Shown piece after piece: positions 1 through 64,000 of a stretch of 64,000 nt of DNA. How positions within the stretch are numbered: the first letter of the stretch is position 1; each line of letters opens with the position of its first letter. Under the pieces are notes generated by a model. The model worked only from the letters and a program-made list of their open reading frames with translations, did no database searches and had not been told where the DNA came from. The translations under genes were made by a program, and so were the position numbers. This DNA is from Frondihabitans sp. PAMC 28766 (GTDB lineage: Bacteria > Actinomycetota > Actinomycetes > Actinomycetales > Microbacteriaceae), in assembly GCF_001577365.1 (NCBI RefSeq), contig NZ_CP014513.1:2542001-2606000 (forward strand), read 5' to 3'.

Positions 1-657
1 AGTCTCGGAGGTTCCTGTTGGGCACGCGACGACTATCTCGGGGCAGGCAGGTCTCTGCGAATCGTCAGCGGCTCGGCTTCAAATCGGTCATCAGGTGCGG
101 GCCCGGCCTACACGGCCGAGTCGATTGACCCATCGACCGCGCGCCTCGCAGCAGTCTTCTCTTCCCCGGAGACATCAACTGCGACGTGGGATCTCGGAAG
201 CGGCCACCAGCTGCTTGTACTGCCGGACGGGCGTGTGAGTGTCTCCGACGAGGGCGGAGATTTGGAGGCGGGCGTCGAAGCTCCGTGGGCCGTCGACGCG
301 ACTGGGAAAGCCCTGAAGACCTACTACACGGTGGAGGGAACGCGCCTCGTTCAGCATGTCCAGTTCACTCCGAATACTGCATTCCCGGTCGTTGCAGACC
401 CAACTGTCCACAGGTACTTCGGGTACTACACGGTCAACCTCAACAAGTCCGAGAGCGCGGCAGCAGTCGGAACCGTAGCCGGCTGCGCAGCGCTCTTCGC
501 GAGGGCTCCCTACCCGGCCTCCCTCGTCGGCGTTGGTTGCGGTGTCTTCGCCGCCTTCAGTACGGTTCAACTCGCCGGCGGAAAATGTCTCGTCGTGCAC
601 ATCGTGGGCTTTCCGCCAGCCTTAGCCACGTGGTGGCCTACGTTCCCGAAGTGCTAG
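1..657 (+). CDS. Secreted hypothetical protein, C-terminal part (5' end outside window)
   Basis: The reading frame is open from the first base, so the start lies upstream. The visible 218 residues hold a probable beta-rich segment, then a PVVADPT motif, then a YTVNLNKSES stretch, and end in a hydrophobic, Gly/Ala-rich tail of about 70 residues with four Cys (two as GC, then GKC and a C-terminal PKC). From memory, the ADP(T/S) plus FNK/LNK-(S/T)E arrangement occurs in secreted actinobacterial proteins of unknown function. The start is missing, so a signal peptide cannot be checked. A small membrane protein begins three bases after the stop, so the two are probably co-transcribed. Function unknown; a membrane-active peptide with a protective partner is only a hypothesis. 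Confidence 0.6.
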   Translation, partial: SLGGSCWARDDYLGAGRSLRIVSGSASNRSSGAGPAYTAESIDPSTARLAAVFSSPETSTATWDLGSGHQLLVLPDGRVSVSDEGGDLEAGVEAPWAVDATGKALKTYYTVEGTRLVQHVQFTPNTAFPVVADPTVHRYFGYYTVNLNKSESAAAVGTVAGCAALFARAPYPASLVGVGCGVFAAFSTVQLAGGKCLVVHIVGFPPALATWWPTFPKC

Positions 658-660
658 AAG

Positions 661-930
661 GTGTTCATGTTCGTCGCCGTGGGCCTGGCCGCGGGTCTCG
701 CCTTCGGTCTGCCGGCCGCATGCCTCAACCGCATCTGGGGAACAGTGCTGTCGTTCGTACCCGTCGTCATCTGGTTTGTCGTTTTTGCCATGGCGCAGCG
801 GGACGGGTATTCGAACGCCGAGGCCGCGCGTCTCGCATACGCCTTATGCGGCGTTCTGATCGGCCTCTTTTCGGCGAGTGCTGTCGTGCAGACTCGTCGG
901 CGCTCGCGACGTCGCCGGGCACGCGACTAG
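661..930 (+). CDS. Small three-helix membrane protein
   Basis: This 89-residue protein starts at a GTG three bases after the preceding stop; an ATG two codons later is an alternative start. It has three predicted membrane segments (about residues 3-20, 27-44 and 60-75) and a strongly basic C-terminal tail (RRRSRRRRARD), which places the C-terminus in the cytoplasm. It has no recognised domain. Tight spacing after the secreted protein suggests a functional pair, for example an immunity-like or accessory membrane protein. Its stop overlaps the stop of the convergent TetR gene by a few bases. Confidence 0.55.
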   Translation: MFMFVAVGLAAGLAFGLPAACLNRIWGTVLSFVPVVIWFVVFAMAQRDGYSNAEAARLAYALCGVLIGLFSASAVVQTRRRSRRRRARD

Positions 931-1529
931 AGGCCATCGGCGAGCGCAGCGAAAGCCGCGGTGAGCGCAGCGCCATGCGCGGCCTCGAGGGCCGCCGGGG
1001 CGTCGCCGGCGAGACGGCGACGCATCGTCGACGTGGCGGCGTTGCGGTAGCCGGCGACGATCAGCGCGGCGGTCAGATCAGCGTCTCCGTCGAACCGCGA
1101 GTCGGCGGCGAGCTCGTCGGCCAGCACCCGCTCGATCTGGTGCTCGAAGACGCGCAGGCGCGCGATGAGTGCCGGCGACGCGACGACCATGCGCAAGAAC
1201 GGCTCGACGCCGTCGCCGAGACCCGAAAGTACGTGCTTCTCATCGGCAAGGCGGACCACCATTCGGCGGATCGCCTCGACGGGCCCGACGCCGTCGGGTC
1301 GATCCCGGATGGCCGAGCGCACGAGGTCGACGGCGCCCGGCAGTCGGTCGAGCAGCAGATCCTCTTTGCGGTCGAAGTGCGCGAACACGGTGACCTTCGA
1401 CACTCCCGCAGCGGCCGCCACCTCGGCGATCGTGACGTCCTCGAAACCGCGTTCGAGGAACATGCCCGTCGCCACGTCGGCGATCCTGGCCCTGGTTGCT
1501 GCTCCCCCGCGGTCTCCTCTGCTCGGCAT
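927..1529 (-). CDS. TetR/AcrR-family transcriptional regulator
   Basis: This 200-residue protein has an N-terminal TetR helix-turn-helix at about residues 12-58 (TRARIADVATGMFLERGF, then TIAEVAAAAGVSKVTVFAHF with the recognition helix VSKVTVFAHF). It is followed by an all-helical ligand domain with no recognised effector motif. The ATG at 1529 was chosen because it begins MPSRGDRGG just before the HTH; upstream in-frame codons would run into the intergenic region. The gene is divergent from the FAD monooxygenase at 1597, so by the usual TetR logic it probably represses that gene and itself. The ligand is unknown, possibly an aromatic substrate of the monooxygenase. Confidence 0.88.
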   Translation of the reverse strand: MPSRGDRGGAATRARIADVATGMFLERGFEDVTIAEVAAAAGVSKVTVFAHFDRKEDLLLDRLPGAVDLVRSAIRDRPDGVGPVEAIRRMVVRLADEKHVLSGLGDGVEPFLRMVVASPALIARLRVFEHQIERVLADELAADSRFDGDADLTAALIVAGYRNAATSTMRRRLAGDAPAALEAAHGAALTAAFAALADGL

Positions 1530-1556
1530 GTGATAACCGTAGCTTTCCGACGTAGG

Positions 1557-1588
1557 CTTATCAAGTAAGTTTACCGAGTAAGGATAAG
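1557..1588. promoter_or_regulatory. Candidate TetR operator between divergent genes
   Basis: The 67-bp gap between the TetR gene and the monooxygenase contains an AT-richer patch with the inverted pair CTTATC (1557-1562) and GATAAG (1583-1588). Inside it are two AGTAAG-type repeats (AAGTAAG at 1563, GAGTAAG at 1576). This fits the size of a TetR operator overlapping the promoters. It is an inference from symmetry and position. Confidence 0.35.
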
Positions 1589-1596
1589 GACGCGTC

Positions 1597-3213
1597 ATGA
1601 CCATGAGGGAGAACACCAACGCCGACGTGATCGTCGTCGGCGCGGGGCCGACAGGGCTGCTGCTGGCGTCCGAGCTGGCTCTGCAGGGCGTGCGGGTGAC
1701 GGTGCTCGAGCGGCTCGACGAGCCCGACACGACGATCAAGGCGGGGTCGATCAGCGTGGCGAGTGCCGAGATCCTCGATCGGCGTGGCCTCCTGCCGGCG
1801 GCTCAGGCGGCGCAGCGACGCATGATGGAGTCGGTCGGGGCATTCGCCGGCGCTTCGGCGAGCAGTGCCCTGACCTCGCACCGCTTCCCCGTCGTGGGCC
1901 ACTTCGCTGGCATGTTCTTCCGCCCCGATCTCGTCGATCAGACCGACCCGGTGCTCAGCGCGCACACGGCCGTCGCGGACGGCGTGGTGGTCGCCCAGCG
2001 CGAGGTCGAGCAGTTGCTCGCAGAGCACTGCGCGCGTCTCGGCGTCGAGATCCGACGCGGCGTCGAGGTCACCGGGGTCCGCAGCGCCCATTCGAACGAT
2101 GTCGGCGTCGACGACGACGTGATCGTCGAGACCAGTGCCGGCGACATCGAGGCCGGCTGGCTGGTCGCCGCCGACGGCGGCCGCAGTGTCGTCCGCAAGC
2201 AGCTCGGCATCGAGTTCGACGGTACCGACCCGCAGCTCGTCGGCTACCAGGCCATCGCCGACATCGACGACCCGACGGGCCTCCGGCGGGGCTGGAACTG
2301 GACACCGAACGGCGTCTACTCGTACGGCCCCATTCCCGGCAGGATCCTGGTGGCCCGCTTCGGCCCGCAACCCGCCGACCGCAACGCGCAGGTCACGCTC
2401 GACGAGCTGCAGCAGGCGGTGCGCGAGGTGACCGGCCTCGACGTCACGCTCACGGGGCTGCACGGTCGGGCGACACGCTGGTCGGACAACGCCCGCCAGG
2501 CGCGCAGCTATCGGCGCGGTCGTATCCTGCTGGCGGGGGACGCCGCTCACGTGCACTCCCCCTTCAGCGGCCAGGGCCTGAACCTCGGCCTCGGCGACGC
2601 CGTCAACCTCGGCTGGAAGCTCGCGGCGACGATCCGGGGTCGGGCACCCGAGGGGCTGCTCGACACGTACGAGGCCGAGCGGCACCCGATCGCCGCGTGG
2701 GTGCTCGACTGGACCCGTGCACAGGTCGCCCTGATGCGGGGCGACGAATGGACGAAGCAGCTGCGGCGTGTCGTCGGCGACGAGCTCTTCACCGTGCCCG
2801 GCGCGATGAACAAGGTCGTCGCGCTCACCGCGGGCATCACGCAGCACTACGACGTCGGCGACGGAGACGCCCGAGACGCCCGAGACGCCCGAGACGCCGG
2901 AGACGCCGGGGCCGGCCGGCGCGTCGGCTCCATCGTGGGAGACGAGCCCCTTACCGGCGGCTCGAGGCTCGCCGACCACGCGCACGACGGCCGCTTCGTG
3001 CTGGTCGACCGCTCCCCCGACGGCCGCTTCGCCGCGGGGACGAAGCCGTGGGCGTCTCGGATGGCGATCGTGTCGGATCCTGCGCCCGACAGCTCGCGGC
3101 CGAGCCTGCTCGTGCGCCCCGACGGCGTCATCGTCTGGGCGGGCCTGCAGGATCACGAGGCGGCTGCGTCGAGCCTCGCACTCGCTCTCGATCGCTGGGC
3201 CGGTAGACCCTGA
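1597..3213 (+). CDS. FAD-dependent aromatic monooxygenase (PheA/TfdB/RdmE type)
   Basis: This 538-residue flavoprotein hydroxylase probably uses NAD(P)H and O2 to hydroxylate an aromatic or polyketide-like substrate. Three family signatures are visible: the dinucleotide-binding GAGPTG near residue 13, the DG motif (VAADGGRSVVRKQLG) near residue 190, and the GD motif (LLAGDAAHVHSPFSGQGLN) near residue 311, where FAD ribityl is bound. A thioredoxin-like C-terminal region follows, as in the phenol hydroxylase subgroup. Around residues 423-437 a run of GDA/RDA triplets marks an in-frame DNA repeat, probably a flexible linker before the C-terminal domain. It is divergent from, and probably repressed by, the TetR gene at 927-1529. 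Drug-inactivating (Rox-like) activity is an alternative. Confidence 0.88.
   Translation: MTMRENTNADVIVVGAGPTGLLLASELALQGVRVTVLERLDEPDTTIKAGSISVASAEILDRRGLLPAAQAAQRRMMESVGAFAGASASSALTSHRFPVVGHFAGMFFRPDLVDQTDPVLSAHTAVADGVVVAQREVEQLLAEHCARLGVEIRRGVEVTGVRSAHSNDVGVDDDVIVETSAGDIEAGWLVAADGGRSVVRKQLGIEFDGTDPQLVGYQAIADIDDPTGLRRGWNWTPNGVYSYGPIPGRILVARFGPQPADRNAQVTLDELQQAVREVTGLDVTLTGLHGRATRWSDNARQARSYRRGRILLAGDAAHVHSPFSGQGLNLGLGDAVNLGWKLAATIRGRAPEGLLDTYEAERHPIAAWVLDWTRAQVALMRGDEWTKQLRRVVGDELFTVPGAMNKVVALTAGITQHYDVGDGDARDARDARDAGDAGAGRRVGSIVGDEPLTGGSRLADHAHDGRFVLVDRSPDGRFAAGTKPWASRMAIVSDPAPDSSRPSLLVRPDGVIVWAGLQDHEAAASSLALALDRWAGRP
2863..2907 (+). repeat. Five tandem 9-bp units inside the monooxygenase gene
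   Basis: Five consecutive copies of (c/g)gagacgcc run from 2863 to 2907, with only the first base varying. They encode a GDA-RDA-RDA-RDA-GDA-type stretch. The unit is a multiple of three, so unit gain or loss would change linker length without breaking the frame. Confidence 0.9.
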
Positions 3214-3220
3214 GCTCCCG

Positions 3221-3667
3221 TCAGGCGAAATCGCGGCGGAGTCTCGCCGACTGAACGGAGAGCCACACGGCGAGGCCGTAGATGACGAACGCGAGCACGA
3301 CGTGGTACGGCGTTATCCAGTCCATGCCGAGCCCTGAGATGGCATGGCCCGACAGCCACTGGACGACGGTGGCCACGAAGAGGATGACGGCGAAGGCGCG
3401 CACGCGCGAGGCTGCGGCGAGACTCCTGACGGCCACGACGGCCGACAGCAGGGCGAACAGCATGATCGGATAGGCGAGGGCGCCGTGGATGTCGGTCCAC
3501 GTCTGCTTGGCGCTGTCGGGGATGCCGTCTTCGATCAAGTTCCCGGCGGTGATCGACTGCAGGAAGATGAACAGGACGGTGAGACCCGTCAGGATCGCGT
3601 AGGCACGCCGCGCGGAAGGAGTGACTGCGGGGCGGGCGGGGACAGGGCGGCTGGCGGAGGTCGTCAT
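3221..3667 (-). CDS. Four-helix integral membrane protein of unknown function
   Basis: This 148-residue protein has four predicted membrane helices (about residues 22-42, 63-82, 90-108 and 120-140). It contains a conserved-looking SITAGNLIEDG turn and several His residues (DIHGALAYP, SGHAISG, YHVV) near helix ends, which could be ligands but prove nothing. It resembles the small DUF6220-like or cytochrome-b561-like four-helix proteins, but no heme ligand pair can be assigned with confidence. It is convergent with the monooxygenase (7-bp gap). The ATG start at 3667 follows a weak AGGTCG-like site. Confidence 0.6.
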   Translation of the reverse strand: MTTSASRPVPARPAVTPSARRAYAILTGLTVLFIFLQSITAGNLIEDGIPDSAKQTWTDIHGALAYPIMLFALLSAVVAVRSLAAASRVRAFAVILFVATVVQWLSGHAISGLGMDWITPYHVVLAFVIYGLAVWLSVQSARLRRDFA

Positions 3668-3769
3668 CGGTCGACCGTACGGGTGGCACTGCCCCGTGAT
3701 CGCCTCGAAACGTCCCCCGTCGTCTTCGAAAGCTCACATGTTCGCGACCCGATCCGCGTGGACATCGAG

Positions 3770-3788
3770 GCAGGCAAGGCTAACCAGG
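3770..3788. promoter_or_regulatory. Candidate DtxR/IdeR iron box upstream of the VIT gene
   Basis: The segment contains AGGCTAACC preceded by AGG. Aligned by eye to the DtxR/IdeR 19-mer (TTAGGTTAGSCTAACCTAA) it matches 12 of 19 positions, including the whole central AGSCTAACC. It lies 37 bp upstream of the transporter start, a plausible promoter position. The other half-site is weak, so the call is tentative. Confidence 0.35.
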
Positions 3789-3824
3789 CTGGAATTCGTC
3801 GCCTCGGAGGTCCACGCTTCTGGC

Positions 3825-4550
3825 ATGACTCGAACCGATGTGACTCCCCACGAGGGCGAACTGCACGCCGGAAACCTCGCCGAGCGTCTCAACTGGCTGC
3901 GCGCCGGAGTGCTCGGCGCCAATGACGGCATCGTCTCGGTCGCCGCGATCGTGGTCGGCGTCGCCGGCGCCACGACGTCGACCGGCGCCATCGCCACTGC
4001 CGGCGCGGCAGGGCTCGTCGGAGGCGCGATCTCGATGGCCCTCGGCGAATACGTCTCGGTCAGCAGCCAGCGCGACAGCCAGAACGCGCTCATCGAGAAG
4101 GAGCAGCAGGAACTGCACCACGACCCGGCCGGCGAACTCGAAGAGCTCACACAGCTCTACGAGGCGCGGGGCCTGTCTCGCGACACCGCCGGTCAGGTCG
4201 CGAAAGAGCTCACGGCGAAGAACGCTCTGAAGGCTCACCTGGCGATGGAGCTGAACATCGACCAGGATGACGTCGTCAGCCCGTGGCATGCGGCCGCCGC
4301 CTCCGCCCTCGCGTTCACGATCGGCGCGATCCTGCCGATGCTGGCCATGCTGCTTCCCCCTGCCTCCGTCCGCATTCCCGTGACGTTCGCCGCCGTCCTC
4401 ATCGCTCTCGCTCTGACGGGCGCGATCGGCGCCCGGATCGGGGGCGGCTCGAAGCGCCGCGCCACGCTCCGCGTCGTGATCGGCGGCGCACTCGCCCTCG
4501 CCGCCACATTCGTGATCGGTATGCTCCTGCACACCGGTGGCGTCGCCTGA
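3825..4550 (+). CDS. VIT/CCC1-family Fe2+/Mn2+ transporter
   Basis: This 241-residue membrane protein of the vacuolar iron transporter family probably moves Fe2+ or Mn2+ out of the cytosol. It shows the family N-terminus (NWLRAGVLGANDGIVSVAAIVVGVAGA), then GGAISMALGEYVSVSSQRDSQ. A charged, mostly helical metal-binding middle follows (about residues 85-140, rich in Glu: EKEQQELHH, EELTQLYEARGLS). Three C-terminal helices finish it, giving five helices in total. The ATG at 3825 was chosen because the conserved family sequence begins about 25 residues later; longer in-frame starts add non-family sequence. A possible iron box lies upstream. The next gene starts 23 bp downstream. Confidence 0.9.
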   Translation: MTRTDVTPHEGELHAGNLAERLNWLRAGVLGANDGIVSVAAIVVGVAGATTSTGAIATAGAAGLVGGAISMALGEYVSVSSQRDSQNALIEKEQQELHHDPAGELEELTQLYEARGLSRDTAGQVAKELTAKNALKAHLAMELNIDQDDVVSPWHAAAASALAFTIGAILPMLAMLLPPASVRIPVTFAAVLIALALTGAIGARIGGGSKRRATLRVVIGGALALAATFVIGMLLHTGGVA

Positions 4551-4573
4551 CGGATCCGCGAGAAAGAGGTCAC

Positions 4574-5269
4574 GTGGCGAAGATCCTGGTGGTCGAGGAC
4601 GACGTCGAGATGCGTGGTCTGGTCGCCGAGAGCCTTCGCGGTGAAGGCTATGACGTCACAGCAGTCGGCGACGGCGTCGCAGCCCTGATCGCGGCGGCCG
4701 GCGACGAGTTCGATGCTGCCGCCATCGACGTGATGCTGCCCGAGATGACCGGGTTCGAAATCTGTCGCCGCCTCCGCGAATCCGGCCGGCTCTTTCCGGT
4801 GATCCTGGTGACCGCCCGCGACGCCGTCGACGACCGGATCTTCGGGCTGGACTCGGGTGCCGACGACTATCTGACGAAGCCGTTCTCGTTGGCCGAGTTG
4901 AATGCCAGGATCCGCGCGCAGTTGCGTCGGCAGGCTGCTCCCGCCGGATCAGCGGCGACGGCGGTGCTCTTCGGCGGTGACCTCGAGCTCGACCCGCTCG
5001 CCTTGCGCGCCCGGATCGCCGGTCGGCCGGTCGCCTTCAGCGTCAAGGAGTTCTCGCTGCTGCGGTACCTGCTTCAATCCGCGCCCGGGCCCCGGTCGCG
5101 GAGCGAGATCCTGGCCGAGGTGTGGGGGCCGCCCGAGCACTTCGACCCGACCATCGTCGACCAGTACGTGAGCTACGTGCGCAAGAAGCTCGCCGCTTTC
5201 GGATCGTCCGTGACGATCACCACGCTGCGGGGCATCGGCTACCGCCTCGACATGCCGACCCAGCCGTGA
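4574..5269 (+). CDS. OmpR/PhoB-family response regulator
   Basis: This is a 231-residue response regulator. The receiver domain (residues 1-115) has the acidic pair VVEDD, phospho-acceptor Asp in AAIDVMLPEMTG, the switch Thr in VTARD and Lys in LTKPFS. The winged-helix DNA-binding domain (about 135-228) carries FSVKEFSLLRYLL, the recognition region and the C-terminal RGIGYRL hairpin. The GTG start follows a GAAAGAGG ribosome-binding site. Its stop overlaps the kinase start as GTGA, showing translational coupling. It probably controls the flavin electron-transfer genes immediately downstream. Confidence 0.93.
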   Translation: MAKILVVEDDVEMRGLVAESLRGEGYDVTAVGDGVAALIAAAGDEFDAAAIDVMLPEMTGFEICRRLRESGRLFPVILVTARDAVDDRIFGLDSGADDYLTKPFSLAELNARIRAQLRRQAAPAGSAATAVLFGGDLELDPLALRARIAGRPVAFSVKEFSLLRYLLQSAPGPRSRSEILAEVWGPPEHFDPTIVDQYVSYVRKKLAAFGSSVTITTLRGIGYRLDMPTQP

Positions 5270-6696
5270 GGCGCATCGGGTCGACGCCCATCCGGGTGCG
5301 GATCACGCTCGGCAGCCTGCTGGTCGCGGGGATCGTGCTGGCCGGCGTCGCGATCCTGATGTCGCACCAGATCCGAGCGACGACCGCGTCGAGCGAGACG
5401 ACGCTGGCGCAGAGCGACATCGCCCCCTACGCGTCCGATCTGCAGAACAACCCCGATGAGACGCCGGACAAGCCGGCAGCCGGGGTCCTCGTCGCCATCC
5501 GCGCGCAGACCGGCGCCTTCCTTCTCGACACGCTCCCCGCCGGGTTGAAGAAGAACCTGAACGACCGGGATCTCCACGACGCGGAGTTCGCACGGGTTCC
5601 GCCCGGCGAGATGAACTCGGAGGCGCCGACTCGGCGGGTGAGCAGCGGTTCGACCACGTACATCGTCGTCGAGCAGCACCTGTCGACGAGCAAGGGCGAG
5701 TTCACGCTCTGGGGTGCTCGAAGCACCGCGTCCGGCGACCTCACCGTCCACGCCCTCGACCACTCGCTCGGCATCGGTCTGGTCGCGGCGCTCTTGGCAT
5801 TCGCGGCCGCCGCCTGGGTCTTGAGCAGTCTGTCGCTCCGCCCCGTGCGTCGGCTCGTCGAGTCGGCCGAGCGGCTCGGGCGAGACGACAGCGGCGGGCC
5901 GTTGCCCGTCTCCCCCGCCGGTGACGAGCTGTCGAGGCTCGCGCGCACCCTCAACGCCTTCATCGCGCGCCTCCGCGCGAGCGCCGACCACGAACGCCAG
6001 ATGGTGTCGGACGCCAGCCACGAGCTGCGAACCCCACTCGCGGCTCTCACCGCACGGCTCGAACTGGCCCACCGGTCGTCCGGCGACGCTGAAGCCCTCG
6101 AGGCCGAGATCTCGGCCGCTCAGCTGAGCGTCGCCCGGCTCACCGATCTCACCACCACTCTGCTCGAGCTGTCACGGCTCGACGAGTCCGTGACCCCCGG
6201 CGAACCCCAGCCGACCACGACTGCGGAAATGCTCGTGGGCGAGCTGCTCCAGTCGGTCGATCGCGCGCGGATCGCCCCGCACAGCGTCGACGTGGAGATC
6301 GAGTTCGACGTCGACTCGGTCTCGGACGGGGGCGCCCGTTACGCTCTCTCCCCCGCCGCCTTCGGGCGGATCGCCGACAATCTGATCGGGAATGCGGCGA
6401 CGTTCAGCCCGGAGGGGAGCCTGGTGACGGTGGTCCTGCGACAGGAACCGCATGAGAGCGATCGTCGCCTGAAGCTGACGGTCTCGGACGACGGCCCCGG
6501 CGCCCCGGGCGAGTTCTTGCCGGTGGCGTTCGACCGGTTCACGAGGGCGGATGATTCGCGCCGACGCGTGCAGGGCGGAACGGGTCTCGGGCTCGCGCTG
6601 GTGAGGGGTCTGGCCGAGCGGGCGGGGGGAACCGCGACCCTCCTCAACCGGCCCGAGGGCGGCGCGATGGCCGTCGTCGAGATCCCCGCCGTCTGA
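5266..6696 (+). CDS. Sensor histidine kinase (HAMP-HisKA-HATPase)
   Basis: This 476-residue partner kinase of the preceding regulator has an N-terminal membrane helix (about residues 10-30) and an extracytoplasmic sensor of about 135 residues rich in charged and polar residues. A second helix (about 165-187), a HAMP linker and the HisKA dimerisation helix with the phospho-His in SHELRTPLAAL (about residue 251) follow. The HATPase domain has N box NLIGNAATFS, G1 DDGPGAP and G2 GGTGLGLALV. The GTG start overlaps the regulator stop. The signal is unknown, though its neighbours suggest redox or cell-envelope cues. Confidence 0.93.
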   Translation: MRRIGSTPIRVRITLGSLLVAGIVLAGVAILMSHQIRATTASSETTLAQSDIAPYASDLQNNPDETPDKPAAGVLVAIRAQTGAFLLDTLPAGLKKNLNDRDLHDAEFARVPPGEMNSEAPTRRVSSGSTTYIVVEQHLSTSKGEFTLWGARSTASGDLTVHALDHSLGIGLVAALLAFAAAAWVLSSLSLRPVRRLVESAERLGRDDSGGPLPVSPAGDELSRLARTLNAFIARLRASADHERQMVSDASHELRTPLAALTARLELAHRSSGDAEALEAEISAAQLSVARLTDLTTTLLELSRLDESVTPGEPQPTTTAEMLVGELLQSVDRARIAPHSVDVEIEFDVDSVSDGGARYALSPAAFGRIADNLIGNAATFSPEGSLVTVVLRQEPHESDRRLKLTVSDDGPGAPGEFLPVAFDRFTRADDSRRRVQGGTGLGLALVRGLAERAGGTATLLNRPEGGAMAVVEIPAV

Positions 6697-6732
6697 GCAC
6701 CCGGCCCGTGCCGGCAGATGTGAGACCTCGAA

Positions 6733-6750
6733 GGATTCCGACCCGGATTC
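6733..6750 (+). promoter_or_regulatory. Direct repeat GGATTC-N6-GGATTC, candidate response-regulator site
   Basis: Two GGATTC hexamers start 12 bp apart (6733 and 6745) in the 124-bp gap between the kinase and the oxidoreductase. They lie just upstream of a weak TTGTTG -35-like element at 6756. Direct repeats with about one-turn spacing are typical of OmpR-family binding sites, so this is a candidate target of the regulator at 4574. It is inferred from spacing only. Confidence 0.3.
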
Positions 6751-6820
6751 AACGGTTGTTGCAAAGGAGTGAAACTCACAATTGGGGAAAGACGGCGCAC
6801 CGCCGTTGTGAAGGAGCCCC

Positions 6821-8260
6821 ATGACGACGACTGCCCCGCCCCAGGCGCCGCACCCGATGCGTCGGCCCCCGGCTCAGGTGGTGAGCGCCGACGCCCGTCG
6901 ACGGCGCCGTGAGCACCGCCGGCGTGCCGTGGTCGTCGACCTCCTGACCATCCTGGTCTGGGCTTCCGCCGCCGTCGCCCTCGCGTTGTTCCTCGCCTCA
7001 CCCGGCGCGCACGACATCACGGGCCCGGCCTCGTTCGTCACCGCCGTCGGCATTGGGGCCGGTCTCCTCGCGACCGACCTCGTCCTCGTCATGATCCTGC
7101 TCGCAGCCCGACTGCCGGTCGTCGACCGCGTCTTCGGGGCCGACCGGGCCATCGCCGTGCACCGGTCGCTCGGCAAGCCGGTGCTCTACCTGATCCTGGT
7201 GCACGCCCTCCTGCTGACCATCGGCTACGGGCTCTCCGACCGCACTAACCCGGTCGGCGAGACGATCTCGCTGTTCACGACGATGCACGACATGCCGCTC
7301 GCATATTTGTCGCTGGGGCTCTTCGTCGCGGTCGTCGTCACGTCGCTCGTGGCCGTGCGCCGCAAGCTGCCCTACGAGGCGTGGCACGTGATCCACCTTC
7401 TCAGCTACGCGGCGGTCGCCGTCGCGCTCCCCCACCAGCTCAGCGTGGGCAGCGTGCTCGTGTCAGGCACCTGGCAGCGGATCTACTGGATCACGCTCTA
7501 CGTCGTCGTCCTCGCCGCTGTCGTCGTCTACCGGTTTGCGATGCCGCTGGTCGTCACCTTCACGCATCGCCTGCGGGTCATCGACGTCGAGCAGATCGCT
7601 CCGGGCGTGGTGTCGATCCATCTCTCGGGCCGCGACCTCGACCGGCTCGGCGTCGAAGGTGGGCAATACGGCATCTGGCGCTTCTGGACGGCCCGCACCT
7701 GGTGGCACGCCCACCCCGTGTCGTTCTCCGCGGTTCCCGGCCGCGATAGGGCCCGCATCACGGTGCGTGACCTGGGCGCAGGATCCCGACGCCTCGGCCG
7801 CATCAAGCCAGGCGCGTTCGTCTCCCTCGAAGGCCCCTACGGCCTGTTCACGTCGCGCGCCCGCACCGCCCCCTACCTCGCCATGGTCGCCTCGGGCATC
7901 GGCATCACGCCGGTGCGGGCCATGCTCGAGGACTCCGACCTGCGGGTCGGGGAGGCGACCATCCTGCTGCGTGGGTCGGACGCGGATCAGCGCTACCTGT
8001 GGGACGAGGTGGCCGAGTTGTCCAGCCGGACGAAGAGCGAGCTCTTTGCGATGGTGGGGCCTCGGCCGAGCGGCTTCGACGCGTGGCAGTCAGCCGAGGA
8101 CTTCGGGCGTGGCGTCACGCTGACCTCGACCTTCCCCCACTTGATGGAGTCCGACCTGTACATCTGCGGCCCGCAGGCCTGGGCCGACCTCGTCGCCCGC
8201 GACGCCCGGCTCGCCGGTGTCCCCGAACACCAGATCCACCAAGAGAGGTTCAGCTCATGA
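6821..8260 (+). CDS. Membrane ferric-reductase-like ferredoxin/flavin reductase
   Basis: This 479-residue protein has an N-terminal six-helix ferric-reductase-like transmembrane domain (about residues 38-245) with His residues that can ligate heme (AVHRSLGKPVLYLILVHALLL and EAWHVIHLLSYAAVAVALPHQL). A cytoplasmic FAD/NAD(P)H module follows: a beta-barrel with YGIWRFWTARTWWHAHPVSFS for FAD, then MVASGIGITPVRAM for the nucleotide and LYICGPQAW at the end. It should pass electrons from cytoplasmic NAD(P)H across the membrane. The stop overlaps the start of the FMN-binding protein (ATGA), so the exported flavoprotein is the likely acceptor. The ATG follows GGAGCC. Confidence 0.9.
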   Translation: MTTTAPPQAPHPMRRPPAQVVSADARRRRREHRRRAVVVDLLTILVWASAAVALALFLASPGAHDITGPASFVTAVGIGAGLLATDLVLVMILLAARLPVVDRVFGADRAIAVHRSLGKPVLYLILVHALLLTIGYGLSDRTNPVGETISLFTTMHDMPLAYLSLGLFVAVVVTSLVAVRRKLPYEAWHVIHLLSYAAVAVALPHQLSVGSVLVSGTWQRIYWITLYVVVLAAVVVYRFAMPLVVTFTHRLRVIDVEQIAPGVVSIHLSGRDLDRLGVEGGQYGIWRFWTARTWWHAHPVSFSAVPGRDRARITVRDLGAGSRRLGRIKPGAFVSLEGPYGLFTSRARTAPYLAMVASGIGITPVRAMLEDSDLRVGEATILLRGSDADQRYLWDEVAELSSRTKSELFAMVGPRPSGFDAWQSAEDFGRGVTLTSTFPHLMESDLYICGPQAWADLVARDARLAGVPEHQIHQERFSS

Positions 8261-8796
8261 GAGCACGTGCACTCGCCGGCAGCGTGGTCGCCTCGGCGGC
8301 CATCGTCTCGCTCGGCTGGCAGATCGGAGCGGCGCATGTGGCCGCAGAGTCGGCGGCGACCGGCTCGGCGGTCACAGGTTCGGGGGCCGCGACAGGCTCC
8401 GGCACATCGACCGGATCCACGGGAACCACCACGACGCCGTCGTCCAGTGCTTCGCCCTCGGCGAGTGCCACGCCGTCCTCCAGCGCTTCGTCGTCGGCGG
8501 GCACAGCCAAGTCGTCCGTCTCCGGCACGTTCGACGGCACGACGGCCGAGACGCAGTACGGTCCCGTCCAGGTGTCGATCGTCGTCGCCTCGGGGAAGAT
8601 CACCGATGTGAAAGCCCTGCAGCTGACCGACCAGGGCGGCCGCTCCGTCGAGATCAGCAACGACGCGGCCCCCGTGCTCCGCACCGAGGCCCTCAGCGCG
8701 CAGTCGGCGAAGATCCAGTCGGTCAGCGGCGCGACCTTCACCAGCGAGGGCTACATCACCTCGCTGCAGTCGGCGATCGACAAGGCCGGGCTGTGA
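8257..8796 (+). CDS. Exported FMN-binding domain protein
   Basis: This 179-residue protein has an N-terminal membrane or signal segment (residues 1-25) and a low-complexity Ser/Thr/Ala/Gly linker (about 30-85). The FMN-binding domain at about 90-179 carries GTAKSSVSGTFDG, QYGPVQVSIVV, GKITDVKAL and SVSGATFTSEGY. The SGATFTS Thr is the expected site for covalent FMN attachment by ApbE, which is encoded by the next gene. The linker probably spans the cell wall. The gene overlaps both neighbours (ATGA upstream, GTGA downstream), so the three are coupled. Confidence 0.9.
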   Translation: MRARALAGSVVASAAIVSLGWQIGAAHVAAESAATGSAVTGSGAATGSGTSTGSTGTTTTPSSSASPSASATPSSSASSSAGTAKSSVSGTFDGTTAETQYGPVQVSIVVASGKITDVKALQLTDQGGRSVEISNDAAPVLRTEALSAQSAKIQSVSGATFTSEGYITSLQSAIDKAGL

Positions 8797-9524
8797 CCGT
8801 CCACGTCTTCGGCACCATGGGCACGGTCGTGAGCCTCCGGGCCGACGACGGCGCCCTCGACCGCACCGACCTCGCATCCGTCGAGGCCGTCTTCGGCAGA
8901 TACGACCGTGTCTTCAGCCTCTACCGCGACGACTCGCCGCTCAGCAGGATCGCCCGGGGCGACCTCCCTCTCGCCTCCGCCGACGCCGAGGTGCGCGACG
9001 TCTACGCGCTCGCCGTCGACTGGCGGAACCGGACAAGCGGCGCGTTCACTCCTCACCGGCCCGACGGCGTGGTCGACCTCTCCGGCGTGGTCAAGGCTCT
9101 CGCCATGGCGGAGGCCGGGGCATTCCTCGACGCGCGCGCAGGTGACTGGCTGCTCGCGGTCGGCGGCGACGTGCTCGCTCGCGGCAGCCACGGTGGGGAG
9201 CCGTGGGGTGTCGGCGTCGTCGATCCTGCCGCCCGCGATCGACTCGCTGCTGTGGTCGACGTCGCCGGCACCCGTCGGGCCGTCGCCACCTCCGGCTCGT
9301 CCGAGCGGGGCCAGCACATCTGGCGCCGGGGCGGGGAGGTCTTCACCCAGGTGACGGTGATCGCCGACGACATCGTGACGGCCGACGTGCTCGCGACGGC
9401 GATCGCCGCGGGCGACGGGCGCGATCTCGACCGGTTCACTCACGACTTCGACGTCGACGTCATCACGTTCGATGCGGATGGCGCGGCTCGGGCCACCCCG
9501 GCCGCGAGCGACTGGGTGGTCTGA
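8793..9524 (+). CDS. apbE: FAD:protein FMN transferase (ApbE)
   Basis: This 243-residue protein should transfer FMN from FAD to the Thr of the FMN-binding protein encoded just upstream. Visible family features are the N-terminal GTMGTV, the DLSGVVKALAM segment with its Lys, LLAVGGDVLARG, AVATSGSSERG and the metal-binding Asp in ADDIVTADVLATA. It is short for the family (usually about 300 residues) and has no signal peptide in this reading, starting at a GTG that overlaps the previous stop. An internal or cytoplasmic location is therefore possible. Confidence 0.88.
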   Translation: MTVHVFGTMGTVVSLRADDGALDRTDLASVEAVFGRYDRVFSLYRDDSPLSRIARGDLPLASADAEVRDVYALAVDWRNRTSGAFTPHRPDGVVDLSGVVKALAMAEAGAFLDARAGDWLLAVGGDVLARGSHGGEPWGVGVVDPAARDRLAAVVDVAGTRRAVATSGSSERGQHIWRRGGEVFTQVTVIADDIVTADVLATAIAAGDGRDLDRFTHDFDVDVITFDADGAARATPAASDWVV

Positions 9525-9533
9525 GACAGTCGC

Positions 9534-9968
9534 TCAGGCGCCCGCCTGAAGTTCGGCGATCTGCGCGCGGGCCGCGCTGACGAGCTCGTCGTTGGTGTGG
9601 GCGTGGCCCTTCAGGCCCCAGCCGCCGGCGACGGCCTCGGTGAGGAGCACCCAGGTGCGGTCGACGAGTGTCGGATCGGCCGCGGCGGCGGCGACGATGT
9701 CGGTGAGCTGCGTCACGACGGCCAGCTGCTTGTTTCGGTCGAGGGCGCCGGCGTTGGTGAGCACCTGGACACGCACGTAGTTCGAGTCGCCGTCGACGTT
9801 CGACAGAGCGCCGTCGCCGAGCTCGTGGACGATCCCGGCAGTGTTCTGACGGAACATGGGGATGTCCGGCACCTGCTCGATCGTCATCACGGCAGCGGCC
9901 AGATCGAGGCTGAGCTGGTGCGGGTCGGCGAAGGTTCCGGCAATGGCGTAGACGTCGATCATGGGCAT
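9534..9968 (-). CDS. Tautomerase-superfamily protein
   Basis: This 144-residue protein begins MPMIDVYAIAGTF. Removal of Met would expose Pro-1, the catalytic base of the 4-oxalocrotonate tautomerase fold. A second beta-alpha-beta unit is suggested by NYVRVQVLTNAGALDRNKQLAVVTQLTDIV, as in fused or longer members of the family. The start at 9968 was chosen for the MP sequence and a GGAGACC site just upstream. It is divergent from a TetR gene, with two TetR-like operators in between, so it is probably inducible. The substrate is unknown. Confidence 0.75.
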   Translation of the reverse strand: MPMIDVYAIAGTFADPHQLSLDLAAAVMTIEQVPDIPMFRQNTAGIVHELGDGALSNVDGDSNYVRVQVLTNAGALDRNKQLAVVTQLTDIVAAAAADPTLVDRTWVLLTEAVAGGWGLKGHAHTNDELVSAARAQIAELQAGA

Positions 9969-10000
9969 GGTGGTCTCCTGGGGCAATTCGATCGGGCGCA

Positions 10001-10016
10001 TATGACGGTCGTCATA
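10001..10016. promoter_or_regulatory. TetR operator, site 1
   Basis: TATGACG-GT-CGTCATA is a perfect 7-bp inverted repeat with a 2-bp centre, located 32 bp upstream of the tautomerase start. A near-identical site occurs at 10034. The position between the divergent tautomerase and TetR genes makes it the likely operator. Confidence 0.7.
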
Positions 10017-10033
10017 ACGATGAGATCCTGCCC

Positions 10034-10049
10034 TATGACGAGCGTCACA
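10034..10049. promoter_or_regulatory. TetR operator, site 2
   Basis: TATGACG-AG-CGTCACA is the second copy of the palindrome at 10001, with one mismatch in the right arm. It lies 21 bp upstream of the TetR start. The site centres are 33 bp apart, about three helical turns, so two dimers would bind the same DNA face. Confidence 0.65.
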
Positions 10050-10070
10050 GTCAATCGGTAGGATGACTGA

Positions 10071-10628
10071 ATGACGACCGACCCCCGCCGCAGCATGGTC
10101 ATCGGCGCCGCGCGCCTCCTCGCCGAGCGCGGGCTGCAAGAGACATCGTTCTCCGAGGTGCTGAAGCTCACTGGCGCCCCCCGCGGCTCGATCTACCATC
10201 ACTTCCCCGACGGCAAAGACCAGCTCGTGGCCGAGGCCGTCGACCTCGCCGGCGCCCATGCGATCCGCCTCATCGAGCAGTCCGCAGGCAAGGCGCCCGT
10301 CGAGATCGTCCGAGACTTCATCGCGATGTGGCGGGCGGTGCTCGTCCACTCCGACTTCCAGGCAGGATGCAGCGTGGTCGCCGTCACGGTCGCCTCCGAC
10401 TCCCCCGACCTCCTGGCGCACGCGGCGAACGTCTTCCGGGCGTGGCGGGCCCGCCTCGCCGAGCTCCTCGCTGCCGCCGGGCTCGCCCCGGCCGACGCCG
10501 ACCGGTTCGCCGCCCTGCTGATCGCCTCGACGGAGGGCGCCGTGGTCATGAGCCGCGCCGAGCAGAGCCTCGACCCCTTCGAGCTCGTCGCCGACCAGCT
10601 CTTGGGCCAGGTCCCCGTCACGCCCTGA
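10071..10628 (+). CDS. TetR/AcrR-family regulator (YxaF/LmrA-like)
   Basis: This 185-residue protein has an N-terminal HTH (RRSMVIGAARLLAERGLQ, then SEVLKLTGAPRGSIYHHFPDGKD at about residues 25-48). Its C-terminal domain resembles the YxaF/LmrA group, with FQAGCSVVAVTVASDSPDL near residues 98-117; the Cys could be a thiol or electrophile sensor. It is divergent from the tautomerase and faces two palindromic operators, so it probably autoregulates and controls that gene. The downstream kinase starts 18 bp after its stop and may be read through. Confidence 0.88.
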   Translation: MTTDPRRSMVIGAARLLAERGLQETSFSEVLKLTGAPRGSIYHHFPDGKDQLVAEAVDLAGAHAIRLIEQSAGKAPVEIVRDFIAMWRAVLVHSDFQAGCSVVAVTVASDSPDLLAHAANVFRAWRARLAELLAAAGLAPADADRFAALLIASTEGAVVMSRAEQSLDPFELVADQLLGQVPVTP

Positions 10629-10646
10629 GCCCGCCACGCTACCGTT

Positions 10647-11912
10647 GTGGGCGTGTGGACATCCCTCGAGCGTCGCCCGGTGGTCGTCGACGTGCTCGTG
10701 GGTGTCGTCGTGCTGCTGTTCTTCGGTGCGCTCGATGTGAGCCGCACCGGCTGGGCGACCCTCCCCGTCGACGCGCTCTACGCGATCGCGATCGGCTTCC
10801 GCCGGCGTAACCAGGGCCTCGGGCTGGCGATCGCCTGGGTCGGAGCGATCACCCAGCTGCTGATCCTGCCGTCGTACATCAACGGCAACGTGGTCGTCGC
10901 CGGCGTCATCTTCGCCACGAGCCTGGCCCAGCAGCCGGTCGTGCGGCGGCTCGGCCTGGCCTCGGCGATCGCCGGCGGCATCATCGCCAGCGTCAAGCTC
11001 GTGCTGATCACGGGCGCCTTCCTGCCCCGCGACTCGACGAGCTGGGGGCAGGAGGCGATCTCCCGCATCCTGTACTTCGTCGGCATCGCCGGCATCATCG
11101 CGGCGTCCCTTGCGGTGTTCTGGCTGCTCGGCGCCGTCGCCCGGGTGCGCCGCGCCTACGTCACCGAGCGCGTCGAACGCCTCGAACGCGAGCAGGAGCT
11201 GCTGCGCGCCGAGCTGCGCGTCGCCCAGGAGACCGAGCGAACGCGCATCACCCGCGAGATGCACGACGCCATCGGACACGCTCTCGCCGTGATCATCGCG
11301 CAGTCGGACGGCGCGCGCTACGCGGTCGCGAAGAACCCCGGGGCCGCCACCGAGGCGCTCGGAGTCATCAACCGTTCGGCCCGCGACGCCCTCGACGACG
11401 TCAGCGAGCTGCTGAGCGTGCTGAAGGGCGCGGAGGACCACCAGGGCACCCTCGGGGTCGCCGACCTCGCCGGGGTGCTCGACAGCATGCGCTCGGCAGG
11501 GCTCGACGTGCAGTTCACCGAAACAGGTGAGGCCTTCGCGCTCAGCACGGCGGGCGACCTGGCAGTCTTCCGCGTGGTGCAGGAGTCGCTGACGAACGCG
11601 CTGAAGCACGGTGGACCGGGCACCCGCGTCGACCTCGGCATCGCCTGGCGCGCGAGGGAGGTCGTCGTCGACTCGTGCACGGTCGAGTCGGACGGCCCCG
11701 GTCTCGTCGAGCCCAAAGACACCGCCGCCATCGAGCTCTCCGGCAGCGACACCGACGTCGATGCCCCGACACGAACCGGCTACGGAATCGCCGGCATGCA
11801 CGAGCGCATCCGGCTCGTCGGCGGCAGCGTCGTCGCACGCCCTCGCACCGACGGTGTCCACGGCTTCGCCGTCGTCGCCCGAATCCCCCGAAGTCAAGGA
11901 GCCTCCGAGTGA
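10647..11912 (+). CDS. NarL-type sensor histidine kinase (HisKA_3)
   Basis: This 421-residue kinase has five or six N-terminal membrane helices (about residues 12-165) with almost no loops, so it probably senses something within the membrane. A coiled-coil linker (RVERLEREQELLRAELRVAQ), the HisKA_3 phospho-His in REMHDAIGHALAVI (near residue 210) and a HATPase domain (SLTNALKHG N box; TGYGIAGMHERIRLVGG) follow. The linker between the N and G boxes carries an unusual acidic insert (about residues 348-372). The stop overlaps the regulator start (GTGA). Confidence 0.92.
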   Translation: MGVWTSLERRPVVVDVLVGVVVLLFFGALDVSRTGWATLPVDALYAIAIGFRRRNQGLGLAIAWVGAITQLLILPSYINGNVVVAGVIFATSLAQQPVVRRLGLASAIAGGIIASVKLVLITGAFLPRDSTSWGQEAISRILYFVGIAGIIAASLAVFWLLGAVARVRRAYVTERVERLEREQELLRAELRVAQETERTRITREMHDAIGHALAVIIAQSDGARYAVAKNPGAATEALGVINRSARDALDDVSELLSVLKGAEDHQGTLGVADLAGVLDSMRSAGLDVQFTETGEAFALSTAGDLAVFRVVQESLTNALKHGGPGTRVDLGIAWRAREVVVDSCTVESDGPGLVEPKDTAAIELSGSDTDVDAPTRTGYGIAGMHERIRLVGGSVVARPRTDGVHGFAVVARIPRSQGASE

Positions 11913-12577
11913 CCATCCGCATCGGCCTCGCCGACGACCAGCCGCTCTTCCGCGCCGGAATCCGCATGATCATCGAATCGCAAGACGACTTCGACGTCGT
12001 CTGGGAGGCCGGCGACGGCGCGGAGGCGGTCGCCCTGCAGGGCGAGAAGCCGGTCGATCTCATCCTGATGGATCTCGAGATGCCGGGCGTCGGCGGGGTC
12101 GAGGCGACCCGCAGGATCCTGCGCCCCGGTGACGACGAGAGCATCGCCTCCTCGACTCGCATCGTGGTGCTCACCACCTTCGAGCTGACCGACACCACTT
12201 TTCAGGCCATCAGCGCGGGCGCCAGCGGATTCCTGCTGAAGAACGCCGACCCGGAGTTCTTGCTCGCGTCGCTCCGCACGATCCATGCCGGCTCCGCTGT
12301 CGTCGCCCCGTCGGTGATGAACGGGCTCGTCGAACGCTTCGCGCGCAAGTCGACTCGCATCGACACCGATGCGCTTTCCGACCTGACCGCTCGAGAACGG
12401 GATATCTTCGGCCTTCTCGCGGCCGGGCTCAGCAACAACGAGATCGCCCACGAGCGTCACCTCTCTGACGCCACCGTGAAGTCGCACGTGAGCCGGATTC
12501 TCGGCAAATTGGACCTTCGCGACCGCGTCCAGCTCGTCATCTACGCCTACGAGAACGGCCTCGTGACGCAGGAGTAG
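11909..12577 (+). CDS. NarL/FixJ-family response regulator
   Basis: This 222-residue protein has a receiver domain with ADDQ, phospho-acceptor Asp in LILMDLEMPGVGG, Thr in VLTTFE and Lys in LLKNADPE. A LuxR-type HTH follows at about residues 157-215 (LTARERDIFGLLAAGLSNNEIA, then SDATVKSHVSRILGKL). Its GTG start overlaps the kinase stop, forming a coupled two-component system. Its targets are not evident; the S53 peptidase gene that follows is a possible one. Confidence 0.93.
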   Translation: MTIRIGLADDQPLFRAGIRMIIESQDDFDVVWEAGDGAEAVALQGEKPVDLILMDLEMPGVGGVEATRRILRPGDDESIASSTRIVVLTTFELTDTTFQAISAGASGFLLKNADPEFLLASLRTIHAGSAVVAPSVMNGLVERFARKSTRIDTDALSDLTARERDIFGLLAAGLSNNEIAHERHLSDATVKSHVSRILGKLDLRDRVQLVIYAYENGLVTQE

Positions 12578-12710
12578 CAGGGGTGAGAGTGCGGGTGACA
12601 TGTGCATGTGGGGGTATATGCCGACTTGACGTGCCCACTTCGAGGGGTGTTTTCTACGGCTACCGCGTTTTTCATGGCGGATTCCCACCACATCCTTCAA
12701 AGGGGCATAA

Positions 12711-14715
12711 GTGCGCGTTTCCCATCCACGTATCCGTCCAGTCGTCGCCGCGCTTGCCGCAGCGGCGACTGTCGTCGCTCTGTCGAGCATCGCGGCGTCG
12801 CCCGCGAGCGCTGTGACCGCGCGGCACGTCATCCCCGACAGCTCGCCGCACTGGCTGAGTCACGCGAAGCACGTCGCGACTCCGGCCGCTGCGTCGCAGG
12901 TGAGTTTCGGGATCCTGCTGAACATGCGAAACGCCGCTCAGGCCGACGCGCAGGTGAAGGCGCTCTCCGACCCCTCCAGCCCCACCTACGGCAAGTGGCT
13001 CACCAACAAGCAGTTCGACGCCACCTACGCGCCGAGCGGCGCAAGCGTCTCGGCCGTCAAGTCGTGGCTCACCTCGCAGGGCTTCGCGATCAGCCAGACC
13101 ATGCCGAGCGGCATGTACGTCACGGCCTCCGGCAGCACAGCGCAGGTCGAGAAGACCTTCGGCACGTCGCTCGAGAAGTACACGTACCAGGGCAAGACGG
13201 TCCAGACCAACACGACGGCGCTGTCGCTGCCGACGACCACCCCGCCGCCGTCCTCGGCGTCGTGAACGGTGTCGTCGGTCTCGACCAGGCCTCGACGCTG
13301 AAGGAGCCGGCCGACACCCTCCCCGGGCCGCCCGCCGGCGGCCGCTACGGCGTCCAGCCCTGCTCGACCTACTACGGCCAGAAGACGGCCACCACGCTGC
13401 CCTCGGCTTACGGCAAGAAGCAGCCCTACGCGGTCTGCGGCTACGTGCCCAGCCAGCTGCAGGGTGCCTACGGCGAGTCGTCGCTGCTCAAGGCCGGCGT
13501 CACCGGCAAGGGCACGACCGTGGCCATCACCGACGCGTACGCGTCGCCCACCATGGCCCAGGACGCTGCGACGTACAGCGCGAAGCAGCACCAGCCCGGC
13601 TACGCCAAGGGCCAGTACACCCAGATCACGCCCGGCCCGACCGGCTATGACGACACCGCCGCCGACGAGTGCGACGCGAGCGGGTGGTACGGCGAGGAGA
13701 CCCTCGACGTCGAAGCCGTGCACGCCATGGCTCCCGGGCGAAGATCGTCTACGTCGGTGCGCAGGACTGCGAGTCCGGCCTCGACAACGCGTGGGCGTCG
13801 GCCATCGACAACCACTACGGCGACATCATCACCAACTCGTGGACAGACGGGGTCGACGACCTGACCGACCTCGGCCAGTCGTACGTCGACTTCTACACGC
13901 AGTACTCGACCGAAGCAGCCCTCACCGGCATCACCGTCACCTTCTCGACCGGTGACAACGGCGACGGCACCAACGGCGGCACCACCCTGGCGAACAAGAC
14001 GATCGGCTTCCCCGCCGACCTTCCGTACGTCGTCGGCGTCGGCGGCACCTCGGTGCAGATCGGCTCGAAGAACAATTGGATGGGCGAGTACGGGTGGCAG
14101 TCCGACTACTCGGAGCTCAGCACCGACGGCAAGTCGTGGACGCCGGCTCTTCCAGGCGTCTACTCGTCGGGCGGCACCGGTGGCACCAGCCAACTGTTCG
14201 CTCAGCCCTGGTACCAGCAGGGCGTCGTGCCGACCTCGGCTTCTGAGGCCAACGGCTCCACCCCGATGAGGACGATCCCCGACGTCTCGATGGTGGGCGA
14301 CCCGAACACCGGCATGCTGGTGGGCGAGACGCAGACCTTCCCGGACGGCACCTACTACGACCAGTACCGCATCGGCGGCACGAGCCTCTCGTCGCCTCTG
14401 ACCGCAGGTCTGCTCGCCGTGGCGTCGCAGTACTCGCACACGAAGCTCGGCTTCGTGAACCCGCTGTACTACAAGCTGCTGGGCACCTCGGCGCTGCATG
14501 ACATCGCAGCCCCGAAGAAGCCGGTCGCCCAGGTGCGCACGAACTACGTCAACGGTGTCGACAACACCCAGGGCAAGTCGTACGAGCTGCAGACCATCGA
14601 CGTCCAGTCGTCGACCCTGCACGACACCCGAGGCTACGACGACGAGACGGGCGTCGGCACGCCGGCCGGCCCGTCGTTCTTCCAGGCGATCGCCAAGCTC
14701 GAGAAGAAGAAGTAG
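12711..14715 (+). pseudogene. Secreted S53 peptidase (sedolisin/kumamolisin family), two frameshifts
   Basis: Three frames must be joined to give one serine-carboxyl peptidase of about 668 residues. Frame one (12711 to about 13235) gives a signal peptide (VVAALAAAATVVAL..., cleavage near PASA) and the activation prodomain (NKQFDATYAPS). Frame two (about 13235-13738) gives the start of the catalytic domain with the Glu and Asp of EETLDVEAVHAMAPG. Frame three (about 13739-14715) gives the oxyanion Asp in FSTGDNG and the catalytic Ser in GGTSLSSP. Each junction behaves as a single missing base: an acg(g)ac context at about 13233-13237, and a GGGG-to-GGG change at 13736. All catalytic residues survive, so these could be sequencing errors or recent decay. 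Confidence 0.85.
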
Positions 14716-14741
14716 CAGCACCGCCACACCGCTCCACCGAC

Positions 14742-14789
14742 ACGGCCCGTCCTGTCGCCTCGCACTCCGCGGGCGCCGGGGCGGGCCGT
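14742..14789 (+). terminator. Weak inverted repeat after the S53 peptidase
   Basis: ACGGCCCG (14742-14749) and CGGGCCGT (14782-14789) can pair around a 32-nt GC-rich loop. It lies 27 bp after the peptidase stop. It lacks a U-tract, so the terminator role is tentative. The rest of the 231-bp gap up to the acyl-CoA oxidase shows nothing further I recognise. Confidence 0.3.
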
Positions 14790-14946
14790 CCGGCGTCCGA
14801 CTGGAGGTTTCCGACAAAGGGCGGGGCGCGGCGGCGACAGGCGTTCGTGCGACGGCTACGACCGATTTCACGAGCGGATGAGACCGTCCTACCGTCGAGT
14901 CGGCGGCCCGACTAGGGGCCGCGCTCGACGGAAAGAATCAACGCTG

Positions 14947-17034
14947 ATGACACGTCTCGACGACACCCGCTCCACCCGTCCGGCGACTCCGCCCGAGCCC
15001 GAGGGGGCAGCGGCCGCGGTGCAGGATTCTGCCCGTGTCGACACCGCCTGGCTGGGCGAGTACCTTCTCGGGCGCTGGGCCGACGCGCGCAAGCACTCGC
15101 GCGAGCTGATGCGGGACAGCGCCTTCCACCGGCAGGCCGACCTGAGCCTCGCCGAGCAACGTGAGCGGGTCTTCGAGCAGATGCACCTGCTGCTCGACCG
15201 CGACGCCGTCCTGCGCGCCTTCCCGACCCACCTCGGCGGCCTCGACGACCACGGCGGCAACATCGCCGCCTTCGAAGAGATCGTCACGGCCGACCCGTCG
15301 CTGCAGATCAAGGCCGGCGTGCAATGGGGCCTCTTCGGCTCGGCCGTGCTGCATCTCGGCACCGCGCACCATCACGACACGCTTCTGCCCGGCATCATGA
15401 ACCTCTCGGTGCCCGGAGCCTTCGCGATGACCGAGACCGGCCACGGGTCGGACGTGGCGTCCATCGGCACGACGGCCACCTTCGATCCTGAAACCGAAGA
15501 GTTCGTGATCGACACGCCGTTCCGCGCCGCGTGGAAGGACTACCTCGGCAATGCAGCCGTGCACGGCATCGCGGCGGTCGTCTTCGCGCAGCTGATCACG
15601 CAGGGCGTGAACCACGGCGTGCACGCGTTCTACGTGCCGATCCGCGACGACGACGGATTCCTGCCGGGCGTCGGAGGCGAGGACGACGGCCTCAAGGGCG
15701 GCCTCAACGGCATCGACAACGGTCGCCTCCACTTCGATCACGTGCGGGTGCCCCGCGAGAGCCTCCTCGACAAATACGGCCACGTCGACCCCGACGGCAG
15801 CTACACGTCGCCCATCGCGAGCCCGGGCCGCCGCTTCTTCACCATGATCGGCACGCTCGTCCAGGGCCGCGTGTCACTCGACGGCTCGGCGGTCGTCGCC
15901 TCGAAGCTGGCGCTCTTCATCGCCGTCACTTACGGCTCCGAGCGCCGGCAGTTCACGGCCGCCGACCCGCAGCGCGAAGAGGTGATCCTCGACTACCAGC
16001 GCCACCAGCGGCGCCTCCTCCCCCGACTCGCCCAGACCTACGCGATGTCGTTCGCGCACGAGAAGCTCCTCGCCACCTTCGACGGCGTCTTCTCGGGCGA
16101 GCACGCGACCGACGGCGACCGGCAGGATCTCGAGACGCTGGCCGCCGCCCTCAAACCCCTGTCGACGTGGGCCGCCCTCGACATTCTGCAGGAGTGCCGC
16201 GAGGCGTCCGGCGGGGCGGGCTTCCTCGCCGAGAACCGCTACACGCAGCTGCGCGCCGACCTCGACGTCTACGCCACCTTCGAGGGCGACAACACCGTGC
16301 TGCTGCAGCTCGTCGCAAAGCGCCTGCTGACGGACTTCGGCAAGAAGTTCGCCGGATCGGATCCGCGCGCGATGGCAGCAGCCGTCGCGTCGCAGGTGGG
16401 TCAGGCCTCGGTCGACCGCAGCGGTCTGCGGCGTCTCGCGCAGGCCGTCACCGACCTCGGGCAGACGGGCCGGTCGGTCGGGCACGTGCGCGACGAGGAG
16501 TCGCAGCGGCAGTTGCTGACAGGCCGCGTCGAGACGATGATCGCGCAGATCGCCGCGCGGCTGCGGCCGGCGTCGCACCTGTCGCCGGTGGCGGCTGCGC
16601 GACTGTTCGACGAGAACCAGAGCGAGCTGATCGACGCGGCCCGCGCACACGCCGAGCTGCTGCAGTGGGAGGCGTTCACCGAGGCGCTGCCGGGGGTGGA
16701 GGACGACGCGACCCGTCGCATCCTGACCTGGCTTCGCGACCTGTTCGGGCTCGGGCTGATCGAGAAGGACCTCGCGTGGTACCTCATCCACGGGCGACTC
16801 TCGACGAAGCGGGCGACCGCGCTCACCGACTACATCGACGACCGGCTGCTGCCGCGGCTTCGGCCGCACGCTGTCGACCTGGTCGATGCGTTCGGCTTCG
16901 CGCCCGAGCACGTGCGGGCGCCCATCGCGTCAGGAGCCGAGAGGGCGCGGCAAGACGAAGCCGCCGCGTACTACCGCGCTCAGCGCGCGTCGGGCACGGC
17001 GCCTGTGCCCGAAAAGAAGCCCGCGCACCACTAG
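14947..17034 (+). CDS. Acyl-CoA oxidase / acyl-CoA dehydrogenase-family flavoprotein
   Basis: At 695 residues this matches acyl-CoA oxidases rather than the roughly 380-residue dehydrogenases. It should oxidise acyl-CoA to trans-2-enoyl-CoA with FAD, giving H2O2 if it is a true oxidase. Visible features are LGTAHHHDTLLPGIMN, the substrate/FAD loop AMTETGHGSDVASIGTTATFD, VPRESLLDKYG, GRRFFTMIGTLVQGRVS, the segment with REASGGAGFLAENRY and FEGDNTVLLQLVAKRLL, and a long C-terminal helical domain. The ATG follows a GGAAAG site. No other beta-oxidation gene is adjacent. Confidence 0.88.
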   Translation: MTRLDDTRSTRPATPPEPEGAAAAVQDSARVDTAWLGEYLLGRWADARKHSRELMRDSAFHRQADLSLAEQRERVFEQMHLLLDRDAVLRAFPTHLGGLDDHGGNIAAFEEIVTADPSLQIKAGVQWGLFGSAVLHLGTAHHHDTLLPGIMNLSVPGAFAMTETGHGSDVASIGTTATFDPETEEFVIDTPFRAAWKDYLGNAAVHGIAAVVFAQLITQGVNHGVHAFYVPIRDDDGFLPGVGGEDDGLKGGLNGIDNGRLHFDHVRVPRESLLDKYGHVDPDGSYTSPIASPGRRFFTMIGTLVQGRVSLDGSAVVASKLALFIAVTYGSERRQFTAADPQREEVILDYQRHQRRLLPRLAQTYAMSFAHEKLLATFDGVFSGEHATDGDRQDLETLAAALKPLSTWAALDILQECREASGGAGFLAENRYTQLRADLDVYATFEGDNTVLLQLVAKRLLTDFGKKFAGSDPRAMAAAVASQVGQASVDRSGLRRLAQAVTDLGQTGRSVGHVRDEESQRQLLTGRVETMIAQIAARLRPASHLSPVAAARLFDENQSELIDAARAHAELLQWEAFTEALPGVEDDATRRILTWLRDLFGLGLIEKDLAWYLIHGRLSTKRATALTDYIDDRLLPRLRPHAVDLVDAFGFAPEHVRAPIASGAERARQDEAAAYYRAQRASGTAPVPEKKPAHH

Positions 17035-17036
17035 CA

Positions 17037-17094
17037 CTTACCTTTTCGGCTCGATCTTCCTGTCGAGAAGGGCTGATCGTGCCGAAAAGGTAAG
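17037..17094. repeat. 58-bp palindromic hairpin element between convergent genes
   Basis: CTTACCTTTTCGGC (17037-17050) is perfectly repeated in inverse as GCCGAAAAGGTAAG (17081-17094). The pairing continues inward after one T-T mismatch with CGATC/GATCG, and the loop is about 18 nt. The element starts two bases after the acyl-CoA oxidase stop and ends 12 bases before the convergent glycosyltransferase stop. It could act as a bidirectional terminator, although the T-tracts are short. Its 20-bp arms resemble in architecture, but not in sequence, the palindromes at 39309, 41474, 42592, 46997 and 63099. Confidence 0.8.
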
Positions 17095-17106
17095 GGCGGG
17101 CGGGGC

Positions 17107-18252
17107 TTAGGCGGCCGCCTCTTCGGGCAGCGGGGTGCCGAGCGTCTCATGGTCGACGATCTCGTCGAGCGTGACCGTCTCGACGGGGTGCTGCTTGTAG
17201 ACGACCTTCGACTGGTAGAGGTAGCGGAGGGTGAAGCCGAACACGATCAGGACGGCCTGCACAGGCACGCTGGGCAGGTGCGTCGTTTCGACGATCACCC
17301 AGAGCAGAGCGGTGCGCACGGCCGACTCGGTGCCGTTGAAGGCGAAGGTGTGCCACCAGCGCGTCCACACGCCGCGCGACCCCGCCTTCAGATCGTTGAA
17401 GATGAAGCGCTCTTGCAGCAGGAAGTTGCCGACGATCGTGACGATGGCGGCGATACAGGCGGCCGCGAGGTAGCCGACGCCGAACTTCTGGAGGCCCCAG
17501 AGGATCACGAGGTTGGCGATCGCACCCAGGAGGCCGATCACGGCGAAGCCGGAGACGCGGCCGAACTTGATGTCGAAGAGCTGACGGCCGAGAGCGATGC
17601 CCTGCTTCATGTCGGCTTTGGAGGTGCCTGCCTGACGAGCGTCGAAGACGAGGGGCACCTCGGCGACCTGGAGGTCCTGGCGCGCGAGGATCTCGAGCAG
17701 GATCTTGAAACCGCGCGGGCGGAGACCCTCGAGGTCGATCGACGACCGGCGGATGGCGAAGAAGCCGCTCATCGGGTCGGTGGTCTCACCGAGGCGCTTG
17801 GGGAATAGGGCCTTCGTCGCCTGGATGGAGAGGCCGGAGACGAGGCGGCGGAAGCCGTTGCTGAGGCCGTCGCTCGAGCCGCCGTCGACGTGGCGGGAGG
17901 CGACGACGACGTCGACCCCGTCGACCGTGCCCTTGGTGACGAGTGCCGGGATGGTCTCGGGGCGGTGCTGCAGGTCGCCGTCCATCACGACCTGCCAGGT
18001 GGCGTCGCTCGAGTGGAAGCCCTCGATGACCGCACCGGAGAGGCCGCCGACGGGCTCGTCGCGGTGGATGAGTCGAACGGGCATACCCGCACGCGAGGCG
18101 ACTTCGCGGATCACGTCGGGAGTGTTGTCACGGGAGTCGTCGACGAACACGATCTCGGCGTCCAGCCCCGCCGTGGCCGCGGTCACGCGCCGCACCAGCT
18201 CCTCGACGTTCGGTGCCTCGTTGAAGGTGGGGACGATGACGGAGAGCTCCAT
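17107..18252 (-). CDS. Polyprenyl-phosphate glycosyltransferase (DPM1-like) fused to GtrA
   Basis: This 381-residue fusion has an N-terminal GT-A/GT2 domain (residues 1-225) with SVIVPTFNEAPNVEELV, the DD of VFVDDSRDNTPD, VMDGDLQHRPE (DXD-like) and a QXXRW-like FFAIRRSSI region. A GtrA domain with four membrane helices follows (about 235-355). It probably loads mannose or another sugar onto polyprenyl phosphate and helps flip the product. The ATG at 18252 is chosen because MELSVIVPTFNE is the family start. Its stop faces the hairpin element at 17037-17094. Confidence 0.9.
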   Translation of the reverse strand: MELSVIVPTFNEAPNVEELVRRVTAATAGLDAEIVFVDDSRDNTPDVIREVASRAGMPVRLIHRDEPVGGLSGAVIEGFHSSDATWQVVMDGDLQHRPETIPALVTKGTVDGVDVVVASRHVDGGSSDGLSNGFRRLVSGLSIQATKALFPKRLGETTDPMSGFFAIRRSSIDLEGLRPRGFKILLEILARQDLQVAEVPLVFDARQAGTSKADMKQGIALGRQLFDIKFGRVSGFAVIGLLGAIANLVILWGLQKFGVGYLAAACIAAIVTIVGNFLLQERFIFNDLKAGSRGVWTRWWHTFAFNGTESAVRTALLWVIVETTHLPSVPVQAVLIVFGFTLRYLYQSKVVYKQHPVETVTLDEIVDHETLGTPLPEEAAA

Positions 18253-18345
18253 GCAAGCAAACCTACGGACGTTTCCGCCCATCCGAATCGGCCACTCGGC
18301 CCAAAGACGCCCTCATCACATGTGATGAGAGGCAGGCGCCGAGCC

Positions 18346-18786
18346 TTACGACAGCGCCTTCTTGACGAGGTCGACGAGCACGGCGGGCTCGAGCGGCTCG
18401 TCGGTCGACTCGAGCTCGGCCAGGCTCCACCAGCGCGACTCGAGGATGTCGATGCGCTCGTCGTCCGTCCAGTCGTCCTCGACGATCTCGAAGTGCGGCA
18501 GGTGCACGACGTAGAACTCGGCGTGCCCGTGGGTGTGGTCGGCCGAATCCCACGGCACCTCGAAGTCTTCGACGTAGACGACGGGGCCAGGATCCGAGAT
18601 GGTCTGGCCGGTCTCCTCGTGCAACTCGCGGATCGCGGCCTGGACGTGGGTCTCGCCCGGGTCGACCCCGCCGCCGGGCGTGATCCAGCGAGCGGGGGCC
18701 TTCGTGTCGGGGGCCTTGGTGAGCATGAGCAGGATCCTGCGGTCGTCGTCGACCACGATCAGGCGGGAAGTCGCGCGCAGGATCAC
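18346..18786 (-). CDS. Nudix hydrolase
   Basis: This 146-residue protein has a complete Nudix box, GGGVDPGETHVQAAIRELHEETGQ at about residues 37-60, in two halves GX5E and REXXEEXG with all metal-binding Glu present. It should hydrolyse a nucleoside diphosphate linked to another moiety; the substrate cannot be told. The SDR gene ends upstream at 18792, five bases before this start, so they form a two-gene unit on the minus strand. Confidence 0.9.
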   Translation of the reverse strand: MILRATSRLIVVDDDRRILLMLTKAPDTKAPARWITPGGGVDPGETHVQAAIRELHEETGQTISDPGPVVYVEDFEVPWDSADHTHGHAEFYVVHLPHFEIVEDDWTDDERIDILESRWWSLAELESTDEPLEPAVLVDLVKKALS

Positions 18787-18791
18787 GATGA

Positions 18792-19568
18792 TCAGGCCGT
18801 CGCGAAGTCGGACACGTCGCCGACCAGGCGCTCGTTGTCGGTCGGGATCTCATCGACGGCCGCGCTGGCGACCTCGGCAGCGAACTCGGCGACGTTGTAG
18901 AGCTTTCCCGCCGACTCGCGTCGGGACGAGATGGCGCCGGGGTTCGAACGCTCGAGCAGGGTCGCGGTGATCGTGCCCTCGATCATGTCGCCGGAGACGA
19001 CCACGAAGTCGATGCCCTTCTCGGCGAGGGCCGGGATGAGGTCGCGGAGGGCGTCTTCGCCGGCGCGTTTCGACAGGGCCACCGGCAGGTATTCGGGCAT
19101 CGTCGCCGTCGTGCGGATGAAGTGCGCTTGGTGACTGGTCACGAACACGACGCGCGAGCCGGGCGCCATGAGTGGCAGAGCCTGCGTGAGCACGTCGACC
19201 TGCGCGTCGCGGTTGAGCAGCAGGGCGTAGTTCTCGGCCATGCCCGACTCCATGCCGCCGGAGGCGTTGAGCACGAGGATGTCGAGGCCGCCGAACTCGC
19301 GCTGTATGGTGCCGAGCATCTCGGCGACCGAGGCGGGGTCGGTGAGGTCGGCGCCGACGCTGAGGGCCGAGCCACCCGCCTCCTCGATCGTGCTGACGAG
19401 CTGCACTGCCCGCTTCTCTTTGTTGCGGTAGTTGATCACGACGCGCGCGCCGGCCTCGGCGAGGTACTTCGCGGTGTCGGCACCGACCCCGCGGGACGAG
19501 CCCGTGACGAGGGCGCGCTTGCCCTGGAGGGATCCGGCGGCGAGAGGGTTTTCCACTGCGTGTCTCAT
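18792..19568 (-). CDS. SDR-family oxidoreductase-like protein with altered active site
   Basis: This 258-residue Rossmann protein has the cofactor motif VTGSSRGVGADTAKYL (TGXXXGXG-like) and the NAG-equivalent LNASGGM. A Ser region FVTSHQ is present, but the position four residues before the catalytic Lys is Val (VALSK) where classical SDRs have Tyr (YXXXK). A nearby Tyr (EYLPVALSK) is out of register. It may be a non-catalytic or atypical SDR. It is co-directional with the Nudix gene. The ATG at 19568 gives a 15-residue lead before the fold. Confidence 0.85.
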   Translation of the reverse strand: MRHAVENPLAAGSLQGKRALVTGSSRGVGADTAKYLAEAGARVVINYRNKEKRAVQLVSTIEEAGGSALSVGADLTDPASVAEMLGTIQREFGGLDILVLNASGGMESGMAENYALLLNRDAQVDVLTQALPLMAPGSRVVFVTSHQAHFIRTTATMPEYLPVALSKRAGEDALRDLIPALAEKGIDFVVVSGDMIEGTITATLLERSNPGAISSRRESAGKLYNVAEFAAEVASAAVDEIPTDNERLVGDVSDFATA

Positions 19569-19747
19569 TTCGTTCTGCGGGCGATTGCCCGAGCCAGGCT
19601 ACCAACTGTGAGTGTGTCGACGATCCGGTCGAACGTCGGCGCCGACTGCTAGCCTGACTGGAATAACAGCGGAAGAAATACGACGGCCGCGACCGATGCC
19701 TCAAGGCCCTGCGGTCGGCAGTCGTCGTTGCTGGCGAAGGAGCCCCC

Positions 19748-20233
19748 ATGGAGTTGTTCACCGAGTTCTCGTGGGTCATCTGGGCCGCCCTGATCCTGCT
19801 GTTCATCATCGTCGAGGTCGCGACCGTCGAGTTCACCTTCCTCATGCTGGCCATCGGCAGCGTCGGCGGCCTGCTGACGAGCCTGTTCGGCGGGCCGTTC
19901 TGGCTGCAGATCCTGGTGGCGGCAGTCGTGTCGATCCTGCTGCTGTTCACCGTGCGGCCGCCGCTGCTGCGCGCCTTGAAGCGAGGCGGCGACCCGGCCC
20001 TCAGCAACGTCGAGGCCCTGCTCGGGCTGCGCGGTGAAGTGCTGTTGCCGATCACCCCTGATCCGGGGCCTCGTGCCCTCGGGCAGGTCAAGCTGACCAA
20101 CGGCGAGACCTGGACGGCGCGAATGCTCGCGCCCGACGGCACTCGCACGCTGGTCACGGGCACGACAGTCGTCGTGACCGCCATCGAAGGGTCGACCGCT
20201 GTCGTCGTCCCCGCCGAAAGGACCACCCCATGA
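19748..20233 (+). CDS. NfeD-family membrane protein
   Basis: This 161-residue protein has two or three N-terminal helices (residues 8-75, WVIWAALILLFIIVEVATVEFTFLMLAIGSVGG and ILVAAVVSILLLF). A C-terminal OB-fold follows at about 90-155 (LLGLRGEVLLPITPDP, GQVKLTNGETWTARM, GTTVVVTAIEGSTAVV). NfeD proteins pair with SPFH proteins in membrane microdomain organisation, and the SPFH gene follows with an ATGA overlap. The ATG follows GGAGCCCCC. Confidence 0.92.
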   Translation: MELFTEFSWVIWAALILLFIIVEVATVEFTFLMLAIGSVGGLLTSLFGGPFWLQILVAAVVSILLLFTVRPPLLRALKRGGDPALSNVEALLGLRGEVLLPITPDPGPRALGQVKLTNGETWTARMLAPDGTRTLVTGTTVVVTAIEGSTAVVVPAERTTP

Positions 20234-21231
20234 CCGTCAGCCCAGCCGGCGTCGTGCTCGCCGTCTTCCTGGTCATCGTCATCATCTTCGTGCTGGTGAT
20301 CCTCTTCCGGGCGATCCGCATCATCCCCCAGGCGACTGCCGGGGTGGTCGAGCGCCTCGGCAAATACCACAAGACGCTCTCACCGGGGCTCAACATCCTG
20401 GTGCCGTTCATCGACCGCGTGCGGCCGCTGCTCGACATGCGCGAACAGGTCGTCTCCTTCCCGCCGCAGCCGGTCATCACCGAAGACAACCTCGTCGTCT
20501 CGATCGACACGGTCGTCTACTTCCAGGTGACGGACGCGCGTGCCGCCACGTACGAGATCGCCAACTACCTCGGCGCCGTCGAGCAGCTGACGACGACCAC
20601 GCTCCGCAACGTGGTGGGTGGGCTCAACCTCGAAGAGGCCCTGACAAGCCGCGACAACATCAACGGGCAGCTGCGCATCGTGCTCGACGAGGCGACCGGC
20701 AAGTGGGGCATCCGCGTCGGCCGAGTCGAGCTCAAGGCCATCGAGCCGCCGCTGTCGATCCAAGACTCCATGGAGCAGCAGATGCGCGCCGAGCGAGACC
20801 GTCGCGCCCAGATCCTGCGGGCCGAGGGCACCAAGCAGGCGGCCATCCTCCAGGCCGAGGGCTCACGGCAGGCGTCGATCCTCGAAGCCGAAGGTGCCGC
20901 CAAGTCGCAGGTGCTGCGGGCTCAGGGTGAGGCCGAGGCCATCCAGACCGTCTTCAAGGCGATCCACGACGGCGACCCCGACCCCAAGCTGCTCGCCTAT
21001 CAGTATCTGCAGACCCTGCCGAAGATCGCCGACGGCACCGCCAGCAAGGTGTGGATGATCCCGTCGGAGTTCACCGAGGCCCTCAAGGGCGTCGGCGCCG
21101 GGTTCCTCGGGGCGCGCGAGGCGCTGAAGCCCGAAGCGACGGCCGCTGGCATGGCTGCGGCGGGTGCGGCTGCGACAGCGGCGGCACAGGCCGGTGGTTC
21201 TACGGGCGCGCCCACTCCTCCGGCCGCGTGA
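20230..21231 (+). CDS. SPFH/Band 7 (stomatin/QmcA-like) membrane protein
   Basis: This 333-residue protein has one N-terminal membrane helix (residues 5-28) and an SPFH domain (about 35-215: IIPQATAGVVERLGKYHKTLSPGLNILVPFID). A long Glu/Ala/Gln coiled coil follows (ERDRRAQILRAEGTKQAAILQAEG) and an Ala-rich C-terminus. It likely oligomerises into a cage around membrane proteases and acts with the NfeD partner. It overlaps both neighbours (ATGA upstream, GTGA downstream). Confidence 0.93.
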   Translation: MTVSPAGVVLAVFLVIVIIFVLVILFRAIRIIPQATAGVVERLGKYHKTLSPGLNILVPFIDRVRPLLDMREQVVSFPPQPVITEDNLVVSIDTVVYFQVTDARAATYEIANYLGAVEQLTTTTLRNVVGGLNLEEALTSRDNINGQLRIVLDEATGKWGIRVGRVELKAIEPPLSIQDSMEQQMRAERDRRAQILRAEGTKQAAILQAEGSRQASILEAEGAAKSQVLRAQGEAEAIQTVFKAIHDGDPDPKLLAYQYLQTLPKIADGTASKVWMIPSEFTEALKGVGAGFLGAREALKPEATAAGMAAAGAAATAAAQAGGSTGAPTPPAA

Positions 21232-22013
21232 GCGACTGGTTCACGGCGGCGCCGCCGCGCGTCATCGCCCACCGTGGACTCGCCACGCAGGCTCCCGAGA
21301 ACACACTCCTGGCGTTCGTGCAGGCGATTTCCCTCGGCGTGACGCACCTCGAGACGGACGTGCATGCGTCCCGGGACGGTGTCGCGATCATCAGCCACGA
21401 CCCCGACTTCGGGCGCCTCTCAGGTGACTCGACGCCTATTGCGTCCCGGACGCGCGACGAACTCCGCCACGTCCACCTCGGCCGCGCCGACACGCCTGCG
21501 AGTGAGCGGCAGGACGTCGCGACTCTGGCCGACGCCCTCGACGCCTTCCCCGACGCGTTCTTCAACATCGACCTGAAGGCCGAAGCCGTCGTCGAGCCGG
21601 CCGTCCGGGCCATCACGGCCGCGAAGGCCGTCGAGCGCGTGCTCGTCACGTCATTCGACGACAATCGTCGTCGTCGAGCCGTGGCCGCCCTTCCGGGCGT
21701 CGCCACCTCCCCCGGGTCGCGAGGGGTGCTGACAGCGGCGCTCGCCGGGCGGCTGCACCTGCCGCCGCTCAGCCGCCGAGTGCTGCACGAGGTCGACGCG
21801 CTTCAAATCCCCGAGACGTTTCGCGGCGTGAAGATCCTGACGCCCGCCCTGATCAGCCAGGCGCACGAGGCCGGCGTCGAGGTGCACGTCTGGACGGTCA
21901 ACGCCCCCGCCGACATGGAGCGCCTGCTCGGGCTCGGCGTCGACGGCCTGATCACCGACCGGGCCGACCTCGCCGTCGAGGTGCTGGCGCGCCGCTCCCC
22001 CGCCGACCGCTGA
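21228..22013 (+). CDS. Glycerophosphodiester phosphodiesterase
   Basis: This 261-residue TIM-barrel enzyme hydrolyses glycerophosphodiesters to glycerol-3-phosphate and an alcohol. Visible catalytic parts are IAHRGLATQAPENTLLAF (His, Arg and the Glu of PENT), LETDVHASRDGVAIISHDPDF (metal-binding Glu/Asp and the second His), FNIDLKAE and the C-terminal VHVWTVN and GVDGLITDRADL. The GTG start overlaps the SPFH stop. It has no signal peptide, so it acts in the cytoplasm on recycled head groups. Confidence 0.93.
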   Translation: MSDWFTAAPPRVIAHRGLATQAPENTLLAFVQAISLGVTHLETDVHASRDGVAIISHDPDFGRLSGDSTPIASRTRDELRHVHLGRADTPASERQDVATLADALDAFPDAFFNIDLKAEAVVEPAVRAITAAKAVERVLVTSFDDNRRRRAVAALPGVATSPGSRGVLTAALAGRLHLPPLSRRVLHEVDALQIPETFRGVKILTPALISQAHEAGVEVHVWTVNAPADMERLLGLGVDGLITDRADLAVEVLARRSPADR

Positions 22014-22261
22014 CGGTCGATGTCGGACGCGTGGAAGTCAGGGCATCTCGAATGGTGCCGGAAGGAGAGTTTCGGAAGGGTGCGCTGACGGCAGGGGAGG
22101 AAAACTGGCCGCACTCCTCGGCGTGGGAGGAAAACGCCCGGACTGAGTGCTCTTCGGGAGGTTCTGCGGCCGGAATATCCTCCCGCCTCGCTGGTTCTCA
22201 CCCCCGAACGGGGCGCACGCGCTCACGATCGCCTGAGAGCGGCCTGTTAAAGAGCACGATC

Positions 22262-22290
22262 GGAAACAATCTCCCATGGTAAGTCGTTAT
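22262..22290 (+). promoter_or_regulatory. SigH/SigR-type promoter of rbpA
   Basis: GGAAAC (22262-22267) is followed after exactly 18 bases by GTTAT (22286). This fits the actinobacterial thiol-stress sigma consensus GGAAT-N18-GTT. rbpA is known to be SigR-dependent in Streptomyces, which supports the call. The predicted transcript would start near 22296, about 30 nt before the rbpA start. Confidence 0.6.
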
Positions 22291-22301
22291 ACAGGGAGAT
22301 T
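22268..22301. repeat. 8-bp inverted repeat overlapping the rbpA promoter
   Basis: AATCTCCC (22268-22275) and GGGAGATT (22294-22301) are perfect inverse copies separated by 18 bp. They flank the -10 region and the expected transcription start. They could be a repressor site; they would form an RNA hairpin only if transcription starts further upstream. Confidence 0.45.
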
Positions 22302-22324
22302 GCAACGCGAGAGGAGACCACACA

Positions 22325-22690
22325 ATGGCAGATCGCAGTTTGCGCGGAATGAGGCTCGGCAGCCAGAGCCTCCAGAGCGAAGAGGGCGTGGAGTTCTCGC
22401 CCCGGAAGAAGGCCGTCTACCAGACGGCGGACGGATCGACGTTCGACGTCGTGTTCGCGGCCGAGGCCGAGATCCCCGACTCGTGGCAGTCCCCGAAGAG
22501 CGGACAGGAGGGCCTTCTGCTCTCCGCCGACGGCAAGCCGGTCGTCATCGACCGAGGCGACGTCAAGACGCCGCGAACGCACTGGGACATGCTGCTCGAG
22601 CGCCGGACGCGCCCTGAGTTGGAGGAGCTCCTGCAAGAGCGACTCGACTACCTGCGTGCCCGCAAGGGTCAGCAGAAGATCGGCGCATAG
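22325..22690 (+). CDS. rbpA: RNA polymerase-binding protein RbpA
   Basis: This 121-residue actinobacterial transcription factor binds RNA polymerase and the primary sigma factor and stabilises the open complex. It has the family N-terminal tail (MADRSLRGMRLGSQSLQSE), the central core barrel (RKKAVYQTADGSTFDVVFAAEAEIPDSW), the basic/sigma-interaction linker (KTPRTHWDMLLERRT) and the C-terminal helix (ELEELLQERLDYLRARKG). The zinc-binding Cys pairs seen in some RbpA proteins are absent here. It is convergent with lnt, three bases apart, as rbpA is with ppm1/lnt in Mycobacterium. Confidence 0.96.
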   Translation: MADRSLRGMRLGSQSLQSEEGVEFSPRKKAVYQTADGSTFDVVFAAEAEIPDSWQSPKSGQEGLLLSADGKPVVIDRGDVKTPRTHWDMLLERRTRPELEELLQERLDYLRARKGQQKIGA

Positions 22691-22693
22691 CGC

Positions 22694-24415
22694 CTACACC
22701 AGAGCCTCGATGTTCGTGTCGTGCTCCGAACGCGTCGGCTCCGGCCGGCGCGTTTTCGCGTTGTGGCCCCGGCCCTTGGCTCGACCCCCCTCGGCCCCTC
22801 CGCCACCGCGCACGATCAGCCCCGCACCCACGATCAGCCCGAGGCCGAGCAGGTCGACGAGCGCCTCGATGTCGCCGCCGAAGCGGATCGCCGGCGTGAT
22901 GCCGCTGCCGAGGGTCACGGTGGTGACGATCGCGCCCGGTTTGTAGGCCGGGATGCTGGCGGTCGTCGCGCCGGTGGCGGAGATGACGGCGCTCGAGCCC
23001 ACGGTCGAGATGTTGACGAGCGGGCGCGACGTCTCGATGGCACGAAGCCGGGATATCGCGAGCTGCTGGGTATTCTCTTCGCTCTTGCCGAAGTCGGCGT
23101 TGTTCGTCTGTGCGAGGATCACTTTCGCGCCTCCGTCGACCATCTTCGTGGTGAGAGCATCGTCGACGATGTCGAAGCAGATCGAGATGCCTGCGGCGAT
23201 GCCGTGCACGTTCAGCACGTTGCCGTCGGTGCCCGGCGTCAGGTCGCGGGTCAGCAGCCCGACGAGGCTGGGGGCGATCGCCATGAAGACGGGCCGGTCG
23301 GGCACGTACTCGCCGAACGGCACCAGGTGGCGCTTGTTGTACTGGCCGGTCACGTGGCCTTCGTCCCAGACGATCGACGAGTTGTAGAGCTTCGATCCCT
23401 TCTGGGTGATGACTCCCGAGACCAGCGGAGCCTTGTAGGTGCTCGAGATCGCGTCGAAGGCGTAGCGCCCGAACGCGTCGCGGGTCGGGTCTCGGTCGCT
23501 CGCGCCCTCGGGCCAGACGACCATGTCGACCTTTGTGCCGGGCTTCACGTGGTCGTAGGTCGCCTCGACCTGAGCATTCGTGAGGTCGCCGTACTGGTGC
23601 GGCTCGAAGAACCCGGCCTTGCTGTTGCCCTGCACGGCGGCGATCGTCGAGGTGCCGTCGGGGTGCGTCGGCCAGGCCGGCACCAGCAGGATCGCGCAGA
23701 TCGTCACTCCCCCGACGAACACGCGCGTGAACGGGGCTACACCGAGCTCGGCGAGCAGCTGCACGACGAGGGCGACGGCCGCCACGATGACGAAGCCCAG
23801 CCCGGAGATGCCGAACCACGCGACGAGCGGGGCGATGGGGCTCTGGGACTGGCTCTCGGCGATCCTGCCCCAGGCGAAGCCGCCGTAGGGGTAGTGGCCG
23901 GCCAAGAACTCGCGACCTGTCCAAAGCCCGCCGACGGCGACCGGGACGAGCAGTAAACGACCGACGGTGCCGGGCCAGACTCGCGGCATCCAGCGGTAGG
24001 CCAGGGCGATGGCGACGCTGCCGAGCGCGAAGAAGAACGCTTCGAACGTGGCGAGAGCGATCCACGGCACGGGGCCGAGGTAGGTGCTCACCCACTCGAT
24101 CAGGAGGAGGAAGAAAGTGAGCCCGCCGGCGAGCCCGACGAGGATCGAGCCGCCGACGCTGCGGCCGCGCAGGGCGATCAGCGTGACTGCGATGCCGGGG
24201 AAGGCCGCGGGCCAGACGTCGGCAGACGGGAAGGACAGCGTCAGGAGGGCCCCGCCGACGATCGCCATCAACACAGCCGGCAGGATCGGGACGCTCAGAC
24301 CCCGCGACGCAGCCCAAGGCGCCGCGAGAGGCGAGTGGAGCCCGGTTCGGGCGGCAGAGCGGAGCACGCTCGAATTGTAGGCGAGCGACCTGTCACCGGC
24401 GTCGGAGAGCGTCAC
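22694..24415 (-). CDS. lnt: Apolipoprotein N-acyltransferase (Lnt)
   Basis: This 573-residue enzyme adds a third acyl chain to lipoprotein N-termini. It has about six to seven N-terminal membrane helices, then a periplasmic nitrilase-like domain with the full Glu-Lys-Cys triad: Glu in VVWPEGASD, Lys in GQYNKRHLVPFGEYVP and Cys in AAGISICFDIV. A final helix and a basic tail follow. The GTG start overlaps the helicase stop (GTGA). In Mycobacterium the same position next to rbpA holds a fused Lnt-Ppm1; here the polyprenol mannosyltransferase half is absent. Confidence 0.93.
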   Translation of the reverse strand: MTLSDAGDRSLAYNSSVLRSAARTGLHSPLAAPWAASRGLSVPILPAVLMAIVGGALLTLSFPSADVWPAAFPGIAVTLIALRGRSVGGSILVGLAGGLTFFLLLIEWVSTYLGPVPWIALATFEAFFFALGSVAIALAYRWMPRVWPGTVGRLLLVPVAVGGLWTGREFLAGHYPYGGFAWGRIAESQSQSPIAPLVAWFGISGLGFVIVAAVALVVQLLAELGVAPFTRVFVGGVTICAILLVPAWPTHPDGTSTIAAVQGNSKAGFFEPHQYGDLTNAQVEATYDHVKPGTKVDMVVWPEGASDRDPTRDAFGRYAFDAISSTYKAPLVSGVITQKGSKLYNSSIVWDEGHVTGQYNKRHLVPFGEYVPDRPVFMAIAPSLVGLLTRDLTPGTDGNVLNVHGIAAGISICFDIVDDALTTKMVDGGAKVILAQTNNADFGKSEENTQQLAISRLRAIETSRPLVNISTVGSSAVISATGATTASIPAYKPGAIVTTVTLGSGITPAIRFGGDIEALVDLLGLGLIVGAGLIVRGGGGAEGGRAKGRGHNAKTRRPEPTRSEHDTNIEALV

Positions 24416-26934
24416 ACCGCGCTGTACGCGACGATGCCGCGCCGCACCGCGTCGAGAGCTCTGCGTGCGACCGGCCCGACGGGCGGGTCGGCCACGACGG
24501 AGAGCTGGTCGAGGAGGTCGATAGTCTGTTTCGTCCAACGCACGAAGTCGCCGGCGGCGAGATCGGCGTCGTCGAGCACGGAGTCGAGGTCGGCCCCGCG
24601 TGCCCAGCGGTGCATCGCGAGGGCGAGGCCCGGCGACGGCTGCAGGGTGCCCGGCAGGCGGTGCGACTGCTCGAGGTCGTCGAGCTCGCTCCAGATCGTC
24701 TGCGTGCGGTCGAGAGCCGTGCGGTACTCGCCGCGCGGCAGGTAGCGTTCGGCGAGCATTCCCTCGTCGCGCCGCGGCTCGTAGACGAGGGTCGCGGCCA
24801 TGGCGGCCAACGACGGGACGTCGAGCTGGTTCCAGACGCCGCGGCGCAGGCACTCGGCGACGAGGAGGTCGCGGTCGCCGTAGATGCGGCGGAGAGCCCG
24901 ACCGGGTGTCGCGACGTCGACCTCGGCCGTGCGCGACACCGACGACGAGTCGTAGGTGGCCTCTTCGGCGGCGTTCGAGCCGTCGCGGGGCACGAGGTAG
25001 CCGAGATCGAGCAGCACGTCGGTGACGCGGTCGAAGATCTTGGCGACAGCGCCCGTGCGGCTGCGGATCTGTGCCGACAGTTGGTCGGTCTGCTTCTTGA
25101 GCTTCAGCCAGCGCTCGGCCCAACGGGCGTGCTGCTCGCGCTCGGGGCACTCGTTGCAGGGGTGGGAGCGCAGCTGGCGGCGCAGCGAGGTGATCTTCTG
25201 CTGGCGTTTGTCGCGCTCGCCCCGGCTCTGCAGCTCGGCGCGCGAAGCCCCTTGCTTTTCGAGGTCGGTGATCTGCTGCCGCAGCTCGATGTACTCGCCG
25301 AAGTCGCCGAGGTGGCACTGCATCGACTTCGCGTAGCCGTCGAGCGACTGCTGCTGGGTGCGCACCTTGCGGGCGAGGTCGACGACGGCGCGGTCGGCCT
25401 GGAACTGCGCGAACGACGTCTCGAGCACCTCGCGGGTGCGCGACCGGCCGAACTGCTCGATCAGGTTGACTGCCATGTTGTAAGTGGGCCGGAAGCTGGA
25501 GTTGAGCGGGTAGGTGCGGCGCGACGCGAGCGCGGCCACGGCCTGGGGGTCGAGACCCTGCGCCCACTGGATGACGGAGTGGCCCTCGATGTCGATGCCG
25601 CGACGGCCGGCGCGCCCGGTGAGTTGGGTGTACTCCCCCGGCGTGATCGGCACGCGCGCTTCGCCGTTGAACTTCTCGAGCTTCTCGAGCACGACCGAGC
25701 GAGCGGGCATGTTGATTCCGAGCGCCAGCGTCTCGGTGGCGAAGACAGCCTTCACGAGCTTCCGCTGGAACAGGATCTCGACGACTTCTTTGAACGCCGG
25801 CAGGAGGCCTGCGTGGTGCGCGGCGACGCCCCGCTCGAGGCCCTCGACCCACTCGTAGTAGCCGAGCACGGCGAGATCCTCGTCGCGGAGGGTGCGACAG
25901 TGCTCGTCGACGACCTCTCGGATCTCGGCGCGGTCGGCCGCGCTCGTGAGGCGGATGCCGCTCCGCAGCACCTGCCGCACAGCCTGATCGCAGCCGACGC
26001 GGCTGAAGACGAAGAAGATGGCGGGCAGCAGCTGCATGCCGTCGAGCATGTCGACGATCTTCCAGCGGTCCATCCGGCCGGGGTTGCCCTGGGCGTGCGG
26101 GGTGGGTCGCGACCCTCCGCGCTGGCCCTTGTAGCCGTGCGATCCGGCGCCGGGCCGCCCGCCGCCGCTGCGCCCCTGAGGGCGGCGCCCGAGCGACGCG
26201 GCTCGGACCAGCTCGGGGTTGACCCGGTTGGTGGCGGCCTGGCCGCTCGAGTCGAACAGGTCGAGGAACTTCGACCCGACGAGCACGTGCTGCTGCAGCG
26301 GCACCGGGCGCTCTTCCGACACGATCACGTCGGTCTCGCCGCGCACGGCCATCAGCCAGTCGCCGAACTCCTCGGCGTTCGACACCGTCGCCGACAGCGA
26401 CACCATCCGCACGTCGAGGGGCAGGTGGATGATCACTTCCTCCCAGACGGCGCCGCGGAAGCGATCGCCCAAGAAGTGCACCTCGTCCAGGACGACGTAG
26501 CGCAGGTCTTCGAGCAGGTCGGAACCCGCGTAGAGCATGTTGCGGAGCACCTCGGTGGTCATCACGACGATGCGCGCCCGCGAGTTGACGTTCGTGTCGC
26601 CGGTGAGGAGGCCGACCTCGGAGGCGCCGTACTCGGCGACGAGCTCTTGGAACTTCTGGTTGCTGAGCGCCTTCATCGGCGCCGTGTAGAAGACCTTGTC
26701 GCGGGCGTCCTGCATCGCGAGGTGGATGGCGAACTCGGCGACGAGCGTCTTGCCGGCCCCGGTGGGGGCGGCGACCAGCACGCTGCGGCCCTGCTCGACG
26801 ACCTCGCACGCCGCGATCTGGAACGGGTCGAGGGCGAACCCCAGGCGCGACCGGAACGACTGCAGCTGCGGCGTCCTGCTGCGATTGCGGGAGGCGGCGA
26901 ACCGCTCGGCGGGAGACGGTTCGCTAATGCTCAC
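24412..26934 (-). CDS. helY: HelY/Ski2-like DEAD/DEAH-box RNA helicase
   Basis: This 840-residue SF2 helicase of the Ski2/Mtr4 group probably acts on RNA. Motif I is APTGAGKTLVAE (about residue 55), motif II is LDEVHFLG, motif III is LSATVSNAEEFG and motif VI lies in QLTGRAGRRGID. A Gly/Arg-rich insert (about 240-270: RRPQGRSGGGRPGAG) resembles an RNA-binding tail. A long C-terminal helical region includes a Cys-containing segment, HPCNECPEREQHARW. It is co-directional with tatC (4-bp gap) and lnt (overlap), the order known from Mycobacterium Rv2092c-Rv2093c. Confidence 0.94.
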   Translation of the reverse strand: MSISEPSPAERFAASRNRSRTPQLQSFRSRLGFALDPFQIAACEVVEQGRSVLVAAPTGAGKTLVAEFAIHLAMQDARDKVFYTAPMKALSNQKFQELVAEYGASEVGLLTGDTNVNSRARIVVMTTEVLRNMLYAGSDLLEDLRYVVLDEVHFLGDRFRGAVWEEVIIHLPLDVRMVSLSATVSNAEEFGDWLMAVRGETDVIVSEERPVPLQQHVLVGSKFLDLFDSSGQAATNRVNPELVRAASLGRRPQGRSGGGRPGAGSHGYKGQRGGSRPTPHAQGNPGRMDRWKIVDMLDGMQLLPAIFFVFSRVGCDQAVRQVLRSGIRLTSAADRAEIREVVDEHCRTLRDEDLAVLGYYEWVEGLERGVAAHHAGLLPAFKEVVEILFQRKLVKAVFATETLALGINMPARSVVLEKLEKFNGEARVPITPGEYTQLTGRAGRRGIDIEGHSVIQWAQGLDPQAVAALASRRTYPLNSSFRPTYNMAVNLIEQFGRSRTREVLETSFAQFQADRAVVDLARKVRTQQQSLDGYAKSMQCHLGDFGEYIELRQQITDLEKQGASRAELQSRGERDKRQQKITSLRRQLRSHPCNECPEREQHARWAERWLKLKKQTDQLSAQIRSRTGAVAKIFDRVTDVLLDLGYLVPRDGSNAAEEATYDSSSVSRTAEVDVATPGRALRRIYGDRDLLVAECLRRGVWNQLDVPSLAAMAATLVYEPRRDEGMLAERYLPRGEYRTALDRTQTIWSELDDLEQSHRLPGTLQPSPGLALAMHRWARGADLDSVLDDADLAAGDFVRWTKQTIDLLDQLSVVADPPVGPVARRALDAVRRGIVAYSAV

Positions 26935-26938
26935 TCAG

Positions 26939-27796
26939 CTATTCTCCCGCGAGTTCGGCGTCGAGCTCGGCATCCATGGCAGCGACACGCTTGGCGACGC
27001 GCCGATCGTGCAGCCAGGTGACGCCGCAGGCGACCACGTAGAGGAACGTCATGGGCACGGCCAGGATCAGCATCGAGATGACGTCGGCCGACGGGGTGAC
27101 GATCGCCGAGAAGAGGCAGATCAAGATGACGGCGATGCGCCAGCCCTTGATGATCGCCGCGGCCGAGATGAAGCCGATGAAGTTGAACATCACCAGGAAG
27201 ACCGGCAGGACGAACGCGACGCCGACGGCCAGCACCAGCTTCAAGACGAAGTTGTAGTACGTCTTCGCGTCGATGATGCTGGAGTCTTGGCGCGAGATGA
27301 ACGACGTCATCACCTCGACGATGTGCGGCAGCACGTAGTAGCCGGCGGCGCAGCCGATCAGGAAGAGCGGGACGGCGGTGAGGAAGAAGCCGAGGGCGTA
27401 GATCTTCTCTTTGCGAAGGAGCGCCGGGATGATGAAGGCCCAGATCTGGTAGAGCCACACCGGGCACGAGATGATGACGCCGACGGTGATGGTGATCTGC
27501 AGCTTGAGGTCGAAGGCGCCGGTGATGTTCGAGTAGTTGAGCGAGGCGCGCCGCTCACCCCCGGCGATCGCGAGCACCGGGGCCCGCAGGGCGTCGAGCA
27601 CGTACGTCGAGAGGAACCAGCCGGCGACGCTGGCCAGCAGGATCGCGAGGGCGGCGATGAAGAGGCGCTTGCGCAACTCGATGAAGTGGGCGCCGAGCGA
27701 CATGCGCCCCTCGCGGTCGCGCTGTTTGCGAGAGCCTCGGGCCTCGGCAGCGTCGGGCAGGTCGGTCGTGGCCACGATCGATGCCTCCTTGCTCAT
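26939..27796 (-). CDS. tatC: Sec-independent protein translocase TatC
   Basis: This 285-residue polytopic membrane protein of the Tat pathway recognises twin-arginine signal peptides. It has six helices and the TatC hallmarks: MSLGAHFIELRKRLFIA at the N-terminus (the HLXELRXR-like motif that binds the signal), the long first periplasmic loop, FIIPALLRKEK in the cytoplasmic loop and the final helices IAVILICLFSAIVTPSADVISML. No tatA precedes it, unlike the usual pafC-tatA-tatC order; only 40 bp separate it from pafC. Confidence 0.96.
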   Translation of the reverse strand: MSKEASIVATTDLPDAAEARGSRKQRDREGRMSLGAHFIELRKRLFIAALAILLASVAGWFLSTYVLDALRAPVLAIAGGERRASLNYSNITGAFDLKLQITITVGVIISCPVWLYQIWAFIIPALLRKEKIYALGFFLTAVPLFLIGCAAGYYVLPHIVEVMTSFISRQDSSIIDAKTYYNFVLKLVLAVGVAFVLPVFLVMFNFIGFISAAAIIKGWRIAVILICLFSAIVTPSADVISMLILAVPMTFLYVVACGVTWLHDRRVAKRVAAMDAELDAELAGE

Positions 27797-27836
27797 CGGG
27801 AATGGTCAAGTGTAACTCGACGGAAGGCCGAAGAGG

Positions 27837-28808
27837 TCAGGAGTAGAGCCGGGATGCGCGAGACGCCCAGTCGGCGACCGCGGCCCGTGCACTGGGCGGC
27901 TCGACGACGACCGCGCGGCCGGGAAGACCCGCCACGAGCCGGGCGAGCGAGCCGAACTGGTTGACGCGCAGTCGCATCCTGCATCGCCCCGGGCCTGCCG
28001 GCTCGACGTCGTCGGGCGCGTAGTCGGCGAGCAGCGACGAGGCCGCCTGGTCGATCTCGACGGTGACGACGACGTCGTCGGGCGAGCCCTCGAAGAGCTT
28101 CTCGGGCAGGCTCACGTCCGAGGCACGGTGGGTGATCGCGGCGTCGCTCACGGCGGCGCCCGAGATGCGGTCGAGGCGGAAGGTGCGGACCGCCTCGCGC
28201 AGGTGGTCGTAGCCGCGCAGGTACCAGTCGGCGTCGACCGACTCGACGCGCAGCGGGTCGACGCGGCGGCGCTCGGACTGCCCGCGCACGCCCGAGTAGT
28301 CGAACTCGATCTGCACGCCCTCCTCGACGGCGCGGCGGACGAGCGAGAGCAGCTCGTTCGTCTCGGAGTTCTCGACGGCGACCTGGCTCGGCGCTGACGA
28401 CGCGCCCCGTGACAGCTTCGACTGCAGCGAGGCGATGGCCTGCCGGTCGGCGTTCTCGGGCAGCGACGACAGGTACTGAAGGCCGGCGATGAGGGCGGCC
28501 GCCTCGCGGGCCGAGAACCGCGGTGAGTCGTCGATGGCGACCAGATTGGTGAGCACGATCACGTCGTTCTGCTCGAAGTCGTCCCAGGCGATGTCGAACA
28601 GGTCACCGTGCTGATACTGCGTGGTCTCGCCGGGGATGCCCGAGACGGCGATCAGCTCGACCGCGCCGCGGATCTGCTTCTCGAGCACGCCGAAGTGTGC
28701 GGCCGCCTCGGCGACGCTCACGCTGCCGCGGTCCATCAGGTAGGGCACGAGCGAGAGGAGGAACGCCAGTTTGTCTTGGGCGCCCGGCGCGGGGGTGCGG
28801 TCAGCCAC
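27837..28808 (-). CDS. pafC: PafC, WYL-domain transcriptional regulator
   Basis: This 323-residue protein has an N-terminal winged HTH (residues 10-65: KLAFLLSLVPYLMDRGSVSVAEAAAHFGV) and a WYL domain with DWYLRGYDHLREAVRTFRLDRI (about residues 210-235), then a WCX extension. PafB and PafC form a heterodimer that activates the SOS-independent DNA-damage response in mycobacteria. The start overlaps the pafB end by eight bases, typical of this pair. The single-stranded-DNA-sensing role is assumed from the family. Confidence 0.93.
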   Translation of the reverse strand: MADRTPAPGAQDKLAFLLSLVPYLMDRGSVSVAEAAAHFGVLEKQIRGAVELIAVSGIPGETTQYQHGDLFDIAWDDFEQNDVIVLTNLVAIDDSPRFSAREAAALIAGLQYLSSLPENADRQAIASLQSKLSRGASSAPSQVAVENSETNELLSLVRRAVEEGVQIEFDYSGVRGQSERRRVDPLRVESVDADWYLRGYDHLREAVRTFRLDRISGAAVSDAAITHRASDVSLPEKLFEGSPDDVVVTVEIDQAASSLLADYAPDDVEPAGPGRCRMRLRVNQFGSLARLVAGLPGRAVVVEPPSARAAVADWASRASRLYS

Positions 28809-29838
28809 GAGACCTGCCTTCGTCGATGTCGCTGGCTAGGGGCGCAGGATCCTGATGGTCGTCGACCAGCGCAGCCAGACGCGCCCTCACCAGCGAGACG
28901 ATCTCGGGCGGGCTCGTGACGACGACCTCCGGCCCGAACGAGGCCAGCTCGTCGGCCAGCAGGTGCCGGTCGGACCAGTGGATTTCGAGCTCGGTGTCGC
29001 TCGTGCGGACCGTGCCTCGTCTCTTGAGCAACCGCGTCTCGGCGTCGGAGTTCGCGACGACCTGGACGCGGGTCGTCTGCCCCTCCCACAGCGACTCGAG
29101 GTCGGCGAGCGACCTGTCGGCTGTCGCCTCGGCCGGCGTCTCGACGATGCGGTTCGTGATGGTGACGGGCGAGACGATGCGCGAGAGCAGGAAGGTGCGC
29201 CAGCCGCCGGTGTCGGGGTCGATGGCGGGGCACATCCACCGGCCCTGGAACTGCACCAGGGCGTAGGGCACGACGGTGCGCGCGCGGGGCCTGTCTTCGC
29301 CGGGCTTGAGGTAGTCGAAGGTGACGACGGCCGATCGGTCGAGGGCGGTGCGCAAGGGCTCGAACGCGGCGTCGCGCGAGTGGATGCGCGGGGCGTAGTC
29401 GAGCTCGGGCACCGGGGTGGCGCCGCCGAGGCTGCGGAGCTTGAGCAGGGCGCGGCGAGACTCGCCCGACAGCGTGCCCTCACGCCAGACCATCGCGGCG
29501 AGGGTGAGCAGCGCCGTCTCTTCGGACGAGAACGCGATGTCGTCGGGCAGCTCGTAGGCGCCGCGCGGGATGCGGTAGCGGAGATTCTGGTTGTTGCCCG
29601 AGGCGCCGGGCTCTTCGATCGTCTCCAGCGGCACGCCGAGCTCGCGGATGTCGTCTTTGTCGCGCTCGAACTGGCGCTCGAGGGCGGCGTTGTCGCCCTG
29701 CGACCAGCGCTGGCGGTAGCCCTGCACCGTCGAGAGGATCTCGGTCTTGGTCAGGCCGGTGTCGGTCGCGAGCAGCGCGAGGACGAGGCTGAAGAGCCTC
29801 TCTTCGACGGGGATTCGCGGGGCGCGGGCAGCGGGCAC
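28801..29838 (-). CDS. pafB: PafB, WYL-domain transcriptional regulator
   Basis: This 345-residue protein starts with a winged HTH (about residues 10-60: VEERLFSLVLALLATDTGLTKTEIL) and contains a WYL core with ALVQFQGRWMCPAIDPDTGGWRTFLLSRI (about residues 200-225). The Trp-Tyr-Leu positions are changed to Arg-Trp-Met-type residues, as often in PafB. A C-terminal WCX domain follows. It lies upstream of pafC with an 8-bp overlap. The pafA ligase gene that normally precedes it is absent here. Confidence 0.92.
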   Translation of the reverse strand: MPAARAPRIPVEERLFSLVLALLATDTGLTKTEILSTVQGYRQRWSQGDNAALERQFERDKDDIRELGVPLETIEEPGASGNNQNLRYRIPRGAYELPDDIAFSSEETALLTLAAMVWREGTLSGESRRALLKLRSLGGATPVPELDYAPRIHSRDAAFEPLRTALDRSAVVTFDYLKPGEDRPRARTVVPYALVQFQGRWMCPAIDPDTGGWRTFLLSRIVSPVTITNRIVETPAEATADRSLADLESLWEGQTTRVQVVANSDAETRLLKRRGTVRTSDTELEIHWSDRHLLADELASFGPEVVVTSPPEIVSLVRARLAALVDDHQDPAPLASDIDEGRSRG

Positions 29839-29904
29839 GACGACGATCCTAGAGGACCGTCGAGGCGCGCAGGGCGCCTACGGGGCGGGTGGTGCCGGAG
29901 CCGG

Positions 29905-30852
29905 TCAGAGCGAGCCCAGCACGTCGAACACGTAGATCAGGGCCGAGCCGCCGGTCGCGCTCGACGCGGGCAGGACCACCATGACCTGGGAGCCCACGGG
30001 CTGGCCGACGAGACCCTTGCGGACCGACGCGGGGATCTGCGTCGAGTTGAGGGGCACGACCGTGGCCGACTTGCCGTCCGTCCAGGTCGAGGCCTTGACG
30101 GTCGGCTTGGCGACCCAGTCGACCGCCGTGAACTCGACGATGGCCTGGTCCTTGGCGGTCAGCGTGTGGCCGGACCCCTTGCGGATGACCTGGATCTTCT
30201 CGCTGGTGGGCGCCGCGGTGTCGGGCACGCTGATGCCGGGGGCGCCGCTCGCGGCGGTCACGACGGCGGGCATGTTGTTGACGCCCGGCTCGAGGCGGCC
30301 GTTGGATTTCGGCAGGAACGCCTTGACCACGTCGATGACGGCGACGTAGGCCGGGCCCGACTTGCCGTTCGGCTTGGGCGCGGTGCCCGACGTCGAGGTG
30401 AGCTCGCTGGCCTTGACGGCGACGGCGAGGCGCGATCCGACCTGCGCGCAGGTGAGCGCGGCGACGAGGGGGCCGCCCTGCGTGGCGCCGATGGTGATCG
30501 GGGTGGTCGGTGTGCCGTACGACGACGCCGAGACCGCCTTGCCGGTCGCGCCCGAGTAGATCGTGTACTTGATCAGGGTCGGCGTGCCCTCGGTGAGGGT
30601 CTGGCCGTGGCCCTGGATCAGGGTCGACACCTCGGTCTTCTTCGTGTTGATCGGGGTGGGGATCGAGACCTTCGTGGGCTTCTTGCCGAACTCGCCCTTG
30701 GCAGTCACGACGTTCGACGCGTCGCCCGAAGCGGGAGCCGTGCAACCGGCAGCGCCGGGGGCGGAGCTCGTCGAGCAGGCGGTCAGCGACGCCAGGAGCC
30801 CGGCGACAACGATCAGCGCGGGGAGCTTGCGCACGAATCCTCTTTTCTTCAC
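29905..30852 (-). CDS. FKBP-like lipoprotein, degenerate PPIase
   Basis: This 315-residue protein has a lipoprotein signal peptide (lipobox LTAC at about residues 23-26) and two FKBP-fold regions. In the C-terminal one, residues that line the FKBP pocket are largely lost: VHYTG-like becomes VEFTA, the FDSS region is KAST, and the GW of the active helix and the GYG loop are missing. It is probably a non-catalytic paralogue of the next gene upstream, or a chaperone. Two such FKBP genes precede pafB in several actinobacteria. Confidence 0.8.
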   Translation of the reverse strand: MKKRGFVRKLPALIVVAGLLASLTACSTSSAPGAAGCTAPASGDASNVVTAKGEFGKKPTKVSIPTPINTKKTEVSTLIQGHGQTLTEGTPTLIKYTIYSGATGKAVSASSYGTPTTPITIGATQGGPLVAALTCAQVGSRLAVAVKASELTSTSGTAPKPNGKSGPAYVAVIDVVKAFLPKSNGRLEPGVNNMPAVVTAASGAPGISVPDTAAPTSEKIQVIRKGSGHTLTAKDQAIVEFTAVDWVAKPTVKASTWTDGKSATVVPLNSTQIPASVRKGLVGQPVGSQVMVVLPASSATGGSALIYVFDVLGSL

Positions 30853-30928
30853 AACAACGAGCCCGATCAGCCTACTGGCTGGAGGGAGGGCGGCAGGACT
30901 CCACGGAGCCTCCGCGGCAGGATGCGGG

Positions 30929-31900
30929 TCAGCCGACCTTGCCGAGGATGTCCACGACGAACACCAGGCTCGAGTTCGCGGGGATGCCAGTCTGCGCGGT
31001 GGCGCCGTAGCCCTCGGCCGGCGGCACGACGAGCAGCACCTGGCTGCCGGCGGTCTTGCCGGCGAGGCCGTCGACCCAGCCGTTGATGAGTTGGCCCTGC
31101 GTCAGGCTGCCGACGAACGGCTGGCCACGCGTCCACGACGAGTCGAAGACCTTGCCGTTCGAGTAGAGCGCCCCGGTGTACTCCATCATCAGAGTGTCGC
31201 CGGCCTTGACCTTCGCTCCGGTGCCCTTGATCAGAGTCGTCGACTCGAGCTTGGTGGGGGCCTTGGCGCCCTTCGGCACGGTGATCGTGGGGGCGCCGTT
31301 CTTGCCGAGCTTGACGGTCGGCTGGCCCGCGACGGGCTTCTCGGTCGTGCCGGTGGCGCGGCCCGGGAAGGCCTTCAGGATGTCGGCGACGAAGACGACG
31401 CTGTCGGTGGCACCGATCTTGTAGCTCGAGATGCCCTTGCCGTTGGTGCTGTCCTTCGCGCTGCCCGCGACCGCGATCCGGTCGCCGACGTGAGAGCAGG
31501 TCAGACCCTTGCTGAGCGCCGAGAGGTTCGCCGAGGGGCCGGCGACGAGGTAGGTGCCCGAGCCGGTGTAGTCGGTGGCGGTCGCCTTCTTGCCGGTCTT
31601 GCCGTCGTAGAGGCTGACCTGGAAGATCACCGGCTCGCCCTTGGTGATGAGCTTGCCCTTGCCCTTGACGAGGGTGGTCTTCTCGCTCGTCTTGGTCGAC
31701 AGGCCCTTGTCGAAGGTCACCTTCGGCGCCTTGCCGACCGCGCCGGTCGCCTTGATCGAGTTCGAGGCCGAGCCGGACGACATGCTGGTGCAGCCCTCGG
31801 CCGAGTTCGACGACGACGAGCAGCCCGCCAGCGAGAGCGAGACGAGAGCGCCGACGGCGGCGGCGACCGCGAGGGCCTTGGTCAACTTCATTCTGGGCAC
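30929..31900 (-). CDS. FKBP-type peptidyl-prolyl isomerase lipoprotein
   Basis: This 323-residue lipoprotein (lipobox LAGC near residue 27; MKLTKALA four residues in is an alternative start) has an N-terminal degenerate FKBP region and an active-looking C-terminal FKBP domain. That domain carries MMEYTGALYSNGKVFDSSW, LINGWVDGL, VVPPAEGYG and FVVDILG, so the Tyr, Phe-Asp, Trp and Tyr pocket residues are present. It should fold proteins at the outer face of the membrane. It lies three bases after trmI, so it is likely co-transcribed with it. Confidence 0.9.
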   Translation of the reverse strand: MPRMKLTKALAVAAAVGALVSLSLAGCSSSSNSAEGCTSMSSGSASNSIKATGAVGKAPKVTFDKGLSTKTSEKTTLVKGKGKLITKGEPVIFQVSLYDGKTGKKATATDYTGSGTYLVAGPSANLSALSKGLTCSHVGDRIAVAGSAKDSTNGKGISSYKIGATDSVVFVADILKAFPGRATGTTEKPVAGQPTVKLGKNGAPTITVPKGAKAPTKLESTTLIKGTGAKVKAGDTLMMEYTGALYSNGKVFDSSWTRGQPFVGSLTQGQLINGWVDGLAGKTAGSQVLLVVPPAEGYGATAQTGIPANSSLVFVVDILGKVG

Positions 31901-31903
31901 GTG

Positions 31904-32965
31904 TCAGTCCTGTTCGGTGGTGGTCGTGTCGATTGTCTCGATGGCCTCGGCTGGTGGGGCCGGGTCGGGGTCTGCGAAGCGCGCGTCTCCGCGCACGGCC
32001 TTGGCCGCTGCATCCTGCGCCTGCCTCGCGGTCTTCCGCAGCTTCTTGTCGCTGGCGCGGCGGTCGCCGACGGCTCCCGGGGTCCAGAGCTCGACGTCTT
32101 CGTCAGTGAAGTCGGACTTCGAGGCGCGGCGCTTCAACTGTGGCAGCACGGCGTTCGGGGCCAGGCGCCGAGCCGTCATGAGGAAGCCGGTATGGGCGAT
32201 CATGCGGTGGTCCGGGCGCACGGCGAGGCCCTCGACGTGCCACGAGCGCACGAGCGTCTCGGACGAGTCGGGCTCGGTGAAGAGGGCCGAGTCGCGGAAG
32301 GCCTCGGCTGTGCGCGAGAGCTGCGTGACGGTGGCGATGTAGCAGACCACGAGCCCGCCCGGCTTCAGGGCCTCGGCGGTCGCGTCGACGCACTCCCACG
32401 GGGCGAGCATGTCGAGCACCACACGGTCGGCTTCGCCCGCGGGGATCACGTTCGGCAGCTCGTCGACGAGGTCGCCGACCGTGACCGTCCAGTTGGAGGG
32501 CTCGGCGCCGAGGAAGCTCGTGACGTTGCCGATGGCGACGTCGGCGAACTCCTGCCGGCGCTCGAACGACGCCAGGCGCCCTTCGGGCCCGACGCCGCGC
32601 AGCAGCGACAGCGAGAGCGCACCCGAGCCGACGCCGGCCTCGACGACCGTGGCACCCGGGAAGATGTCGGCGAACGTGACGATCATCGCCGCGTCCTTCG
32701 GGTAGACGATCGCGGCGCCGCGAGGCATCGACATGACGAAGTCGGCCAGCAGCGGCCGCAGCGCGAGGTACTCGTCGCCGGTCGACGCGATCAGCACCGA
32801 GCCGTCCGGCTGGTCGACGACGTCGTCGTGCCTGATGATGCCGCGGTGCGTGTGGAACTCTCCGCCGGGCTGCAGCGTGATCGTGTGCATGCGGCCCTTC
32901 GGGCCGGTCAGCTGCACCTTGTCGCCGTAGAGGAAGGGGCCGCTCTGGCGCCGATAGCCGCTCAC
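31904..32965 (-). CDS. trmI: tRNA (adenine-58-N1)-methyltransferase TrmI
   Basis: This 353-residue class I SAM methyltransferase makes m1A58 in the tRNA T-loop. An N-terminal beta domain (SGPFLYGDKVQLTGPKGRMHTI) precedes MSMPRGAAIVYPKDAAMIV and the SAM motif VVEAGVGSGALSLSLLRGV (near residue 110). DMLAPWECVD (near 195) holds the catalytic Asp. The C-terminus has an acidic/Thr-rich extension. It overlaps the HAD gene upstream (ATGA). In Mycobacterium (Rv2118c) the next genes downstream are the proteasome set; here they are missing. Confidence 0.94.
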   Translation of the reverse strand: MSGYRRQSGPFLYGDKVQLTGPKGRMHTITLQPGGEFHTHRGIIRHDDVVDQPDGSVLIASTGDEYLALRPLLADFVMSMPRGAAIVYPKDAAMIVTFADIFPGATVVEAGVGSGALSLSLLRGVGPEGRLASFERRQEFADVAIGNVTSFLGAEPSNWTVTVGDLVDELPNVIPAGEADRVVLDMLAPWECVDATAEALKPGGLVVCYIATVTQLSRTAEAFRDSALFTEPDSSETLVRSWHVEGLAVRPDHRMIAHTGFLMTARRLAPNAVLPQLKRRASKSDFTDEDVELWTPGAVGDRRASDKKLRKTARQAQDAAAKAVRGDARFADPDPAPPAEAIETIDTTTTEQD

Positions 32966-33699
32966 TCGGCGGCCTCCGGCAGCGCCTGGAGCTCACGACC
33001 GGATCGCAGGATGCCACGGAGATCGTCGAGAGACAGACCCACCAGCGTGTCGCGGCGGAGGTAGCCGGAGTCGGAGTCGAGCGGCGTGAGGTGCTCCACC
33101 CCGATCGTCACCGCACCCGACGCCACGGCCGAGGCGACGCCCGTCGGGCTGTCCTCGATGGCGATCGAGTCGGAGATGTCGACGCCGAGCAGGCGGGCAC
33201 CGGTGAGATAGGGCTCGGGGTGCGGCTTGGCGTGCTCGACCTGGTCGCCGGCGACGATGACGTCGAATGCCTCGAAGCCGGTCGACGCGGCGATCTCCTC
33301 GGCCATGCGGCGGAACGACATCGTGACGAGCGCCGTTTTGACGCCGGCGTCGCGCACCTCGCGCAGCAGCTCGCGCGCGCCCGGGCGCCAGGGCAGGTGG
33401 GCGCGGATGCCCTTCAGCACGTCGTCGGTCATCCGGTCGATGATCTCCTGGCCGGAGAGCTTGACGCCGTGGTTCTGCAGCACCTCGGCCGAATGCCAGA
33501 GACCCGAACCGATCAGCGAGTCGCCGTCTTCGCGGCTCCACTCGCCGCCGAACTCGGCCACGAGACGGATCTGCGACTCCTGCCAGTAGGGCTCGGTGTC
33601 GACGAGAGTGCCGTCCATGTCCCAGAGCACCGCCGCCGGGAGCGGCAGGGCGGCAGAGGGCTCCGAAGGCGATGCGGGGGCCGGAATGGATTCGGTCAC
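32962..33699 (-). CDS. HAD-superfamily phosphatase (beta-phosphoglucomutase-like)
   Basis: This 245-residue protein has HAD motif I VLWDMDGTLVDTEPYW (nucleophile and acid Asp at about 26 and 28), the motif II Thr/Ser in TALVTMSFR, the Lys in EHAKPHPEPYL (motif III) and the motif IV acidic pair in IAIEDSPTGVASA. A helical cap of subclass I lies between motifs I and II. It is a phosphatase or mutase of small sugar phosphates. It is the first gene of a minus-strand operon with trmI and is divergent from the PAC2 gene. Confidence 0.9.
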   Translation of the reverse strand: MTESIPAPASPSEPSAALPLPAAVLWDMDGTLVDTEPYWQESQIRLVAEFGGEWSREDGDSLIGSGLWHSAEVLQNHGVKLSGQEIIDRMTDDVLKGIRAHLPWRPGARELLREVRDAGVKTALVTMSFRRMAEEIAASTGFEAFDVIVAGDQVEHAKPHPEPYLTGARLLGVDISDSIAIEDSPTGVASAVASGAVTIGVEHLTPLDSDSGYLRRDTLVGLSLDDLRGILRSGRELQALPEAAE

Positions 33700-33801
33700 G
33701 ACGCACGAGTCTATGGCAGGCGGCTCTCACGCGCCTTGCCACGGTCTATCGTTGAGGGTCAGCGCGAGCCGAAAGGCCGCTCGCGCAGTGAGGATGCCAG
33801 C

Positions 33802-34722
33802 TTGTCGCCCCAGTCACGTTTTGCTGAAGGTCGGCTGCTCGTCGTCGCGTTCGAGGGCTGGAACGACGCGGGCGAGGCGGCCAGCAATGTAGCGCGCTCG
33901 CTCGTCGACTCGCTCGAGATGACCACGCTCGCCGAGCTCGACGGCGAGGCCTACATCGACTTCCAGTTCAACCGGCCCCAGGCAGCGCACGACGACGAGG
34001 GCAACGCGACCCTCGAATGGCCCCGCATCCTGCTGCACGGCACGCCGGCCGTCGCCTCACCAGTCGCCGACGTCGACGGCTCGATCGTCGCCGACGACGG
34101 CCCCGCCGACGGGGGCCTGCTCGTGCTGCTCGGTGCCGAGCCGTCGCGCAGCTGGCGCAGCTTCGCCAGCGAGATCGTCGACCTCGTCGATGTGCACGAC
34201 GTCACGGGCGCGATCTTCCTCGGCGCCATGCTCGCCGACGTGCCGCACACCCGGCCGATCTCGATGTACGTCGGCAGCGAGAACGCCGACCTGCGCGCTG
34301 AATACGACGTCGAGCGCTCGTCCTACGAGGGCCCCGTCGGCATCCTGTCGGTGCTTTCGCAGGCCCTCGAGTCCGCAGGCATCCCCACCCTGTCGATCTG
34401 GGCGTCGGTGCCGCACTACGTGCACAACGCTCCGTCGCCCAAGGCGTCGCTCGCGATCCTCGAGAAGGTCGAAGAGCTCACCGGAATCGAGATCCCCCGC
34501 GGCGACCTCGTCGAAGAGGCTGCGGCCTGGGAGTCGGGCATCGACTCGCTCGCCGCCGACGACGAAGACATGGCCGGCTACATCGAGCAGCTCGAGCAGG
34601 CGCGCGACACCGTCGACTCGCCCGAGGCCTCCGGCGAAGCCATCGCGCAGGAGTTCGAGCGCTACCTGCGCCGCCGCGACGGCAAGTCGGGCGACGATCC
34701 CTGGCGGCCGCCCTCGGCGTAG
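33802..34722 (+). CDS. PAC2-family protein (proteasome assembly chaperone-like fold)
   Basis: This 306-residue protein has the family opening LLVVAFEGWNDAGEAASNVARSLVD. Later blocks are YIDFQFNRP, LVLLGAEPSRSWRSFASEIV, IFLGAMLADVPHTRP and PTLSIWASVPHYVHNAPSPKASLAIL. The actinobacterial PAC2 group has no proven function; despite the name it occurs in species without proteasomes. A TTG at 33802 is chosen as start because a GTGAGGA site lies 7-8 bp upstream and no ATG or GTG is near the conserved sequence. The C-terminus is acidic. Confidence 0.88.
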   Translation: MSPQSRFAEGRLLVVAFEGWNDAGEAASNVARSLVDSLEMTTLAELDGEAYIDFQFNRPQAAHDDEGNATLEWPRILLHGTPAVASPVADVDGSIVADDGPADGGLLVLLGAEPSRSWRSFASEIVDLVDVHDVTGAIFLGAMLADVPHTRPISMYVGSENADLRAEYDVERSSYEGPVGILSVLSQALESAGIPTLSIWASVPHYVHNAPSPKASLAILEKVEELTGIEIPRGDLVEEAAAWESGIDSLAADDEDMAGYIEQLEQARDTVDSPEASGEAIAQEFERYLRRRDGKSGDDPWRPPSA

Positions 34723-34770
34723 CGGTGGCGGCCTTCCGCCGCTCGGGCTTTCGTCTCGAGTTCGTGATGT

Positions 34771-34790
34771 GCCCGCGTGATCGCGCGGGC
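34771..34790 (+). terminator. GC-rich hairpin after the PAC2 gene
   Basis: GCCCGCG and CGCGGGC pair around a 6-nt loop about 50 bp after the stop. There is no T-tract, as is common for actinobacterial terminators. Further GGTGGCGGCC repeats (34724 and 34814) occur in the same gap. Confidence 0.4.
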
Positions 34791-34890
34791 GGCGGCGGAA
34801 CTGGCGGGCAACGGTGGCGGCCGCCATTTGTCCTGGCCGCCCATTCGCGGCCTGCCCGCGCGATCGTACGGCCCAAGGCAGAACTGCCGG

Positions 34891-34916
34891 GCGGATCGCC
34901 CCGCCGGGAGATCCGC
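34891..34916. terminator. Hairpin next to the P-loop kinase stop
   Basis: GCGGATC (34891-34897) pairs with GATCCGC (34910-34916) around a 12-nt loop, just downstream of the minus-strand kinase stop. It may end transcription in that direction. Confidence 0.4.
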
Positions 34917-34919
34917 CGC

Positions 34920-35483
34920 CTACTCGCCGCGGTGCGTGCCGATGCCGAACACGAACTGCTCGACCTCGCGCGGTGTCGTCAGGTGCACCACCTGCAGATG
35001 CGGGTGGTCGCGTTCGAGTCGCTCGCCGAGGCCGTCGAGCGAGTGCCGCTGGCGGATCGACCACCGGATGATCTGGTCGGGGTCGGTGAAGAAGTCTTTC
35101 AGCGGGCCCTCGACGTTGCCGCTCCACAGCGGCGTGCGACGGATGCGTCGGCGGATCGTGCGCCCGGTGACCCGGCCCAGCGTCGTCCGGTACGGCAGGT
35201 CGAGCCACACGAGGGTGTCGGCGCGCTCGGCGATGAGCTCGCGCTGCGAGGTGTACTGCCACTCGATCACCCAGCGGTCGCCGCTCGTGGCGGCGTCGAC
35301 GTCGGCGGCGAACCCCTCGCGCTCCGTCCAGTTCGGCCCGTGGTAGAGCGAGTCGATCTCGGTGTAGGGCAGCTGAAGGATGCGAGACAGGCGCCTCGCG
35401 AGCGTCGACTTCCCGGCCCCGGAGACACCCGCGATCGCGATCCGACGGGGTGTGATGGGGAGGGCGTCGAGCGGTCCGAGCAT
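34920..35483 (-). CDS. P-loop NTPase / adenylate-kinase-like protein (FlaR/topology-modulation type)
   Basis: This 187-residue protein has Walker A GVSGAGKSTLARRLS at about residues 19-33, the acceptor-site segment YTEIDSLYHGPNW, and ERADTLVWLDLPYRTTLGRVTGRTIRRRIRR (hydrophobic strand plus Arg-rich lid). It belongs to the small-kinase group often called topology modulation proteins. The substrate is unknown. It is co-directional with mshC and ends convergent with the PAC2 gene. Confidence 0.85.
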   Translation of the reverse strand: MLGPLDALPITPRRIAIAGVSGAGKSTLARRLSRILQLPYTEIDSLYHGPNWTEREGFAADVDAATSGDRWVIEWQYTSQRELIAERADTLVWLDLPYRTTLGRVTGRTIRRRIRRTPLWSGNVEGPLKDFFTDPDQIIRWSIRQRHSLDGLGERLERDHPHLQVVHLTTPREVEQFVFGIGTHRGE

Positions 35484-35537
35484 CCGGCCAGCCTATGGCC
35501 GCGGCGGGTTTGTCCCAAAACCTGGGGGCACAGGCTG

Positions 35538-36782
35538 TCAGCGCAGAGGGATACCGAGGAGGGCGTCGACGGCGTCGACGTCGACCGTGGTCGGCGTCGC
35601 GCCCGACTGCACCGCGGTCTCGACGAGTGCGACCGCGGCAGGCGTGTCGAGGTCGTCGGCGAGAGCTGCTCGCAGCCCGTCGAGCAGTGACGTCGAAGCC
35701 GTGCCGGCCACTGCACCCGCCGCCCACTCCGCCCAGTGCGACAGCCGAGCGATGGCCCCGTACACGTCGTCGTCGAACCACTCCCAGTCGCTGCGGTAGT
35801 GGTGCGACAGCAGCGCGAGCCGGATGGCGCGGGGATCGATTTCGGAGGCGATGAGCTCGGAGACCTTCACGAGGTTGCCCAGCGACTTCGACATCTTCTC
35901 GCCCTGGTAGGCGACCATGCCGGCGTGCGCATAGTGCGAGGCGAACGGTTCGCCGGTGAGAGCCGTCGCGTGCCCGGCGCTCATCTCGTGGTGAGGGAAG
36001 ACGAGGTCGCTGCCGCCGCCCTGAACGGACAGGGGCAGGGTCAGGTGGTCGCGCGCGATGACGGTGCACTCGATGTGCCAGCCGGGGCGACCCGATCCTG
36101 CAGCCCCAGGCCACGAGGGCTCGCCGTCGCGAGCCGAGCGCCAGAGCAGCGGGTCGAGCTCGTTGCGCTTGCCGATGCGGTCGGGGTCGCCGCCGCGCTC
36201 GCTGAAGAAGTGCATCATCGTGGCGGCGTCCAGGCGGCTCTCGATGCCGAGGTGCCACGACGTGTCGCGGGCTGCGCGATCGACGTCGAAGTAGACGTCG
36301 TCGCCAGCCGAGGAGTCGAGGGTCTCGACGCGATACGCGAAGCCCGCCTCGAGGAGCACCGCGACGGCTTCGCCGATCGGCGACACCATGTCGGTGACGG
36401 CGATGTAGTGGTCGGGCGGGATCACTCGCAGGTGCTGCATGTCCGAGCGGAAGAGGTCGGTCTGCGACTCGGCGAGCTCGCGCCAGTCGACGTTCGTCGC
36501 CGCGGCCCGTTCGAGCAGCGGGTCGTCGACGTCGGTGGTGTTCTGCGCGTAGGCGACCTCGACTCCGGCGTCGCGCCACACGCGGTTGAGCGTGTCGAAC
36601 GCGAGGTAGGTGTTGGCGTGGCCGAGGTGGGTCGCGTCGTAGGGGGTGATGCCGCAGACGTAGAGCTGAGCGCCGTTCGTCACGTCGGTCGGGCGAGCGT
36701 CCCCCGTGGCGGTGTCGTACAGGGTGGGGATGGCGCCGACGCCGGGGAGAGACGGGACGGATGGTGTGGCCCACGATCGCAT
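35538..36782 (-). CDS. mshC: MshC, L-cysteine:GlcN-Ins ligase of mycothiol synthesis
   Basis: This 414-residue enzyme joins cysteine to glucosaminyl-inositol with ATP, the penultimate step of mycothiol biosynthesis. It is a cysteinyl-tRNA-synthetase paralogue with a HIGH-like motif ITPYDATHLGHANTYLAFD, the zinc-site residues in YVCGITPYD and PGWHIECTVIARD, and KMSKSLGNLVKVS as KMSKS. It lacks the tRNA-binding domain. The start at 36782 overlaps the uppP stop by one base (TGATG). Its length is normal for MshC. Confidence 0.96.
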   Translation of the reverse strand: MRSWATPSVPSLPGVGAIPTLYDTATGDARPTDVTNGAQLYVCGITPYDATHLGHANTYLAFDTLNRVWRDAGVEVAYAQNTTDVDDPLLERAAATNVDWRELAESQTDLFRSDMQHLRVIPPDHYIAVTDMVSPIGEAVAVLLEAGFAYRVETLDSSAGDDVYFDVDRAARDTSWHLGIESRLDAATMMHFFSERGGDPDRIGKRNELDPLLWRSARDGEPSWPGAAGSGRPGWHIECTVIARDHLTLPLSVQGGGSDLVFPHHEMSAGHATALTGEPFASHYAHAGMVAYQGEKMSKSLGNLVKVSELIASEIDPRAIRLALLSHHYRSDWEWFDDDVYGAIARLSHWAEWAAGAVAGTASTSLLDGLRAALADDLDTPAAVALVETAVQSGATPTTVDVDAVDALLGIPLR

Positions 36783-37633
36783 CAGCCGATCACTCCGATT
36801 CCGAGCAGGACGAACAGCACGATGCCGAGCAGTATGCGGTAGACGACGAACGGCATGAACGAGCGCTTCGAGATGTAGTTCATGAAGAACGCGATCACGA
36901 CGAAGCCGACGACGAAGGCGACGACGGTCGCCGCTCCGGTGTCGGCCCACGAGTACGGGTTGTGCGCGTGCGAGTGGATCGCCTGGTAGGCCTCGAAGAG
37001 CCCCGAGCCGAACACCGCGGGGATCGCCAGCAGGAACGAGAAGCGTGCGGCGGCCGGGCGGGTGTAGCCGAGGGCGAGGCCGGCGGAGGTGGTGGCGCCC
37101 GAGCGAGAGACACCGGGGACGAGAGCCAGTACCTGGGCGATGCCGATCAGGATGCCGTGCCCCCAGGTCAACTTCTCGAATCCTGCGACCTTGCGGCCGT
37201 AGATGTCGGTGGCCCCCAGGATCACGCCGAACACGACGAACACGGTGGCGAGCAGCCACAGCGACCGGAAGTCGGTGGCGATCAGGTCTTGCGTCAGCAC
37301 GCCGACGATGAGGATCGGGAAGGTGCCGATGATCACCAGCCAGCCCATGCGCACGTCGGGATCACGACGGTCGAAGCGCCCGAACAGCGCCAGGAACCAG
37401 CGCACGACGATGCGCTTGACATCGCCCCAGAAGTAGATCAGCACCGCGAGCTCGGTGCCGAGCTGGATGATCGCGGTGAAGGCCGCACCCGGGTCGAACT
37501 CCTTGCCCGCGGCGTGCGGGAAGAACAGGGCGACGAGCCGGATGTGCGCGCTCGACGAGATCGGCAGGAACTCGGTCAGACCCTGGACGAGGCCGAGGAG
37601 GAGTGCCTGGAGGAAATGTTCCACGTGCGTCAA
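36782..37633 (-). CDS. uppP: Undecaprenyl-diphosphatase (UppP/BacA)
   Basis: This 283-residue integral membrane enzyme recycles undecaprenyl pyrophosphate to the monophosphate for cell-wall synthesis. The catalytic signatures are GLVQGLTEFLPISSSAHIRLV (Glu and Ser) near residues 14-33 and ALVPGVSRSGATTSAGL near residues 170-187. About eight membrane helices are visible. It is coupled to mshC by a one-base overlap. Confidence 0.96.
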   Translation of the reverse strand: MTHVEHFLQALLLGLVQGLTEFLPISSSAHIRLVALFFPHAAGKEFDPGAAFTAIIQLGTELAVLIYFWGDVKRIVVRWFLALFGRFDRRDPDVRMGWLVIIGTFPILIVGVLTQDLIATDFRSLWLLATVFVVFGVILGATDIYGRKVAGFEKLTWGHGILIGIAQVLALVPGVSRSGATTSAGLALGYTRPAAARFSFLLAIPAVFGSGLFEAYQAIHSHAHNPYSWADTGAATVVAFVVGFVVIAFFMNYISKRSFMPFVVYRILLGIVLFVLLGIGVIG

Positions 37634-37640
37634 GGGCCTC

Positions 37641-38936
37641 TCAGTAGGTGCTCAACAGGTCGCGGAGCACGCGACTGCCGAAGGTTAGCGCGTCGAGCGG
37701 CACTCGCTCGTCGACCCCGTGGAACATGGCGGGGAAGTCCATCTCTTCGGGCAGGCGCAGCGGCGCGAAGCCGTACCCCTTGATGCCGAGGAGGCTCAGC
37801 GCCTTGTTGTCGGTGCCGCCGCTCAGGAGGTAGGGCAGCACGGGCGCGCCCGGGTCGTGCCGGTCGAGCGTGCTCTTGATCGAGTCGACGAGCGGGCCGC
37901 CGAACTCGGTCTCGAGCCCGATGTCGGTGTGCATCGTGACGATCTCGATGTCGTCGGCGATCAGATCCTGCACCTGCGCGAGAACGGTCGCCTCGTCACC
38001 CGGCATGCACCGGATGTCGACGAGCGCCTCGGCCGTGTCGGGCACGACGTTGTGCTTGTAGCCGGCGACCAGCTGCGTGGGGTTGGTGGTGACGCGGAGG
38101 CTGCCGCGGATGAAGCCGGACGCGGTGCCCGTCTTGAGCACCAGCTCGTCGGGGCTCGTGCGCTCGGGGTCGACCTCGAGGATCTTCGCGACCTCGCGCA
38201 GGAGGCCGGTGGTCGTCTCGGTGAGGGCGACCGGCCACTCCTGGCGGCCGAGCGTGGCGACGGCTTCGGCGAGCTTCGTCACCGCGTTGTCCGTGATCAT
38301 CTGCGAACCGTGGCCCGCAGTGCCGCGCGCGATGAGCTTGATCCAGATGAGGGCCTTCTCGCCCGTCTGCAGGAGGTAGGCGCGCTTGCCGTCGATGAAG
38401 GTCGAGTAGCCGCCGACCTCGCTGATCGCCTCGCCCATCCCGTCGAACAGCTCGGGGTGGTTCTTGACCAGGTAGTGCGAGCCGAGCACTCCCCCGGCCT
38501 CCTCGTCGGCGAGGAAGCCGAGCACGAGGTTGCGGGCCGGCTTCTCACCCGCGCGCAGGATGTCGCCGACGCTGGTCAGCATCATGGCGTCCATGTTCTT
38601 CATGTCGACGGCGCCGCGACCCCACAGCATGCCGTCTTTGACCTCGCCGCCGAACGGATCGACAGTCCAGTTCGCAGGATCCGCGGGCACCACGTCGAGG
38701 TGGCCGTGCACGACGAGCCCCGCCTTGTCGGGGTCGCGCCCCTCGACCTTCGCCAGCACGCTGTGGCGGCCCGGCTCCGACTCGAACATCAGCGGCTCGA
38801 GCCCGAGGTCTTCGAGCTTCGCCGCGACGTACTCGGCCGCGTCGGTCTCGCCGTTCGACTTGCCGCCCCCGTAGTTGGTCGTGTCGAACCGGATGAGCTC
38901 CTGGGCGATCCGTGCTGTCTCGTCGAGATCGGTCAT
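37641..38936 (-). CDS. M20-family metallopeptidase / amidohydrolase
   Basis: This 431-residue enzyme has the M20 zinc ligands: His and Asp in VVHGHLDVVPAD (about residue 88), Asp in RGAVDMKNMDAM, the Glu pair in LADEEAGGVLGS, and a C-terminal His in MFHGVDERV. A dimerisation domain lies between about 195 and 310. It is likely an aminoacylase, dipeptidase or deacetylase. It ends seven bases before the uppP start. The start MTDLDETARIAQ at 38936 matches the family N-terminus. It matches the Rv2141c position in Mycobacterium. Confidence 0.9.
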   Translation of the reverse strand: MTDLDETARIAQELIRFDTTNYGGGKSNGETDAAEYVAAKLEDLGLEPLMFESEPGRHSVLAKVEGRDPDKAGLVVHGHLDVVPADPANWTVDPFGGEVKDGMLWGRGAVDMKNMDAMMLTSVGDILRAGEKPARNLVLGFLADEEAGGVLGSHYLVKNHPELFDGMGEAISEVGGYSTFIDGKRAYLLQTGEKALIWIKLIARGTAGHGSQMITDNAVTKLAEAVATLGRQEWPVALTETTTGLLREVAKILEVDPERTSPDELVLKTGTASGFIRGSLRVTTNPTQLVAGYKHNVVPDTAEALVDIRCMPGDEATVLAQVQDLIADDIEIVTMHTDIGLETEFGGPLVDSIKSTLDRHDPGAPVLPYLLSGGTDNKALSLLGIKGYGFAPLRLPEEMDFPAMFHGVDERVPLDALTFGSRVLRDLLSTY

Positions 38937-39153
38937 GTCGACCACGCTACCGGCTCGGTGCTGGGTCTCTCGTCGCGGGCCTCGGTTCGGCGTCGCGACA
39001 CCCCTCGTTCCGGACGACCTTCCAGCGCCGCGGCGCAAGGGCCTTGGCCGGGACCGAGGGTGTCGCCCCGGCACCGCCGAGGGGGCTGCCCGTGTCTGAG
39101 CAGGGGCTCGAGTCGTGCTAATGTCTTCCAGGCGGTTACGCCGCACAACACTC

Positions 39154-39238
39154 GTCCGGGTGGCGGAAATGGCAGACGCGCTAGCTTGAGGTGCTAGTGC
39201 CCGTATAGGGCGTGGGGGTTCAAGTCCCCCCTCGGACA
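39154..39238 (+). tRNA. tRNA-Leu (anticodon GAG)
   Basis: The 85-nt class II tRNA folds with acceptor arms GTCCGGG and CTCGGAC (one G-T pair), anticodon stem CTAGC/GCTAG with loop TTGAGGT (anticodon GAG at 39188-39190), a long variable arm (TGCCCGTATAGGGCGT) and T arm GGGGGTTCAAGTCCCCC. Discriminator base A follows; CCA is not encoded. It reads CUC and CUU leucine codons. Confidence 0.97.
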
Positions 39239-39257
39239 CACTGGTTGAGACAGTTGC

Positions 39258-39285
39258 GAAGGCCCCGGTTCACGCCGGGGCCTTC
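39258..39285 (+). terminator. Terminator hairpin after tRNA-Leu
   Basis: GAAGGCCCCGG and CCGGGGCCTTC form a perfect 11-bp stem with a 6-nt loop, 20 bp after the tRNA. Confidence 0.85.
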
Positions 39286-39308
39286 GTGTGCGTCTGGCGC
39301 CCTTCCCT

Positions 39309-39383
39309 CGCCGACGCACCTCCGACCAGACCGGATTGAGCCCTGATGGCCGCGGGATCCGTCGGATCAAAGGTGCCTCGGCG
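39309..39383. repeat. 75-bp palindromic element, copy 1
   Basis: The left arm CGCCGACGCACCTCCGACC is inversely repeated, with a few mismatches, by GTCGGATCAAAGGTGCCTCGGCG at the right end. The unit is exactly 75 bp, as are copies 2 (42592) and 3 (46997). It lies between the tRNA terminator and a methyltransferase gene. Confidence 0.8.
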
Positions 39384-39455
39384 ATGCCGCGGTCAGGCGT
39401 GTCCGCGGCGCGTCCGGGCGAGGGATCCTGCCTGCCGGCGCGGTAGCGTCGAGGC

Positions 39456-40100
39456 GTGAGCGACGACGACCTGGCGCAGACGAGGGCCGCCTACGACACG
39501 GTGGCCGCGAGCTACGCGCAGCTGTTGCCCGACGTGGCGTTCGAGGCTCCCCTCGACCTCGCCATGATCGCCGATTTCGTCGAGGAGTTGCCACGGGGCG
39601 CCCAGGTGCTGGACGCAGGATGCGGGGCGGGCAGGATGCTCACGCTCCTCGCCGACCTCGAGCCGTCCCTCGTGCTGACGGGGGCCGATCTCTCGCCGGG
39701 CATGGTCGCGCAGGCCCGGTCCTCGCATCCGGGTGTAGCGATGATCGAGGCCGCGAATGCCTCTCTCCCTTTCCCTGATGGGGAGTTCGACGGGATCCTC
39801 GCCTGGTACTCGATCATTCACACGCAGCCGGGCGAGCTCGGCCCGGTCGTCAGCGAGTTCCGGCGTGTGCTGCGGTCGGGCGGAGTGGTGCTTCTCGGGT
39901 TCCAGGCGGGGACTGGCGTGCACGAGCGCAGCGGCGCTTACGGCCACGAGGTCGGTCTCCTCCGCAGTTACCTGCACGAGACGGATGCCGTAGCCACGCG
40001 GCTGGAAAGGTCGGGCTTCCGCATCCTGGCCCGCCTCGATCGTGCCGCGCGCCCCTCGGAGAAGGACGGCCAAGGGTTCGTGTTGGCTCAGGCGTACTGA
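39456..40100 (+). CDS. Class I SAM-dependent methyltransferase
   Basis: This 214-residue protein has SAM motif I VLDAGCGAGRMLTLL (about residue 51), the acidic strand LTGADLSPGMVAQA, post-II PFPDGEFDGILAWYSIIH and motif III FRRVLRSGGVVLLGFQAG. The substrate is unknown. It starts at a GTG preceded by weak GAGGC. It is the first of three methyltransferases in the accessory stretch. Confidence 0.88.
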   Translation: MSDDDLAQTRAAYDTVAASYAQLLPDVAFEAPLDLAMIADFVEELPRGAQVLDAGCGAGRMLTLLADLEPSLVLTGADLSPGMVAQARSSHPGVAMIEAANASLPFPDGEFDGILAWYSIIHTQPGELGPVVSEFRRVLRSGGVVLLGFQAGTGVHERSGAYGHEVGLLRSYLHETDAVATRLERSGFRILARLDRAARPSEKDGQGFVLAQAY

Positions 40101-40279
40101 CCCAGGGCGCGAGGTGCGGCGGTTGCCGCGAGCCGCTCGTGGCCGATAGCGTGGCCGCGATGTCCGAACTCCGGGGATAGGCCGACGAGCGCGCGCCGCG
40201 TGCGTGCGCTCGTCGTCGACCCCTTTTCGCAGCCGCCCCGATCGAGACCTTCTCGGGGCGCCTGACCCTGGAGCCTTTC

Positions 40280-41476
40280 ATGACCCGCCCCACCCGGGCG
40301 GTGAGTTACAGCGCCGTCCTCCGCCTGCCCGGAGCCCTGCGCACGTTCTCCGCCGCCCTCATCGGTCGCCTCTCGTACGCGACCGTCTCCCTTGCGCTCC
40401 TGCTGACCGTGCAGCGCGCCACCCACTCGTTCGCCGACGCCGGCACTGCGCTCGGGGTCTACGCCCTCGCCAGTCTGTCCATGCCCGCGAAGGCCCGACT
40501 CATCGACCGCTTCGGCCGGCGACGCATGCTGCCGCTCTTCGGATCCGGGTTCGCGGTCGCGTTCGCCGCGCTCGCAGCAGTCGCCCGAGGAGGACTGCAT
40601 CAGGGGGCCCTCCTGCTCGCCCTGTCGGCTCTGGCCGGCCTGTGCGCTCCCCCGCTCGGGCCTTCCATGCGGGCGATGTGGGCCGAGCTGACCCCGGATC
40701 CTGCGGCTCGACTGCGCGCCTACAGCCTCGACGGCATCGTCGAGGAGGCGCTCTACGCCGTCGGGCCGCTCGTCGTCGGCGGCGTCGTCGCGATCTCGAG
40801 CCCGGCGACGGCCCTGCTGCTGAGCGCGGGCGTCAACCTCGTCGGCTCGGTCGGAATGGCGTTCTCGACGGCGGCCCGCAGCGCGAGCGGCCCGGCTCCC
40901 TCCCTCTCACGGGCGGCAGGATCGGGGGTGCTCGGGTCGCCGGCGTTTCTCCTGTTGGCCGCCTCGGTGCTCGCTCTCGGGCTCGGAACGGGCCCGGTCG
41001 AGGTCGCCGTCACCGCCGTGAGTCAGGAGGCGGGGCGGGGCGACGCCGTCGGGATCCTGTTCGCCGCGGTGTCGGTGGGCGGCGCCGCCGGTGGTCTCGG
41101 CTGGGGTCGGCTACCGCATCGCTCTTCTGCAGGTGTGCAGCTCGCCGTTCTCGTCGCCGTGGCCGCCGCTGCCGAGCTCGCGGCGGCATTCGCGCCGACG
41201 CTGCTGTCTCTCGGCGCCGTTCTGGTGGTGCTCGGGGCGGCGATGACGCCGGCGATCGTCGTCGCGTACGTCGCGTCGGATCACTTCGTCCCCGACGCCA
41301 GACGGGCCGAGGCGAGCACGTGGATCGGCACGGCCACCAACGTGGGCGTCGCTGCGGGTGCGGCGCTCGCCGGAGTCGCCGTCGACCATGTCGACCCGCG
41401 GCTGGCCCTCATCGTCGGCGCCTGCGTGCTGCTCGCGGCGGTCGCCCCGGCACTGCTCGTCCGTAGGCGATCGTGA
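40280..41476 (+). CDS. MFS transporter
   Basis: This 398-residue protein has about twelve membrane helices, with the motif-A-like loop KARLIDRFGRRRMLP between helices 2 and 3. It resembles small-molecule or drug exporters of the YfcJ/AraJ type. The ATG follows GGAGCC. Its stop lies inside the 52-bp palindrome at 41474, so that element may terminate it. Confidence 0.88.
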   Translation: MTRPTRAVSYSAVLRLPGALRTFSAALIGRLSYATVSLALLLTVQRATHSFADAGTALGVYALASLSMPAKARLIDRFGRRRMLPLFGSGFAVAFAALAAVARGGLHQGALLLALSALAGLCAPPLGPSMRAMWAELTPDPAARLRAYSLDGIVEEALYAVGPLVVGGVVAISSPATALLLSAGVNLVGSVGMAFSTAARSASGPAPSLSRAAGSGVLGSPAFLLLAASVLALGLGTGPVEVAVTAVSQEAGRGDAVGILFAAVSVGGAAGGLGWGRLPHRSSAGVQLAVLVAVAAAAELAAAFAPTLLSLGAVLVVLGAAMTPAIVVAYVASDHFVPDARRAEASTWIGTATNVGVAAGAALAGVAVDHVDPRLALIVGACVLLAAVAPALLVRRRS

Positions 41477-41525
41477 ACCTCGAAACCGACAGGATTCGGG
41501 GCAGATCCTGTCCGGTTGGAGGTTC
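41474..41525. repeat. 52-bp palindromic element related to the 75-bp family
   Basis: TGAACCTCGAAACCGACAGG and its inverse at 41504-41525 pair with two or three mismatches around an 8-nt loop. The right half, GATCCTGTCCGGTTGGAGGT, closely resembles the right half of copy 2 (GATCCTGTCCGATCGGTGGT). It starts at the MFS stop, so it may double as its terminator. Confidence 0.75.
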
Positions 41526-41569
41526 AGGCCGGCGCGCGCGGGGATCCTGCGGCGGCTAGCCTCGCAGAC

Positions 41570-42121
41570 ATGGGCGGTGGCGACGACGGAGCGCAGGCGG
41601 GCGCCGTGCGGCTTCGGCCTCTCCTGCGGGAGGACGCGGCGCGCATCCACGAGTGGGCGTCGCAGCCGACCGCGTGCCGGTTTCAGCCGTGGGGGCCGAA
41701 CTCGCCCGCCGAGACGGAGGTGTTCGTCGACGGCGCGGTCGCGGCCTGGGAGCAGGGGCCTCAGATGCGCTGGGTGTGGGCCGCCGCCGCCGCTGACACG
41801 GTCGTCGGCATCGGCGAGGTGCAGCGCAAGGAGGTCGACGCGGCCGAGATCTCGTACGCCGTGCACATCGACCTCTGGGGCCGTGGCATCGCGACGTGCA
41901 TCGGGCGGCTGCTGGTCGCGTGGGCGCTCGAGAACCTCGACGTCGGCAGGATCACCGCCACCTGCGACCCACGCAACGTCGCGTCCGAGCACGTGCTGAG
42001 GGGTCTCGGCATGCAGCTCGAGCGCACCGAGAGTCACAGCCTAATGCTGCGCGACGGCTGGCGCGACTCGTACGTGTTCTCCCTCGCCCGGCGCGAGTGG
42101 TCGGCGAGGATGGAGGAATGA
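41570..42121 (+). CDS. GNAT-family N-acetyltransferase (RimJ/RimL-like)
   Basis: This 183-residue protein has the acetyl-CoA loop VHIDLWGRGIATCIGRLLVAWA (R/Q-X-X-G-X-A) at about residues 102-123, followed by RITATCDPRNVASEHVLRGLGM, the usual Asn-Ala-Ser segment. It probably acetylates a protein N-terminus or a small amine. It overlaps the following Nudix gene (ATGA). Start MGGGDDG chosen because the fold begins at VRLRPLLREDA. Confidence 0.88.
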   Translation: MGGGDDGAQAGAVRLRPLLREDAARIHEWASQPTACRFQPWGPNSPAETEVFVDGAVAAWEQGPQMRWVWAAAAADTVVGIGEVQRKEVDAAEISYAVHIDLWGRGIATCIGRLLVAWALENLDVGRITATCDPRNVASEHVLRGLGMQLERTESHSLMLRDGWRDSYVFSLARREWSARMEE

Positions 42122-42561
42122 AGAGAATCGCGGGCCGCGTCATCTTGCTGCACGACGATTCGGTGCTGCTGATGCGGGGCGGTGACCCGGCCAGGCCGGA
42201 GGCCGGCGAGTGGCTGTTCACGATCGGCGGCGGGTGCGAGCCCGGCGAGACCACGGCCGAGGCAGCCAGGCGCGAGGCGTTCGAGGAGGCGGGTGTGCGC
42301 CTTTCGGTCGACCTCGGGCCCGTCGTGCTGCGGCGCGAGATCGAGTTCCCGTTCAACGGCGACGTACTCGAGCAGTCGGAGGAGTACTACCTCTGCCGGG
42401 TGACCGACACCTCGATCGACTCGTCCGGCTGGACGGACCTCGAGCGCGCCAGCATCAGCGGTGTCGCCTGGTGGCCTCTCGACGAGCTGCGCGCAACAAC
42501 CCTCCCGGTCTTCCCCGATGGCCTCGTCGCCCTGGTCGACGCCGCGCTCGCCGCCGGCTGA
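42118..42561 (+). CDS. Nudix hydrolase
   Basis: This 147-residue protein has a complete Nudix box beginning at GGGCEPGETTAEAARREAFEEAG (about residues 37-59). MKRIAGRVILLHDDSVLLMRG is the typical N-terminal strand. The substrate is unknown. Coupled to the GNAT gene by ATGA, it may share a substrate or simply an operon. The 75-bp palindrome copy 2 begins 30 bp after its stop. Confidence 0.88.
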   Translation: MKRIAGRVILLHDDSVLLMRGGDPARPEAGEWLFTIGGGCEPGETTAEAARREAFEEAGVRLSVDLGPVVLRREIEFPFNGDVLEQSEEYYLCRVTDTSIDSSGWTDLERASISGVAWWPLDELRATTLPVFPDGLVALVDAALAAG

Positions 42562-42591
42562 TCCCGGCCCGCGGCCGCGCGCCGCGCCGTG

Positions 42592-42666
42592 CGTCGACGC
42601 ACCTCGGATCAGACCGATTCGTGCCTTCGAGGCCGCTGATCCTGTCCGATCGGTGGTGCCTCGGCG
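42592..42666. repeat. 75-bp palindromic element, copy 2
   Basis: The left arm CGTCGACGCACCTCGGATC and right arm GTCCGATCGGTGGTGCCTCGGCG are inverse copies with mismatches. Its right end lies five bases before the next gene's GTG, so it could influence translation or carry promoter function. Confidence 0.8.
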
Positions 42667-42670
42667 ATCG

Positions 42671-43323
42671 GTGACGGCAGTGACCGACGACCTGGACGAC
42701 ATGCTCACGGCTTTGCTGGCGGGGCTTCCGACCGACGGGCGAGTGCTGCTGGCGATCGACGGCGTCGACGGCAGCGGTAAGAGCACGTTCGCGGCAGCGC
42801 TCGCCGGCCGGGTGTCGAGGCGGCCCGCGGTCGTCATCCACGTCGACGACTTCCTGAACCCGTCGGCGGTCCGTCACCGGTGCGGCCGCGGCTCGCCCGA
42901 AGGGTTCTGGCTCGACACCTATGACTACGACGCGTTTCGGTCGTCCGTGCTCGAGCCGCTCGGGGCCGGCGGGAGTGGCGTGTACCGGGCGTCCTCCTTC
43001 GACGCCTTCTCCGGCTCGTCGGCGCCGGGGCCGGTCGAGCGGGCCGCCGACGACGCGCTCGTCATCGTCGAGGGGATGTTCCTGCACCGCGACGAGCTGG
43101 TGGGCACGTGGGGCCGCTCGGTCTTCCTCGACGTCCCCTTCAGCGAGACGGCGCAGCGCATGGCCGCCCGAGACGGCTCGAACCCCGACCCGGAGCACCC
43201 GTCGATGCGGCGCTACATCGAGGGCAGAATCTCTACTTCGCCAGCTGCCGGCTCTGGGAGCGCGCCGACCTCGTCATCGACAACACCGACCCGGATCACC
43301 CCCGCGGGGCCTGGACGCGGTAG
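42671..43323 (+). pseudogene. Uridine-kinase-like P-loop kinase with one frameshift
   Basis: Two frames join near 43222-43226 to give about 217 residues. The first has Walker A AIDGVDGSGKSTFAAALAG, HVDDFLNPSAVRH, SPEGFWLDTYDYDAF and VIVEGMFLHRDEL, all uridine-kinase-like. The second supplies the C-terminus (YFASCRLWERADLVIDNTDPDHP) and an in-frame stop. One missing C in ggcc/cag would restore GQNLYFAS. GTG 42671 is taken as start; the GTG at 42680 is an equal alternative. Sequencing error and true decay are both possible. Confidence 0.75.
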
Positions 43324-43346
43324 GAGAGCCGTGCAAGGCTCGGCGG

Positions 43347-43607
43347 GTGGACTCGCTGAACGAACTGTCGCCGATGCGACCGGTGCACGCCGACGACGTC
43401 GTGCCCGAGTCGCGCTGGGCGGCGTCGCCGAGCAAGGCGGTGTTCGGTCTGGCCGTGTACATCGCTGTCGGGGCCGTCGTTCTCCTTGCCGAGGACGTGT
43501 ACCGGATCCCGATGGCCACGGTGATCCTGGTCGGCGGTCTCATCCTGCTCGGTCTCGTCGTCGTGTCCATCCCGTTCGGAATTCGCCGACGCCGACGCCG
43601 TGGCTGA
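43347..43607 (+). CDS. Small two-helix membrane protein
   Basis: This 86-residue protein has helices at about residues 31-48 and 54-75 and an Arg-rich C-terminus (IRRRRRRG). No family recognised. GTG start at 43347; ATG 43374 is an alternative. Its end overlaps the following methyltransferase by eight bases. Confidence 0.6.
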   Translation: MDSLNELSPMRPVHADDVVPESRWAASPSKAVFGLAVYIAVGAVVLLAEDVYRIPMATVILVGGLILLGLVVVSIPFGIRRRRRRG

Positions 43608-44239
43608 CGACGCGTTACCCCCTCCCGCCGACGTGCGTGACGAGACTCTCGCGACCTACGAGGCGCACGCCGATCGCTACGCCGAGCGGACTTCGGGCGG
43701 CCGCTCCACGCTGGTGGCCGAGCTGGTCGACCTGACGGCGGCAGGATCGCGGGTGCTCGAGCTGGGCAGCGGCCCCGGTCGCGACGCGGCCGATCTCGAG
43801 CGGGCCGGGCTGGTAGTCGACCGCACCGACGGGGCGGCGGCGTTCGTCGAGCGTTTCCGGCGGAAAGGCTTCGAGGCGCGCCTCCTGAACTTCTACGACA
43901 CGGCCTTCTACGATGCCGACTTCAGCGAGCCGTACGACGCGGTCTTCGCCAACGCCGTGCTGCTGCATGTCGATCGCGATCGGCTCGCCGGTGTTCCGCG
44001 TAGCGCGCCAGGCCACGCGTGTCGGCGGCGTTCTCGCGGCGTCGTTCAAGAAAGGTGACGGCGACGAATGGTCGACCCGCAAACTCGATTCGCCGAGGCA
44101 CTTCACCTACTGGCACGAAAATGAGCTGCGGGGCGTGCTCGAGCAGTCGGGCTGGGAGACGCTCAGCGCGGTCGAGTCGACCACGGGAGGGTCGGCCGAG
44201 CGGTGGATCACGGTGACCGCCCGGCATCCTGCCCCCTGA
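43600..44239 (+). pseudogene. SAM-dependent methyltransferase with one frameshift
   Basis: The first frame carries SAM motif I VLELGSGPGRDAADLERAG and FDAVFANAVLLHVDRD-like motifs up to about 43994. The second continues FRVARQATRVGGVLAASFKKGDGDEWSTRKLDSPRHFTYWHENEL to the stop. Removing one T from the TT at 43994-43995 would restore one 212-residue protein. The join follows the usual order of this methyltransferase group (GD-G-WS, then PRHFTYW). Recent loss or an assembly error. Confidence 0.75.
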
Positions 44240-44246
44240 TCTCTTC

Positions 44247-44657
44247 TCAGACGTCGAGGGCGTCGCGTGCGCCGGGCTTCGGGGCGAGCGAGACTCGGGC
44301 CCGCAGGGCGCGACCGCGCTGCACGAGGGCGTAGCTGGCCGGGTGCACGACGAGTCGAGCGGCGCCCAGCAGGTGGTCTTCGACGTCGGACATCACCTCG
44401 CTGAGGGCCGGCGTGTGCGGCTCGACGAAGCGGAAGGACGAGCGTCCGACAGGGGCACCGGCCGCGTCGAAGAGAGTCATGTCGATGCCGTCGGCGAGCG
44501 GCTCGTCGTCGCGGCTGAAGACGGCGAGCACGCCTGCGGCGCGTCGGCGGTCGCGGCCGCGGAGGTCGGAGATGTCTGGAAGGTCGGCGGCGTCGCCGGG
44601 TGGCGCGGCGTCGCCGGCCGGCACGCTGCCGACAGGCCGTTCGGGTGAAGCGGGCAC
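44247..44657 (-). CDS. Hypothetical protein
   Basis: This 136-residue protein has an acidic, Pro/Ala/Gly-rich N-terminus (about residues 1-35), then mixed alpha/beta sequence (RRAAGVLAVFSRDDEPLADG, RSSFRFVEPHTPALSEV, RLVVHPASYALVQRGRALRARV). I recognise no domain. It lies between the broken methyltransferase and the carbamoyltransferase gene, six bases from the latter, so the two may share an operon. It may be a small regulatory or stress protein, but nothing proves this. Confidence 0.6.
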   Translation of the reverse strand: MPASPERPVGSVPAGDAAPPGDAADLPDISDLRGRDRRRAAGVLAVFSRDDEPLADGIDMTLFDAAGAPVGRSSFRFVEPHTPALSEVMSDVEDHLLGAARLVVHPASYALVQRGRALRARVSLAPKPGARDALDV

Positions 44658-44663
44658 GGCGGG

Positions 44664-45485
44664 CTACCCGAGCCCGAGCGCGTACGCCATGACGGCCTGC
44701 TGCACCGGCAGCAGCGACGCCTTGAAGCCGTAGCCGACGAACGCCGGCCCCGCCACGGCCTCCGCGCTGACTTCGCGCCCGCGCGCGAACGGCGGCACCG
44801 GCGCGAGCTTCACAGCTGCAGGCGCCAGGGCCAGCAGCTCGGCGGTGATCGTGAACGGCGCCATCGCCTCAGCATGCGCACCGGGGCCATCCGTCAGGAT
44901 CACGTCGGCGTCGCGAACCGCCGACCGCACGTCACCGCTCCAGCGGCAGCCTGGCATGGCCAACTCATCGGGACAGCACTGCACCAGGTCGAGATCGAAG
45001 GCCCGGGCCGCCTCCGCCCAGGCGCGCGACAGGTTGCCGTCGGGGCCGACGAAGACGAATCGGAGGCCGCGGATCTCGTGATCCTGCCCCAGCGTGTACA
45101 GGTCGGAGAGCACCTCGCACGGGTGGTTCTCGTCGGTCATCGCGTTGATCACCGGCAGCACACCGGACTCGGCCAGCCCGTCGAGCACGCGGATGGCGGG
45201 GTGCCGCACCACGAGCACGTCGACCCAGGGTGCGAGGTACCCGGCGACATCGCCGAGCGCCTCCGGCTTGTCGAGGGTGTCGGCCGGCAAGACGATCGGC
45301 TGGAGCCCCATCAGCTCGGCCCCGCGTTCGAACGAGACGCGGGTGCGGAGGCTCGTCGGCGGGAAGAACATCGCCGCGCACCCGTTCGTCGTCGGGCCCG
45401 CGCCGCGCGCATAGGCGTCGGCGAGGGCGACGACCGCTTCGAGGCCGGCCGGGGCCCAGTCGTCGAGCCGGATCAGGTGGCGCAT
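44664..45485 (-). CDS. Aspartate/ornithine carbamoyltransferase-like protein
   Basis: This 273-residue protein matches the two-domain carbamoyltransferase fold. The carbamoyl-phosphate loop is SLRTRVSFERG (SXRTR), and NHPCEVLSDLYT replaces the usual HPCQ/HPTQ. The C-terminal HCLP-like segment is VKLAPVPPF. The length is short (usual 300-330), and the Glu in place of Gln would change the carbamoyl-phosphate site. So it may act on a different substrate than ornithine or be a biosynthetic-cluster enzyme. No arginine gene is nearby. Confidence 0.8.
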   Translation of the reverse strand: MRHLIRLDDWAPAGLEAVVALADAYARGAGPTTNGCAAMFFPPTSLRTRVSFERGAELMGLQPIVLPADTLDKPEALGDVAGYLAPWVDVLVVRHPAIRVLDGLAESGVLPVINAMTDENHPCEVLSDLYTLGQDHEIRGLRFVFVGPDGNLSRAWAEAARAFDLDLVQCCPDELAMPGCRWSGDVRSAVRDADVILTDGPGAHAEAMAPFTITAELLALAPAAVKLAPVPPFARGREVSAEAVAGPAFVGYGFKASLLPVQQAVMAYALGLG

Positions 45486-45494
45486 CCGCCCACG

Positions 45495-46028
45495 CTAGTC
45501 GCGTGCGACGAAACGCCACGTGAGCAGGTCGCCGTCGTCGGCATCCCAGCTCGTGCCGGTCTGCGTGAAGCCGACCTTCGCGAGGACGCGGGCGCTCGCG
45601 AGATTGTCGACCGCAGTCTCGGCCGTCACCGCGGCGACACCGGGCAGGGTGAGCACGAACGCCGTGAGCGCGCCGACCGCCTCGGTGGCGAGGCCCCGGC
45701 CCCAGATCTCGCGGTTGAAGCCGTAGCCGATCTCCTGTTCGCCGACGTCGTTCGGGGCGCCCTTCGTGCCGAGCTGACCGATAGCGACCTTCGTCTCGAG
45801 CAGGATGGCCGTGAAGTGACCCGCTGCCTCGTCGAGGTCGTCGTCGAGGCGGTCTAGTTGACCGCGGAACATGCCGAGCGCGTCGCCCGGCCAGCTCGGC
45901 GGGAACTCGACGGTGGCGGGGCCGTCCGAGAGCTGGTACTCCAGCTCGAAGCGGTCGCTCTCGAGCCGCCGCGTCATGGCGGCGCGGGTCAGCGGGAGGA
46001 GGTTCAGGCGCGGAGTCTGCAGGATCAT
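45495..46028 (-). CDS. GNAT-family N-acetyltransferase
   Basis: This 177-residue protein starts MILQTPRLNLLPLTRAAM, the RimJ/RimL-type opening. It has YGFNREIWGRGLATEAVGALTAF (acetyl-CoA loop GRGLAT) and VTAETAVDNLASARVLAKVGF. Likely an acetyltransferase of a protein N-terminus or small molecule. It ends nine bases before the carbamoyltransferase start on the same strand. Confidence 0.88.
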   Translation of the reverse strand: MILQTPRLNLLPLTRAAMTRRLESDRFELEYQLSDGPATVEFPPSWPGDALGMFRGQLDRLDDDLDEAAGHFTAILLETKVAIGQLGTKGAPNDVGEQEIGYGFNREIWGRGLATEAVGALTAFVLTLPGVAAVTAETAVDNLASARVLAKVGFTQTGTSWDADDGDLLTWRFVARD

Positions 46029-46165
46029 CGCGGCCGACGCTAGCAGGGCGACGCGGGTCCGGCCGGTCGGGGTCGAACCACGCGATCCCCTTAGCGCCAC
46101 CGGATGCCGTGGCTCGATCGGGATCGCATGGTGCGAAGCCGGCGGCCTTCGGTAGGTTCGAGCGC

Positions 46166-46978
46166 ATGGACGTCGATCACAACGGAGCACACCTCTGGGC
46201 CGAGACCTCGGGGCCGGAGGGCGCGCCTGGCGTGGTGCTGATCCACTCGGGCATCGCGACTGCGCGCATGTGGGATCCCCTCCTGCCCGAGCTGGCCGCC
46301 GCACGCCGCGTCGTCCGGTACGACGCCCGGCAGTTCGGCCGCACCACGGCGGGCGACGCCTCGTTCTCGGACGTCGACGACCTGCTGGCGGTGATGGACG
46401 CCGCCGGCGTCGAGCGTGCGACGCTCGTCGGTGCGTCCCGCGGCGGCGGGATCGCCCTCGACGCAGCGCTCGCCCACCCCGCACGAGTGTCGGGCCTCGT
46501 GACGATCGGCTCGAGCCCCAGCGGTTTTCCCGAGCCCGAGCTCACCGCCCGCGAGCAGGCGGCGTCCGATCGCCTGGACGAGCTCGAAGCGCAGGGCGAG
46601 CACCTCGCCGTCAACCGCCTCGAGGCCGAGCTCTGGGCCGCGGGCACCACCCGCGAGCTGAGCGACCTCGATCCCGTCTTTCTCGAGAGGGCGTACGCGC
46701 TCAACCTCGAGAACCTCCCGCACGCCTCCGCTGCGGGCACCCGCGTGCCTGCGGCCCCGCTCGCCTTCGGCCGCACCGGCGAGATCACCGTTCCCGCTCT
46801 GGTGACGATCGGCGAGCACGACCTCTCGCCCCTGCATCCTGCGGCCGACGACCTCGTCTCGACGATGCCGGACGCGACGCTCATCCGCTTCGCCGACAGC
46901 GCCCACTCCCCCAGCATCGAGCACCCGGCCCGCTTCGCCGCCGTCCTCATGCCCTGGCTCGCCGCCCACTCCCTCTAG
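46166..46978 (+). CDS. Alpha/beta-hydrolase
   Basis: This 270-residue enzyme has the nucleophile elbow LVGASRGGGIAL (Ser near residue 96), oxyanion IHSGIATARMW, acid Asp in GEHDLSPLHP and catalytic His in DSAHSPSIEHP. It is an esterase, lipase or epoxide-hydrolase-like enzyme without a signal peptide. The ATG at 46166 follows GGTTCGAGCGC; an upstream in-frame extension is unlikely because the fold begins directly. Confidence 0.88.
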   Translation: MDVDHNGAHLWAETSGPEGAPGVVLIHSGIATARMWDPLLPELAAARRVVRYDARQFGRTTAGDASFSDVDDLLAVMDAAGVERATLVGASRGGGIALDAALAHPARVSGLVTIGSSPSGFPEPELTAREQAASDRLDELEAQGEHLAVNRLEAELWAAGTTRELSDLDPVFLERAYALNLENLPHASAAGTRVPAAPLAFGRTGEITVPALVTIGEHDLSPLHPAADDLVSTMPDATLIRFADSAHSPSIEHPARFAAVLMPWLAAHSL

Positions 46979-46996
46979 CTGCCCGCCCCCCTCCAG

Positions 46997-47071
46997 CGCC
47001 GAGGCACCTCCGGTCAGACAGAAACAGGGCTCCCCTCGCGCAGATCGCGTCGGATCGGAGGTGCCTCGGCG
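46997..47071. repeat. 75-bp palindromic element, copy 3 (best-preserved)
   Basis: The arms CGCCGAGGCACCTCCGGTC and, at the right end (47049-47071), GTCGGATCGGAGGTGCCTCGG plus CG, are inverse copies over 23 bp with two mismatches. The loop is about 29 nt. It is intergenic, 18 bp after the alpha/beta-hydrolase stop. Confidence 0.85.
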
Positions 47072-47143
47072 CGCAGCGCGACGGCTGGGCGCGTTCGCCT
47101 GGCGGAGCAGCGCCGCAATGCGGTCGTATGAGACGGTGGTGTC

Positions 47144-47788
47144 ATGCTGGCGCTGCTCGATCTCGACGAGACTCTCGTCGATCGGCGGGGTGCTTTCGAC
47201 GAGTGGGCGGCAGCGTTGGTCGCAGAACACGAGCTCGGTGTCGGGAGCTCTGCTGCGCTCGGCGATCTCGACACCCGCTTTCCGCGGCGCGACGTGTTCT
47301 TCGAGAAGGTGGCAGAGCGCTGGAATCTGGGTATGCCCGGCACCGCCCTCTGGGACGACTACCGCCGCGCGATGCCGGCCCTGACGAGGCCGTTCGCCGG
47401 GGTGCCGGCCGCCCTCCAACGCCTGCGGCTCGAGGGCTGGCGCCTGTTCGTCGTCTCGAACGGAAAGACGGACAACCAGACGGGCAAACTGCACCGAGCG
47501 GGTCTCGCGCCGCTGCTCGACGGTTGGTTCATCTCCGAGCGCGTCGGCCACCGCAAGCCGACACCGGAGTTCTACGAGCGGGTCTTCGCCGAGATGGGTG
47601 GGCGCCCCGCCGAACCGGTGTGGCTGGTCGGCGACAACCCGGTCGACGACATCGAGGGCGGCCGGCTGCAGGGCTTCAGCACGGTCTGGGTGAGCCACGG
47701 GCGGCCATGGACGGGCGAGCTGGCGCCGCCCAGCGCGGTACGAGAGAGCACGGTCGCAGCGCTTCGCCACCTGGCCGCGCAGCGCTGA
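47144..47788 (+). CDS. HAD-superfamily hydrolase
   Basis: This 214-residue protein has LLDLDETLVDRRGAF (motif I), VVSNGKTDNQTGKL (motif II), GHRKPTPEFYERV (motif III Lys) and VWLVGDNPVDDIEGG (motif IV). It resembles YjjG/phosphoglycolate-phosphatase-type small-molecule phosphatases. Substrate unknown. Confidence 0.88.
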   Translation: MLALLDLDETLVDRRGAFDEWAAALVAEHELGVGSSAALGDLDTRFPRRDVFFEKVAERWNLGMPGTALWDDYRRAMPALTRPFAGVPAALQRLRLEGWRLFVVSNGKTDNQTGKLHRAGLAPLLDGWFISERVGHRKPTPEFYERVFAEMGGRPAEPVWLVGDNPVDDIEGGRLQGFSTVWVSHGRPWTGELAPPSAVRESTVAALRHLAAQR

Positions 47789-47845
47789 CCGGCCCGGAGC
47801 CGCACGCCGAGGCGCGAGGCGAGCGCGCAGAGGTACAGTGCCGCC

Positions 47846-48634
47846 ATGAGCGACACCGCCTTCGAGACGACGCGACCGGACGACTACATGCTGCGGGTCG
47901 CGGCCTCCGACGTGGGCCGCGGTTTCAAGGCGGCGGCGCTCGAGGAGCTGCGGCTGAGGCCGGGGCTGCGGGTGCTCGACCTGGGCTGCGGGCCGGGCGC
48001 CGACCTGCCGGAGTTCGCCGCGGCGGTGGGGCCCGAGGGCCGAGTCGTCGGCATCGACCGTGACGCCGAGGCTCTCGCGACGGCTGCGGCGCGGACGGCC
48101 GAGCTCGCGCAGGTCGAGCTCCATCACGGCGACATCCACGCCCTACCGCTCGGCGGCCGCAGCGTCGACCGGATCCACACCGACCGCGTCCTGCAGCACG
48201 TCGAAAGCCTCCTCGACGTCCTCACCGAGGCGCGACGGGTCATCGCCGACGATGGCCGCGCGGTCTTCGTCGAGCCCGACTGGGACACCCTCGTCATCGA
48301 CTCCGCCGACTCCGACACCTTCCACGACTACCGGAGGTTCGTCACCGAGCGCGTGGTGCGCAACTCGTTCGTCGGGCGGCAGCTGCCGGGCGTCGCCGAG
48401 AGCACCGGCTGGCACGTCGAAACCGTCCGACCGATCACCGCGGTGTACCGCGGCCTGCGCGAGGCCGACGCCGTCCTCGGCTTCCACCGGGTGGCCATGC
48501 GCGCCGTCGAGTACGGCTACCTGTCCGGCCCTCAGGCGCACGCCTGGCTGCACGGTCTCGGCACGCGCCCGTTCTTCGCGTCGGTCACCCTGTTCATCCT
48601 GGTCGCGACCCCGGCACCTGGAGGCGCACAATAG
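47846..48634 (+). CDS. Class I SAM-dependent methyltransferase
   Basis: This 262-residue protein has SAM motif I VLDLGCGPGADLPEFAAAVG (about residue 46), the acidic VVGIDRDAEALATAA, HALPLGGRSVDRIHTDRVLQHV and VIADDGRAVFVEPDWDTLV. It is a UbiE-like methyltransferase, often found acting on small molecules. It ends 34 bp before the sensor/regulator fusion. Confidence 0.88.
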   Translation: MSDTAFETTRPDDYMLRVAASDVGRGFKAAALEELRLRPGLRVLDLGCGPGADLPEFAAAVGPEGRVVGIDRDAEALATAAARTAELAQVELHHGDIHALPLGGRSVDRIHTDRVLQHVESLLDVLTEARRVIADDGRAVFVEPDWDTLVIDSADSDTFHDYRRFVTERVVRNSFVGRQLPGVAESTGWHVETVRPITAVYRGLREADAVLGFHRVAMRAVEYGYLSGPQAHAWLHGLGTRPFFASVTLFILVATPAPGGAQ

Positions 48635-48668
48635 CGGGGCATCCCCTCGACGAAGAGACAGGACCGCG

Positions 48669-50459
48669 ATGACGCTCACACCCGACGCACCCGGCACCGA
48701 CACCACGCGCTCCGAAGAGCTCGCCATCCTTTCCAGCCTCGCCGCCGATCTCGCCGGCCAGTTCCGGCTCGAGCCGCTGCTGACCCGCATCCTGACCAAC
48801 GCCGTTCAGCTGCTGGGGTGCGACTCCGGCTCGCTCTGCACCATCGACGAGCTCGCGCACACGTACCGCAAAGAGGTCGACCTCGGTGTCGGATGCCACG
48901 CGGGCAGCGTCTTCCCCCTCGACGAGGGCGTCACCGGCGCGGTGGTGCGGGCTGGCGGCACGGTGGTCTTCGACGACTACTCGGCCGTGCCGGGCGGGCA
49001 CGTCGACGCCACCGACGACCGGTACCGGATGCCCGTGATCGGCGTGCCGATCCGCCTCGACGCCCACGTGATCGGCGCCTGCATCGTCTTCGCCGACCGC
49101 GAGGAGCGCCGCTTCACCCGGGCCGACGCCGAGCTGCTCGAGCTGTTCGCCACGCACGCGTCGGTGGCCATCGCCAACTCGCGCCTGCACACCCTTCTGG
49201 GCGAGAGGAGGCAGGCCATCGCGGTGGCGGCCGAGCGTGAGCGAACCGTACGCGACGTGCACGACAGCGTCGCCCGCACGATGGCCGAGGTCGTGGTGCA
49301 CCTCGACGCCGCGGCACGGAAAGCCGAGCAGGGCGACGACACTCACGACGACATCGTCAAAGCGCGCGAAGCCGTCCGCCAGTCCCTCGCCGAGACCGAG
49401 CGGAGCGCCGACCGCCTCGGCCCCGACACCCCCGACGTCATCTCTCTCGAAGAGGCCGTCGGCCACGAGCTCGACTGGGTCGCCACGACCGCCGGGGTCC
49501 GCACGCAGCTCGTCGTGGTGGGCGAGCGTCGCCCGGTGCAGCGGGAGGTGTCGCGCGAGGTGCTGCGCATCGTGCAGGAGGCGCTGACCAACGTCGTCGC
49601 TCACGCTCGCGCGACTTCGGTCCGGCTGGGTCTCGTGCACTCCCCCGACGGCGTCGGCGTGATCGTCGAAGACGACGGCGTGGGCTTCGACGCCACGAGC
49701 CGCGTCACCGGCTGGGGTCTGAGCGGCCTCTCGGCTCGGGCCCGCCAGATCGGCGGCACGGTGCAGATCGACTCGACACCCGAGTGGGGCACCAGGATCC
49801 GGGTCGACCTGCCCCGCCTCCCCGCGCGCGCCGCCGACGATGCGACGACCCCTCGCCTCCGGGTCGTCGTCCTCCACGAGCACGCCCTGGTTCGCGCGGG
49901 CGTGGTGAGGCTCCTGGGTCGCGCCGAGCCGGGCCTGCGCGTCGTGGCCGAGTTCTCCGACGCGGCCATCGCGCTCGAGGGGATCGCCGTCGTCCGGCCC
50001 GATGTGGTCGTGGCCGACCTCGACCTCCCGGGAGTGTCGGCGCCCGAGCTGATGCACCGGCTCGCCGCCCTCGATCCTGAGGCCCGCGTCGTGTTCTTGG
50101 TCTCGTCGCGCGACGACGCCCGGATCAGCGAGGCGGCGCTCGCCGGGGCCCGCGGATTCGTCGAGCGCGGGGCCGACGCCGTGTCGCTCGGCCGCGCCGT
50201 GATGGCGGCCGCCGACGGTGACGCCGTGCTGTCGGGCGACCTCATCTCGCGGCTGGGCGCACCGGCCGAGGATCGCGACGCCCTGACCGCCCGAGAACGC
50301 CAGGTGCGCGATCTCGTGGCGCGGGGTCTGCCCGACAAGCTGATCGCGATCGAGCTCGGAATCTCGCCGAAGACCGTCGAGAAGCACGTCGGCACGATCC
50401 TCCGCAAGACGGGTGCGCACAACCGCACCGAGCTGGCGGCGCTCGCCGGAGGGCACTGA
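48669..50459 (+). CDS. Single-chain GAF sensor kinase fused to a NarL-type response regulator
   Basis: This 596-residue protein reads GAF domain (about 15-180), HisKA_3 with phospho-His in RDVHDSVARTMAEVVV (near 198), HATPase (ALTNVVAHARATSV N box; EDDGVGFDATSRVTGWGLSGLSARA), receiver (about 400-510, phospho-Asp in VVVADLDLPGVSAPEL) and LuxR HTH (about 540-590, LTARERQVRDLVARGLPDKLIAIELGIS). The kinase and its DNA-binding output are in one polypeptide, without membrane segments. In the receiver the usual first acidic pair is HEH, so phosphorylation may be weak. It lies 100 bp before the ketose-phosphate operon and could control it. Confidence 0.9.
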   Translation: MTLTPDAPGTDTTRSEELAILSSLAADLAGQFRLEPLLTRILTNAVQLLGCDSGSLCTIDELAHTYRKEVDLGVGCHAGSVFPLDEGVTGAVVRAGGTVVFDDYSAVPGGHVDATDDRYRMPVIGVPIRLDAHVIGACIVFADREERRFTRADAELLELFATHASVAIANSRLHTLLGERRQAIAVAAERERTVRDVHDSVARTMAEVVVHLDAAARKAEQGDDTHDDIVKAREAVRQSLAETERSADRLGPDTPDVISLEEAVGHELDWVATTAGVRTQLVVVGERRPVQREVSREVLRIVQEALTNVVAHARATSVRLGLVHSPDGVGVIVEDDGVGFDATSRVTGWGLSGLSARARQIGGTVQIDSTPEWGTRIRVDLPRLPARAADDATTPRLRVVVLHEHALVRAGVVRLLGRAEPGLRVVAEFSDAAIALEGIAVVRPDVVVADLDLPGVSAPELMHRLAALDPEARVVFLVSSRDDARISEAALAGARGFVERGADAVSLGRAVMAAADGDAVLSGDLISRLGAPAEDRDALTARERQVRDLVARGLPDKLIAIELGISPKTVEKHVGTILRKTGAHNRTELAALAGGH

Positions 50460-50559
50460 CGACAGGCGCCCGGGGCACGCCGCCCCTACGTGTTCTCCCC
50501 CGCCCCCGGTAGGGGTTTCCCTCCTGGCCCGCGCGCCCCGGCCGCGCCAGACTCGACGC

Positions 50560-51420
50560 ATGCCAGTCGTGTCGCTGAAAGAGATCGTCGATCGGGCCTT
50601 CGCCGACCGCTACGGGGTCCCGGCGATCAACATCGTCAACGACCTCACCCTTCAGGCCGTGCTGACCGCCGCCGGCCGTGCCAAGTCGCCCGTGATCGTC
50701 CAGACCTCGGTCAAGACCGTCCGGTCGATGGGGGCCAAGGTGCTCTTCTCGATGTGGACGAGCATGACCGACGAGATCGAGGTGCCCGTGAGCCTGCACC
50801 TCGACCACTGCCCCTATCGCGACGTCATCACCGAGTGCCTCGACCTCGGCTGGAACTCGGTGCTCTTCGACGCCAGCGAGATGCCCGTCGACGAGAACCA
50901 GCGGCAGACCGTCGAGGTCGTCGCCGAGGCCCGTCGGCATGGAGCCCACGTCGAAGGCGAGATCGAGGCGATCACCGGCGTGGAGGACGGCGTCGGCAGC
51001 GACACCGAGGCGAAACGGCAATCGCTCGACCGCTCGCTCGAATTCATCGAGGCGACGGGAATCGACGTGTTCGCCCCCTCGATCGGCAACGCCCACGGCG
51101 CCTACGAGTCCGAGCCGCAGCTCGACTTCGACCGGGTCAGCGACCTCGTCTCGGCGCACCCCATACCGATCGCCCTGCACGGCGGCAGCGGCATGACCGA
51201 TTCGCAGTTCCGCGACCTCATCGCCCGCGGTTGCGCCAAGGTCAACATCTCGACCTCGATGAAGATGACCTACATGCAGTCGTCCCTCGCACATCTGAAG
51301 ACCGCCGAAGAAAGCGGCAAGTGGGACCCGCCCACGCTCTTCAACGCCGTCACGACCGACGTCGAGGCTCTCGTCACGGGCCTCACCGACACCTTCGGCT
51401 CGGCCGGCAAGGCCTGGTGA
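50560..51420 (+). CDS. Class II ketose-bisphosphate aldolase (Fba/KbaY/GatY-like)
   Basis: This 286-residue zinc-dependent TIM barrel has SLKEIVDRAFADRYGVPAINIVND, the zinc His pair in SLHLDHCPYRD (HXDH), Glu in VEGEIEAITGVED, the third His in IGNAHGAYE and HGGSGMTDSQF, and NISTSMKM. It splits or forms a ketose-1,6- or -1-phosphate from DHAP or a related triose and an aldehyde. The exact sugar cannot be told. It is the first gene of an operon with a HAD phosphatase, DhaL and DhaK. Confidence 0.9.
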   Translation: MPVVSLKEIVDRAFADRYGVPAINIVNDLTLQAVLTAAGRAKSPVIVQTSVKTVRSMGAKVLFSMWTSMTDEIEVPVSLHLDHCPYRDVITECLDLGWNSVLFDASEMPVDENQRQTVEVVAEARRHGAHVEGEIEAITGVEDGVGSDTEAKRQSLDRSLEFIEATGIDVFAPSIGNAHGAYESEPQLDFDRVSDLVSAHPIPIALHGGSGMTDSQFRDLIARGCAKVNISTSMKMTYMQSSLAHLKTAEESGKWDPPTLFNAVTTDVEALVTGLTDTFGSAGKAW

Positions 51421-51423
51421 CCG

Positions 51424-52233
51424 ATGCCCGCTCTGATCTTCGACTGCGACGGCGTGCTCGCTGACACCGAGCGCTGTGGCCACCTCGTCGCGTTCAACCG
51501 CACGTTCGACGAGTTCGGGCTGCCCGTGCACTGGAGCGACGCCGACTACGCCGAGAAGGTGCTGATCGGCGGCGGCAAAGAGCGCCTCGCGAGCCTGCTC
51601 ACCCCCTCGTTCGTCGAGGAGGCCGGTCTCCCGAGCGACCCCGCGGGGCAGCAGGATGCCATCGCCTCCTGGCACCGCCGCAAGACCGCGATCTACACCG
51701 AGCTCATCGCACAGGGGTCGGTGCCGCCCCGCCCGGGCATCCACCGCCTCGTCGCCGAGGCCGACGCCCGGGGCCTGGTACTCGCCGTCGCCTCCACCTC
51801 GGCCGAGGCGTCGGTCCGCGCCGTTCTCGTGCACGCGGTCGGCGACGCGTTGGCAGAGCGGTTCCAGGTCTTCGCCGGCGACATCGTGCCGAACAAGAAG
51901 CCGGCGCCCGACATCTACCTCGCGGCGCTCGCCGCTCTCGGCATCGGCCCGGACGACGCGGTGGTCGTCGAGGACAGCGCGAACGGGCTGCGCGCGGCGC
52001 TCGCCGCCGGTCTCCGCACCATCGTCACCGTCTCGGGCTACACCCGCGACGAGGACTTCACCGGGGCGTCCCTCGTCGTCTCGAGTCTCGGCGATCCTGA
52101 CGGCCCGACCGCCGAGATCCTCGGTGCGGTCGTGGGCGTCGTGCCCGACGTCGCCGTGACCGTCGACGACGTCCTCGCGATCCTGCGCGCCCCCACCCCC
52201 TCCCCCACTCTGCTCGAAGAGGAGCCCCGATGA
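51424..52233 (+). CDS. HAD-superfamily phosphatase (CbbY/Gph-like)
   Basis: This 269-residue protein has IFDCDGVLADTERCG (motif I), LAVASTSAEASV (motif II), PNKKPAPDIYLAALAALGI (motif III Lys) and VVVEDSANGLRAALAAG (motif IV). It is a CbbY-like sugar-phosphate phosphatase or mutase. It begins three bases after the aldolase stop and overlaps the DhaL start (ATGA), so it is coupled to both. Confidence 0.9.
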   Translation: MPALIFDCDGVLADTERCGHLVAFNRTFDEFGLPVHWSDADYAEKVLIGGGKERLASLLTPSFVEEAGLPSDPAGQQDAIASWHRRKTAIYTELIAQGSVPPRPGIHRLVAEADARGLVLAVASTSAEASVRAVLVHAVGDALAERFQVFAGDIVPNKKPAPDIYLAALAALGIGPDDAVVVEDSANGLRAALAAGLRTIVTVSGYTRDEDFTGASLVVSSLGDPDGPTAEILGAVVGVVPDVAVTVDDVLAILRAPTPSPTLLEEEPR

Positions 52234-52865
52234 CCGACCCGCTCGACCTCACCGACTACGTCGTCCGCACCGTCTCGGAGGGTGCGGTCGAGAACGAGAA
52301 GTACTTCGGCGAACTCGATGCCGTCGTCGGCGACGGCGACTTCGGCTTCTCGCTCGCCCGCGGCTTCGAGTTCGTGCTGGCCGAGTGGGACACCATCGAC
52401 CGCGCCGACGCCGGCACCTTCCTCAGCCGCGTCGCCGTGATGATCACCGGTCACATCGGCGGCACCTCGGGGCCGATCTGGGGCACGGGTTTCCTCCGCG
52501 CCGGCGCCCGGCTGAAGGGGCTCGATGCGGTCACCGGCCAGGACGTCGCCGACGCCCTGCGCGCAGCGGTCGAGGGCATCAAGAAGCGCGGCCAGGCCGA
52601 CCTCGGCGACAAGACCCTGCTCGACGCCCTCGTGCCGGCGATCGACGCCCTCGAGAAGAGCGCGGCCGCCGGCGATGCCGCGGCCGAGTCGGCTCGCGTC
52701 TTCGCGACCGCCGCCCGCGAGGCCGCCGACGCGACCAGCTCGCTCGAGGCGAAGCGCGGTCGTGCCAGCTACTCGGGCGAGCGCTCCATCGGCTCACCGG
52801 ATGCCGGGGCCGTCGGCCTCGCCGTCCTCGCCGAGCGCGTGGCCGACCACTGGCCGAGCAGCTGA
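52230..52865 (+). CDS. dhaL: DhaL-type ATP-binding subunit of dihydroxyacetone kinase
   Basis: This 211-residue helical barrel has the Asp-rich metal site VVGDGDFGFSLARG (about residue 35), HIGGTSGPIWGTGFLRAG (nucleotide loop), and LGDKTLLDALVPAID. It carries ADP/ATP and phosphorylates the ketose bound in DhaK. Being upstream of dhaK reverses the usual K-L order. No DhaM phosphotransfer gene is present, so ATP is probably the direct donor. Confidence 0.92.
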   Translation: MTDPLDLTDYVVRTVSEGAVENEKYFGELDAVVGDGDFGFSLARGFEFVLAEWDTIDRADAGTFLSRVAVMITGHIGGTSGPIWGTGFLRAGARLKGLDAVTGQDVADALRAAVEGIKKRGQADLGDKTLLDALVPAIDALEKSAAAGDAAAESARVFATAAREAADATSSLEAKRGRASYSGERSIGSPDAGAVGLAVLAERVADHWPSS

Positions 52866-52946
52866 CGCCCCCCCCGCAGCTCCGCGGCCCCCGAAGCTTT
52901 CCGACAGAACGTCACCCGAAGCACTCACAACGATGTGGAGACAGCA

Positions 52947-53942
52947 ATGAAGAAGTTCGTGAACGACCCCAAGACCTACGTGGCCGACATGCTCGAGGGT
53001 CTCGCTCTGGCGAACCCCGACACCCTCACGTACGTGCCCGAGTACAACCTGATCCATCGCGCCGATTCGCCGAGCGACGACCGCGTCACGATCATCCAGG
53101 GCTCCGGCTCGGGGCACGAGCCCGCCCACGTCATGACCGTCGGGCCCGGGATGCTCTCGGCCGCCTGCCCCGGCGACGTCTTCGCCGCCCCGCCGCTCGA
53201 CTACATCACCGAGACGGTCAAGCGCCTCGCGTCGCCGAAGGGCGTCCTCCTGCTCGTCAACAACTACACCGGCGATCGGATGGCGTTCGAGATGGCCGAG
53301 GAGGTCGCCGAGGCCGACGGCGTGAACGTCAAGACGCTCTTCATCGACGACGACGTCTCGGTCAAGGACAGCACGTACACGGTCGGCCGCCGCGGAGTGG
53401 CCGGCAACTTCTTCGTGATGAAGGCGGTCGGGGCTGCGGCCGAGAACGGCGTCGACCTCGACGAGCTCGTCCGCATCGGCGAGAAGGTCAACTCCGTGAC
53501 GCGCACGATGGGCGTGGCGCTCACGGCCTGCACGCCGCCGTCGAAGGGCGAGCCGCTCTTCGAGCTCGGCGACGACGAGATCGAGATCGGCGTCGGCATC
53601 CACGGCGAGCCCGGGCGTCGGCGCGCGAAGATGATGTCGGCCGACGACATCGTCGACGAGGTGCTCTCCGCGATCCTGCCGGATCTGCCCTTCGAATCGG
53701 GCGACCGCGTCGCCGTCATGGTCAACGGGCTCGGCGGCACTCCGATCTCCGAGCTCTACCTGCTGTACGGGATCGTGCACAAGAAGCTCGTCGCCGCGGG
53801 TCTCACGGTCGGTCGCAACTACGTCGGCGAGTACTGCACGTCGCTCGACATGGCCGGCATGTCGGTGACGCTCGTGCGACTCGACGACGAGATCGAGGGG
53901 TTGCTCGCAGCTCACGCCGAGGTCGGCGCGCGGATCTTCTGA
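52947..53942 (+). CDS. dhaK: DhaK-type ketone-binding subunit of dihydroxyacetone kinase
   Basis: This 331-residue protein binds a short ketose covalently at a His: EIGVGIHGEPGRRRAKMM contains the expected His (about residue 215). GSGSGHEPAHVM is the ring-binding loop, and VLLLVNNYTGDRMAFEMA and GNFFVMKAVGAAAENG are further family blocks. ATG 52947 is chosen for its TGGAG site. It works with DhaL to phosphorylate dihydroxyacetone or a longer ketose such as erythrulose; the associated aldolase suggests a sugar-degradation route. Confidence 0.93.
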   Translation: MKKFVNDPKTYVADMLEGLALANPDTLTYVPEYNLIHRADSPSDDRVTIIQGSGSGHEPAHVMTVGPGMLSAACPGDVFAAPPLDYITETVKRLASPKGVLLLVNNYTGDRMAFEMAEEVAEADGVNVKTLFIDDDVSVKDSTYTVGRRGVAGNFFVMKAVGAAAENGVDLDELVRIGEKVNSVTRTMGVALTACTPPSKGEPLFELGDDEIEIGVGIHGEPGRRRAKMMSADDIVDEVLSAILPDLPFESGDRVAVMVNGLGGTPISELYLLYGIVHKKLVAAGLTVGRNYVGEYCTSLDMAGMSVTLVRLDDEIEGLLAAHAEVGARIF

Positions 53943-53976
53943 GGCGAGCCGGTGTCATCTGAGTAGGGTCGGACCC

Positions 53977-54954
53977 ATGGACTACGTGCGACTTGGAAAC
54001 TCCGGCCTCGAGATCTCCGCCGTCACCCTCGGCATGATGAGCTACGGCGACGCCGCCCGCGGCGGCCACCCGTGGGCGCTGCCCGAAGACGAGGCCCGCC
54101 CCCTCATCAAGAAGGCGCTCGAGGGCGGGATCACCACGTTCGACACCGCCAACGTCTACAGCGCAGGCTCCAGCGAGGAGTTCACCGGCCGCGCCCTGAA
54201 CGACTTCGCCCAGCGCGACGAGGTCGTCATCGCCACCAAGCTCAACGGCCGGATGCGCCCGGGCCCGAACGGCGCCGGTCTCTCGCGGCTCGCCGTCATG
54301 ACCGAGGTCGACAACAGCCTGCGCCGTCTCGGCACCGACTACATCGACCTCTACCAGATCCATCGCTTCGACCCGAGCACGCCGGTCGAGGAGACGATGG
54401 AGGCCCTCCACGACGTCGTGAAGTCAGGCAAGGTGCGCTACATCGGCGCCTCGTCGATGTGGGCCTGGCAGTTCGCCCAGATGCAATACACCGCCGACCT
54501 CGGCGGCTGGAGCCGTTTCATCTCGATGCAGGACCAGTACAACCTGATCCAGCGCGAGGAGGAGCGCGAGATGCTGCCGTTCTGCCTCGACCAGGGCGTC
54601 GGCGTCCTGCCGTGGTCGCCTCTGGCCCGCGGCAAGCTCACCCGCGATTGGGACGACACCACGAACCGCTCCGAGACCGACGCGTTCGGCAAGACCCTCT
54701 ACCGGCAGCAGGAGGACGGGGACCGCAGGATCGCCGAGGCGGTCGCGACCGTCGCCGATGCCCGAGGTGTCTCGCGGGCGCAGGTCGCGCTGGCCTGGGT
54801 GCGCCAGCAGGACGCGGTCTCCTCCCCCATCGTCGGGGCCACCAAACAGCTCCACCTGGACGACGCCATCGCCTCGGTCGACCTCGTGCTGACCGGCGAG
54901 GAGATCGACGCTCTGGAGGCGCCGTACGTGCCGCACGAGCCCATCGGATTCTAG
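53977..54954 (+). CDS. Aldo/keto reductase
   Basis: This 325-residue TIM-barrel NADPH reductase has the catalytic tetrad visible: Asp and Tyr in FDTANVYSAG, Lys in VIATKLNGR, His in YQIHRFDPSTP. C-terminal nucleotide-binding segments include SPIVGATKQLHLDDAI. It is of the YajO/AKR11-like group. It starts 34 bp after dhaK and may be part of the same operon, reducing a sugar aldehyde or ketone. Confidence 0.9.
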   Translation: MDYVRLGNSGLEISAVTLGMMSYGDAARGGHPWALPEDEARPLIKKALEGGITTFDTANVYSAGSSEEFTGRALNDFAQRDEVVIATKLNGRMRPGPNGAGLSRLAVMTEVDNSLRRLGTDYIDLYQIHRFDPSTPVEETMEALHDVVKSGKVRYIGASSMWAWQFAQMQYTADLGGWSRFISMQDQYNLIQREEEREMLPFCLDQGVGVLPWSPLARGKLTRDWDDTTNRSETDAFGKTLYRQQEDGDRRIAEAVATVADARGVSRAQVALAWVRQQDAVSSPIVGATKQLHLDDAIASVDLVLTGEEIDALEAPYVPHEPIGF

Positions 54955-55038
54955 TCGACGACACGTGTTGCCCGCCCTGAGGGATGATTTCGCCCGTTCG
55001 GTGAAAAGCAGGCCCGCGGCGGGAGTAGCGTCGTTGTC

Positions 55039-56364
55039 ATGACAACACGAATCGTTATTCTGGGTGGTGGTTCGGCGGGCCTCCAGACGGCGCTCGCTCT
55101 GCAGAAGAAGCGGCCTCCGCAGAGTGCCAGCATCACGGTGATCGACCCGAGCCCGTACATGACCTACCAGCCCTTCCTTCCGGAGGTCGTCGGCGGTCAC
55201 ATCGACCCGAAAGACGTGACGGTTCCGCTGCGCAAGACGCTGCGCCGCTCGAAGTTCGTGCAGGGCGCCATGACCGGCATCGACACCGACGCCAAGAAGG
55301 TCACGGTCGACCTGGCCGACGGCAAGACGACCGAGGTCGGCTACGACCACCTCGTCGTCGCCATGGGTGCCGTCACCCGCACCTTCCCGACCCCCGGGCT
55401 CGCCGAGAACGGCGTCGGCTTCAAGAGCGTCGAAGAGGCCACCTACGTGCGCAACAAGGTGCTCGAGAACATCGAGAAGGCGTCGAACACCCTCGACCCG
55501 GCCGAGCGCGCCAAGCTTCTGACCGTGCTCTTCGTGGGCGGCGGCTACACCGGCGTCGAGGCGATGGGCGAGCTGCTCGACACCGCCAACGCCGCCGTCG
55601 ACCAGTACCCCGTGCTGTCCCGCCACGAGCTCCGATTCGTGCTCGTCGAGGCCCTCGACCGCGTCGCCCCCGAGGTCGGCCCCGAGCTGTCCAAGTGGAC
55701 GCTCGGCGCTCTCCGCGCCCGCGGCATCGACATCCGCCTGAAGACCACGATGCCGTCGTGCGAGAACTCCGACTGCGTGCTGAGCGACGGCGAGACGGTC
55801 CCCGCGGGGATCATCGTCTGGACGGCCGGCGTGAAGCCCAACCCCGTGCTCGACAAGACGAGCCTCCCCCGTGGCCCGAAGGGCCACGTCAACGCGAACG
55901 CGAAGCTCGAGGTCGTCACCGACGACGGCAAGCGCGTCGACGGCGTGTGGGCCCTCGGCGACAACGCCCAGGTGCCCGACCTCACCGCCGCCAAGCAGCC
56001 GGCCTACTACCCGCCGAACGCTCAGAACGCCGTCCGCCAGGCCGTGACGGTCGCCGAGAACATCCTCGCCTCGATGGCCGGTGAGCCGCTCGCCGAGTAC
56101 CGTCACGAGTCGGTCGGGACCGTGGCCAGCTACGGCATCGGCAAGGGCGCCGCGCTCATTCAGGGCGTGCACCTCAAGAACCTCTTCGCGTGGCTGGCAC
56201 ACCGCGGGTACCACCTGCTCGCGATGCCCACCTACACGCGCAAGTGGCGCATCCTGACCGGTTGGGTCACGAACTTCGTGGCCGGGCGCGACGAGACGAC
56301 CATCGAGCACCTGAACGACCCGCGCGCGACCTTCGTCGAGGCCGCCGGCGGCGTCAAGGCCTAG
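55039..56364 (+). CDS. ndh: Type II NADH dehydrogenase (NDH-2)
   Basis: This 441-residue flavoprotein oxidises NADH and reduces quinone without pumping protons. It has the FAD loop IVILGGGSAGLQTALAL, the second dinucleotide-binding loop VLFVGGGYTGVEAMGEL, the quinone-related PPNAQNAVRQAVTVAENIL, and WALGDNAQVPDL. The C-terminal amphipathic, Trp-rich segment (NLFAWLAHRGYHLLAMP) is the membrane anchor. A strong terminator follows. Confidence 0.9.
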   Translation: MTTRIVILGGGSAGLQTALALQKKRPPQSASITVIDPSPYMTYQPFLPEVVGGHIDPKDVTVPLRKTLRRSKFVQGAMTGIDTDAKKVTVDLADGKTTEVGYDHLVVAMGAVTRTFPTPGLAENGVGFKSVEEATYVRNKVLENIEKASNTLDPAERAKLLTVLFVGGGYTGVEAMGELLDTANAAVDQYPVLSRHELRFVLVEALDRVAPEVGPELSKWTLGALRARGIDIRLKTTMPSCENSDCVLSDGETVPAGIIVWTAGVKPNPVLDKTSLPRGPKGHVNANAKLEVVTDDGKRVDGVWALGDNAQVPDLTAAKQPAYYPPNAQNAVRQAVTVAENILASMAGEPLAEYRHESVGTVASYGIGKGAALIQGVHLKNLFAWLAHRGYHLLAMPTYTRKWRILTGWVTNFVAGRDETTIEHLNDPRATFVEAAGGVKA

Positions 56365-56381
56365 CCTTCGCCGAACCTCCC

Positions 56382-56415
56382 AACGAGCCCTCGCCACCCG
56401 TGGCGAGGGCTCGTT
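56382..56415 (+). terminator. Terminator hairpin after ndh
   Basis: AACGAGCCCTCGCCA and TGGCGAGGGCTCGTT form a perfect 15-bp stem with a 4-nt loop, 18 bp after the stop. It is a strong factor-independent-like hairpin although the T-tract is minimal. Confidence 0.9.
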
Positions 56416-57229
56416 GCAGTTCGCGGCCGTTAATTCCGGCGCCACCGGGCGTTCACACCGGGTGGGTGACCGATATCACCCGTCTAACCCGTTCGGGGTC
56501 GTCGGGGGACAAGAAAAGCGGTCATTGCGGGGGACACCCGTCCGGGGGGTGCGGATCCAGTAATCGACAGGTGTTGTTTTGTAGGACGAGTGCCACCGAC
56601 GCCGATTCGAGTCGATCCCCGCAGGCATGGGCGACGCGCCGGGGGTTCGATCGAACGGATTCGTCAGGATCCCGCGGAGGAACTGCCCGAGGCTCGTCCC
56701 CCGGTCACCGCGCAACGTTCGATCACCCGTTCGGGGTGATTATCACCCTCCGTGAATCCCCTATGCGGGGGCCACGGGGTCCCCCGAAATGGGGTCATGT
56801 GCCCTCCGCGTCGGGCGGGCTACCTTCGCTTCATACCCGCTAGAACTGGGGTAGCAAAACCGGTCGGATCAGCACCACCCAACCGCCGTCGTTCCCGAAA
56901 ATCGACGGTCGGCGCGGATCCTGCCAGGAAGAACGCGCACCCGACACACAGCGCACCACCCGAAGAACACCTCCCGAACGTCGGCTCGCTCCCAGGCCGC
57001 GTGAAAGCCGTACCCGACGGCCGATCGCCGGATCAGGAATCGCAGCCGTCACCCGGGCGAACGACGGCACCCGAACCGCCGTCGTGCGCTCGACACCCGG
57101 CTCCGGCCCACTCCCGAAAGTGGACCGGGGCGAAAGCACCGCCTACCCGAACCCGAGATCCATGCTTACCCTGCACATTCCGCGTACGTTCCCGCGTGCC
57201 CGCTGCCGCCCCGAATCGGCAGTGGAATC
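56416..57229. promoter_or_regulatory. Long CCCGAA-rich leader upstream of the polymer operon
   Basis: No convincing gene lies in these 814 bp. The hexamer CCCGAA (or its inverse TTCGGG) occurs ten times by eye, at 56492, 56730, 56783, 56894, 56959, 56973, 57070, 57113, 57146 and 57210. The first two are in inverted orientation and the rest direct. That is roughly 20 times the count expected from base composition. The block probably binds a regulator or nucleoid protein, or holds structured untranslated RNA. Confidence 0.45.
56722..56740. repeat. 7-bp inverted repeat ATCACCC...GGGTGAT
   Basis: ATCACCC and GGGTGAT pair around a 5-nt GTTCG loop, and a further TATCACCC half-site follows at 56740. 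Related TATCACCCG sequence occurs at 56474. Possibly an operator or leader hairpin. Confidence 0.45.
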
Positions 57230-58786
57230 ATGAGCGGCATCAGCCGTGACGCCGGCGAGAGCCGGCTGACCTGGGCTGCTCCGACGCGCAAAGCGAACCC
57301 GGCATGGGCGGATCTCGGGGATCGGGTGGGCGGCGCCGACCAGGGCTCGTCCTGGGCCATCCGCTACCGTCGTCGCCTGCTGGCGTCCGACGCCGGCATC
57401 ATCGCCGTGAGCGTCGTCGTCGCGAGCCTCGTCGAAGCCTTCCGAGGCGGCATCGACCGGACGGCGTCCGACATCGCCGCCGCGCACCCGGAGTCGCTCC
57501 TCGAGACCATCGGCTACCCCATCGGGATCGGCCTGCTCTGGGCGCTCTGCCTCTCCTTCCACCGCACCCGCGACCTGTCCGTCGTCGGCACGGGCGCCGC
57601 GGAGTACAAGCGCGTGCTGAACGCCACGATCCTCACCTTCGTGCTCATTGCGCTGGTGATCTCGATCACCGGCCACGAGAGCATGCGCGCCTACTTCTTC
57701 GTCGCCCTGCCCGGTGGCGCCCTCGCCCTCATCGGCTCGCGCTACGGCCTGCGACGCTGGCTCATGCACCAGCGCAGCATCGGCAACTACCTGTCGCGGG
57801 CCATCGTCGTCGGCAGCCGCGCCGACGTCCGCTACGTCATCGACCGGATCGACGAGAAGCCGGGCGCCCTCTATGACGTGGTCGGCGCCGTCGTCGACGA
57901 CGGGGACACCTCCGGCATCGCCATCGGCTCACGGGTGGTCCCCATCGTCGCCGGCCTCGACGACGTGTCGAGAGCCGTCTGGAAGATGTCCGTCGAGAGC
58001 GTCATCGTCGCCGGCGACCCGCGGCACGGCACCGACTACGTCCGCGACCTCGGCTGGAGCCTCGAAGGCCGCGCCACCGAGCTCGTCATCGCGTCGCGAA
58101 TGGCCAACGTCGCCGGCCCCCGCATCCACTTCCGCCCGGTGGAGGGGCTGCCCCTCATGCATGTCGAGCTGCCGCAGTTCGACGGGCCCAAGCACGTGAT
58201 GAAGCGGGCGACCGATGTGGCCCTGTCGGGTCTCGGCATCCTGCTGACCCTGCCGTTGATGGCGGTGATCGCGATCCTCGTGAAATCCGGCGACGGCGGC
58301 CCCGTCCTCTTCCGCCAGACGCGAGTCGGCCGGGACGGAGAGCGCTTCACGATGCTGAAGTTCCGCACCATGGTCGTCGACGCCGAAGAGCGCCTCGCCG
58401 AGTTGAGCGCGCAGTCCGAGGGAGCAGGCCTCCTGTTCAAGATGAAGCAGGACCCGCGCGTCACCGGCGTCGGCCGGGTGCTTCGCAAGTACTCGCTCGA
58501 CGAGCTGCCGCAGCTGTTCAACATCTTCGGAGGCACCATGAGCATCGTCGGACCGCGCCCGCCGCTGCCGACCGAGGTCGAGGGCTACGCCGACCACGTG
58601 CACCGCCGCCTCTACATCAAGCCCGGGCTCACCGGCATGTGGCAGGTCAACGGCCGCAGCGACCTCAGCTGGGAGGAGAGCGTGAGGCTCGACCTCTATT
58701 ACGTCGAGAACTGGTCGATGACGGTCGACCTCGTGCTCATGTGGCGAACCGTCAAAGTGATCCTGCGGCCGGAGGGGGCCTACTGA
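57230..58786 (+). CDS. Polyprenyl sugar-phosphate transferase (exopolysaccharide initiation)
   Basis: This 518-residue protein has five predicted membrane helices (about residues 45-65, 85-105, 125-145, 150-170 and 325-345), a central nucleotide-binding-like domain and a C-terminal bacterial sugar-transferase domain. That domain carries FRQTRVGRDGERFTMLKFRTM, RVLRKYSLDELPQLFNI, MSIVGPRPPLPTEVE and KPGLTGMWQVNGRSDLSW. It moves a hexose-1-phosphate from a nucleotide sugar to undecaprenyl phosphate, starting polymer synthesis. First gene of a fully overlapping operon; its ATG starts 20 bp after the last CCCGAA of the leader. Confidence 0.92.
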   Translation: MSGISRDAGESRLTWAAPTRKANPAWADLGDRVGGADQGSSWAIRYRRRLLASDAGIIAVSVVVASLVEAFRGGIDRTASDIAAAHPESLLETIGYPIGIGLLWALCLSFHRTRDLSVVGTGAAEYKRVLNATILTFVLIALVISITGHESMRAYFFVALPGGALALIGSRYGLRRWLMHQRSIGNYLSRAIVVGSRADVRYVIDRIDEKPGALYDVVGAVVDDGDTSGIAIGSRVVPIVAGLDDVSRAVWKMSVESVIVAGDPRHGTDYVRDLGWSLEGRATELVIASRMANVAGPRIHFRPVEGLPLMHVELPQFDGPKHVMKRATDVALSGLGILLTLPLMAVIAILVKSGDGGPVLFRQTRVGRDGERFTMLKFRTMVVDAEERLAELSAQSEGAGLLFKMKQDPRVTGVGRVLRKYSLDELPQLFNIFGGTMSIVGPRPPLPTEVEGYADHVHRRLYIKPGLTGMWQVNGRSDLSWEESVRLDLYYVENWSMTVDLVLMWRTVKVILRPEGAY

Positions 58787-59964
58787 TGACCGATGTCAAC
58801 CGACACGGCATGCGCCGGGGGCGCGTCCTGGTCGTGCACTCGTCCGACGAGATGTACGGCTCCGATCGGATCGTGCTCGAGGTCGTCGCCGAGCTCGTCG
58901 AATCCGACCAGCTCGACGTGACCGTGTGGCTGCCCTCCGACGTGGCACCGGGCCCGCTCGGCCACCTGCTGCGCGAGCTCGGGGCGAGGGTCGAGCGCCA
59001 GCCGCTGCCGATCCTGCGCCGCATGAAGCTCACGCCGGGCGGCTTCCTCCGCCTCGGGCGCGACGCCGCTCGCACCTTCGCGCGCCTCCGCGGGCGCCAC
59101 TTCGATCTCGTCTACTGCGCCACCAGTGCCTGTCTGCCCATCGCCCCCGTCGCCCGCCTCGCGGGTGTGCGCCGGGTCGTCGGGCACCTCCAAGAACCAT
59201 GGGGAACGAGGGACCGGGTAGGTCTTCGTCCCCTGGCACGCGCGTGCACGGCCCTCGTGGCCGTCTCGCGCTCGGTCCTCGGCGCGTCGGGTCTCGCCGA
59301 GGACGCGCGGGCGGTGGTGGTGCACAACGGTGTGCCCCATCGCTCGCGTGATCTTCCCGAGGCCCCGCCGACCCATCAGCGACCCCACTACGTCGTGGCC
59401 AGCCGGTGGAACCCCCACAAGGGCCACGCCACGCTGCTGAAGGCGTGGGAGAAGGCCGGATGCCCGGGTGAGCTCGTGATCCTGGGCGCAGTCCCCGCCG
59501 TCGGCCTCGGCGTCGACGTGGAGGCGCTCGTCGCCGCGCACGTCTCCGACCCCTCGACCGTCGTGGTCGTCGGCGAGGTCGACGACACGACTCCCTACCT
59601 CCAGGCCGCCGACGCGGTGATCCTGCCCACCGACACCCTCGAAGGCTTCGGGCTCGTCACAGTCGAGGCTTTCAGCGAAGGACGCGCTGTGATAGCCAGC
59701 CGCTCAGGAGGCCCCGAAGAGGTCATCGCCGACGGGCGCACGGGCTGGCTGTTCGATCGTCAGGACGTCGACGGCCTCGCCACGCTGCTGACGACCCTCG
59801 ACATCGGTTCGCTGGCCGCGGCCGGCGCGCGCGCCCGCGAGACGTATCTCGCCGAATACACGCCCGAGCACATGCGTCGTCGCATCAGCGCCGTCGTCGA
59901 TCGCGAGCTGCACTGGCGAGACGCACAGACCGTAGGAGCCGACGAACTGGCGGTGGCATCATGA
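58786..59964 (+). CDS. GT4-family glycosyltransferase
   Basis: This 392-residue GT-B enzyme has an N-terminal acceptor domain (LVVHSSDEMYGSDRIVLEVVAELV), HYVVASRWNPHKGHATLLKAWEK (linker and donor domain start), and the C-terminal EX7E region LEGFGLVTVEAFSEGRAVIASRSGGPEEVIADG. It extends the lipid-linked sugar made by the previous enzyme. It overlaps the previous stop by TGATG and the next gene by ATGA. Confidence 0.9.
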   Translation: MTDVNRHGMRRGRVLVVHSSDEMYGSDRIVLEVVAELVESDQLDVTVWLPSDVAPGPLGHLLRELGARVERQPLPILRRMKLTPGGFLRLGRDAARTFARLRGRHFDLVYCATSACLPIAPVARLAGVRRVVGHLQEPWGTRDRVGLRPLARACTALVAVSRSVLGASGLAEDARAVVVHNGVPHRSRDLPEAPPTHQRPHYVVASRWNPHKGHATLLKAWEKAGCPGELVILGAVPAVGLGVDVEALVAAHVSDPSTVVVVGEVDDTTPYLQAADAVILPTDTLEGFGLVTVEAFSEGRAVIASRSGGPEEVIADGRTGWLFDRQDVDGLATLLTTLDIGSLAAAGARARETYLAEYTPEHMRRRISAVVDRELHWRDAQTVGADELAVAS

Positions 59965-60728
59965 CCTCACTCCGCGAGAAGGAGAGCTACACGGAGTCGC
60001 TCCAGCGCCTCTCTTCCGCCCAGAAGGGCTCGAGCGGGGCTCCGGCCTACTCGCGGTTCGTCAACCGCCGCATCGGGCGGTACTTCGCAGCCGCGGCGTA
60101 TCAGCTCGGTATGACGCCGAACCAGGTCACCGCCGTGAGCGCGCTGTTCACATTCGCCGGCATCGCCGTGATCGCGTTCGTGCACACGTCGATCTGGTCG
60201 GCGATCGCGGTGATGCTGCTGCTCGTGATCGGCTACGCGCTCGACTCCGCAGACGGCCAGCTCGCCCGCCTCCGCGGCGGCGGCAGCGCGGCCGGCGAGT
60301 GGCTCGACCACGTGATCGACGCGACCAAGATCGGCGTCCTGCACCTGGCCGTCTTCGGCAACTGGCTGCGCGAGCCGAAGGGCCACTACGGGCTGGAGGG
60401 TTTCGCCCTCGCCTACGAGAGCGTCGCGTTCATCGCGTTCTTCGCGATCGTGCTGACCGATCAGCTTCGCCGCGCGCAGCACGTCCGCACCGGCATCCCG
60501 ACCCGGGGCAGCCGTCGCACGTCGACGCTCTACTCGCTGGCCGTCGTGCCGACCGACTACGGCCTCATGTGCCTGTCTTTCGTCCTGCTGGCCTGGCCTC
60601 TCGGCTTCACCGTCGTCTACATCGCGTTCTTCGTCGCCAACACTCTCTACCTGGCGATGGCGCTGCCCAAGTGGTTCCGCGAGCTCAAGGGGCTCGGCGA
60701 ACTGCCCGATCGAGAGGCCTCGGCGTGA
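59961..60728 (+). CDS. CDP-alcohol phosphatidyltransferase-family protein
   Basis: This 255-residue membrane enzyme contains the whole CDP-alcohol signature DG-X2-AR-X8-G-X3-D-X3-D in ALDSADGQLARLRGGGSAAG plus EWLDHVID. Six helices are expected. It transfers a phospho-alcohol from a CDP-activated donor (or attaches a phosphatidyl group to an alcohol) with release of CMP. A cytidylyltransferase encoded three genes on may supply the CDP-alcohol. It overlaps both neighbours (ATGA and GTGA), so it is coupled to them. Confidence 0.93.
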   Translation: MTSLREKESYTESLQRLSSAQKGSSGAPAYSRFVNRRIGRYFAAAAYQLGMTPNQVTAVSALFTFAGIAVIAFVHTSIWSAIAVMLLLVIGYALDSADGQLARLRGGGSAAGEWLDHVIDATKIGVLHLAVFGNWLREPKGHYGLEGFALAYESVAFIAFFAIVLTDQLRRAQHVRTGIPTRGSRRTSTLYSLAVVPTDYGLMCLSFVLLAWPLGFTVVYIAFFVANTLYLAMALPKWFRELKGLGELPDREASA

Positions 60729-61837
60729 AAACCCGCCTGCCCCTCGTCGACGTGCTCGCCCAGCTGCGTCGCCGCTGGTCGGTCGTCGTCGGCGGTGGCC
60801 TGCTCGGCCTGGTCGTCGGCTTCGGCGTGACCGCGCCGCAGCCCGTCATGGTCGTCGTGGCGATCGCGGTCGTCGCCGGCCTCGCCGTCGGCTTCGCCGC
60901 GGCGTTCGGGATCGTGCGCCTGCACCCCCGCGTCACGACCGTGGAGGACGTCCGACGCGTCACCGGTCTCCCTGTGGTCGGCCAGCTGCCCTCGTCGGCG
61001 ATCGACTCCGATTCCGTCGCCGACCGGCCCGTGTCGCGCCGCATGCGCACGTCGCTTCGCGAGGCGGTCATGAACACTCGGGCCCTCGCCGGCGGGCGCC
61101 TGCCCCAACGCCTGGTCCTGGCGCGCACCAACGGCGTGTCGGAGGCGGCAGGAGCCGACGGCGGCATGGCTCGCGCCCTCGCCGAGAGCGGTCACGCGGC
61201 CGCCCTCCTCGACACCGACCTCGAGAGCACCATGCTCGTCCGCCCGTCGACGCTCGAGACCTCCCACTTCGACGGGTCGCCGCTCGAGAGGTCTCCCCTC
61301 GACGAGGCCGCCCGCACGGATGCTGCCGGCTACGAGCTCGTCCCCGTACCGGATCGCGTCGCCTCCTCGCGCCCCCAGGATCGCCTGATCCGGGTCGAGG
61401 CCCTGTTCGCCTCTCTCGGTGAACGCTACGACGTGACGGTGGCGCAGGCCGCCAGCGATTCGGGCCCGCTGCCCCTTCGCACGCTCGCCCCCGTTGCCGA
61501 CGCCGTCCTCCTCGTGGTGCGGTCGAACCGCACGACGGTGGAGTCGCTGCTCGCCCTCTACGGCGAGCTGCTGAGTATCGGAGTCGAGCCCCTCGGCATC
61601 CTGCTGACCGGGGTGGCCGCCCGCCATCGCGTGCTGCTGCGGTCGACGTGGGCGCCCGGAGACTTCCGGTCGATCGTCTCTCCGGCGGCGCCCGTGTCCA
61701 CCCCGGCAGCGATGTCGGCTCCGCCCCCGGTGTCGGTCGAGCTCGACGAGGCGCTGCCGACGCCGAAGACCGCCGGCTTCTCGATCGCCGACCTGGTCGG
61801 TCGAATTGCCAGCCCGACAGCCCAGCGAGAGGCCTGA
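60725..61837 (+). CDS. BY-kinase/Wzz-like protein without Walker A
   Basis: This 370-residue protein has two closely spaced N-terminal membrane helices (about residues 19-38 and 41-63), separated by only a few residues, so the periplasmic Wzz domain is absent. Its cytoplasmic domain has the order of a BY-kinase/Wzc tyrosine kinase, with LVLARTNGVSEAAGADGGM where Walker A (GEGKS/T) should be, then LLDTDLES (Walker A') and a VLLVVRSNRTT strand. The P-loop GK(S/T) is gone. It may be a scaffold for chain-length control rather than an active kinase. The C-terminus is Ala/Pro-rich without a Tyr cluster. Confidence 0.8.
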   Translation: MKTRLPLVDVLAQLRRRWSVVVGGGLLGLVVGFGVTAPQPVMVVVAIAVVAGLAVGFAAAFGIVRLHPRVTTVEDVRRVTGLPVVGQLPSSAIDSDSVADRPVSRRMRTSLREAVMNTRALAGGRLPQRLVLARTNGVSEAAGADGGMARALAESGHAAALLDTDLESTMLVRPSTLETSHFDGSPLERSPLDEAARTDAAGYELVPVPDRVASSRPQDRLIRVEALFASLGERYDVTVAQAASDSGPLPLRTLAPVADAVLLVVRSNRTTVESLLALYGELLSIGVEPLGILLTGVAARHRVLLRSTWAPGDFRSIVSPAAPVSTPAAMSAPPPVSVELDEALPTPKTAGFSIADLVGRIASPTAQREA

Positions 61838-61839
61838 TC

Positions 61840-62289
61840 ATGACGAACCCCCGCCGCGTCGGTTACGCAGCCGGCGCCTACGACCTCTTCCACATCGGTC
61901 ACCTGAACCTGCTCCGGCACGCGAAGAGCCAGTGCGACTGGCTCATCGCCGGCGTCGTCGCCGACGAGATGCTCGAACTCAACAAGGGCGTGTCGCCCAT
62001 GGTGCCGCTGGCCGAGCGGCTCGAGATCGTCAGTCACATCGACTTCGTCGACGAGGCCTACGCCGAGCACCTCCCCGACAAGATGAGCGTCTGGGAAGAG
62101 CTGCACTTCGACGTCTTCTTCAAGGGCGACGACTGGCGCGGCACCGAGAAGGGCCTGCGCCTCGAGCGCGAGTTCGCCGAGGTCGGGGTCGAGGTCGTGT
62201 ACTTCCCCTACACGATGTCGACGTCGTCGACGATCCTGCGGCGCGCCGTCTCGGCGCTCGACTCGGAAGACGAGATCGCGTCGCGTTGA
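61840..62289 (+). CDS. TagD/RfaE2-like cytidylyltransferase
   Basis: This 149-residue nucleotidyltransferase has GAYDLFHIGHLNLLRHAK (the HXGH motif near residues 13-30), a middle strand GVVADEMLE, and MSTSSTILRRAV at the C-terminus (the ISTT-like motif). It is of the glycerol-3-phosphate cytidylyltransferase group and probably makes a CDP-alcohol or CDP-sugar. The partner CDP-alcohol transferase (59961) is in the same operon. It starts two bases after the previous stop and is the last gene of the unit. Confidence 0.92.
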   Translation: MTNPRRVGYAAGAYDLFHIGHLNLLRHAKSQCDWLIAGVVADEMLELNKGVSPMVPLAERLEIVSHIDFVDEAYAEHLPDKMSVWEELHFDVFFKGDDWRGTEKGLRLEREFAEVGVEVVYFPYTMSTSSTILRRAVSALDSEDEIASR

Positions 62290-62403
62290 CCCAGCGGAAC
62301 TGATCCGGCTCCGTTGTCCACATTCGGCCCTTTCGAGGGCAGGATGCGACGAGGCCTGTGGACAACTCGCGTCACGCTCCAGTCGGTGGCTCACCATCGA
62401 CGC

Positions 62404-62892
62404 ATGACATCGACCATCACCGACGCACCCTTCCACCAGCCCCTTCACGACCTGATCGACTCGCACGCTCCTCTGCCGTCGAAGGCCGACCTCGACGGCC
62501 GTGTGCGGCAGCTCATCCCGTGCGCCGTGCAGAGCCAGCTCTGGCTGCTGATGTTCGACGGCGACGACGTGCAGATGCCGGTCATGATGCCGATCGGCGA
62601 ACTGCTGCTCGAGGGCGACGCCGCTCTCGTCGACCTTCTCCTGGCTCTGAGGCGCGAGTTCGGGCCCGAGTCGTTCGTCTTCATGCTCGAGCGGGTCGGC
62701 CCCCGCTCGCTCGGCGACGACGACCGTGCGGGCCTCGCCCGGCTGCTGACCGCCGGTGACGGCTGCGGCCTCCTGGTGCGTGCGGCGTACCTCTGCCACG
62801 ACGACGGAGTGTCGGGCTACGACTCCGGCGACCTCGACGAGCTCTCGCGGCGGCGCCACCAGGCGGTCTCGGCGAGCTCCTTCGACATGTAG
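62404..62892 (+). CDS. Hypothetical protein
   Basis: This 162-residue protein is soluble, with no recognised domain. Its core reads LIPCAVQSQLWLLMFDGDDVQMPVMMPIGELL and VFMLERVGPRSLGDDDRAGLARLL, a mixed alpha/beta pattern with Met-rich strands. ATG 62404 is chosen since upstream in-frame sequence does not look protein-like. Its 3' end overlaps the antisense small gene at 62817 by 76 bp. Confidence 0.65.
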   Translation: MTSTITDAPFHQPLHDLIDSHAPLPSKADLDGRVRQLIPCAVQSQLWLLMFDGDDVQMPVMMPIGELLLEGDAALVDLLLALRREFGPESFVFMLERVGPRSLGDDDRAGLARLLTAGDGCGLLVRAAYLCHDDGVSGYDSGDLDELSRRRHQAVSASSFDM

Positions 62893-63034
62893 ACGCCGAG
62901 GTCGCGGCGCTCCGCCTCGACGAGTGACCAGCTCGACAGCTTGTAGCCGCGCGAGAACCGCTCGACGAACGCCTCGGGGGCTCGTCGCCCTCCGGCCGCA
63001 CCAGCCAGGCGCCGGGCCGCGTCTCGTCGAGCAT
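62817..63034 (-). pseudogene. Small conserved-looking protein with a frameshift
   Basis: Two minus-strand frames join at a run of five Gs (62976-62980) to give about 72 residues. These are MLDETRPGAWLVRPEGDEP, then PEAFVERFSRGYKLSSWSL and VEAERRDLGVYMSKELAETA up to the stop. Adding one base to the run restores the frame. The sequence has the composition of a real soluble protein, but I recognise no family and the overlap with the opposite gene lowers certainty. Confidence 0.4.
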
Positions 63035-63098
63035 CCTCCGATTCTACGGGCGACATCTGTCGGGGGCTCCGGCCGGCCGGGCAGGCAGGTCGGTTGCA

Positions 63099-63160
63099 TG
63101 AGTCCGTTTTCACGCAAATCGTCGCAACCAGTCGCGGCCTGTTGCACGCAGACGGACTCA
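63099..63160. repeat. 62-bp imperfect palindrome between the small gene and the helicase
   Basis: TGAGTCCGT (63099-63107) and ACGGACTCA (63152-63160) are perfect inverse copies. The symmetry continues inward with mismatches to the GCAA/TTGC pair, giving arms of about 19 bp. The architecture matches the palindromes at 17037, 41474 and the 75-bp copies. It is in the 156-bp gap between the small gene and the helicase. Confidence 0.65.
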
Positions 63161-63190
63161 CACCTCGCGCCGCCCGTCCCGCCGGCGCGG

Positions 63191-64000
63191 CTAGCGACCG
63201 CGGCCGAGGCGCGAGCGCAGCACGTCGATGCGCTTCTGGATCTGCTCGGTGGAGGCCTGCGCCACGGACGGGCCGCCCGAGATGCGCCTCAGCTCGGCGT
63301 GGATCACGGCGTGGGGTTCGTTCGAGTTGGCCGACCAGATCGAGACGAGGCGACTCAGCTCCTGCCGCTGTTCTTTGATCGTCATGTAGAGCGGGCGCGC
63401 CGGCTCGGCGGCCTGCGCGGGCAGGCCGGTCTTCGGCTGACGCTTGCTGCGGCCGGCCTGCGTGGCCTGGCGCTGGCGCAGCAGTTCGCGCACCTGGTCG
63501 GGCTCGAGGAGGCCCGGGAGCCCCAAGAAGTCGAGCTCTTCGAGGCTGCCGACCTCGCTCGCGGTGCCGAACTCTCCGCCGTCGTAGAGCACCCGGTCGA
63601 AGTTCGCCTGCGCGTCGAGGGCTTCGAACGGCTGCTGCTCGAGCAGGCTCGACGCTTTCTCGTCGCGGTTGGCCTCGGCGACCAGGGCGTCTTCTTCGGG
63701 CGTGAAGATGCCGTCGTCGGCCGTGGTCGGGCGATCGAGAGCGTGGTCGCGCTCGAGCTCGAGCTGCCCGGCGAGGGCCATCAGGCTCGGCACGCTCGGA
63801 AGGAAGATCGACGCCGTCTCGCCGCGGCGGCGGGCGCGGACGAAGCGGCCGACGGCCTGCGCGAAGAAGAGCGGGGTCGACGCCGACGTCGCGTAGACGC
63901 CGACGGCGAGGCGCGGCACGTCGACGCCCTCCGACACCATCCGCACCGCGACCATCCACCGCGACTCCCCCGCCGAGAAGGCGGCGATGCGGTCGCTGGA
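63191..64000 (-). CDS. DEAD/DEAH-box (SF2) helicase, C-terminal part
   Basis: The visible 269 residues are the end of a helicase cut by the window edge. They hold the second RecA-like domain with MVSEGVDVPRLAVGVYATSA (motif V) and FFAQAVGRFVRARRRGETA (motif VI, QXXGRXXR), then a long charged C-terminal extension with a Lys/Arg-rich stretch (AGRSKRQPKTGLPAQ). It resembles the actinobacterial DEAD/DEAH helicases with a resolvase-like N-terminus; the start lies beyond 64000. Confidence 0.85.
   Translation of the reverse strand, partial: SSDRIAAFSAGESRWMVAVRMVSEGVDVPRLAVGVYATSASTPLFFAQAVGRFVRARRRGETASIFLPSVPSLMALAGQLELERDHALDRPTTADDGIFTPEEDALVAEANRDEKASSLLEQQPFEALDAQANFDRVLYDGGEFGTASEVGSLEELDFLGLPGLLEPDQVRELLRQRQATQAGRSKRQPKTGLPAQAAEPARPLYMTIKEQRQELSRLVSIWSANSNEPHAVIHAELRRISGGPSVAQASTEQIQKRIDVLRSRLGRGR

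What the first reader, a model, noticed from the sequence alone, without database searches (positions are those of the whole stretch)
39309..47071. New 75-bp palindromic element in three copies within 8 kb
Copies at 39309-39383, 42592-42666 and 46997-47071 are each exactly 75 bp and share arms of the type CGCCGAGGCACCTCCGATC / inverse, with variable centres. They sit between genes of the accessory region, and compensating differences between arms suggest that pairing is conserved rather than sequence alone. They look like REP/MITE-type elements that could be mobile or act as terminators or RNA structures. I know of no named family with these arms.
Basis: seen in the sequence. Interest (0 to 1): 0.72.

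Follow-up and report, generated by a model that had tools for sequence, protein, structure and literature searches.

The report
Fixed-length palindromic repeat at gene ends
An actinobacterium carries 15 scattered copies of an exactly 75-letter mirror-image DNA element, mostly just behind genes, and its constant size and conserved arms suggest a docking site for an unknown DNA-binding protein rather than just an RNA hairpin.

Summary
The three copies exist as described. The genome has at least 15 copies, all exactly 75 bp: two 23-bp inverted arms (CGYCGAGGCACCWCCGATCNGAC) around 29 bp of nearly unrelated sequence. Two of six congeners (genus inferred as Frondihabitans) carry versions with different arms. 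What is kept is arm sequence and length. Eleven of 15 copies lie within 30 bp of, or overlap, a stop codon. No Rfam match, T-tract, solo arm, visible target duplication or REP-type transposase was found. Similar palindromes, nearly all 58 bp from CACC to GGTG, occur in Curtobacterium and Frigoribacterium (roughly 31-43 copies per genome; there the stems do covary), and the 58-bp layout recurs in genomes of two other families of the order. Best reading: a derived subfamily of a fixed-geometry palindromic site at transcription-unit ends, recognised as DNA by an unidentified protein, whose copies also turn over between species. Protein and function are inferred. New variant of the known kind "intergenic palindromic repeat"; my seven literature searches listed no description of it.

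The parts
39309..39383 (.). element copy 1 (75 bp): arms 39309-39331 and 39361-39383, 29-bp centre; 69 bp after tRNA-Leu
42592..42666 (.). element copy 2 (75 bp): arms 42592-42614 and 42644-42666; 30 bp after the stop codon of a NUDIX gene
46997..47071 (.). element copy 3 (75 bp): arms 46997-47019 and 47049-47071; 18 bp after the stop codon of an alpha/beta-hydrolase gene
46076..46133 (.). copy of a second palindromic family of this genome ('fam3', AACCACGCGATCC...GGATCGCATGGTG), exactly 58 bp
41474..41526 (.). copy of a third palindromic family ('fam2', TGAACCTC...GAGGTTCA), 53 bp (49 bp from AACC to GGTT)
38995..39066 (.). copy of a fourth palindromic family ('fam4', CGACACCCC..CAGCGCCGCGGCGC..GGGTGTCG), copies elsewhere in the genome
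39154..39239 (+). tRNA-Leu (GAG); last feature of the block conserved in all six congeners, left border of the accessory stretch
39456..40100 (+). methyltransferase gene downstream of copy 1
42118..42561 (+). NUDIX gene upstream of copy 2
46166..46978 (+). alpha/beta-hydrolase gene upstream of copy 3
47144..47788 (+). HAD-type hydrolase gene downstream of copy 3

Best explanation
Each 75-bp element is a DNA recognition site made of two inverted 23-bp arms held at a fixed distance (29 bp apart, arm centres 52 bp apart, about five helical turns). An unidentified protein, probably a dimer or higher oligomer touching both arms, recognises it as duplex DNA at the ends of transcription units (inferred). 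The arms and the spacing are kept by selection; the centre is nearly free; the hairpin in RNA is a by-product of the symmetry in this species. It is a derived subfamily (59 bp from CACC to GGTG) of a wider class with a common layout: CACC at one end, GGTG at the other, nearly always 58 bp in all, often with a second CRCC box 19 bp further in, mostly at gene 3' ends, with lineage-specific arm sequences. Shown: copy number, exact length, arm conservation against centre, lack of compensation, placement, turnover between species, similar elements elsewhere. Inferred: the protein, its binding, the role (boundary or end mark of transcription units), and common descent with the 58-bp elements.
For: 15 of 15 copies exactly 75 bp; when the spacing was left free between 8 and 38, all 8 listed of 10 counted matches in this genome had 29 bp. 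Arms are 85% identical between copies, centres 38% (27% when shuffled), so arms are held while centres are not. Arm variation is independent on the two sides. A second family of the genome (fam3) keeps 58 bp in 15 of 18 recognised copies, also without compensation (320 of 416 paired, 318.9 expected, P 0.44; the 16 rows tested include one chance match inside a gene). 11 of 15 copies are within 30 bp of or overlap a stop codon, against 16.8% of intergenic points. One convergent gap is occupied by differing palindromes in 4 of the 7 genomes of the genus. 58-bp elements in Curtobacterium and Frigoribacterium; the same layout in two other families.
Against: No protein was identified and no binding shown. 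In Curtobacterium and Frigoribacterium the stems do compensate, also within two subfamilies, which fits a hairpin better than duplex DNA. The link of the 75-bp family to those elements rests partly on a search pattern taken from it, so outer-arm similarity is by construction; the model of the 58-bp elements reaches only 8 of the 15 copies at E up to 0.1. The length is not absolute elsewhere: one search lists one place of 54 and one of 56 bp, and G001 has 28-, 29- and 19-bp spacings. Presence or absence differs between congeners at several sites, which a needed host site would not predict. Neighbouring genes share no theme. 4 of 15 copies are not next to a stop codon.
Confidence: 0.42

Rival explanations
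1. Non-autonomous mobile repeat (REPIN/ERIC/MITE-like): a transposase acting in trans recognises the two arms and copies the element into tolerant places just behind genes; the conserved arms reflect that recognition.
For: Species-specific arms alike within each genome; copies cluster (three within 7.7 kb, P 0.004); sites without an element in congeners; the MOSC protein at the 3113392 copy has its last residues and stop codon inside the element while a relative 93% identical over 86% of it ends differently.
Against: No common target-site duplication seen by eye in the flanks, no solo arm (first 19 nt, at most 1 mismatch) in the genome, PF01797 in 0 of 7 genomes of the genus, no match of one copy in plasmids or phages nor of the arm pattern in viral contigs, and centres so unlike that the copies do not look recently made.
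Confidence: 0.33
2. Bidirectional transcription terminator or mRNA 3'-end hairpin: the transcript folds into a long stem that ends or protects RNAs of tandem and convergent genes.
For: Position right after stop codons and between convergent genes; strong predicted stems, z-scores from -2.8 to -9 in ten folds; compensating changes in Curtobacterium and Frigoribacterium elements.
Against: In this genome no compensation in two families; columns 20/56 unpaired in 11 of 15 copies; no T-tract; a fixed stem length is not a property of terminators that I know of (recalled).
Confidence: 0.2
3. Passive relics: old copies of a once-active palindromic repeat now drifting without function.
For: Presence/absence differences between species.
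Against: Arms 85% and centres 38% identical with no length change in 15 copies: neutral decay would erode both alike.
Confidence: 0.05

Closest known systems
REP elements / REPINs (Pseudomonas, enterobacteria)
   Same: Dispersed extragenic palindromes near gene 3' ends, conserved inverted arms with a variable spacer, lineage-specific sequence (partly recalled)
   Different: A Y1/RAYT-type transposase gene was found in 0 of 7 genomes of the genus; tens rather than hundreds of copies (REP copy numbers recalled); no GTAG end
CGTC-tagged palindromic repeats (PMC3733652; abstract and passages seen)
   Same: Palindromic repeats without a dedicated transposase; 6 of the 30 arms here begin CGTC
   Different: REPs there are 20-40 bp, and CGTC repeats were reported from five phyla that do not include Actinobacteria; here 75 bp, and 18 of 30 arms begin CGCC
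ERIC / RIME / Bru-RS / Rickettsia palindromic elements (recalled, not tested)
   Same: Intergenic palindromic repeats of roughly 75-130 bp, some extending reading frames
   Different: Other hosts; no sequence comparison made; a strictly constant length over nearly random centres is unusual as far as I recall
DNA uptake sequences paired in terminators (Neisseria, Pasteurellaceae; PMC1852404, passages seen)
   Same: Inverted pairs of a lineage-specific motif behind genes
   Different: Those are about 9-11 nt and generally occur 1,000 times or more; here arms of 23 bp, 15 pairs, no solo arms
Integron attC sites (recalled)
   Same: Imperfect palindrome directly behind a gene, outer and inner boxes
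   Different: Conserved arm sequence and dispersed single copies rather than cassette arrays; no integrase search was made

Membership tests
REP/REPIN | Associated IS200/IS605-type Y1 (RAYT) transposase | tested here: not met
   PF01797 in 0 of 7 genus genomes; 5 of 14 control genomes positive
REP/REPIN | Extragenic palindromic repeat, inverted arm pair | tested here: met
MITE | Terminal inverted repeats shared with an autonomous element | tested here: not met
   All 18 arm matches (first 19 nt) with at most 1 mismatch lie in the elements; this genome only
MITE | Target-site duplication | tested here: inconclusive
   No common duplication seen by eye in the 10-bp flanks of 15 copies; copies look old
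Intrinsic (Rho-independent) terminator | GC-rich stem followed by a T-tract | tested here: not met
   0 sites in window 38900-47600, shuffles mean 1.9; flanks of the other copies seen only
Structured RNA family | Compensatory base-pair changes among copies | tested here: not met
   for this family; met for the Curtobacterium and Frigoribacterium elements
Known Rfam family | Match at the curated score | tested here: not met
   Window: tRNA only; 16 copy regions holding 14 of the 15 own copies and 3 of G001: only tRNA at or above a gathering score; one sub-threshold overlap with a copy (mir-4868, E 0.51)
DNA uptake sequence | Very many copies of a short motif, mostly unpaired | tested here: not met
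58-bp CACC...GGTG palindromes of Curtobacterium/Frigoribacterium | Outer CACC/GGTG boxes at fixed distance, gene 3' ends | tested here: met
   59 instead of 58 bp; (outer similarity partly by construction of the search)
58-bp CACC...GGTG palindromes of Curtobacterium/Frigoribacterium | Inner CRCC box at 20-23 and covarying apical stem | tested here: not met
   No covariation in the 75-bp family and no constant inner box in its alignment; in fam3 an inner box, no covariation
Integron attC | Recombination by an IntI integrase | not tested
   no search made

The most novel reading that the evidence does not exclude
Across the order there is one class of palindromic site with conserved geometry (CACC box, 15 bp, CRCC box, 12 bp, mirrored; 58 bp in all) and freely changing lineage-specific arms, placed at gene 3' ends and read by an unknown conserved protein that measures distance on DNA; the finding is one of its divergent lineages.
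Probability: 0.25. Interest if true: 0.75.

Novelty: new variant of a known kind. Interest (0 to 1): 0.5.

Why it matters
Intergenic palindromic repeats are well known in other phyla; the seven literature searches I made listed none for Microbacteriaceae. A repeat whose length is constant while its centre is nearly random and its arms do not compensate separates 'sequence and distance are read' from 'a hairpin is read', which is rarely possible for such elements. If the 58-bp layout really is shared across families, it points to an unknown protein acting at the ends of actinobacterial transcription units, and gives a direct bait to find it.

Tried and rejected
Local triplication: rejected, 15 copies spread over the 4.35-Mb contig. 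RNA structure family: rejected for this genome. REP/RAYT: rejected. Ends of a resident transposon: no solo arms. DNA uptake sequence: rejected. Regulon operator: neighbours share no theme. Plasmid or phage carriage: no match of one copy, of the arm pattern in viral contigs or of one Curtobacterium element in plasmids. tRNA-linked element: 3 of 15 copies lie near a tRNA. Chromosomal domain mark: positions not significantly non-uniform (KS P 0.14), though clustered. attC was considered from recall only. A length count of all CACC...GGTG hairpins in the loci at hand peaks at 58 bp, but most loci had been fetched for that length, so it says little.

Limits: the CM searches scored only the best 121-150 first-look candidates per genome, so copy numbers are lower bounds; halving strand matches to count copies is an estimate. 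My gene caller is simple (it missed an apparently broken gene at 42679-43323 and calls no tRNAs); distances are approximate. The shuffles do not remove relatedness of copies. Template-switch correction of quasi-palindromes could also make compensating changes without selection. The 58-bp copies of other genera were fetched because they fit a 58-bp pattern or model; less biased are fam3 (fetched by blastn) and (free spacing). Rows dropped: three weak rows; five genomes with a single match each, not examined (one, G061, has the sequence of L086, which lies inside a predicted gene), 16 of the 21 matching genomes (14 with one match, G333 and G365 with two), taken as chance without individual study because the reversed control matched 16 genomes once each; of G616's 14 matches seven were read.
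Full report
What is there. The three copies are at the stated coordinates, each 75 bp, with 23-bp inverted arms and unlike centres. The window is G000:C1:2542001-2606000 of a 4.77-Mb genome. Its genus is inferred to be Frondihabitans: congener G006 has a contig of 2,336,702 bases, the length given for the contig of a protein named from Frondihabitans peucedani.

Copies. A covariance model from 14 copies found 15 copies in the genome, all 75 bp, on the 4.35-Mb contig. Two of six congeners have relatives. G001 has nine places, mostly 74 bp, with arms like CGCCGAGACACCCTCGACCCGAC. G004 has five places that score far lower, with arms like GAGGCACCCCCG..TGGCCA. None of the 33 genomes of other genera matched. 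No arm (first 19 nt) with at most one mismatch lies outside the elements.

Sequence, not pairing. Within G000, arms pair in 305 of 345 cells against 307.4 (sd 3.3) when right halves are dealt to other copies; the centre pairs in 93 of 210 against 98.8 and folds no better than left/right chimeras. Seven 74-bp G001 copies and five G004 copies likewise show no excess pairing in the arms (131 of 161 against 131.0; 86 of 115 against 87.9) or centre; G001 centres fold slightly better than chimeras (42 of 300 chimeras as good). Column pairs 7/69, 13/63, 15/61 and 20/56 are often mismatched. Yet arms are 85% identical between G000 copies and centres 38% (27% after shuffling), and no copy has a length change. 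With spacing left free between 8 and 38, all 8 listed of the 10 matches counted in G000 had 29 bp; of six in G001 four had 28, one 29 and one 19. So in G000 arm sequence and distance are kept, not complementarity.

Place. Of 15 copies, 11 lie within 30 bp of a stop codon or overlap one: 648772, 684889, 1461596, 2403188, 2404285, 2584592, 2588997, 2715129, 3113392, 3370174, 4081864. Such points make up 16.8% of intergenic points. Two more follow tRNAs by 69 and 99 bp (2581309, 2114422), one lies between a gene start and tRNA-Arg (3098298), one is unclear or divergent (3505486). Neighbouring genes share no theme. Three copies within 7.7 kb is more clustering than chance (P 0.004).

Turnover. In the gap convergent with an AMP-binding-enzyme gene, G000 and G004 have elements of this family, G001 a palindrome of the 49-bp class whose arm holds the left gene's stop codon as called, G003 another GCACCCC palindrome with tandem arms; G005 has an 11-bp gap; in G002 and G006 I saw no such element. 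Between the creatininase and PNPOx genes I saw no such palindrome in five congeners: the aligned protein ends are about 8 to 90 nt apart there, against about 127 in G000. Between the CMP-deaminase and kumamolisin-like genes G001 has about 60 nt against about 200. At 3113392 the last residues and stop codon of a MOSC-domain protein are encoded by the element, while a homologue 93% identical over 86% of the query ends differently.

Other families in the genome. Blastn of 38600-48000 against the genus showed more intergenic palindromic families of this genome in the window. Fam3 (window 46076-46133) has 15 of 18 recognised copies at exactly 58 bp (one is 59, two unresolved) and no compensation (320 of 416 paired, 318.9 expected; the 16 rows include one chance match inside a gene). 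Fam2 (41474-41526) is 53 bp; fam4 (38995-39066) is longer.

Relatives elsewhere. A pattern from the arms found 18 stretches in the collection of 84,980 species genomes. Eight are intergenic palindromes, all in Curtobacterium (three strains) or Frigoribacterium; the other ten lie inside predicted genes and look like chance. A model from seven of the Curtobacterium copies gives 62, 86, 72 and 80 strand matches (roughly 31-43 copies) in Leaf183, ZW137, Curtobacterium sp. 9128 and Frigoribacterium Leaf8; in the listed part nearly all are 58 bp from CACC to GGTG, with one place of 54 bp in ZW137 and one of 56 bp in 9128. The 22 and 20 copies read in Leaf183 and Leaf8 are 58 bp on at least one strand. 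Placement: 16 convergent, 4 tandem, 1 divergent, 1 at a contig end (17 of 22 within 35 bp of a stop codon); and 10 convergent, 8 tandem, 2 divergent (10 of 20 within 35 bp). There pairing is conserved: 523 of 572 against 453.1 (sd 8.5) and 483 of 520 against 394.1 (sd 10.9); within subfamilies 377 of 416 against 360.4 (none of 5000 shuffles) and 215 of 234 against 207.3 (P 0.004), weaker in two small sets (P 0.04 and 0.07). An exact-layout pattern (CACC N15 CRCC N12 GGYG N15 GGTG) matched 21 of 396 genomes of the order; the reversed pattern matched 16, once each. Good stems were found in G616 (14 matches, seven read, 19-25 of 26 pairs) and G541 (4; 18-26), one other family, and in G382 (3; 20-25), a third family; G325's two are poorer (16 and 19). 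Of 33 other Microbacteriaceae in that sample one matched, once. The Curtobacterium model reaches 8 of the 15 G000 copies at E up to 0.1, in register with one extra base; outer similarity is partly built in by how the relatives were found.

How it most likely works. Constant distance, conserved arms, nearly free centre and independent arm changes fit a protein that touches both arms on duplex DNA, about five turns apart. Place suggests a role at transcription-unit ends. This is inference. The main rival is a non-autonomous mobile repeat, supported by species-specific arms, sites without an element in congeners, and clustering, but lacking a known transposase, visible duplications, solo arms or recent copies. 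A plain terminator lacks a T-tract in the window and compensation in this genome.

Literature. Searches listed nothing on such repeats in Microbacteriaceae; I saw the listings only. Passages were seen of PMC1852404, PMC2267715 and PMC3733652.

Noticed in passing
window 46076-46133: Second palindromic family of the genome (fam3), 58 bp in 15 of 18 recognised copies, without covariation.
   Followed up: partly
window 38995-39066: Another long palindrome family (fam4) with centre CAGCGCCGCGGCGC and about ten further copies in the genome.
   Followed up: partly
window 42679-43323: P-loop kinase-like gene right after element copy 2 seems, by eye, to change frame near 43220; not called by my gene finder.
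   Followed up: no
window 43600-44239: Methyltransferase-like reading frame that looks, by eye, split between two overlapping frames (43600-44058 and 43913-44239).
   Followed up: no
window 39154-39239: tRNA-Leu marks the point where adjoining similarity to all six congeners stops: likely border of a genomic island.
   Followed up: partly
L143 (G003), gap left of the AMP-binding gene: Tandem left arms (GCACCCCCGTCCGG..) before a full palindrome: arms can occur as direct repeats in a congener.
   Followed up: no
L155 (G002), behind the DUF2071 orthologue: A GGCACCCG...CGGGTGCC palindrome directly behind the stop codon, at the place where G000 has its 3370174 copy; none seen by eye in the four other congeners fetched.
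   Followed up: no
L232, L250-L255 (G616): 58-bp hairpins with CCGCTG stems, 14 matches in one genome of another family of the order, seven read.
   Followed up: partly
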